From: Parcubacteria group bacterium GW2011_GWE2_39_37
GTDB lineage: Bacteria; Patescibacteriota; Patescibacteriia; Patescibacteriales; GWE2-39-37
DNA: 37,114 bases
Assembly (NCBI GenBank): GCA_000995135.1
Contig: LBWY01000005.1
Span: forward strand, 1-37,114
Direction: 5' to 3'
The notes beneath the pieces were generated by a model. It ran no database searches, had not been told where the DNA came from, and worked only from the letters and a program-made list of their open reading frames with translations. Positions within the stretch are counted from its first letter, which is position 1, and the number at the start of each line of letters is the position of its first letter. Shown piece by piece: positions 1-37,114 of this stretch. The position numbers and the translations under genes are program-made.

Positions 1-138
1 GCCATCTTCAGCTAAAGCTAAATTCTTCACCGAATCTGTGTATTTATTATCTCCCTCGCTTACATCGAGTACTCTTTGCCTATCCTTTTCCATAGCTTCA
101 ATCTCTTCTTGACTATAGACTTTTATTTTTTCTGGCAT
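1..138 (-). CDS. partial hypothetical protein (start codon at 138, runs off the window)
   Basis: Open minus frame MPEKIKVYSQEEIEAMEKDRQRVLDVSEGDNKYTDSVKNLALAEDG... translated by eye; not in the ORF track because it is truncated. Confidence 0.6.
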   Translation of the reverse strand, partial: MPEKIKVYSQEEIEAMEKDRQRVLDVSEGDNKYTDSVKNLALAEDG

Positions 139-162
139 ATTGAGAATTTATATTAAAAAATC

Positions 163-579
163 TTATTTAGCGATATATTTATTAATAAAATCTTTCTCAT
201 CTCCATAACGGGAAAAACCTTGTTCTAGTTGATGCTCTTGGATTTTGAATCCAGGTTTATTCTCATGCATGATGCCACACCAGTATTTTTCTGTTCTGCC
301 GGCGATTTCTTTGTAATACAAAAGTCCGCCGTTTATGTAACCGCAATAAGCACAGCTGAGTTTTCCTGCAATACTCAAATAAGGCAAGCGAAAACGGTCT
401 CTGATCTGTATATATTCCGATCGATTTACTTTTTCCAAACCGTAAAGTGGAAAGCAAATTTGATGATAAATTTCTCCCAAAAGATCAAAAAGTATAAAAA
501 CAAAAAGTGGTGCCCAAATAAAAGGTGCAGCCACCGTGTGTCCTAGCCATCGTTTTTGAACATATCTTAAATAGATCAT
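163..579 (-). CDS. hypothetical protein with N-terminal hydrophobic segment and CAYCGY motif
   Basis: 138-aa ORF downstream of atpC, same strand. Confidence 0.65.
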   Translation of the reverse strand: MIYLRYVQKRWLGHTVAAPFIWAPLFVFILFDLLGEIYHQICFPLYGLEKVNRSEYIQIRDRFRLPYLSIAGKLSCAYCGYINGGLLYYKEIAGRTEKYWCGIMHENKPGFKIQEHQLEQGFSRYGDEKDFINKYIAK

Positions 580-588
580 AAAATCAGT

Positions 589-1029
589 TTAGTCGATATT
601 CATTTTTCTCTTGGTATGATGTTTTTTTGCCACTCTAAGCCTGGCCATTTCTTTTTCAATTGCAGCAGCCACCCGAGCATATTCTATCTCTCCCATTGTA
701 ACTTTTTGCTTTTTTAAGTCTTCTGCTCTTTTTCTAGCCTCTTCTGCTCGTTCAACGTCAATTTCAGTCGCAATTTCTGCGGTATCAGCCAAAACAACCA
801 AGATGTTATTGTTGAATTCAATGAAGCCGCCGGAAATCGCCAAGTCAATCTCCTCTTGTCCTTTGCGCAGAATAATTTCTCCCGGCTTGATGGAAGCAAT
901 ATAGGAACGATGATTGGGCATTATAGTTACCTGCCCATTCACCACCGGCAAGGTAGCAGAATCTACCTCGTTTTCATAAACGGTTTTTTCGGGGGTTACT
1001 ATTTTAAATTTAATTTTTTGTTCAGACAT
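589..1029 (-). CDS. atpC: F-type ATP synthase epsilon subunit
   Basis: KFKIVTPEKTVYENEVDSATLPVVNGQVTIMPNHRSYIASIKPGEI; downstream of atpD. Confidence 0.95.
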   Translation of the reverse strand: MSEQKIKFKIVTPEKTVYENEVDSATLPVVNGQVTIMPNHRSYIASIKPGEIILRKGQEEIDLAISGGFIEFNNNILVVLADTAEIATEIDVERAEEARKRAEDLKKQKVTMGEIEYARVAAAIEKEMARLRVAKKHHTKRKMNID

Positions 1030-1038
1030 AAACTATCT

Positions 1039-1161
1039 GTCATCCCGAGCGAACGAAGCGACGAGGGATCTCGGTACTTGCACGCACAAGAAATTTATTA
1101 TTACTATTGTTGATTCTACGCCCCGAGATTTCTCACCCCACAAGGGGGATTCGAAATGACA
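1039..1161. repeat. paired inverted dispersed repeat (family B, GTCATCCCGAG...GAGGGATCTCGG)
   Basis: Arm 1039-1074 and diverged inverted arm about 1123-1161; related arms at 7757-7793/7897-7935 and 13892-13926/14024-14064. Confidence 0.75.
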
Positions 1162-1170
1162 AAGGAAAAA

Positions 1171-2580
<1,410 letters not shown>

Positions 2581-2644
2581 TTACTTTTTTAAAAAAATAC
2601 ACGATTATTAATTAAATATAATGCTCTTTTTATCGGAGGCAATC

Positions 2645-2815
2645 GTGGAAAACCTCGGAAAGAATATCACTGCTAGAAAGCCTCACAATTTCATAGTACT
2701 ACTGCTAGTCTTATTCTTTTTTCTGATTGGGCTTTTCGGAATAATTTTCGCTTTTTGGGATGGAGTTAGAAAAAAAATTCTTCCTTCAGCCAAACCTCAA
2801 CTGCCGCTATTCTAG
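2645..2815 (+). CDS. small single-TM protein encoded opposite to the atp operon (GTG start preferred; ORF track starts at 2621)
   Basis: GGAGG Shine-Dalgarno at 2635-2639 before GTG 2645; TATAAT at 2617-2622; one strong TM helix; hairpin plus T-run at the stop codon. Confidence 0.55.
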   Translation: MENLGKNITARKPHNFIVLLLVLFFFLIGLFGIIFAFWDGVRKKILPSAKPQLPLF

Positions 2816-2826
2816 GCAGTTTTTTA
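2799..2826 (+). terminator. rho-independent terminator for the small plus-strand gene
   Basis: AACTGCC...GGCAGTT stem followed by TTTTTT on the plus strand. Confidence 0.7.
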
Positions 2827-2828
2827 CT

Positions 2829-3785
2829 TTATTCCAAGGCCGCTCTGCCGGCACTGATTTCCGCAATTTCCTGAGTGATCTTGCTCTGACGGATCTGATT
2901 GTAGGCCAAGGTCAAATCGGCAGACATTTCATTAGCTGCATCAGTTGCATTACGCATGGCGATCATTCTGGCGCTTTGTTCTGAAGCGCTAGATTCAAGT
3001 ATTGCATGGAATAACTGCATCTCGATTAAGCGCGGGAAAATAAATTCCAACACCTCTTTTGGACTTGGCTCGACTTTATAATCTGCCTTTGGTTCATCCA
3101 AGCCATATTCCTTAGCCAATACATCAATTTCGGCAATTTGCTTTTCTATATCAATTTTGGAAATTGGTAAAATTTGTCTTATCCTAGTTTGCTGGCTCAC
3201 TGCTGAAACGTAATCAGTATAAACCACTACTACTTTGTCATATCTTTTGGCCAAATATTCCTCAATCACTATCCGAGATAATGGCTTAATGCTTTCAATA
3301 TTAATTCCAGGGGTTAGCTCCGGGAAGGTAGCAATAATTTCTTTTTTTAATTTTCGAACAATCCCCTCACCTTTCTTGCCCACGGTAATAAAATCTATTT
3401 TCAAATCTTCATTAGCTACAGAAGATTCGATTTTCTTTTTTCCAATGCGATTTATCTTAAGTTTTTCCGGATTCAATATTTCATCGCGAAGTTTTTTGGC
3501 AATCTGAGTATTAAAAGAGCCGCACTGTCCGCGATCAGAAGAAACAGCGACAATCAAAATGTTTTTTGCTTCTCTCACTTCCAAGAATCCTCCGCCATAA
3601 TTTTCAAATGCTGTTGCCAGGTTGGTCAAAACACTCCAAGCACTATGCGCATAAGGCCTGATACCCAAAACACTAGCGACTGCTCGGCGCATCTTGGCAG
3701 CCGAAATCATCTCCACTGCGCGGGTGATTTTTTTTGTACTATTGATTGATTTTATCCGACGTCGGATATCTTTTGAACTTGGCAT
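2829..3785 (-). CDS. atpG: F-type ATP synthase gamma subunit
   Basis: MPSSKDIRRRIKSINSTKKITRAVEMISAAKMRRA; SSDRGQCGSFN. Confidence 0.96.
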   Translation of the reverse strand: MPSSKDIRRRIKSINSTKKITRAVEMISAAKMRRAVASVLGIRPYAHSAWSVLTNLATAFENYGGGFLEVREAKNILIVAVSSDRGQCGSFNTQIAKKLRDEILNPEKLKINRIGKKKIESSVANEDLKIDFITVGKKGEGIVRKLKKEIIATFPELTPGINIESIKPLSRIVIEEYLAKRYDKVVVVYTDYVSAVSQQTRIRQILPISKIDIEKQIAEIDVLAKEYGLDEPKADYKVEPSPKEVLEFIFPRLIEMQLFHAILESSASEQSARMIAMRNATDAANEMSADLTLAYNQIRQSKITQEIAEISAGRAALE

Positions 3786-3880
3786 ATATTCGTATTATTC
3801 CCTCTTTTGAAGAGCTTATCTTAACTGATAAGAGGGTTTAGGGGTGGGATGTTTAAATTTTAGAAGTCTTTTATTTTTCA

Positions 3881-3910
3881 CCTGATCCTGAAACAAGTTC
3901 AGGATGACAC
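3881..3910. repeat. dispersed palindromic repeat family A copy (CCTGATCCTGAAACAAGTTCAGGATGACAC)
   Basis: Near-identical (1 mismatch) to the repeats flanking the GIY-YIG gene at 9919-9948 and 10288-10317. Confidence 0.85.
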
Positions 3911-3953
3911 TTAAAATGTTTAGCGCTATACGATATACGTTACACGTTGTGCG

Positions 3954-5465
3954 TTACGCGTTATACGCTTCCTTAAAATCCTTCACCGCTTTTTCAATTC
4001 CTGCTATCACCTCTTCTGACAATTCTTTCTTTTCAGTAATTAAATTGATAACCTCTTTTGCCTGACTATCTAAATATTTATGAAATCCATCTTCCCAAGC
4101 TTTGATTTGTTCGACTGCTACATCATCTAAAAAGCCGTTAGTCAAAGCATAAATTATAGCTACCTGGTGTTCAACTGACATCGGCTCATACTGCCCTTGT
4201 TTTAAGATTTCAACCGTCCTGCGTCCGCGTTCGATCTGACTTTTTGTTTTTTCATCCAAATCGGAACCGAATTGGGCAAAAGCTTCAAGCTCTTTAAACT
4301 GTGCCAAATCCAAACGCAATTTTCCAGCCACTTTTTTCATGGCCTTGATCTGAGCTGATGAACCGACACGTGAAACTGAAATACCGACGTTCAAGGCCGG
4401 ACGTACACCTTTGTAAAATAAATCTGATTCCAAGAAAATCTGACCATCAGTGATAGAGATAACATTGGTCGGAATGTAGGCACTAACATCACCAGCTTGT
4501 GTTTCAATAATCGGTAAAGCAGTAAGTGAGCCGCCGCCAAAGTCTTCGTTCAACTTTGCACTTCTTTCAAGCAAGCGAGAATGTAGATAAAAAACATCTC
4601 CAGGATAAGCCTCGCGTCCCGGCGGTCTTTTTAGAATCAAAGAAATTTGACGATATGCCCAAGCATGTCGGGAAAGATCATCATAGACAACCAATACATC
4701 CTGGCCTTGATCCATAAAATATTCACCCAAAGCACAGCCTGAATAAGGGGAAATAAATGAAAGCGCAGCGGAGTCAGATGCTCCAGCTACAACAACGGTG
4801 GTATATTCCATGGCGCCTCTTTTTTCTAATTCACCTACAATGCGTGCAATCTTTGATTCTTTTTGGCCGATAGCAACATAAATACATTTCATATTCTGCC
4901 CTTTTTGATTGATAATCGTATCAATAGCAATAGCGGTTTTTCCTGTTTGTCGATCGCCGATAATCAATTCTCTTTGTCCACGTCCGATCGGAATCATCGC
5001 ATCGATTGCCTTAATTCCAGTTTGCACCGGTTGATTTACAGATTTACGTGAAATAACGCCTGGTGCGATTTTTTCTACCGGATAATATTTTTTTGCGGTG
5101 ATATCGCCCTTACCATCCACTGCAATTCCTAATGGATTAATGACACGGCCGATCATTTCTTCTGACACTGGAATAGACAAAATCTTGCCGGTTGATTTTA
5201 CTTCATCACCTTCTTTGATATTTTTATACTCTCCCAAAATCATGATACCGACACGATCTTCTTCCAGATTCAATGCCACGCCGATTTCGCCTTTGGAAAA
5301 TTCAACCATTTCAGAAGCCATAACATCTGACAAGCCTGAAACACGAGCAATACCATCACCGATTTCAACCACTTTACCAACCAACTGCTTGGTAACATCA
5401 GCTTTGAATTCAGCAATCTGCTTTTTTAATTGTTCAACTACGAAGTCTTTTGTACTGCTAGACAT
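3954..5465 (-). CDS. atpA: F-type ATP synthase alpha subunit
   Basis: [18 protein letters not shown], conserved alpha-subunit sequence throughout. Confidence 0.98.
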
Positions 5466-5507
5466 ATGTTTTAATTTATCTATAAATGAATTTAATTTCT
5501 AATTATT

Positions 5508-5912
5508 TTATTTACTTATTTCCGTTTTAAGCTCTTTTATCTTGGTTTTTAAACTACCGTCAAGAATCTGATCGCCTACTTTCAAAACAAAACCGGCTAA
5601 AACCTGTTTATCAATCTGATTATCAATGATTACTTCCTTAGCACCTGAAACGTTCATTGCAAATTTTTCTAAATCCTCAAGTGTTTCTTTGTCTAATTTT
5701 GTTGCGCTCAAAACAGAAGCATTGATTATTCCTGTCTGTTCAGACCAAACCTTATTAAACTCTTCAAGAATCCCGTTAACCTTGTTTAAATTATTGTTCT
5801 TAACTAAAAGAGTAATAAAATTTTTTATCACTTCTTTTACTTGGTCATTATTCTTTGCGTCTTTTACCGTCTCATGCAGGCTGACAGCATATTGTCTATT
5901 TGTAATCTTCAT
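5508..5912 (-). CDS. atpH: F-type ATP synthase delta subunit
   Basis: Position between atpF and atpA; C-terminal VLKVGDQILDGSLKTKIKELK. Confidence 0.9.
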   Translation of the reverse strand: MKITNRQYAVSLHETVKDAKNNDQVKEVIKNFITLLVKNNNLNKVNGILEEFNKVWSEQTGIINASVLSATKLDKETLEDLEKFAMNVSGAKEVIIDNQIDKQVLAGFVLKVGDQILDGSLKTKIKELKTEISK

Positions 5913-5936
5913 ATATTATTTATTTGCACCATCCTT

Positions 5937-6434
5937 TTATTTAACCTCTTTCACAATTTTCTTTATTAATTCTTTGTCTTCCTTATCTGTCATTTTTTTT
6001 TCAATTAATTTTTCCAAAGACAATGCAACTAATTCTGCCATTTCGCTTCTTATTTCTTTAAGTGTCTGAGCTTTGTCCGCTTGCATTTTTTCCTTCTCTT
6101 TGTTGATGATCTGGCCGATATCTTCCTTGGCCTTAGCGAGCATTTCAGCTTTTTTTTCTTCATTGATTGCGTTGGATTTTTCAATTATTTCCGTAGCTTC
6201 TTTTCTGGCTTTAGCTACTACTTCTTTATAATCTGCTTCGGCTTGAGCCAATTTTTCTTCAATTTTTTTTGCATCAGACAAGCTTTTGTCAATCTTATCG
6301 CTACGATCATTGAGCATCTGCAAAACTGGCTTATACGCAAATTTGTAAAGCACTCCAAGCACGATAATAAAGTTGATCAGCTGTGCAATAATTAATTTTG
6401 CATCAATGTGAAAAGTTTTGATTAATTCTTCCAT
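5937..6434 (-). CDS. atpF: F-type ATP synthase b subunit
   Basis: N-terminal TM then long charged coiled coil; synteny. Confidence 0.93.
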   Translation of the reverse strand: MEELIKTFHIDAKLIIAQLINFIIVLGVLYKFAYKPVLQMLNDRSDKIDKSLSDAKKIEEKLAQAEADYKEVVAKARKEATEIIEKSNAINEEKKAEMLAKAKEDIGQIINKEKEKMQADKAQTLKEIRSEMAELVALSLEKLIEKKMTDKEDKELIKKIVKEVK

Positions 6435-6462
6435 GTTATATAGTTAATAATTTTTAATTTCG

Positions 6463-6542
6463 AATTGTGAATTTTGAATCAATTTTTAATGCATTAATTT
6501 TGAACATTCTTTTAATTCAAAATTGATTCAAAATTCAAAATT
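6463..6542. repeat. AT-rich inverted repeat between atpE and atpF (24-bp arms, 1 mismatch)
   Basis: AATTGTGAATTTTGAATCAATTTT / AAAATTGATTCAAAATTCAAAATT. Confidence 0.85.
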
Positions 6543-6576
6543 AATAATTCAAAATTTCCCTTTAACCACCTTAATC

Positions 6577-6603
6577 CCGATCCCGAAAAAAATTCGGAAT
6601 CGG
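6577..6603. repeat. palindromic repeat abutting the atpE stop codon (CCGATCCCGAA N5 TTCGGAATCGG)
   Basis: 11-bp arms with one mismatch; stop codon occupies 6604-6606. Confidence 0.85.
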
Positions 6604-6840
<237 letters not shown>

Positions 6841-6851
6841 TTAATTATAAA

Positions 6852-7706
6852 TTACAAAGTCTGAATGCGAATTAATTCGTAATTCATAATTCGTAATTGA
6901 TAATTAAGAATAGCAAACACCAACGCCTGCACCAAACCGACGATTATTTCCAAAAATATAAAAGGCAACGGCAAAGCGTAAGCAAAAATAGCCATCATCG
7001 AGGCTAGCAAAACTTCACCAGCAAAAATATTGCCAAAAAGTCGAAAAGACAAAGAAGCAACTTTTGCTAATTCGCCGATTGTCTCGATTATTCCAACAAA
7101 AAACTTGATCGGATTTACTACCAAGAGCATCGGTTCTTTCCAAACTTTCTTTGCCATTTCACTAATCAATTTAATATTGATGAACTTATTCAAATGGTGC
7201 CAAGCGCCGATTGCCACTACGCCCATAATATGAGACATAACAACAGCAAACAAGGAAATTGCCAGAGTAGTATTCAAATCTGCTGTTCCGCCACGTAAAA
7301 GTGGAATAAAGACACTGTGTCCTTCTGCCTTTTCAATAAAGCCGATGGTGCCAAAGCCGGGCAACAGGCCAAGCCAATTATTAACCAAAATAAATAAGAA
7401 TAATGAAAGGGTTATCGGTAAAAATTTTTCTGTTTTCTTTCTCGCGCCGGTCACACTATCTGCCAGCTTCAATGCCTCTTCCAGTAATATTTCAAAAACA
7501 TTCTGCAACTTCCCGGGGACTTGCTTCATTTTTCTACCTATAGAAACAAAAAAGACCACCAATATCAATACGGTGATCCAGCTAGTTAGAAGCGAATTTG
7601 TAATAGTAAAACTTCCGATATGGGCGATCGGTTCCGCAAACAAAGTAGTTTCATGAGATACTTCTGCCTGTTCTTGTGTATTTGTTTGTTTTGGGCTAGC
7701 AGACAT
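6852..7706 (-). CDS. atpB: F-type ATP synthase a subunit with repeat-derived C-terminal tail
   Basis: ASLSFRLFGNIFAGEVLL; tail NYQLRIMNYELIRIQTL encoded by an ATTACGAATTATGAATTACG-type repeat. Confidence 0.95.
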   Translation of the reverse strand: MSASPKQTNTQEQAEVSHETTLFAEPIAHIGSFTITNSLLTSWITVLILVVFFVSIGRKMKQVPGKLQNVFEILLEEALKLADSVTGARKKTEKFLPITLSLFLFILVNNWLGLLPGFGTIGFIEKAEGHSVFIPLLRGGTADLNTTLAISLFAVVMSHIMGVVAIGAWHHLNKFINIKLISEMAKKVWKEPMLLVVNPIKFFVGIIETIGELAKVASLSFRLFGNIFAGEVLLASMMAIFAYALPLPFIFLEIIVGLVQALVFAILNYQLRIMNYELIRIQTL

Positions 7707-7756
7707 AAATTATATATAAAGTTTTTCCCCTCTGTCATCCCGAATCCTGTTACCTC

Positions 7757-7935
7757 TGTCATCCCGACAGAGCGAAGCGACGAGGGATCTCGGTGTGATG
7801 TAAAAACTAATTTTGTGTAAATATTATTTAAATCTCAAGAAGTTTAAAAATCAGTTAATTAAACATCTTTTTAAAATTATTATTCATACCTTTCCCTGAG
7901 ATCTCTCCTCGCCTGCTGACTCGTCGAGATGACAG
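7757..7935. repeat. paired inverted dispersed repeat (family B) between atpB and atpI/Z
   Basis: TGTCATCCCGACAGAGCGAAGCGACGAGGGATCTCGG at 7757-7793; inverted partner about 7897-7935. Confidence 0.75.
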
Positions 7936-7976
7936 AGGGGATTTATTTTAAACTCTTATTTTCATCCCGAGGCGGG

Positions 7977-8249
7977 CTACTTCTTACTTCTGTCTTCTTT
8001 CTTCTCCTGCTCGTCGATTTTCCGCATTTCATTCATGCCGATATAAATCAAGGCAAACATGGAAAAGACAAATGCTACGCCTACACATGACAAGAATAGC
8101 CAAGGTTCGGTATTAAATTGCTTGTCTAAATACTTACCGACAAAGACAGCGATAATAACCGGGGTGCCGATCCAAGCGCTAAGTTTTGTAAATAAAATCA
8201 AACTCGGCTGCCACCAGGGAGTTTGATCGCTATTTTCCGTCTTTTTCAT
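7977..8249 (-). CDS. AtpI/AtpZ-like F1Fo assembly protein
   Basis: 90 aa with two TM helices at the head of the atp operon. Confidence 0.75.
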   Translation of the reverse strand: MKKTENSDQTPWWQPSLILFTKLSAWIGTPVIIAVFVGKYLDKQFNTEPWLFLSCVGVAFVFSMFALIYIGMNEMRKIDEQEKKEDRSKK

Positions 8250-8338
8250 CTAAAGATGTCGCTCAATTTTTGAAAAAAGTCAATACGATTTCAATTTATC
8301 AATAATTTATATTAGAAATAGCTTTTTTTTGCTAAAAA

Positions 8339-8368
8339 TTGACTTTGGGCTAATTTTTTGCTTATATA
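8339..8368 (+). promoter_or_regulatory. putative sigma70-type promoter for the 8462 gene
   Basis: TTGACT-N18-TATATA. Confidence 0.45.
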
Positions 8369-8461
8369 TAAGGAAAATGATCATTTAATTTCAGTTAGCA
8401 GTTACTTCCGGACGTACGGCAATCATGCCATCTTCACAACGATTACAAAAAGGAACAAATC

Positions 8462-8962
8462 ATGAAAACATGGATGAAGTTTGCATTCGCGATTCTTTTC
8501 TGGTTACTCTTGGCAGCCGCCGGCAAAATGGTTACATTAATGCCGTCAGATACCATGCTATTTCTTTACACGGCCATATATTTCAGTTTCATACACAGCT
8601 GGGCCTTTGTTCCTGTGTTCAATAAGGAGGCCGAAAACGAAAAAGAAGAACGACTGATTGAACAAGGAAAACGACTCATGGTGGTGTCACTCATCGGCGA
8701 CATCTTTTCCGTCGATATCACCGATGAAGCAATGAAACCGACTGGCGTTAAACATGGAGACAGATTAATAGACCCGTTTGGACGTAAACTAACAGCCGTG
8801 GGGGTCGGTCCTTGCACAAAGCGGGGAAAGAAGAAAAAAGAAATTGTTTTTTGGGGTGAATGGGATTGCGCTAAAGGCAAAGTTCAAAGCTGGTATAATT
8901 ATAATCCCAAGCTAGTCAACCTCAAGAGAGAAGGATTCTGGCGTTGGAAGGAAGATGATTAG
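8462..8962 (+). CDS. hypothetical membrane protein
   Basis: 166-aa ORF with N-terminal TM helices, upstream promoter-like motif and downstream terminator. Confidence 0.7.
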   Translation: MKTWMKFAFAILFWLLLAAAGKMVTLMPSDTMLFLYTAIYFSFIHSWAFVPVFNKEAENEKEERLIEQGKRLMVVSLIGDIFSVDITDEAMKPTGVKHGDRLIDPFGRKLTAVGVGPCTKRGKKKKEIVFWGEWDCAKGKVQSWYNYNPKLVNLKREGFWRWKEDD

Positions 8963-8997
8963 CACCTTCCATGTCAGCAAAAAAAAATAAACCCAAC

Positions 8998-9029
8998 GAG
9001 TCATTTATTACAACAATGACTCTTTTTTT
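8998..9029 (+). terminator. rho-independent terminator overlapping the tatD 3' end
   Basis: GAGTCATT...AATGACTC followed by TTTTTTT. Confidence 0.7.
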
Positions 9030-9889
9030 ATTCCAAATACTCTTATTGCATTTCCGGAAGTAATTTTTTTCACATCTTCAATATCAATTTCTAATACTTC
9101 AGAAATTTTTTTTGCAACTAGCTCAACCATGTACGGCTCATTACGCTCACCCTTGTGTGGGACGGGAGTTAGATAAGGACAGTCAGTTTCCAAAACTATA
9201 TCCTCCAAGGAAATTTCTTTAATTAATCTAGAAAAATCATCTGTATAAGTGATTACACCATTAAGACCGATTTTGTAACCGAGTTCAATGAATTTTTTCG
9301 CGGTTTTATATCCTCCGACAAAGCTATGTACTATTCCCTTTTTCTCTACCGGATATTTTTTTAAAATTTCCAATAGGTCTGGATAAGCATCCCAGCAATG
9401 AAGCATAATCGGCTTATTAATCTCATTAGCTAATTGGATCGCTTTCAATAATACTTCTTGCTGTTGTTGTTTCAATTTTTCAACATCATCTCCTTCCTCA
9501 AAATGATGATAATCCAGACCAACCTCGCCAATAGCAACTACTTTTTCGTCTTTGGCAAGTTCTAAATATTTCTTATAATCAAATTCTTCACCACTGGTTT
9601 TAATTTCCGTTGCTTCCAGTTCACTGCTATCTTGATAAGATAAATTTTGTTTGCGCAGATGCAATGGGTGGATACCTATTACCGCCCAGACATTTTCAAA
9701 TCGATGTGCCATTTCCACTGCTCGCACACTGGTAGAATATTGTGACCCGACATTAACCACTCCAACTCCTTTTTCAAGAGATCTCTTTATTACTTCATCA
9801 GCATCTTCTTTATATGCATTAAAGTTTACGTGTGCATGAGTGTCTATGTATTTCATAAAATTAATTTTAGTTTTTTTGCTATCAACCAT
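9008..9889 (-). CDS. tatD: TatD family metal-dependent DNase (start may be internal, MKYIDTHAHVN)
   Basis: YIDTHAHVNF, GEVGLDYHH, LHCWDA, VLETDCPYLTP. Confidence 0.93.
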   Translation of the reverse strand: MVDSKKTKINFMKYIDTHAHVNFNAYKEDADEVIKRSLEKGVGVVNVGSQYSTSVRAVEMAHRFENVWAVIGIHPLHLRKQNLSYQDSSELEATEIKTSGEEFDYKKYLELAKDEKVVAIGEVGLDYHHFEEGDDVEKLKQQQQEVLLKAIQLANEINKPIMLHCWDAYPDLLEILKKYPVEKKGIVHSFVGGYKTAKKFIELGYKIGLNGVITYTDDFSRLIKEISLEDIVLETDCPYLTPVPHKGERNEPYMVELVAKKISEVLEIDIEDVKKITSGNAIRVFGIKKESLL

Positions 9890-9918
9890 TATTCATTCCA
9901 TCTATTTATCTTTTTTCC

Positions 9919-9948
9919 GTGTCATCCTGAACTCGTTTCAGGATCAGG
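9919..9948. repeat. family A repeat, left inverted copy flanking the GIY-YIG gene
   Basis: GTGTCATCCTGAACTCGTTTCAGGATCAGG. Confidence 0.9.
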
Positions 9949-9977
9949 TTTAAAAATAGATAAAGCTTTAAAAATAT

Positions 9978-10274
9978 TCACTGGTTAATCAAGCCAAAAA
10001 GATCATCCCAATTTTTATTAAATTGTTCAATCAAATTTATTTTCCACTGCCGGTGCCAATTCTTTAGTTGTTTTTCTCGATACAATGCCATGCTCACCTC
10101 GCCATAAGTCTCGTAGAAAACCAATTGTTTAACATCATGTCCCCTTGTAAACCCTTCTATTTCTCCATTGCGATGCTCATTCATTCTACGTACTAAATTA
10201 TTTGTCATTCCTATATACAATGCACCTTGGGGTCTATTTGTTAAAATATAAACATAATAGCTCTTGCCCTCCAT
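9978..10274 (-). CDS. small GIY-YIG domain nuclease (UPF0213/YhbQ-like)
   Basis: YYVYILTNRPQGALYIGMTNNLVRRMNEHR. Confidence 0.93.
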   Translation of the reverse strand: MEGKSYYVYILTNRPQGALYIGMTNNLVRRMNEHRNGEIEGFTRGHDVKQLVFYETYGEVSMALYREKQLKNWHRQWKINLIEQFNKNWDDLFGLINQ

Positions 10275-10287
10275 ATTACTTTAGCCA

Positions 10288-10317
10288 CATGATCCTGAAA
10301 CGAGTTCAGGATGACAC
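10288..10317. repeat. family A repeat, right inverted copy flanking the GIY-YIG gene
   Basis: CATGATCCTGAAACGAGTTCAGGATGACAC; 29/30 match to the reverse complement of 9919-9948. Confidence 0.9.
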
Positions 10318-10407
10318 GGTTGGAATTTTAATAATTTTCTTGACAATTCAGTGTTTAAAAAATTTAACAATTTTCACCTACATTCAAACAGATGATTTAA
10401 AAAGGTT

Positions 10408-11013
10408 TTATAGTTTTATTTTAACATCCCCTTCCCTAATAATTTTTATCTCCAACTCAGTCAGATCAACTATTGTCGAGCCTTTTGATTTTTTTAATTT
10501 GCCTGCGTCTAAGATTAAATCTGGCTGGTGTTTTTGATTGGTAAAATATTTTATTATCTCTTCAACCGTATGACTAGCGGGCAGCCCGGACAAGTTTGCA
10601 GAGGTTGAAATGATCGGCTTGCCTAATTTTTTTACCAGTGTCTGGGCTATGAGATTAGGAGAAATCCTGGTGCCACCGGTTTTGCCTTCCAGAACTTTTT
10701 GCTTTTCTTTTCGAACTGGCATTATTATGGAAAGTGGACCAGGCCAATGTTCTTTGATTAATTTTTTTGCAGCTGAATTAATCTCTAAATATTCTTGTGC
10801 CATCTTGACGCTGGAAACTAAAAAAAGCAAAGCCTTATCTCGCGGTTTGCTTTTGATCTTGTAAATCTTGTTTACTGCCCTGCTATTTGTGGCATCACAG
10901 CCAAGCCCATAAAAAGTTTCAGTGGGGTAGACGATTACTTTTCCTTTCTTTAGGTTATTGATGACTTCTTCAATGATTTTATCATTTGCTGCCTGTATTT
11001 TTATTATTTTCAT
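10408..11013 (-). CDS. tsaC: L-threonylcarbamoyladenylate synthase (Sua5/YciO/YrdC/YwlC)
   Basis: GKVIVYPTETFYGLGCDA, KPIISTSANLSG. Confidence 0.93.
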   Translation of the reverse strand: MKIIKIQAANDKIIEEVINNLKKGKVIVYPTETFYGLGCDATNSRAVNKIYKIKSKPRDKALLFLVSSVKMAQEYLEINSAAKKLIKEHWPGPLSIIMPVRKEKQKVLEGKTGGTRISPNLIAQTLVKKLGKPIISTSANLSGLPASHTVEEIIKYFTNQKHQPDLILDAGKLKKSKGSTIVDLTELEIKIIREGDVKIKL

Positions 11014-11060
11014 ATTTTCAACCCTTACCCCAGTGTCTCCCTTTAAAAAGAAAACTGAAA

Positions 11061-11591
11061 CTAAGCTTTTATCATACTACCGAGCATTTTGATTTTTTTA
11101 AGCAGCTCAGGCAAAAATGGTTTTAAAATTTCAACAAACTTCAATAGATATGGGACGACCTTGGAATTTAAAGATAACTTCCCGAGTAATGTACCGACAA
11201 TCGGAAATCCCATAAAGATATAGAAAACAAAACCTAGCACAAAGCCGCCTAGCACTAGACCAAAAACTGCGCCAGCCAATCGATTGATGGTTTTTAGAAA
11301 AGGAATGATCGCCAAAAAATCGAATGCCTTATCAAGCATCAGAAAAGCGAATTTTACCAGACTACTGACCAAGATGAAGATTACCAGAAAAGTGATCAGC
11401 TTGCCTGCTGAATCATAACCGAAAAATAAATTCTTAAACCAGCCGGCAACCGTAACGTAATACATGCCAGCCACCCAGATTCCGATCAGCATTCCAAGCA
11501 AAGCTCCTATAGTCCGGATCAAGCCGAAAAACAATCCATAAGAAACGAAACCAGCGAGGATAATTATTAATCCGATGTCAAAAATTACCAT
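11061..11591 (-). CDS. CvpA family protein
   Basis: IFDIGLIIILAGFVSYGLFFGLIRTIGALLGMLIG; multi-TM. Confidence 0.8.
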   Translation of the reverse strand: MVIFDIGLIIILAGFVSYGLFFGLIRTIGALLGMLIGIWVAGMYYVTVAGWFKNLFFGYDSAGKLITFLVIFILVSSLVKFAFLMLDKAFDFLAIIPFLKTINRLAGAVFGLVLGGFVLGFVFYIFMGFPIVGTLLGKLSLNSKVVPYLLKFVEILKPFLPELLKKIKMLGSMIKA

Positions 11592-11609
11592 TTTGTTTAT
11601 TTTATATAA

Positions 11610-13031
11610 TTAAATTCTTGGGAATAATGATTCGCTTTTTGAAATTTGTGTCTGACTGAATTGTTTGATTATTTTCTCTGCTACCATTGGCATGAACGGT
11701 AGAAGCAGATAACTTATATTTAAAATATTCTGCGCAATCGGAGCAAGAACTTTTTTGATTTCTTCTTTTTCCTCCAGCTTCCATGGCTTATGTTCACTTA
11801 ACCATTCATCGCTTTCCGCAATTTTTCTCCAGATAATTTTCAATGCTTCATCTATATTGATCGCATTCATTTTTTCCAGAACCGTATCATATAATTCCTT
11901 GTCGCTATTTATTTTTAATTCTAATTCAATACTATTCTTTTCAAGCAGATTGGAAACACGTGCCACTAGATTGCCGAGGCCGTTGGCCAAGTCTGCATTA
12001 TATTTTTCATCCAAGTATTTCCAAGTGATGTCGCCGTCATTGCCAAAAGTCGTAGCGCTCATCAATAGATAACGAGTTCCATCGACACCATATTTTTTTA
12101 CCAAATCTTCCGGTGCAATGACATTGCCAAGTGACTTGCTCATTTTCTGTCCTTCTGAAAGAAAAAAACCATGAGTGAACAATTGCTTTTGAACAGGTAA
12201 ACCAAGTGAAAGAAGCATGGCCGGCCAAATAGTCGCATGGACACGCAAAATATCTTTACCGATCAACTGAACATCCGCCGGCCAAAATTCAGGCAATTCT
12301 CCTTCTTCTCCTTTCCACCCCAAACCAGTCAGATAATTCAAAAAGGCATCAGCCCAAACATAAATCGTATGGTCTTTATCCCAAGGCACAGGGATGCCCC
12401 ATTTAACTTTTTCCCGTGAAAAAGCGATATCTTTCAAGCCTTGTTGATTGTAAAAACTCAGCACTTCGTTTTTCTTTTCTACTGGATGAATCATCAATTC
12501 ATCATCCTGAATTTTTTTAAGTAATTCGTCCTGGTACTTTGAAAGCTTAAACATATAAGCTTCCTCGCTCATCCATTGCGGCACAGTCTTGTGATCGGAA
12601 CACTTGCCTTCTACCAAATCTTTTTCATTTTTAAATTGCTCACAGCCTTGGCAATATAAGCCTTCGTATTTAGCCTTGTAAATATCGCCTTTGGCGTACA
12701 TTACCTCCATCGCCCTTTGCACAGATCTTTTATGATCAGTCTCTGTAGTACGGATAAAGCGATCATTGGAAATATTTAATTCTTTCCAGGCTATTTGAAA
12801 ACTGTTTGCAACTTCATCCACAAATTTTTGCGGTTCCACGCCTGCTTCCCCTGCCTTCTCCGCAATCTTGGCGCCGTGCTCATCCGTACCGGTCAAAAAG
12901 AAAGTTTCTTCCCCGATCATCCGATGGAAGCGCGCCAAAACATCCGCTGCCACAGTAGTATAAGTATGTCCTAAATGCGGCTGCGCATTAACATAGTATA
13001 TTGGAGTAGTAATATAAAATTTATTTTTCAT
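11610..13031 (-). CDS. metG: methionyl-tRNA synthetase
   Basis: YITTPIYYVNAQPHLGHTYTT; KMSKSLGN. Confidence 0.97.
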   Translation of the reverse strand: MKNKFYITTPIYYVNAQPHLGHTYTTVAADVLARFHRMIGEETFFLTGTDEHGAKIAEKAGEAGVEPQKFVDEVANSFQIAWKELNISNDRFIRTTETDHKRSVQRAMEVMYAKGDIYKAKYEGLYCQGCEQFKNEKDLVEGKCSDHKTVPQWMSEEAYMFKLSKYQDELLKKIQDDELMIHPVEKKNEVLSFYNQQGLKDIAFSREKVKWGIPVPWDKDHTIYVWADAFLNYLTGLGWKGEEGELPEFWPADVQLIGKDILRVHATIWPAMLLSLGLPVQKQLFTHGFFLSEGQKMSKSLGNVIAPEDLVKKYGVDGTRYLLMSATTFGNDGDITWKYLDEKYNADLANGLGNLVARVSNLLEKNSIELELKINSDKELYDTVLEKMNAINIDEALKIIWRKIAESDEWLSEHKPWKLEEKEEIKKVLAPIAQNILNISYLLLPFMPMVAEKIIKQFSQTQISKSESLFPRI

Positions 13032-13083
13032 GTTTCTTTTTTATCACCTCTCATTTAGAAGGAGGTGGGTTAAATACAATTTT

Positions 13084-13872
13084 TTATTTCCCAACAATCA
13101 CAACAAACTCGCCTTTTTGGTCGTTCTCGTTTGATTTTATTTTTTCTATGATACTATCCAATTCTCCACGATAAACAGTCTCAAACATTTTTGATATTTC
13201 TCTGCAGACGACAACGGAAGTCAAGTGGATAGGTTTTTTTTCTTCTTTGAATTTTTTTCTTTTCTTCTTACTTGCAGACTCAAATTCTTCTGCCTCCGCA
13301 ACCTCTCCTTCTTCTGGGCTCAAAACTCCAGAAGCTTCATTCAAAGCTTTTAACTCTTCCAAAAATTTGATGATGCGATGCTTGGATTCATAAACCACCA
13401 CCGGGTATTCGCTTTGTAAAATCTTCTTTAAAAAAGTTTGGCGGCCTTTTTTATGAGGTGGAAATCCGAGAAAAAAGAATTTATCGGCAGAAATCCCGGA
13501 AATCGATAACGCGGCAGTAACCGCAGAAGCACCCGGTACCGATTCGATTTTAACATCTTCGCCGAATTCTTCAATCACTTTTTGCACGAGCATTCCACCA
13601 GGGTCAGAAATCCCAGGAGTGCCGGCATCAGTAACTAATGCCAAATTCTTACCTTCTGCCAACAAGCTGATTATATATTCTACCTTCTGTAAATTTGAAT
13701 GTTGATGGTATGAAATAAGCGGAGTATTGATATTGTAATGATTCAATAGGTTCTTAGTGACCCGAGTATCTTCGCATAAAACAAAATCGACCTCACCGAG
13801 AATGCGCATTGCCCGCATAGTGAGATCTTCCAGGTTACCGATAGGAGTGGCGACGATATACAAAGTAGACAT
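13084..13872 (-). CDS. rsmI: 16S rRNA (cytidine1402-2'-O)-methyltransferase
   Basis: LYIVATPIGNLEDLTMRA; DAGTPGISDPG. Confidence 0.96.
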   Translation of the reverse strand: MSTLYIVATPIGNLEDLTMRAMRILGEVDFVLCEDTRVTKNLLNHYNINTPLISYHQHSNLQKVEYIISLLAEGKNLALVTDAGTPGISDPGGMLVQKVIEEFGEDVKIESVPGASAVTAALSISGISADKFFFLGFPPHKKGRQTFLKKILQSEYPVVVYESKHRIIKFLEELKALNEASGVLSPEEGEVAEAEEFESASKKKRKKFKEEKKPIHLTSVVVCREISKMFETVYRGELDSIIEKIKSNENDQKGEFVVIVGK

Positions 13873-13891
13873 AAATTAATTCCAACCCTCA

Positions 13892-14064
13892 GTCATCCCG
13901 AATCCCTTCAGGGTGAGGGATCTCGGAGTGAGGTAAAAAACAAAATTATAAATTTTAATTTAAAAAATATCAAAATTTAAATTATTCAAACAACTTTTAC
14001 TTTTAATATTATGTATGCTTCTATCCGAGATCCCTCCTCGTCTGCTGACTCGTTCGGGATGACA
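13892..14064. repeat. paired inverted dispersed repeat (family B) with AT-rich core
   Basis: GTCATCCCGAATCCC..GAGGGATCTCGG ... CCGAGATCCCTCCTCGTCTGCTGACTCGTTCGGGATGAC. Confidence 0.8.
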
Positions 14065-14089
14065 TAAAAAAACAATTGACGCTATAATT

Positions 14090-15736
14090 TTACTGATTGA
14101 TATCTTCCTTTCTTTCCTTGACATACTTGGTCCATTCTTCAGCTATTTCCACAAAAATCTTGAATGGCGCTTCAATGATGAAATCTAAAATAAATACCAA
14201 GACATTCAATCGTGAGAATTTTTGTGATAACCATTTACCGACTGCGATTATCGGAATATAGAAAAAATCGATTATAAACACGATGAAATTCTCTTTCGGC
14301 TCGATGACAAAGAGTTCACGGACTCTTTTTCTGATACGAATACTGAAAAAGCTGATCAATGCCAAGAAAAACAAGAATATTACTATGCTGATAATGTTAA
14401 AGTTCAACTGATTGAGGGCCCAGACGACGAACCCGAAGGAAAGGAAAAAGGTGATCGTGTAAACCGTGTTGAAAAAAATAGTCTTAGCCTTACTGCGTTT
14501 GGCCGGCGGACGAAGAGTGATCGGTTCTTTACGTGCTTTTTCAACAAAAGTGATCTCTTCGATCCCTTCGATAATTTTTGCCGTATTTGCATCGCCCGGT
14601 AATTTTGTAAACAGGATTATAAGGAAAAGCAATAAAGGAGGGAATGAAACGTTGATAGCTAGGGATAAATTATTTATCGTTTCCCCGAGCAGATTTGCAA
14701 TCGGAATTTCCAAGATCAGGATCAAGATCATTTTGGTGATGAACAAATACAGGATACTGCGAATGGCAGCCCGCCAAAGTTTTGCCCTGGTGGTTTTATA
14801 CCGTTTATTGCAAACCATCTTGATATTTCTTGGAAAAGCTTTCGGGTCTTTTCTAAAATCTTCATAGGTAGCCGCAGGATCCTTGGCGATCACCTCAGTC
14901 AAAATGCTGAAATAAACAGTGTAGCGGTTGATGATCTTGTTCAGTTGCCCACTGATCGGATGATTGATCTGGAAATTGATTGCATTGTTTATCTCGATTA
15001 TGTTTTTTGCGACTTGCCCCGCCTCTTCATCCCCGGCTTCATGCCAATTGCTGATAAAGTATTTGAAAAGAATCAAGCTGACCATCGCGCGGTCGGCTTT
15101 GAAATAGTTTCGATGGATGCCGATATAAATCTGTATCTCCCTATCTTTGGCATAAGGAGACCCATCAGGAAGTTTGATGGCTTTTGATAAAGAATCATAT
15201 AAATTTGCGACAATCACCTGGTTAATCTTGTTGCGACCCAGTCTTTCTTCGATATCACATGCAGCCAAAGAGATGATCCAATTTACTATCTCTTTCTTGT
15301 TTTCATAACTATCAGGTATGCTGGCTTGGCAATATTTTTTCAATTTGAAATATTTATTGATCACCGCACCTATTTCTCCGATTTTTGATTCTAATATCTG
15401 ATTGTTTGGCAAATAGCCGGCACGGATCAACTCAATCAATAAATGTCTGGCAATTTCAGTGCCATCCTTTGACATTTCTATGTTGATCTGGCGTTTGAGA
15501 ATTCTATCAATCGCGTTTTTATGCAGAAGATGTTCCTCGGTATCATCTACCGTATTACGTATTTTTTCGTAATAAAAAGCGAACTTGGAAATAACATCCG
15601 AAACCCTGATTCTTGGTTCATCATCTAATATCGGCCCTTTATGCTGTTCAGCATAAATAGTCTGAAAAAGCTTTTTAGCATCTTCATTCGGAGTAAATCT
15701 GGCAGTTTCTTTTTGGCTTAGATTAGGGTTAATCAT
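14090..15736 (-). CDS. large hypothetical multi-TM membrane protein
   Basis: 548-aa ORF; helical soluble N-terminus and several TM helices at the C-terminus. Confidence 0.75.
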   Translation of the reverse strand: MINPNLSQKETARFTPNEDAKKLFQTIYAEQHKGPILDDEPRIRVSDVISKFAFYYEKIRNTVDDTEEHLLHKNAIDRILKRQINIEMSKDGTEIARHLLIELIRAGYLPNNQILESKIGEIGAVINKYFKLKKYCQASIPDSYENKKEIVNWIISLAACDIEERLGRNKINQVIVANLYDSLSKAIKLPDGSPYAKDREIQIYIGIHRNYFKADRAMVSLILFKYFISNWHEAGDEEAGQVAKNIIEINNAINFQINHPISGQLNKIINRYTVYFSILTEVIAKDPAATYEDFRKDPKAFPRNIKMVCNKRYKTTRAKLWRAAIRSILYLFITKMILILILEIPIANLLGETINNLSLAINVSFPPLLLFLIILFTKLPGDANTAKIIEGIEEITFVEKARKEPITLRPPAKRSKAKTIFFNTVYTITFFLSFGFVVWALNQLNFNIISIVIFLFFLALISFFSIRIRKRVRELFVIEPKENFIVFIIDFFYIPIIAVGKWLSQKFSRLNVLVFILDFIIEAPFKIFVEIAEEWTKYVKERKEDINQ

Positions 15737-15831
15737 AAAATAAATAATTCTTCTGTTATTTTTCTTACAGAAAAAATAGCCTTTGAGGCATTATTAATAT
15801 AAATTATAGCATAATTTTAAGCTAAAATCAA

Positions 15832-15858
15832 TAAAAAAAGCGGGGGTAATTCCCGCTT
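15832..15858 (-). terminator. rho-independent terminator downstream of the Cys-rich peptide ORF
   Basis: AGCGGG...CCCGCT with T-run on the minus strand. Confidence 0.75.
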
Positions 15859-16027
15859 ACTGCACTTGTGTTTTGCCGAGCAACACCAGAGATTGTGGCA
15901 TGCCACTCTGGCATGTTGTAACACATTGCAGGATATGGTCTGGGTTTATTGATCCAGGGCAAAGACACAAAATTCCGAAGTCTTCACAGCCGATTGCAAC
16001 AGTCTCTTCTTGATTTAGAATTTCCAT
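15857..16027 (-). CDS. uncalled small Cys-rich peptide, 56 aa
   Basis: Manual translation MEILNQEETVAIGCEDFGILCLCPGSINPDHILQCVTTCQSGMPQSLVLLGKTQVQ*; AGGGGG Shine-Dalgarno just upstream; terminator at the stop. Confidence 0.6.
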   Translation of the reverse strand: MEILNQEETVAIGCEDFGILCLCPGSINPDHILQCVTTCQSGMPQSLVLLGKTQVQ

Positions 16028-16062
16028 AATTCCCCCTGTTCATTTTTGAAAAGGCCGAAAGT

Positions 16063-16096
16063 AAAAAAAATAGATTAGCCTTGTGAGCTAATCTAT
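16063..16096 (-). terminator. rho-independent terminator of the 16088 gene
   Basis: AATAGATTAGC...GCTAATCTATT followed by a minus-strand T-run. Confidence 0.75.
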
Positions 16097-16546
16097 TTTC
16101 ATTGAATTTAAAATATAATTTTTCATTTCCTCTGACCACTTCCCCTTCCACTCTTTCGGTAAATCATTCCAAAATTTTAAAGCATAGACCTTGTCGTCCG
16201 TCTCCCCTTTCTTTTCAAAACCTGGCTCTTCTTTATACTTATCTTTATCGTACACCCTTATTACCAATGGTTTAGCGTAATCAGGGACCTCCTGTTTGTA
16301 TGACTTATCTGTGGTTGGGACAAATATCTCTATATCTTTATAGCCATCCCCCTGCTTGCTCTGGGTCTGAAAATATTGGAATTCTGCCGGTAAACTCAAA
16401 GTAAAGCCTAGATTCTCGTTACTGTAATTATAAACTCCATTTTGTACGACATCCATCGGCTTTGGCGCTCTAAAAACCCAAAAAAGACCAATTATTAAAA
16501 ATAGGGCCAAAACTCCGCTAATAATATAAATCAATTTTTTGTTCAT
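16088..16546 (-). CDS. hypothetical membrane-anchored extracellular protein
   Basis: N-terminal TM anchor, soluble 120-aa domain. Confidence 0.7.
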   Translation of the reverse strand: MNKKLIYIISGVLALFLIIGLFWVFRAPKPMDVVQNGVYNYSNENLGFTLSLPAEFQYFQTQSKQGDGYKDIEIFVPTTDKSYKQEVPDYAKPLVIRVYDKDKYKEEPGFEKKGETDDKVYALKFWNDLPKEWKGKWSEEMKNYILNSMKID

Positions 16547-16627
16547 AGCTGTGTTAATTCTTTAATTATTCTTTTTCTATAATAAAGGTGAAAATTGAAT
16601 TTGTAAAGTCCCCTCTAATCTGCCAGC

Positions 16628-16897
16628 CTAAATTTTAAAGAATTTTTCAATGTCTTTCTTCACACTGAAAAATTTATAAGCCAGATAAAAAAACATATAG
16701 GCTACCAAAATGATGAAGGTGCCAAGCGCTAAACGGACCATAATGTCTGGCCCCCAAACAATTATTACGCCCAACAGTAACAGCATGATACCGGTTGAGG
16801 TTAAAGTACAGATAACGCCATTAAATTTGTTCTTAATTTGTTTCGCAAAATTGATCATAGATTTATTTTTAATTATTTGTTTAATATATAATACCAT
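16628..16897 (-). CDS. small hypothetical two-TM protein
   Basis: 89-aa ORF with two hydrophobic helices; true start may be the MINFAKQ Met. Confidence 0.55.
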   Translation of the reverse strand: MVLYIKQIIKNKSMINFAKQIKNKFNGVICTLTSTGIMLLLLGVIIVWGPDIMVRLALGTFIILVAYMFFYLAYKFFSVKKDIEKFFKI

Positions 16898-16983
16898 TTT
16901 ATTAAAAAAATTACCAAGAATATCTTTGAGATTAAAACGAACCTCACCCCAGCCCTCTCCTTCTAAAGGAGAGGGAGTAAAAA

Positions 16984-17010
16984 AAATACCGCGGGCAAGC
17001 CGCGGTATTT
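16984..17010 (-). terminator. hairpin terminator downstream of gyrA
   Basis: AAATACCGCGG...CCGCGGTATTT. Confidence 0.65.
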
Positions 17011-17038
17011 AATTCGTAATTGTTAATTGATAATTGAC

Positions 17039-19645
17039 TTACACCCACGTCACGCTTGCCACATTATCGCCACCTTCTTTCAACCTCATCAAACGGACTC
17101 CCTGAGTATCACGGCCGAGCAATGGCACGGTCTTGAAAGGCAGCCTGATAACTTGGCCTTTTTCTGAAATTACTACTAAGTCCTTTTCATGCATCAACTC
17201 CTCGTTCAAGACATAAGCACTGACTAATTTCCCGGTTTTATCAGTTATCTTTGCCGTGATAATTCCAGAGCCGCCGCGGCCTTGCAATTTGAATAAGTTC
17301 AAAGCCGTTCTTTTACCGAAACCGTTTTCCATTATTGTTAACACCTGGTATTTTTTCATTTTCTCTTTATCAGTGCTTATTACGCCCATACCCACAACCG
17401 CATCTGCTTTTTTCAATCTGATGCCAAAGACTCCGGCCGCACCGCGACCCATATCTCGAACGTCAGTTTCGCTGAAACGGATGGCCTGTCCATTGGCAGT
17501 AATCAATTGGATATGATCATTGCCCGAAGTCGGCTTAGCCCAGATCAGTTTATCATCTTCTTTGATCTTAATCGCAATCAGACCGCTGCGGCGGACATTA
17601 TCAAAGGCATTGATCTCAACTTTTTTCACCAATCCTTTTTCGGTTGCAAAGAATAGGTATTTGCGATTGCCCAAACGATCCAGCGGCAGAACAGAAGTCA
17701 CTTTTTCATCTCCAGATAACTGCAAGAAGTTTACGATGGCATTCCCCTTGGCAGTTCTTGACGCGACCGGAATATCATAACCTTTCAATTGAAATACTCT
17801 ACCCTTGGTAGTGAAAAATAATACATCGGAATGCGTCATGATAGTAAACATGAATTCAACCATATCTTCCTCTTTTGTAGTAAGGCCGATTACCCCTTTG
17901 CCGCCTCTTCCTTGCACATGGAAAGTTTCAGGCGGAACACGCTTGATGTAACCATCTCTAGTCATTACCACCACCGCCTCTTCATTCGGAACCAAATCTT
18001 CTACTGAAAATTCTCCTACCGGTGAAGCAACTACCTTTGTTCTGCGCTCATCCCCGAACTTTTCCAGTAATTTATCGATTTCTTCTTTAATGATCGAACG
18101 GATTTTTGCTTGAGATTTCAATATTGCTTCAAGCTCTTTGATCAACTTCAAGATTTCTTTCAGCTCATTTTCTATTTTAAGTCTTTCCAGGTTAGCCAAG
18201 TTGGCTAATCTCATTTCCAAAATCGCAGTTGCCTGGCGTTCAGACAATTTAAATTTCTTGATCAAATTAACTTTTGCTACTTCTCTGTCTTTTGATTCCT
18301 TGATCGTTTTGATGACTGCATCAATATTATGCAAAGCGATCATCAAACCTTCCAAAATATGGGCACGATCTTTGGCCTTATCTAATTCATACTGTGTTCG
18401 ACGTCTGACTACCACTTCTCTATGCTTGATATATTCTTCTAAAACCATCTTCAAGGTCAAAACCCTCGGCTGGATTCCATCAATCAAGGCAAGCATGTTA
18501 ACGTGAAAGGTCTCTTGTAGCTGAGTCATCTTGTACAAAGCGTTCAGAATTTTTTTCGGATATGCTTCTTTTTTTAGATCTACCACGACACGAACACCTT
18601 CTCGATCAGATTCATCTCGAAGGTCTTTGATGCCTTCAAGTTTTTTTAATTTAACCAGGTCGGCGATTTTTTCAACTAAGTTTGCCTTGTTAACTTGATA
18701 AGGTATTTCAGTAATAACAATCTGGAACATACCAGTTTTTGTCTCTACGATTTCTGCCTTGCCTCGCATCACTATACCGCCTCTACCAGTAGCATAAGCC
18801 TGTAAAATATCTTGTTTGTTATAAATGATGCCACCAGTTGGAAAATCCGGACCGGTAATGAATTGCATTAATTCTTCAACAGTCGCTTCAGGATTATCAA
18901 TCAGGTGCTTTACACCATTGATCAGCTCAGTTAAATTTTGCGGAGGGATGTTGGTTGCCATACCTACGGCAATACCCATCGTTCCATTCATTAACAAGTT
19001 CGGCAGTTTGGCTGGTAAAACTCTCGGCTCTTTGTGTGAGCCGTCAAAGTTGGGAATGAAGTCAACCGTATCTTTATCTATATCAAAAAGCATTTCTTCG
19101 GCGATTGCTGATAATTTTGCTTCGGTATAACGCATAGCAGCCGCACTATCACCGTCCATTGAACCGAAGTTACCTTGACCGCGTACCAATTGATAACGTA
19201 AAGAAAAATCTTGCGCCATTCTGACCATTGAGTCATAAACAGCGGTATCGCCATGAGGATGATATTTACCCAAAACTTCACCGACTACAGTCGCAGATTT
19301 TCTGAATTTAACATTGGCGCGCAAGCCGATATTCCACATCGCATAAAGGATGCGTCGATGTACTGGCTTGAGGCCATCTCTTACGTCCGGCAAAGCACGA
19401 GAAACGATAACGCTCATCGCATAGTCCAGATAAGATTTACGCATCTCGTCTACGATCGGCTGCGGCTCCACCATGCCCCATTCTGTCATTGCTTTGTCAG
19501 GAATTGTTTGGTTAACCACGCTCTCAGAAGCTGTTTCCAGGCTTTCATCCTTAGCTTCAGTTTCCTCAATCGCTTTTTCTTTCTTTGGTTTTTTTATCTC
19601 TTCCGGCTTTTTATTCGCCGAAGCTTTATCTGTCTTTTTTGGCAT
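17039..19645 (-). CDS. gyrA: DNA gyrase subunit A with charged N-terminal extension
   Basis: [30 protein letters not shown]; GyrA-box-like QGRGGKG. Confidence 0.96.
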
Positions 19646-19762
19646 ATGTCAGAATTAATAATTTATTTTATAAATTTTCTCCTATTTAATCCAACAGGAA
19701 GAATGTCGCCACATAGTGACTTTGGGGGAATATATATAATATTTAAAACACTATTGCAAAAA

Positions 19763-20503
19763 TTAATTTACGGGCAACATATTCTTATTACTGCTGCTAC
19801 CCAATCTATTTTCCAATTCTTTCAATTGCATCTTTAGCTGATTTATTTCTTCTGATGTGACTACAGGCTCTGATGAAGTTGAGCTATTCGCTGTATCGGG
19901 AAGAACTGTGGAGGGTGCTGTATTAGTGCTAGGAGCAATTTCCGAAGAAGAAGCAGTCTTCAAGCCATCATATTCATTCAAATTCTTATTTATCTCTTCC
20001 ATTGTCTTGTTAAAATTTTCTGTAATATCTTCAATATTTAATTGGCTCTTCGCTTCGGAGATCGGCTGTCTTTTAAACACCAGGCTGATATTGAACAGCC
20101 AAAAACCAAAAATCAAAATCATGAAAAAAGTTACACCCGACCACATGATAATTTTTTTATCATGATCGATTTTAACATAATCCATCGCTCTTTTTTTCTC
20201 GACAGCCTCCTCAGAGATTACCCAGCCCTTTACGTCTTCTGGTAATTTTTCCATTTCCAGCTCTTCTTGCTCTTGATTGATAGATTCTTCAACATAGTCC
20301 TTTTTTATCATATGTTTTTTTATTGAACTATCCTTTTTTTTCGATTCAGCTGGCTGATTCTTTTTGACTGGTTCTTTTTTGATTGGTTTTTTTGAATTAA
20401 CTGCAGCGACCTTCACGTTAATCTCCGTGCGCTTTGTTTTTTTGACTTCGTTATTCTTTTTATTTTCAATTTTTTTCCCCCTTTGCATAAAAATAATTTT
20501 CAA
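19763..20503 (-). CDS. hypothetical single-TM protein with Lys-rich N-terminus and coiled-coil C-terminus
   Basis: 246-aa ORF. Confidence 0.7.
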   Translation of the reverse strand: MKIIFMQRGKKIENKKNNEVKKTKRTEINVKVAAVNSKKPIKKEPVKKNQPAESKKKDSSIKKHMIKKDYVEESINQEQEELEMEKLPEDVKGWVISEEAVEKKRAMDYVKIDHDKKIIMWSGVTFFMILIFGFWLFNISLVFKRQPISEAKSQLNIEDITENFNKTMEEINKNLNEYDGLKTASSSEIAPSTNTAPSTVLPDTANSSTSSEPVVTSEEINQLKMQLKELENRLGSSSNKNMLPVN

Positions 20504-20552
20504 TTCTAATTTTCAATTGAAATTTAATAGTTTTTATAAAAATTATACTCGT

Positions 20553-21197
20553 TTAGCAATTCAATATTACCAGCTCCATCTCATCCTGTGGCAGATCTCT
20601 TTTGCTAATTTTTAGTTTTTCTTCAGTTCGCGGTTTAACACCCAGTTCCTTGATAAATTTTTCTACTCCATCAATATCCTCTTTAAGGCCATCTACTTTG
20701 TAATGCATCGGGATTACTATTCTTGGTTCTATTTGACTTACTACCTCAACTGCTTTTTTTGCATCGATAGTATACTTTCCACCTACCGGAATCAATAGTA
20801 TGTCAACTCCTGCCAAGACTTCTAATTGTTTAGAATTTAGCGTGTGACCCAAATCTCCCAGATGCACTATTGTGATATCGTCCATGTCTATGCGGTAAGC
20901 CACCACGTTCCCTCTCTCCTTGCCTTCCTTGTCATCATGGAAAACTTCAACCCCCTCGATTGCAACATCTTTAATCTCGTACTCACCTGGAGCGTCTATG
21001 GTGTATGGATTGCCTTTTACTGATTCTAAATTGTTATGGTCTTTATGCCCATGAGAAACTGTCAAAATATTTGCCTCCATCTTGGGCATGCGTAAACCGA
21101 TTGAATTATCAAAAGGATCAGTAATCAAGGTAACAGCATCAGAGCCTGCTTTGTCTTGCATTTTAAAACACGATTGTCCCAACCAAGTAATATACAT
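20553..21197 (-). CDS. MBL-fold metal-dependent hydrolase (UlaG-like)
   Basis: YITWLGQSCFKM, LTVSHGHKDHNN, IVHLGDLGH, PMHYK. Confidence 0.9.
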   Translation of the reverse strand: MYITWLGQSCFKMQDKAGSDAVTLITDPFDNSIGLRMPKMEANILTVSHGHKDHNNLESVKGNPYTIDAPGEYEIKDVAIEGVEVFHDDKEGKERGNVVAYRIDMDDITIVHLGDLGHTLNSKQLEVLAGVDILLIPVGGKYTIDAKKAVEVVSQIEPRIVIPMHYKVDGLKEDIDGVEKFIKELGVKPRTEEKLKISKRDLPQDEMELVILNC

Positions 21198-21404
21198 AAT
21201 AATTAGATAAAAAGATTAAAGCTGTCCGACTGCCTTGGCTAGCGGACAAAATTACTGTTTTATAAATGCCTAAAATTAGCTATAAAATAAATAGAGAATA
21301 TTTACTAAAAATGGCTTAATTTAAACAAATAATACTATCTCCATTGTACCGGAAATAGCATTATTAATCAAGAGGAATAAGCTGATTTTGCCCTAGTTTG
21401 TTAA

Positions 21405-22115
21405 TTATAAAGTGGCACTACTGAAGTCAAAGTTTTTTATGAAATTTTTTATTTTAGCAAGGTTTTCGTTGTTTATTTCCATGATTGGTTCTCCATTTTT
21501 CATGCCCTTCCTAGTGATATCATCCACGTGAAAATGATTCATTCCCGGTCCCACTACGCCAATCTTGCCGTCCTTAATAACAATATCTAGTTTACCTCTG
21601 CCATCGAAAGAAAAACCTTTCAAAATTGCCGAACCATTTGGCATCAACTCAACCGAGCCAGAGGTATTATCTTTGAAACCTAGAATTGTCTTAAAACTTT
21701 CCTTGCCCTGAGAACCATCGCTATGAAATATTTTTAGATACTCAATCTGTTGCTGGCTGGTAAAAGCTTGAGGAATGGTTTTATAGTGATCAATGAATTT
21801 ATCCATGTCGGATCCGGAAATAATATTGAACCCCGTCTTTTTCTCATACTCATTAAAAGTATTGATAAAATTCATCGCTCTGGCAGATTCAATTTTCCCC
21901 AAATAGTCATTAGAAGCTGGCGTAAGTGTTTTAATATGTTTTTCAAAAAACTCCGCAGCCAAACTACGGTCCTCTGGCGTCAGCTCAACTTGCTTGCCTT
22001 TAAATATTTTATCTAATTCGAAATTTATTGCATCTGCTGACAAATCTTGAACTGAATCTGTGGATTCATCTTCTTTTCTAATTTTTTTAAATTTTGATCT
22101 ATTTTTTCTAAACAT
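21405..22115 (-). CDS. hypothetical protein
   Basis: 236-aa ORF immediately downstream of ftsK. Confidence 0.65.
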   Translation of the reverse strand: MFRKNRSKFKKIRKEDESTDSVQDLSADAINFELDKIFKGKQVELTPEDRSLAAEFFEKHIKTLTPASNDYLGKIESARAMNFINTFNEYEKKTGFNIISGSDMDKFIDHYKTIPQAFTSQQQIEYLKIFHSDGSQGKESFKTILGFKDNTSGSVELMPNGSAILKGFSFDGRGKLDIVIKDGKIGVVGPGMNHFHVDDITRKGMKNGEPIMEINNENLAKIKNFIKNFDFSSATL

Positions 22116-22123
22116 AAATTAGT

Positions 22124-24730
22124 TTATCTAGAAAATAATTTATCAAAATCTTCATCATCCAGATTTCTGATGATTTTCTTTTCAGGTTGTTTTTTTTCTT
22201 TTTTGTCTTCACTGTAAACTTCATCCAATTCTGCTTTTTCCTCCTTCGCCAAAGCTTCGGGGAACGAGTCTTTAACTTTTTCTGAATCTGTCTGCTTTGA
22301 ACCAGTAGAACCTTTTGAAGAATCATATATGTCTTCCAGTAAATCATCTTCAGCTTCGATGTATTCTTCGGCTTCATCCTCCTGCGCTAAAACTTCGGAG
22401 GACGAGTCCTCTTCTTCGTCTGTTGCGTTCTCATCGTCTTCTGATTCCTCGCCTTCCTCGCCGAGGTAACTATCTGGTGCTACTGCTTCATCGCGATTAT
22501 GCACGCTGACGCCGCTTACGCCTTGGTCGACTATTGCTTCATATTGCTCACGGCTGATCATAATTTCCCTTGGCTTTGATCCATTGGCAGGACCAACTAC
22601 GCCTACTTCTTCCAACATATCGATTAGCTTAGCAGCTCTGGCATAGCCGATACTCATTCTTCTTTGCAGATAAGATGTTGAGGCTTTGCCTGAATTGATT
22701 ATTATTTCTTTTGCCTCTTCCAGAAGCTCATCGCCGCCATCACCACCGCCGCTACTGTCTAAACCATGGCCGCCCATGCCGGTAACTTTTTGTCGCTCGG
22801 TAATGCCCTCGATATAATTCGGCTCGCCTGCCTTTTCCTTGATATAGCCAAGAATATTTTTTATTTCTCGATCACTTAAAAATGCGCCTTGGATTCTTTT
22901 CGGTTTCGGCAATTCAGCAGTGGTGAATAACATATCTCCCTTGCCCAAAAGTTTTTCCGCGCCCATGGTGTCTAAGATAGTTTTAGAATCTACGCCGGAA
23001 TTTACAGAAAAAGCGACCCGAGCAGGCATATTGGCCTTGATCAAGCCAGTGATAATATCAACGCTAGGTCTCTGGGTAGCTAGGATCAAATGGATGCCGA
23101 CGGCACGAGCCATCTGCAAAAGGCGAATCAAGCTGCCTTCAATATCTTTACGCGCCAACAACATCAGGTCTGCTAGTTCGTCAATCACAAAAATGATATA
23201 GGGCATCTTTTCTTTGGCCACTTCATTATAATCTTTGATATTGCGTTTACGTTTTTCTTTCAATACATCGAATCTCCTATCCATTTCATTTAAACACCAT
23301 TTGAGCGCATTGATAGTTTTGGGCACATCTGTGATAACCGGAGTCAACAGATGAGGGATATCATTATAGCCGGTCAATTCGACGCGTTTTGGATCCACCA
23401 TGATAAAGCGCAGATCGTCGGGATTGTTTTGGTAAAGCAGACCGATGATCATAGCATTAAGACAAACCGATTTTCCAGAATTAGTGGCACCAGCCACCAG
23501 AAGATGAGGCATTCTGGTCAGGTCATACATCCAAGAACGACCGCTTACATCTTTGCCTAGAGCCAACATCAGATCGCTTTTGCGATTTTTAAAATCATCA
23601 GAAGCAAGTATTTCTCGCAAACCGACCATAGCAGCTGTTTGATTTGGTACTTCCACGCCAACCAAAGACTTGCCCGGGATCGGGGCCTCGATACGGATAG
23701 ACTGGGCGGCCAAAGCCAGTGCTAAATTGTTATTCAGGGTAGTGATTTTAGAAAGCTTGATACCGTCTGCCGGCTTGAAAGTATACTGGGTGACGGTCGG
23801 CCCGATGGCTACCTCACCCATTTCTGAAGGAATACCGAAATTTTCCAGAGTCCGTCTAATTATTTCTATATTATTTTTTATATCCCCACTGGTAGGCTTG
23901 CCTCCTTTGATAGTTAGTAAATCCAAAGGTAAGTCAATCACCAAGTTGCTCGGTTTCCACTCCTTTTCTTTAACAGGTTGTGGCTTTATTTTCTCTTTGA
24001 TAGTCTTGATGAAAGCTGGCTCATCTTTAATCGGCTCAACGCTAAAACTATTCTCTTCCGCATCCACCTCTTCTTCCTCCTCTTCTTTTACATCTTCATA
24101 GGAATCATCCTGCTGTTGAGCTGAAGTTTCTGTTCGAGAAAATAATTTGATCAAAATAAAATTAAAAGGATAAAAAATCTTAGCTAACACACTCTCTCTG
24201 CCAAACAAAGCAGAGATAGGTTTATTAAACATCAACATCAACGAAACGACTAGCAGGCCGAACAAGACGATCAAGGCAGCATAAAAACCCATCAACTTGA
24301 TGGATACGGACGCGAGCAATAAACCCATATAACCGCCTCCTTGCCCAAGCTCGATCACCTCTTGCCAGCGAGCCTGATCAATTGAAAGATGGAATATTGC
24401 ATGGATTGATAAAACGAATAAGAAAATTCCCAGATAAGTGGCACCCTTTACCCCTCTTTTTTCTTTGTGATAAAGCAAATAGCCGATTGCCAAAAAAATT
24501 ACTGGGAAAAACCATCTTCCCCAGCCGAATAGCAAGGTCAGGAGCTGATTGATATATCCCCCCAAAACTCCGGATAAATTAAAAAGGCTCAAGAGACTTA
24601 CTGCACCGAAAGCCAATACTGCTACTACAAAGATTCCGCGCTTGATTTCCGGGTCGATATCGAATTTAGGGATAGACACATAATCGAGCGGAGTTTTTAC
24701 CTGATATTTCTTATATTTTTTTCTTGCCAT
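22124..24730 (-). CDS. ftsK: FtsK/SpoIIIE DNA translocase with long acidic C-terminal tail
   Basis: PHLLVAGATNSGKSVCLNAMI; VIDELADLMLLA; ATQRPSVDIITGLIKANMPARVAF; gamma wHTH domain. Confidence 0.95.
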   Translation of the reverse strand: MARKKYKKYQVKTPLDYVSIPKFDIDPEIKRGIFVVAVLAFGAVSLLSLFNLSGVLGGYINQLLTLLFGWGRWFFPVIFLAIGYLLYHKEKRGVKGATYLGIFLFVLSIHAIFHLSIDQARWQEVIELGQGGGYMGLLLASVSIKLMGFYAALIVLFGLLVVSLMLMFNKPISALFGRESVLAKIFYPFNFILIKLFSRTETSAQQQDDSYEDVKEEEEEEVDAEENSFSVEPIKDEPAFIKTIKEKIKPQPVKEKEWKPSNLVIDLPLDLLTIKGGKPTSGDIKNNIEIIRRTLENFGIPSEMGEVAIGPTVTQYTFKPADGIKLSKITTLNNNLALALAAQSIRIEAPIPGKSLVGVEVPNQTAAMVGLREILASDDFKNRKSDLMLALGKDVSGRSWMYDLTRMPHLLVAGATNSGKSVCLNAMIIGLLYQNNPDDLRFIMVDPKRVELTGYNDIPHLLTPVITDVPKTINALKWCLNEMDRRFDVLKEKRKRNIKDYNEVAKEKMPYIIFVIDELADLMLLARKDIEGSLIRLLQMARAVGIHLILATQRPSVDIITGLIKANMPARVAFSVNSGVDSKTILDTMGAEKLLGKGDMLFTTAELPKPKRIQGAFLSDREIKNILGYIKEKAGEPNYIEGITERQKVTGMGGHGLDSSGGGDGGDELLEEAKEIIINSGKASTSYLQRRMSIGYARAAKLIDMLEEVGVVGPANGSKPREIMISREQYEAIVDQGVSGVSVHNRDEAVAPDSYLGEEGEESEDDENATDEEEDSSSEVLAQEDEAEEYIEAEDDLLEDIYDSSKGSTGSKQTDSEKVKDSFPEALAKEEKAELDEVYSEDKKEKKQPEKKIIRNLDDEDFDKLFSR

Positions 24731-24857
24731 AGAGTAGATGGGAAATATTATACCGCCTGAGCTTGTTTCTCAGAGGAGTTGTGAATTATAAGCATAGCTT
24801 AGTATATTTTATCATACTTTAAAGACAATAAAAAGCTTTTAATCTCATTGCCTTTAA

Positions 24858-24891
24858 ACAAAAAACACGTTGGCAATTAAGCCAACGTGTT
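24858..24891 (-). terminator. rho-independent terminator of typA
   Basis: AACACGTTGGC...GCCAACGTGTT followed by a T-run on the minus strand. Confidence 0.8.
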
Positions 24892-24911
24892 AAATTTTAT
24901 TTGTTTTGAGT

Positions 24912-26723
24912 CTATTTCAATCCCATCTTTTTCTGTCTGCGGTCCTCATTTTCATCCAAAATCATTTTTCTGATCCTGATATTAACTGGCGTGATTTCTA
25001 CCAGTTCGTCATCGCCGATATATTCCAATGCATCTTCCAAGCCCATTTCTTTAGGCGCATTAAAATGCTCTGCTGGACCATCACCCTTAGAGCGCATGTT
25101 GGACAATTCTTTAGTTTTACAAACATTTACTCTTAAATCAGTCGCTCGAGAATGTTGGCCGATAACTTGCCCTTTATAAACCTGGATGGCCGGTCCGATA
25201 AAAAGCACACCGCGATCCTGGACATTGGTCAAGCCGTACAGATTTGAAACGCCTGTTTCATGTACCACTAATGATCCTTGATCACGATCACGCCAGTTAC
25301 CTGGATCTTCATCAAATTTTTCAAAAATCGTATTCATGATTCCCAGTCCTCTAGTATCAATCAAAAATTCACTGCGATATCCGAATAGGCCCCGGGTCGG
25401 GATAACAAATTCAAGAAACGCAGTGCCATTCTCCACTCTCATTTCCTGCATCTGGCCATTACGGCTGCCTAATTTTTGAATGACAATACCGGAAATCAAT
25501 TCTGGTACTTCCACAAAAATCCTTTCAAATGGAACTAATTTTTTGCCGTTTTCTTCCTTAACAATTACCTGGGGGCGAGATACTTGCAATTCGTAACCTT
25601 CACGTCTCATTCTTTCGATCAAAATTGCCAAGTGCAGTTCTCCGCGTCCAGAAACTGTCCAGCTAGTACCTTCAGCATTCGCAACCCGCAAAGCCATGTC
25701 TGTCTCTAATTCCTTTAACAACCTTTCTTGTATCTGACGAGAAGTAGAAAATTTTCCTTCTTTGCCGGCAAATGGCGAATCATTAATACTGAAAGTCATT
25801 TTGACCGTGGGCTCTTCTATTTTTAACAACGGCATAGCAATCGGATTTTCAACGTCTGCAATAGTTTCACCGATCGTCACATCAGCGATGCCGGACAACG
25901 CCACGATATCGCCTGCAAAAGCTTCTGTGGCTTCATATTTATCCAAGCCGGCAAAACTCATCAAAGAAACGATTCGACTTTTTTTCATCTGGCCGGTTCG
26001 ATTGATATGCATCACTTCTTGTCCTGCCTTGATCGTACCATTATAGATACGACCGATGGCTATCCTGCCCTTAAAATTATCTGCGCCGATGGTCGAGACC
26101 AACATCTGCAAAGGTTTATTCACGTCAACTTTCGGTTCTGGGATATATTTTTCTATCGCCTCAAATATCGGGAAAATATCTTTCATCGTATCGATATCTG
26201 GCTCCATGCCTGCTTTTCCATTTTTAGCAGAGGCATAAACCACTGGAAATTCAGCCGATTCATCATCTGCTCCCAGCTCGATAAATAGATCAAAAGTCTT
26301 ATTCAAAACATACTGCGGACGAGCATCCGGTTTGTCTATTTTATTTATAACTACAATGATCTTGTGCTTCATTTCCAACGCTTTTTTTAATACGAAGCGA
26401 GTTTGTGGCATCGGCCCTTCCTTGGCATCCACCAACAGAAGACAGCCATCCGCCATGGTTAAAACACGTTCAACTTCTCCACCGAAATCCGCGTGACCCG
26501 GCGTATCAATAATATTAACCTTGGCATCACCCCAAATTACCGAAGCATTTTTAGAGAAGATGGTAATCCCTCTTTCCTTTTCCAATTCATTGTTATCCAT
26601 GATCAAATCTGTGCTTTGGTTTTCTTTACTTAAAGTAGTTTTTGATTGGCGCAATAAAGCATCCACCAGCGTAGTCTTGCCGTGGTCAACGTGAGCGATG
26701 ATTGCAACGTTTCTGATGTTCAT
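24912..26723 (-). CDS. typA: translational GTPase TypA/BipA
   Basis: [40 protein letters not shown]. Confidence 0.97.
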
Positions 26724-26793
26724 TTATTTAAAATTAGTTTAATTATTATTTTGACGCTTTATTATGTTCTAAATGTTACTGGTAAAGCGATAA

Positions 26794-26818
26794 CTAAAAA
26801 AACTGCCAAGGTGGCAGA
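26794..26818 (-). terminator. rho-independent terminator
   Basis: CTGCCACCTTGGCAG followed by TTTTTTT on the minus strand. Confidence 0.7.
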
Positions 26819-26880
26819 AGAATCATTCTTTCCAATGGTAATACTATAATTTAAAAATAGCTTTATGTCAAGATTAACTA

Positions 26881-27069
26881 CTATTGCCCCGTTTTCGTGC
26901 TCGCCGAAACATTTTCATGGCCAGGTAAACTAATAATGACAGCTTTTTTTATTTTATTTGAAATTATAAAAAAATCCAAAACCATTACCATAAGAATGGC
27001 TAAAATTATAACTGGAACTACTCTAAAAACATGGGAAGCCTTAATGGTTCCGATTTTTTTAATCATCAT
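26881..27069 (-). CDS. small hypothetical single-TM protein
   Basis: 62-aa ORF overlapping the 3' end of the upstream ORF by 11 nt, with downstream terminator. Confidence 0.45.
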   Translation of the reverse strand: MMIKKIGTIKASHVFRVVPVIILAILMVMVLDFFIISNKIKKAVIISLPGHENVSASTKTGQ

Positions 27070-28393
27070 AGAAACTGTTGTTGGCTCTGACCGATAGTCC
27101 GAGCAAAAGCCAAAAAATTAAAATTCCAAAATGTAAACTCCATAACCAATGATCGAATAACATAAAAAATGAAATAGTTGCAATTAACGCCAGGTTAAAT
27201 TTATTATTAGTCTTTAAACTATTCGTCACGACGCTAACTAATATCCCGATAAATAATAGAAAGCCTAAAATTCCCGTTTCCGCCCAGATCAACAAAAACA
27301 CATTGTGCACTGGCTGATAGTACCAGCTTTGCTCATCGGGTTCATTCCCCTTGACTGCCAAGCCATAGTTCCCCAGGCCCGCACCCCCCCAGGGCGATTC
27401 CTTGATTATTTTCCAAGCCTCATTGCTAGAGGAAACACGTTCTACAATCGACCTCTGCTCTAGTCTAGAATAAATGTTGAAGCGAGCAATGGCCAAGTCA
27501 TGATAGACAGACCATAAAGGCAAAAAGGAGATTATCATAACCCCTATCCCTCCAAATATCACTTTTAATCCTTTCCAATTCTTATCTTTTACAAGAAAAA
27601 TTACAAAGCCAAACAATCCTAAAACCAGGCCAAGCCATGCTGTTCGACTAAAAGAAAAGAACAAGGCAGCAGAAAAAATTATGAAATAGAAATACAACAA
27701 TAAGTTTATCAAATTTATCTTTTTTACTTGCCTTTCCTTCTCATGTCTTTCTAATAGAATTTTAAATAAAATTATAATCCCTATTGCCATCATTCCTCCT
27801 AACATATTCGGGTGATCAAAAGAACCATAAGCACGCAGCCAACGTTCCGGCAAACTACCATATTTATAAATTTCAACAACGGAGGTACCTAATGTAGCTG
27901 CCTGGTGAGAGGCCAAGCCGAGCCACTTATTGGCAAAAGTATCCTGAGAGATGAATTGCCAAATAGCCAGCAAAGCAGACGAAGCAAGTCCAGAAGTTAA
28001 ATAGAAAATCAATCTATTTTTCTTATAATCAAAATCAACAATCAGATAAAATAACCCTAGTGCAAAAAAAAGACGACTGGTGATAAAAAATGCCAACCAT
28101 CTATCTCCGGAAAAAACAATTGAAGCTAAGCTTATGGCAAATAATCCCCAAATTGAATATGAAAGCAGGTCTTTGTTTTTGCCTAAAGAAATATGCCTGA
28201 ATCTTGTATGATAAATTTTTAAAAAAATCCACAAAAATAAAATCACGAGCAATATTACATCCACCGCGTAAAGAGACATAGTGCCATATTCCCAATACGC
28301 ATGGTTGATTTCTACCGACTTAATGATCCAGCGGGTCTGCCATGGCAATAGAAAAGCAAACAGGTACAATCCATACTCGATAATTTTTTTCAT
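27059..28393 (-). CDS. O-antigen ligase/polymerase-like membrane protein
   Basis: Multi-TM; GSFDHPNMLGGM, WGGAGLGNYG, VHNVFLLIWAETGILG are Wzy_C-type motifs. Confidence 0.85.
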   Translation of the reverse strand: MKKIIEYGLYLFAFLLPWQTRWIIKSVEINHAYWEYGTMSLYAVDVILLVILFLWIFLKIYHTRFRHISLGKNKDLLSYSIWGLFAISLASIVFSGDRWLAFFITSRLFFALGLFYLIVDFDYKKNRLIFYLTSGLASSALLAIWQFISQDTFANKWLGLASHQAATLGTSVVEIYKYGSLPERWLRAYGSFDHPNMLGGMMAIGIIILFKILLERHEKERQVKKINLINLLLYFYFIIFSAALFFSFSRTAWLGLVLGLFGFVIFLVKDKNWKGLKVIFGGIGVMIISFLPLWSVYHDLAIARFNIYSRLEQRSIVERVSSSNEAWKIIKESPWGGAGLGNYGLAVKGNEPDEQSWYYQPVHNVFLLIWAETGILGFLLFIGILVSVVTNSLKTNNKFNLALIATISFFMLFDHWLWSLHFGILIFWLLLGLSVRANNSFYDD

Positions 28394-29373
28394 ATTTTAC
28401 CGTTAGTATTATTTAAGGCATTATGGAAGATTGCTTTGTATCTGTCATTATATTCTTGCCTTTTGTCATTGCTATGCAGCTTCAGCAGTTGATCATTGAT
28501 TACGACTCTGGTATCCAGATTCATTTTTTCTTTCAGCTCTTTAGCCATCAATGAGTGTTGTAAATTTTTGCAACCAGACTCAAGCCAACCCAGGCAGAAA
28601 TCTACTACTTTATAATATAGTTTGCCTGTAGCAGCGGTTTTTTTAGTGAAAGATAAGATCGGTTGCCAATTCGGTAAATACTTTTTCCGCCATTCGTTAG
28701 CTTGATTAAATCTATCGTAAGTATCATAGGGATCATAGATAGGGTTCAAGCCGCAAAGCCAATTTATAAACACTCTGTCAATCTTAGTTTCACTTGCCGG
28801 CAATACCAAGTTCGACAAATCCATTTTTTCTTCGCTCATGTAAAAACTCAGGCAGATCTTATTTTTTTTGTCATTACTTTTCGGGCGAAGTCCCAAGAAC
28901 TTAGTGACTAAGACACAGAAGAATCTCACCAGCCAAATGCGATGCTTTGCAGTGATGATGAATAAATCAATATCACCCTCTTCTTTTAAATTTTGACTGC
29001 CATAAGAGTTTACGACACCGATAAATTTTATCCAAGGGATGAATCTGAAAATTTTGGAAATAAAAACTGCGCGATTTAATTTTTTGTCAGCAAAATTGTA
29101 TCTTGCCTTCCTAATGCTGATCAGCTCATCGCGACCTGCTAAAAAATAAAAGCTTTCTTTCTGCTGTAGTAGTCTTTTCATCTCTGTGCTTTCTAATGTC
29201 TCGATGATCTTATCCACTTCTGTGCGCTCCCCGCTGCCATTTTCATCAAAAAGAAATTTCCAGATCTCCCAGCTGGTTAATGGATAATCAAACATATCAA
29301 AGAAGGCAACGGTTTTTATGATTGCCTCTTCAATACTCGAATCGTTTTTTTCTTGATTAAATGAGTTTTCCAT
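28390..29373 (-). CDS. nucleotidyltransferase-like domain protein
   Basis: VNSYGSQNLKEEGDIDLFIIT (G-S...D-x-D nucleotidyltransferase signature). Confidence 0.7.
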   Translation of the reverse strand: MENSFNQEKNDSSIEEAIIKTVAFFDMFDYPLTSWEIWKFLFDENGSGERTEVDKIIETLESTEMKRLLQQKESFYFLAGRDELISIRKARYNFADKKLNRAVFISKIFRFIPWIKFIGVVNSYGSQNLKEEGDIDLFIITAKHRIWLVRFFCVLVTKFLGLRPKSNDKKNKICLSFYMSEEKMDLSNLVLPASETKIDRVFINWLCGLNPIYDPYDTYDRFNQANEWRKKYLPNWQPILSFTKKTAATGKLYYKVVDFCLGWLESGCKNLQHSLMAKELKEKMNLDTRVVINDQLLKLHSNDKRQEYNDRYKAIFHNALNNTNGKI

Positions 29374-29430
29374 TTGTCTCGGTTGTTAAACATTAAAACC
29401 GATAAATTTTAGATACCGAGAATATTATTC

Positions 29431-30525
29431 TTACTCTTCTAGTCTAGGCCTGTCCAGAATCAGCGCTTCTATTTTTGATTCACTGCCAGCAATCTTCACC
29501 ACATCCTTGTCTATTTTTTTGAATTCTTTGTAGGCGTTATTGAAATGATTTACGCTGGTTCCCAGACTGCCACCCAGTTTTTTCATAAAATCATCATAGC
29601 TTAGAATGTGTTTGCCCAGCTTCTCCACATTGATCTTGATCTCTTTGGCACTCTCTTCAATCTGCATCGCCCTTAAGCCTTGCAGTACTGTCTGTAAATA
29701 AGCTAAAAAGGAAGTTGGCGAAACAATAATCACATGCTTCTCTTTGAAAGCATATTCGATCAAATCACGAGTATTAACCTGAACTGTTCCCACCTTGTTG
29801 ACTAGCAAATCATAATATATCGCTTCCGAGGGAATAAACATGAAAGCAAAGTCCATTGTCTTTTCTGCAGGCTTAACATATTTGGAGGTTTCGTCTATTC
29901 TATTTTTCAAGTCCTGCTTAAATTGCTTCTCATATTTCTCTTTTGTTTCAAGGTCCTTGGAATTAAGTATTTTTTCATAATTCTCCAAAGAAAATTTAGA
30001 ATCAATCGGAATTATCTTTTCTTTAACAAAAACAACCGCATCAACGATTGTGCCATCTTTGAAAGGATATTGCATCTGATATGAATTGGGCGGTAATACA
30101 TTTTTTAAAGTTTCTTCCAAAAAGTATTCACCCAATACTCCTCGCTGTTTCGGATTCTTTAAAATATCTTGCAAATTTTGCAATTGAGCCGAAAAATTAA
30201 CCACCTGCTTATTGGTTTCATCTAGTTTGGTAAGTTTTTCTGTAACTTCGGCAATCAGTTTTGCAGATTGCCCGGTAATGCCTTGGATTATTTTGGTTGT
30301 ATGCCCAAACTGCTCCTGATGTGCCTGATGTGTTTCACTCAATTTTCTATCCATTACCAGGCGTAAATCGCTATTTTGCTCCGAGAGATGCGACAAGCGT
30401 TCCATTAGGGCGCCGATTTTTTCCGAATCAGTAGCCGACTCTTTTTTGCGCAACAAAAGGCTGATAATCGCCAGCAGGCCTAGAATTAGCAGAAATAAGA
30501 AAAACCCTATGATATTATTGGACAT
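29431..30525 (-). CDS. rmuC: DNA recombination protein RmuC
   Basis: N-terminal TM and coiled coil; RGVLGEYFLEETLKNVLPP; IPIDSKFSLENY. Confidence 0.92.
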   Translation of the reverse strand: MSNNIIGFFLFLLILGLLAIISLLLRKKESATDSEKIGALMERLSHLSEQNSDLRLVMDRKLSETHQAHQEQFGHTTKIIQGITGQSAKLIAEVTEKLTKLDETNKQVVNFSAQLQNLQDILKNPKQRGVLGEYFLEETLKNVLPPNSYQMQYPFKDGTIVDAVVFVKEKIIPIDSKFSLENYEKILNSKDLETKEKYEKQFKQDLKNRIDETSKYVKPAEKTMDFAFMFIPSEAIYYDLLVNKVGTVQVNTRDLIEYAFKEKHVIIVSPTSFLAYLQTVLQGLRAMQIEESAKEIKINVEKLGKHILSYDDFMKKLGGSLGTSVNHFNNAYKEFKKIDKDVVKIAGSESKIEALILDRPRLEE

Positions 30526-30735
30526 ATTATGCTTTAAAGTTATTTCTTTCAGTTTACCAATCCATCGCTAATTAATCAAATAAAGTGTTCTTGACAAGTT
30601 TGTCTATTCTTATTCTAGGCATAAATTTTTTACTGCTAACATTACAACAATAACATTAGAGTTTTAATAAAAGCTTCATAACAACGTATTAGTATATTAT
30701 CGGGGAGCAATTAATTTACTAATTGAAACAAGCGT

Positions 30736-31683
30736 ATGAAAAAAATCATTTACTTCGTACTTTTAATTTCATTGCTTATAGGCTCCATCGGTTTAAATTT
30801 TGCCTTGGCCGGCTCAAGCAATGGTTTAAAAGTGAACGAGCAGAAAGGCAAGATAAAATTTATTCAACAACAACGCCAACAAGATAACGAAATAAAAATA
30901 GAAATGAAAGCGCAAAATAATTCGAATCAAAATGGAACTGCCACTATTACTCAAGAAGGAAATCAAGTGAGAGTAAAAATCGAACTGGACCAGGCTCCAA
31001 ACACTTCACAGCCGGCACATATCCATACCGGCTCATGTCCTGATCCTGGAGATATAGTTTATTCCTTGAATGACGTAGTCAACGGCAGATCCGAGACTGT
31101 AGTAAACGTTTCCTTGGAGGATCTGATGAAACAACTGCCATTAGCAGTAAACGTGCACAAATCCGCCAATGAAGAGAATGTATATGTTTCTTGCGGGGAC
31201 ATAAAAAATAAAACTAACCAAATAAATAAAAGCAGATGTTATGACCAGGACGAGAGCATGAAAGTTTGGAAACAAACAATCGGAACATCAACTTTGGTAA
31301 TGATAAAATCTCAAATAGAGATCGACACAGCAACCACCTCTCCGGACGAGATTGCCAACCTGATCTTAACAGAGCTTAAAGCAAACAGAGAAACGATCGG
31401 TGAAAGCTTGAATCAACAGGAAAATGAAAAATATTTTGATGAGAATGAGATGATGATGGATCCAGGCTGTGCCCAAGATTTCTTCAAAATAATCATCAAG
31501 ACCATGGATGACACCACGGTTGCTAAAGTAATGATGAGATTCATGGTAAACAGCACAGATAACCAAACCGTAGAAAATGAAATATATAATAGAATTGACA
31601 GCCTGACAATCGAACAGATCAAGGCTGCTATGCAAAACCAACCAATGAATCCGCAACAAAATCCAAGACCTAACCAACAATAA
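30736..31683 (+). CDS. secreted protein with CHRD-like domain
   Basis: Signal peptide; VRVKIELDQAPNTSQPAHIHTGSCPDPGDIVYSLNDVVNG...AVNVHKS. Confidence 0.75.
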   Translation: MKKIIYFVLLISLLIGSIGLNFALAGSSNGLKVNEQKGKIKFIQQQRQQDNEIKIEMKAQNNSNQNGTATITQEGNQVRVKIELDQAPNTSQPAHIHTGSCPDPGDIVYSLNDVVNGRSETVVNVSLEDLMKQLPLAVNVHKSANEENVYVSCGDIKNKTNQINKSRCYDQDESMKVWKQTIGTSTLVMIKSQIEIDTATTSPDEIANLILTELKANRETIGESLNQQENEKYFDENEMMMDPGCAQDFFKIIIKTMDDTTVAKVMMRFMVNSTDNQTVENEIYNRIDSLTIEQIKAAMQNQPMNPQQNPRPNQQ

Positions 31684-31700
31684 CAAAATAAAAATAAAAT

Positions 31701-31730
31701 AAAAACTGCCGATAAACTTCGGCAGTTTTT
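31701..31730 (+). terminator. rho-independent terminator
   Basis: AAAAACTGCCGATAAACTTCGGCAGTTTTT. Confidence 0.8.
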
Positions 31731-31773
31731 ATTTATAGCTAAGAGAAATTACCTGTTCAGCTTATGCTATTAT

Positions 31774-31792
31774 TGGCGGAGAGGGGGAGATT
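31774..31792 (-). other. tRNA-Ser 3'-end-like fragment, candidate att core of an integrated element
   Basis: Minus strand AATCTCCCCCTCTCCGCCA resembles T-stem/acceptor/discriminator/CCA of tRNA-Ser; no complete tRNA present here. Confidence 0.5.
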
Positions 31793-31929
31793 CTCACTGA
31801 GGCGGAAGCCCCTCGACAATCAGTATGTAATATCTTAGAATTCTAAAGATTTAATTTTTAAAAAATTATTTACCTCGCTAATTGACCTTGCTCAAAAGGA
31901 AGTTCTTCTCCTCCCCTCACCGAGCAAAT

Positions 31930-31959
31930 AAAAATAGAGGCTTAAAGCCTCTATTTTTA
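31930..31959. terminator. bidirectional hairpin terminator
   Basis: AAAAATAGAGGCTTAAAGCCTCTATTTTTA. Confidence 0.75.
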
Positions 31960-32170
31960 ATTTGCGGGCTAGGTGAGTTAAGTACCCCACCACTCCAATG
32001 TCCATGGGCTTATTCACGGATCTTGGGCTGGGGTAAAATTAGGTACTAGAGTCGGGGTCTAAAAAGGTGAAATGAGACAAATGAGACACAATTACGGAGT
32101 TTTGAAACTGTCTCAGTTTATACAATAATTTTATGTTTTTATCTAACCTAAGTCAATCTATTAACTGCTT

Positions 32171-32914
32171 CTACCTCTTTAAAGAATAGAGACATGTCTC
32201 ACCAGTATCTTGGTCATAAACTAAATTTTCAGACCTCCTTCGCTCAGTTATAGGTGAATAATCATCAAGCGAGAAAGCTTCGAGCGATCTTAAGCCTCGA
32301 CCTGCACATTCAAGGGTTCTGTATAAATAAACAATAAATGAACCAGAGTAGCGATAACGGCGAATACAGCGGTCGATATTTTCCTCAATCCTGTCGTTAT
32401 ACCCACGCCAATGCTTAAGATTTCGACTTTCTATCCATTGTTCGACAAGTTGTTTTATAAAATCTATGGCCTTTTTCTTTGCAAGTAAGTTGCCCTTTTG
32501 AGCCGTTCTGACAAGCCTGATACTAATTTGATCGCAAATCTTTTTTTCCTCTTTACTTGTCTGCACTAAAAAGGTGTAAAGATTCGCTTGATATTTATCC
32601 AAAATAGCATCAACTTCGACAATGTCTTCGTACTGTTTAATTATCTTTTTAACTTTAAATCCCCTTAACCACAACTTCTGATGCTGATTATCCAACCGGC
32701 TAACAATCTTATCCCAATCAGTTTCACCCAATTCTGTCTTAACATTTTCAGTAATGAAATTGTAAGATTTACGAACACTGTTCTTAACCCAAGCATGGTT
32801 GAAAGTTGAGGGATTCTTCTTGGACAAAGATCTGTTTAAATTTTTTATGGCCTGATCAAAATTCACATCGCTATATTTTCTTGTCCTTGACAAGCCTCCA
32901 GTAGTGATATCCAA
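32171..32914 (-). CDS. unknown protein with sigma70 region-2-like segment, last gene of the TIR-caspase operon
   Basis: RLVRTAQKGNLLAKKKAIDFIKQLVEQWIE...GYNDRIEENIDRCIRRYRYSGSFIVYLYRTL resembles sigma region 1.2/2 patterns; ORF overlaps the caspase gene by 44 nt. Confidence 0.6.
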   Translation of the reverse strand: MDITTGGLSRTRKYSDVNFDQAIKNLNRSLSKKNPSTFNHAWVKNSVRKSYNFITENVKTELGETDWDKIVSRLDNQHQKLWLRGFKVKKIIKQYEDIVEVDAILDKYQANLYTFLVQTSKEEKKICDQISIRLVRTAQKGNLLAKKKAIDFIKQLVEQWIESRNLKHWRGYNDRIEENIDRCIRRYRYSGSFIVYLYRTLECAGRGLRSLEAFSLDDYSPITERRRSENLVYDQDTGETCLYSLKR

Positions 32915-33839
32915 GTGCCGTTAGTTTGCATGACTTAGAATTCATCGCCGCATAGTACATGTGCTGTTCATCAACCGGAACAACAAGACCGACACTTTGA
33001 AGTTTTTGTAAATGTTTAAATATCGCAACATTTTCTTGCTGAGCAAATGGTGCAATAACTTTATGTTCAATCTTTTCAGTATTTGTATCTTCGAATGATG
33101 GATTTAGAGGAAAATGTTGCTCAGCTGAAGTGAAATATTCAGTTAATTTTCTTAAAACTTCTAATGGAACTTGCGGTACTACAGCCCTTAGCGGCGTAAA
33201 TCTAGTTATGTTTGTTTTGAAAATTGGCCGCTGATCCCACGGACCAAGTGCTTGATCGATATATGCATAAACACTACCCGGCGTTATGTAACCCCTTAAA
33301 TCTGAGGCTCCACCATGCAAGGCATCAAGTAATAAATTAGTAAAAATTCCATGACCATTTACCTCCAGTGAAGTCTCGGTGCTTTTGCTTGATGTCAAAA
33401 TTGAAACTCCCTCGCCAATGTGGGCACTCCCGCCTGTTACAAATTTAGGAGATCCAAAAGCACCAGAATAGCAGCAATCCAATATAACTACTTTATTTTT
33501 TGCCTTCGAGCTGTTTACAATGGCAAGAACTTCATCCATCGAAACGCCTTCGTCGTTTTGTTTGGCGTCTGGAGTAACAATATAACCACTTAAATCATTA
33601 ATGAAGCCGTGACCAGAAAAATACAATAACGCCGTATCACTATTACCACTAAACAAATCAATAATTAACCCTTTTAGCTCAGATTTTGTAGCAACGTCGG
33701 TTACAAGCCTAACATCAAAGTTCGGGGAGCCATCACCATTTGTTTCAATTATACCACCAAACGCTGAGGCATCATTTACACAACCATGAAGTGGTGATGA
33801 TGGATAGTTATCGATGCCAACAACTAATGCTTTTTTCAT
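32871..33839 (-). CDS. caspase-like (peptidase C14) protease with C-terminal additional domain
   Basis: KALVVGIDNYPSSPLHGCVNDASAF; YFSGHG (His77) and LDCCYSGAFG (Cys123) catalytic dyad. Confidence 0.92.
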   Translation of the reverse strand: MKKALVVGIDNYPSSPLHGCVNDASAFGGIIETNGDGSPNFDVRLVTDVATKSELKGLIIDLFSGNSDTALLYFSGHGFINDLSGYIVTPDAKQNDEGVSMDEVLAIVNSSKAKNKVVILDCCYSGAFGSPKFVTGGSAHIGEGVSILTSSKSTETSLEVNGHGIFTNLLLDALHGGASDLRGYITPGSVYAYIDQALGPWDQRPIFKTNITRFTPLRAVVPQVPLEVLRKLTEYFTSAEQHFPLNPSFEDTNTEKIEHKVIAPFAQQENVAIFKHLQKLQSVGLVVPVDEQHMYYAAMNSKSCKLTALGYHYWRLVKDKKI

Positions 33840-33840
33840 A

Positions 33841-34251
33841 TTATTTATTTTTACCCTCCTTCATCACCTGTTTAATTGCCGAAGCGATTTTCTCCCAATC
33901 CCAGCTAATCGTCCTATTTCTTGGTAATCCGCTAGGCAACGTGCTTAACCCACCGGCTCCATCAACATAAACACCAAAAACTGGGACATCACACTTATTT
34001 GCAAAAGAGATTTCTTTTACTACACCAGTAGCTGAAGCTATGTTCTTGCCAACCAACACAATTACAAGATTGCATTTGTTAATTTTTTCTTCAATTAACT
34101 TCTCCCATTGACTCTGGGGCAAAGATGATTTTGAAGACCAATCATCAACGTTAAATGGTGTCTTAGAGTTTTTCGCCTGGCCAGCAAACATAATCTTTTC
34201 ACTCGAATTGTGGTCAAAGTCAAAGCTGATAAATGCTCTTGGGTTGTTCAT
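33841..34251 (-). CDS. TIR-like domain protein (MTH538/DUF1863, ThsB-like)
   Basis: RAFISFDFDHNSSEKIMFAGQAKNSKTPFNVDDWSSKS...NLVIVLVGKNIASATGVVKEISFANKCDVPVFGVYVDG. Confidence 0.88.
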   Translation of the reverse strand: MNNPRAFISFDFDHNSSEKIMFAGQAKNSKTPFNVDDWSSKSSLPQSQWEKLIEEKINKCNLVIVLVGKNIASATGVVKEISFANKCDVPVFGVYVDGAGGLSTLPSGLPRNRTISWDWEKIASAIKQVMKEGKNK

Positions 34252-34267
34252 TTTTTTAAATTAATAA

Positions 34268-34900
34268 TTAGCTAGTTTTAATAACCTGAATCACCTCGCC
34301 AGCAACATAGTAGCAACCCACGTCATCCTTGTGTAAAATAATCGGCGGATATTCTCGACTTGATTCAGACATTAGAATTACCGAATGGCGAGCCTTATCC
34401 TCCTTAAATTTTTTAATATTTGCTACGCCATCGATAACCGATAAAACGTAACTACCGTCAGATGGTTGATGAACGGATGAGTCAACGATAACATAGTCTC
34501 CGTCCTCGATATTTTCTTTTTTTATATTAGCCCGGTTCATTGAATTACCAACAGCCCTAATCGCAAATAAATTATCCTTTTTCTTGGTTAAAATTTTATC
34601 AGATATACGTAAATACCCCTCAATATAATTTTCAGCATAGCTTCTTGCCTCGCCACAATTGGCCGCACCCATGATCGGTATAGCCATAAGACTGCTTTTT
34701 ATCCTGTTGTTCAGGCCAACAACTTTGTTTTCTTCCTTTATAATTTTTAACAGCCCCTTAGCTTCAAGCTGATTTAAATGATGTTTTATCTTCTGAGGTA
34801 CATCACCCTCGCCGATTGCCTGGCCGATTTCGCGAAGGGTCATATTGCTGATGTTTTTATTATCGGATAGATTCAAAATTGCTCGTTGAATTTTATGCAT
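34268..34900 (-). CDS. LexA/S24-like repressor (wHTH plus self-cleaving peptidase domain)
   Basis: wHTH TLREIGQAIGEGDVPQKIKHHLNQLEAKGLL; IPIMGAANCGEA (Cys82-Gly83 site), VGNSM (Ser120), DGVANIKKF (Lys163). Confidence 0.9.
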   Translation of the reverse strand: MHKIQRAILNLSDNKNISNMTLREIGQAIGEGDVPQKIKHHLNQLEAKGLLKIIKEENKVVGLNNRIKSSLMAIPIMGAANCGEARSYAENYIEGYLRISDKILTKKKDNLFAIRAVGNSMNRANIKKENIEDGDYVIVDSSVHQPSDGSYVLSVIDGVANIKKFKEDKARHSVILMSESSREYPPIILHKDDVGCYYVAGEVIQVIKTS

Positions 34901-34938
34901 AAGTTAGCTAAATAAATACATTTATATTTTACCCCTAA

Positions 34939-34967
34939 ATAATACAGGCGGGTCGCCATCCTGTCAA
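34939..34967 (-). promoter_or_regulatory. promoter of the repressor-TIR-caspase operon
   Basis: Minus strand TTGACA-N17-TATTAT. Confidence 0.75.
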
Positions 34968-34998
34968 TATTTACTTAAATGTTTTAAAACTTGACAGG
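34960..34998. promoter_or_regulatory. candidate operator: CCTGTCAA N23 TTGACAGG inverted repeat with central palindrome GTTTTAAAAC
   Basis: 8-bp perfect arms 34960-34967 and 34991-34998; 10-bp palindrome 34981-34990. Confidence 0.6.
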
Positions 34999-35019
34999 TT
35001 TTCTGGACTGATCTATTAT
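34991..35019 (+). promoter_or_regulatory. divergent promoter of the DUF2188 gene
   Basis: TTGACA-N17-TATTAT. Confidence 0.75.
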
Positions 35020-35050
35020 TAAAATTAAATAACCTTTTAAACTCAACGCT

Positions 35051-35275
35051 ATGGGCAAAAATATACATGTTACACACCGGAAATCTGGTGACTGGGCAGT
35101 TATCGGTGAGGGTGACCAAAGAGCTTCCTCCCTTTCAAACACGCAAAAAGAAGCTATTGAACTCGCCAGGCAGTTGGCGATTAATAATAAATCAGAGCTG
35201 GTTATCCACAGAGTGGATAACAAGATAAGGGACAAGGACAGCTTTGGCAATGATTCGTTCCCGCCAAAAGGATAA
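35051..35275 (+). CDS. DUF2188 domain protein
   Basis: WAVIGEGDQRASSLSNTQKEAIELARQLAINNKSELVIHRVDNKIRDKDSFGNDSFPPKG. Confidence 0.9.
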   Translation: MGKNIHVTHRKSGDWAVIGEGDQRASSLSNTQKEAIELARQLAINNKSELVIHRVDNKIRDKDSFGNDSFPPKG

Positions 35276-35286
35276 ATTTAACGCTC

Positions 35287-35622
35287 ATGGAAAATTCTAA
35301 CCAAAATCAAAATGAAGAATACCAAGAGGTGCTAATAACACGCATCGAGTTGCATTCCAATCATGCCATCAATCCCCAGCCTATCAATAGGCAGGTTGCC
35401 AAAAGTCTAAAAAACCTTAAACCTGGCATGGCTCACGGCGGAAGAATCACCAAAATCGAAGGAAACCGATTCGAAATGGTATTGCCACTCAAGGACGTCC
35501 AGGTTCTGCCCAACGGAAAGAAGATTAGATATGTTTACCCTGCTGGCGGCGTGCCTATATATCTTGGAAAGGATGCTATAGAAAAAATAGATGCTTTAAG
35601 GCGAAAAGGCCTAATCAAATAA
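35287..35622 (+). CDS. hypothetical protein
   Basis: 111-aa ORF 11 nt after the DUF2188 gene, same strand. Confidence 0.7.
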   Translation: MENSNQNQNEEYQEVLITRIELHSNHAINPQPINRQVAKSLKNLKPGMAHGGRITKIEGNRFEMVLPLKDVQVLPNGKKIRYVYPAGGVPIYLGKDAIEKIDALRRKGLIK

Positions 35623-35727
35623 CGCTCTTTATTTACAATCAAATATCACAGTGGTGTATTGCGAATTTCAGTAACCTGATAGTAGATATAATTTCTTAAT
35701 TATATTAGAGAGGCTTTGCCTCGGTAG

Positions 35728-35793
35728 TGCCCACTTCAAAAAGACTGTATACAAATGTTTTTATTTTTGTGTCTATTCTTTTTGAAGTGGGCA
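35728..35793. repeat. 17-bp perfect inverted repeat upstream of the methyltransferase, followed by T-run
   Basis: TGCCCACTTCAAAAAGA (35728-35744) / TCTTTTTGAAGTGGGCA (35777-35793). Confidence 0.9.
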
Positions 35794-35835
35794 TTTTTAT
35801 TTACTAACATCCAGTCCAAAATCTGGATAAAAATT

Positions 35836-37113
35836 ATGCCCAAAGAAAAACTAGAATGGCACACCGAGAAACGCTCGGTCGCCGAACTTATTCCCAACGA
35901 TAAAAACCCACGAGTAATGAGTCCAAAACAAATTGAAGACTTAAAACGAAGTCTACAAAAATTCAACTTGGTCGAAATTCCCGTCATTGACACAGACAAT
36001 AACGTGTTAGCAGGACATCAAAGGCTGATGGTGTTTAAGTTGTTAGGCCGAGAAAATGAAACAATAGAAGTAAGGGTGCCTAGCCGTAAACTAAGCAAAA
36101 AAGAATGCGAGCAATACTTGCTGACCAGCAACAGGGTTCATGGCGACTGGGACTGGGCCAAACTAGCTGAAAATTTTGACATTGACCTATTAATTAATAG
36201 CGGCTTCGACGATACTGACTTGTCTCACCTCTTTAATGACCTAACGGTTGAAGATGATGAATTCGACATTGAAAAAGAACTAGAGAAAATTAAGAATCCC
36301 AAAACTAAACTAGGCGAGATTTACCAGCTTGGCGACCATACGATAATTTGTGCCGATAGTACCGACCCAAAGACTGTCAAAAGGCTCTTGGGTAGCTGTA
36401 AAGTCGACATGATCTACCAAGACCCACCATATAACATTGGCCTTTCCTACAACAAGGGCGTTGGTGGTAAAAAGAATTACGGCGGCACAGTAAACGATTC
36501 CAAAAGTGATAGTGATTTTAAAGAGTTTTTAAAGTCTGCTCTGGCTAATGGACTATCAGCTTGCAAATCAAATGCTCACATTTTTACTTACTGCGACCAA
36601 AAATATATTTGGCTTCTGCAAACCCTCTACCAAGAACTAAACATCACTAATAAGCGAGTAGCACTCTGGATAAAGAACAATAGCGTGCCTACACCGCAAG
36701 TGGCATTTAATAAACAATACGAACCATGTGTTTATGGAACGGTTGGCAGCCCCTATCTTTCAGATAAGGTTCTTAATCTTTCAGAGATTATTAACAAGGA
36801 CATCGGTACTGGCAATCGAACAATCGAGGATATCCACGACATTCTAGATATTTGGCTGGTCAAACGTATCAATGGCACCGAATATCAACACCCCACCGAA
36901 AAGCCGCCCGCTCTTCACGAAAAACCCTTACGACGCTGTACTAAGCCGGGCGATTTAATTTTAGATCTATTCGCCGGTTCAGGTAGCTTAATGATTGCTT
37001 GTGAACAATTAAAACGGTCTGCGTACATGGTCGAACGTGAACCAATTTTTGTTGATTTAATAATTTGCCGATATGAAAAACTTACAGGCTGCAAAGCCAA
37101 AAAAATCAATTAA
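35836..37113 (+). CDS. ParB-N-like domain fused to beta-class DNA (N6-adenine/N4-cytosine) methyltransferase
   Basis: ELIPNDKNPRVMSPKQIEDLKRSL...VLAGHQRL (ParB-N); DMIYQDPPYNIG (motif IV) then LDLFAGSGS (motif I). Confidence 0.93.
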   Translation: MPKEKLEWHTEKRSVAELIPNDKNPRVMSPKQIEDLKRSLQKFNLVEIPVIDTDNNVLAGHQRLMVFKLLGRENETIEVRVPSRKLSKKECEQYLLTSNRVHGDWDWAKLAENFDIDLLINSGFDDTDLSHLFNDLTVEDDEFDIEKELEKIKNPKTKLGEIYQLGDHTIICADSTDPKTVKRLLGSCKVDMIYQDPPYNIGLSYNKGVGGKKNYGGTVNDSKSDSDFKEFLKSALANGLSACKSNAHIFTYCDQKYIWLLQTLYQELNITNKRVALWIKNNSVPTPQVAFNKQYEPCVYGTVGSPYLSDKVLNLSEIINKDIGTGNRTIEDIHDILDIWLVKRINGTEYQHPTEKPPALHEKPLRRCTKPGDLILDLFAGSGSLMIACEQLKRSAYMVEREPIFVDLIICRYEKLTGCKAKKIN

Positions 37114-37114
37114 A

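Follow-up and report, generated by a model that had tools for sequence, protein, structure and literature searches.

A TIR–caspase pair of type IV Thoeris anatomy as likely cargo of a terminase- and recombinase-bearing element in Patescibacteria

Passages of PMC6509639 describe CRISPR-Cas as rarely carried by Patescibacteria, so that the phage resistance of these bacteria is an open question. The window analyzed here, by which we mean the whole stretch of DNA under study, comprises 37,114 nucleotides of contig LBWY01000005.1 from Parcubacteria group bacterium GW2011_GWE2_39_37. The initial annotation took the genome for CPR-like, and it is indeed small and Patescibacteria-like; its host is a tiny bacterium, probably symbiotic. 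Four minus-strand genes of the window were read in that annotation as a LexA-like repressor, a TIR protein, a caspase and a sigma-like protein, together forming a regulated, four-component antiphage system of the Thoeris type. The locus raises the question of which of these genes make up the defence system and what the others are doing beside them. Its features are given below; loci and genomes used for comparison carry handles beginning with L and G, respectively.

34268..34900, minus strand: LexA/CI-like S24 repressor, first gene of the operon (Peptidase_S24, E 6.7e-17; Ser120, Lys163 and Cys82 invariant)
33841..34251, minus strand: ThsB-type TIR, predicted NAD-derived signal synthase (ThsB_TIR PF08937, E 6.8e-8; PADLOC ThsB, 1.8e-9; E80 invariant)
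32871..33839, minus strand: caspase-like protease effector with a C-terminal helical/strand domain (Peptidase_C14, E 1.7e-16; PADLOC caspase, 3e-19; H77/C123; AlphaFold2 fold)
32171..32866, minus strand: ORF4, element-associated, GTG start (homologues in L034, L234, G282 and G203)
34939..34967, minus strand: predicted promoter of the S24-TIR-caspase-ORF4 operon, TTGACA-17-TATTAT (11/12 consensus positions)
34991..35019, plus strand: predicted divergent promoter toward the DUF2188, small protein and methyltransferase genes, TTGACA-17-TATTAT (11/12 consensus positions)
34960..34998, no strand: inverted repeat, candidate operator (14-nt arms, 86%, 11 nt spacing; both −35 boxes inside)
35051..35275, plus strand: DUF2188 protein, PADLOC PDC-S16 (Pfam/PADLOC-type profile matches)
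35287..35622, plus strand: small conserved protein, backbone gene (26% identity to the gene at the same position in G151)
35755..37113, plus strand: ParB-like/N6-N4 DNA methyltransferase, backbone gene (PF01555, 7e-29; phrog_498, 4e-90)

The tight packing of the four genes was borne out: all are open reading frames (34268-34900, 33841-34251, 32871-33839 and 32171-32914), with gaps of 16 nt between S24 and TIR and 1 nt between TIR and caspase. The 44-nt overlap described between caspase and ORF4 depends on a TTG start of ORF4 (32171-32914). The ORF4 homologues in L034, G282 and L234 begin at the residue encoded by the GTG at 32866, leaving a gap of 4 nt to the caspase gene, and judged by these homologues the overlap is a start-codon artefact.

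The central pair fared as proposed. The candidate catalytic E80 of the TIR is invariant in 10/10 aligned homologues and again in 9/9 of a second alignment, and the His77/Cys123 dyad of the caspase is invariant in 10 aligned homologues and again in 22. An AlphaFold2 model of the caspase (pLDDT 87) predicts a caspase fold with confidence, contrary to the lack of caspase geometry that was to count against the proposal; it matches MALT1 and caspases in the PDB (E 5e-13) and has an extra C-terminal domain beyond the caspase fold. A profile-based PDB search likewise returned metacaspases and MALT1. A PDB search with the single caspase sequence gave chance matches to antibodies. The best NCBIfam match is NF047832, caspase_w_EACC1, at 109 bits, below the 140-bit cut-off. 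Compared with the best-matching "caspase family" plasmid proteins (105 records), the caspase is 45–59% identical over its full length, and a TIR-size gene lies just upstream of the caspase gene in 8/8 plasmid loci inspected.

We then asked how regularly the two genes occur together. A profile scan with one genome per species gave 499 caspase relatives, the best 80 of which (53–80% identity) were kept; these come from Bacteroidota, Bacillota, Pseudomonadota, methanogen-related archaea and others. A TIR gene, detected with hmmsearch, lies immediately next to the caspase gene in 83 of 90 surveyed loci from many phyla (67 upstream by script, 1 after start correction, and 15 downstream read from the list); the two thus occur together elsewhere, and much more often than chance would give. 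Because of this adjacency, we assign the core of the four genes, by its anatomy, to type IV Thoeris, which has already been described. In type IV Thoeris, according to the passages of PMC12847820 that cite Rousset et al. 2025, the TIR makes N7-cADPR, which activates the caspase-like protease, and cell proteins are degraded. Several surveyed loci have two TIR genes; at L057, L063, L067, L070, L074, L078 and others, the caspase is followed by one or two TIR genes, an inverted order with double sensors.

The two proteins do not share a single history. The window TIR is 71–79% identical to the TIRs of Proteus (L014) and L027. Between G151 and the window the TIRs are 31% and the caspases 70% identical, and L046 (692-2046), compared with L013, L034 and L049, combines a window-type TIR with a G151-clade caspase. 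On these comparisons the histories of TIR and caspase are partly separate, sensor and effector having apparently been exchanged separately.

The LexA-like repressor was correctly recognized as the first gene of the operon. Ser120, Lys163 and Cys82 of the Cys82-Gly83 cleavage site are invariant in 8 homologues; the protein keeps the whole self-cleavage site and is predicted to be autocleavable. Its N-terminus matches LexA_DNA_bind with 18.4 bits, under the 23.7 cut-off. A second LexA-like S24 gene, 45% identical, lies beside dinB in the same genome; the window S24 is therefore an additional copy, which rules out that it is the host's own LexA.

The S24 type accompanies the TIR-caspase pair at six of the 90 loci (the window, G151, L034, L049, L044 and L046) and is absent from the other 84. 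It points in the same direction as the pair in the first four and is divergent in L044 and L046. The genomes of L044, L046 and L049 belong to the Patescibacteria group (Kerfeldbacteria among them), and L034 is a MAG whose element is 78–83% identical to that of G151. In the caspase tree the six S24-linked loci fall in three places, which makes the linkage recurrent: starred branches force at least two origins, and the 5–95% range over 200 bootstrap trees is three. The tree thus points to a linkage that arose at least twice, and probably three times.

What lies on the other side of the repressor gave a first indication of its setting. Divergently from S24, the window carries the DUF2188 gene, the small protein gene and the methyltransferase gene (start probably the ATG near 35836), and the contig ends 4 nt past the methyltransferase stop. 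The methyltransferase is 50% identical to the one that adjoins TerS, TerL and a recombinase in G151, where the order is S24-TIR-caspase and, divergently, small protein-methyltransferase-TerS-TerL-serine recombinase. In L034, TerL-TerS-methyltransferase is divergent from S24-TIR-caspase-ORF4, behind which come genes for a SIR2-like protein, a serine recombinase and a G2P-type replication protein (10772-11680). This last gene adjoins the recombinase and suggests a replicating stage of the element. L049 shows the start of TerL, then TerS and two methyltransferases, and has its DUF2188 gene between S24 and TIR. The small backbone protein is also present in L228, L229, L248 and L252. TerS, TerL and recombinase of the window copy are out of view because the contig stops just after the methyltransferase; no TerL relative was found in the window's own genome, which is 83% complete.

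The same backbone recurs well beyond these loci. Of 380 genomes from the phylum, 37 have TerL of the element type, and each of 20 genome loci inspected has the methyltransferase and TerL with adjoining TerS, with a recombinase in view in all but two. The methyltransferase-TerS-TerL-recombinase module is common in IMG/VR contigs and recurs over many genera. When 144 flanking proteins were assigned to PHROG families, the 25 most frequent of these included none for capsid, portal or tail proteins. The flanks contain type I and type IIG restriction systems, OLD-like nucleases, a PDC-S06 ATPase, and GmrSD and AbiU2 domains. The window's own genome (G000) holds a second similar element on contig C6 (L026:3093-16070), with two methyltransferases, TerS, a KAP NTPase, a serine recombinase 61% identical to that of G151, HTH and ImmA-like genes, and type I restriction. 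Some elements (L174:8889-12082, L238, L240 and L253) have two tandem TerL genes, unlike ordinary phages. The IMG/VR contig 3300014208_001447 carries a more distant TIR-caspase pair (L119, 42%) together with the L253 backbone genes (TerL, TerL, serine recombinase), and an S24-like gene lies behind its serine recombinase.

The host side of the locus was compared with relatives. In 5 of 7 of these, rmuC lies beside uvrA (uvrA named from sequence). In the window, a CHRD-like gene and then the element come after rmuC, whereas uvrA opens a different contig at base 2. This arrangement is consistent with an insertion within which the assembly broke off. The CHRD-like gene (30736-31683), between rmuC and the element, is absent from this position in relatives and may be part of the insertion.

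S24 is also found in such elements with other genes behind it. Of the 40 backbone loci long enough to show a neighbouring S24 gene, nine have one near the methyltransferase, each time divergent, and five of these (L180, L232, L188, L252 and L229) have no TIR-caspase pair in view. In L180 it stands at the front of a TIR operon of another kind, ThsB-TIR ... HEPN; in L232 it heads a pair of AAA and OLD-like nuclease genes; in L188 and L252 it heads genes with no assigned function, and in L229 the S24-headed region is cut off. The row seen in L180 and in L226:989-6118, namely S24, ThsB-TIR, one further gene, HEPN and nuclease-like genes, is in itself a candidate for a different TIR-based defence operon.

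ORF4 did not live up to its description as sigma-like. It has no Pfam match, and none to a sigma family at E values up to 10; an hhalign comparison with 20 sigma factors of relatives gave a probability of 0.1%, a comparison that is insensitive because three ORF4 homologues were aligned at that point. Its model is mostly helical and of low confidence (pLDDT 68), with no usable PDB fold match (best E 0.84). We therefore rejected the sigma assignment on the Pfam and hhalign results. In L034 an ORF4 homologue follows the caspase directly, in the same S24-TIR-caspase-ORF4 order as in the window. In the viral contig L234 it lies directly behind the serine recombinase and in G282 at 2.4 kb from a recombinase remnant, both without TIR-caspase; in G203 it is interrupted by a stop. 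ORF4 is missing after the caspase in G151 and L049, and none was found with the other surveyed pairs. Single-sequence scans of plasmids, phages and viral sequences returned no ORF4, and viral contigs scanned with a profile gave none either, although L234 came up later through the TerL search. Because S24 and ORF4 both occur with the backbone without TIR-caspase, and ORF4 is missing in G151 and L049, both look like element genes, not Thoeris components.

We next considered how the two divergent operons might be controlled. A search for promoter-like sites over 31600-35800 gave as its two best a divergent pair, 34967-34939 on the minus and 34991-35019 on the plus strand; they share the top score among the 12 sites found, and shuffled sequence yields 12.4 sites irrespective of score. 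Both −35 boxes lie within the inverted repeat 34960-34998, a suggested candidate operator for S24, and only suggestive as such because the facing −35 boxes themselves give part of the symmetry. The idea of a single operator motif for all S24 loci was rejected because their upstream regions did not yield a shared one. If phage repressor regions are taken as the model, the most economical reading of the region would be that S24 represses both operons and that both are released together after self-cleavage.

We consider it probable that the type IV Thoeris abortive-infection pair is carried as cargo by an integrated element resembling a phage or satellite, in the slot next to the repressor. We conclude from the loci compared that the slot is swappable among defence genes and appears to be filled here by type IV Thoeris. 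We infer signal chemistry, protease activation, repressor binding, self-cleavage, induction and mobility along the following lines. Without stress, S24 would bind between the divergent promoters and hold down expression of both its own operon (S24-TIR-caspase-ORF4) and the one with the methyltransferase and terminase genes. An infecting phage would be sensed by the TIR, which would convert NAD+ into a cyclic ADP-ribose signal (N7-cADPR in characterised type IV systems); this signal would switch on the caspase, and the active caspase would degrade cell proteins, so that the phage is stopped. Upon DNA damage or phage entry, S24 would cleave itself, and Thoeris expression would rise as the element is induced. 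Induction by DNA damage or phage and the status as a satellite are likewise what we infer. More tentatively, and with less confidence than the cargo reading itself, the elements might represent an undescribed, capsid-less, satellite-like family widespread in Patescibacteria (ParB-methyltransferase, TerS, TerL and serine recombinase), some members of which would couple DNA-damage induction, via a LexA-like switch, to a swappable lethal defence operon, the slot having captured type IV Thoeris two or three times.

The low frequency of S24 beside the methyltransferase (the nine of 40 above) speaks against the element reading, as do the end of the contig ahead of any terminase or recombinase gene and the lack of a TerL relative in the 83%-complete genome, and at L044 and L046 S24 adjoins TIR-caspase with no backbone visible; S24 may therefore be a dedicated Thoeris regulator. 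It would then mark a Patescibacterial subtype of type IV Thoeris, travelling with TIR-caspase, next to terminase genes by chance, and timing expression to DNA damage as CapK/CapS does. The six S24-linked loci are patescibacterial or of patescibacterial type, occur in two orientations and require at least two origins of the linkage, and regulated type IV Thoeris exists (12 CapK/CapS cases; PMC13373217). We nonetheless regard a dedicated regulator as rather unlikely, given that this S24 type is found in front of other defence genes and, where no TIR-caspase is in view, invariably diverges from the methyltransferase. Moreover, the S24 proteins are not grouped by Thoeris linkage, because that of the window is nearer to the host LexA-like protein (45%) than to the S24 of G151 (39%).

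Decay offers a different account of the terminase genes, as leftovers of a prophage in an ordinary, non-moving defence island. The flanks without recurrent capsid, portal or tail genes would agree with this, as would the interrupted ORF4 of G203 and the recombinase remnant of G282, but decay would not preserve an intact recurring backbone, and the methyltransferase, TerS, TerL and recombinase recur together intact over many genera and in IMG/VR; a remnant is, in our estimate, improbable. The four-component system of the initial annotation, in which S24 and ORF4 would both be required, draws on the identical gene order in L034. Its TIR-caspase core stands; the variant as a whole was rejected as highly improbable on the distribution of the two additional genes, most TIR-caspase pairs having neither, G151 having S24-TIR-caspase without ORF4, and L234 and G282 having ORF4 without the pair.

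Under the cargo reading, a Patescibacterium would have a caspase-executed suicide system on a recurrent element of phage-like type, the slot of which is occupied by other defence genes at other loci. The methyltransferase-TerS-TerL-recombinase backbone is a search handle for further defence systems in Patescibacteria, and the locus would serve to test if DNA damage can be linked to a lethal immune operon through a self-cleaving repressor. Our literature search found no work linking Thoeris to Patescibacteria elements; one paper with both words concerns marine biofilms.

Type IV Thoeris itself is already known (Rousset et al. 2025, as presented in passages of PMC12847820 and PMC13373217), and so are its regulated form and defence slots in prophages and satellites, one of them between cI and integrase (PMC9122126). 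The window shares with type IV Thoeris a ThsB-like TIR directly upstream of the caspase in one operon with catalytic residues kept, a likeness of anatomy rather than of compared sequence with the characterised pair, and adds S24 first, ORF4 last and a patescibacterial mobile-element setting. Like the DNA-damage-regulated CapK/CapS operons, type IV Thoeris included (PMC13373217), it has a regulator upstream of a lethal immune operon, but CapK/CapS is a kinase/repressor pair, whereas the window regulator is a predicted self-cleaving S24 repressor. The antiviral hotspots of prophages and P4-like satellites (PMC9122126) are similar in being small slots with changing defence genes in phage-like elements; here the setting is Patescibacteria, with a serine recombinase, a ParB-methyltransferase and the element's own TerS and TerL. 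Phage-inducible chromosomal islands and satellites likewise combine integrase, repressor, terminase gene(s) and defence cargo with no structural genes seen, which here is drawn from the gene content of relatives; in contrast to the islands, the present candidate elements carry TerL as well as TerS. New are the operon form that begins with S24, the fact that it recurs, and the terminase/serine-recombinase element of Patescibacteria that carries it.
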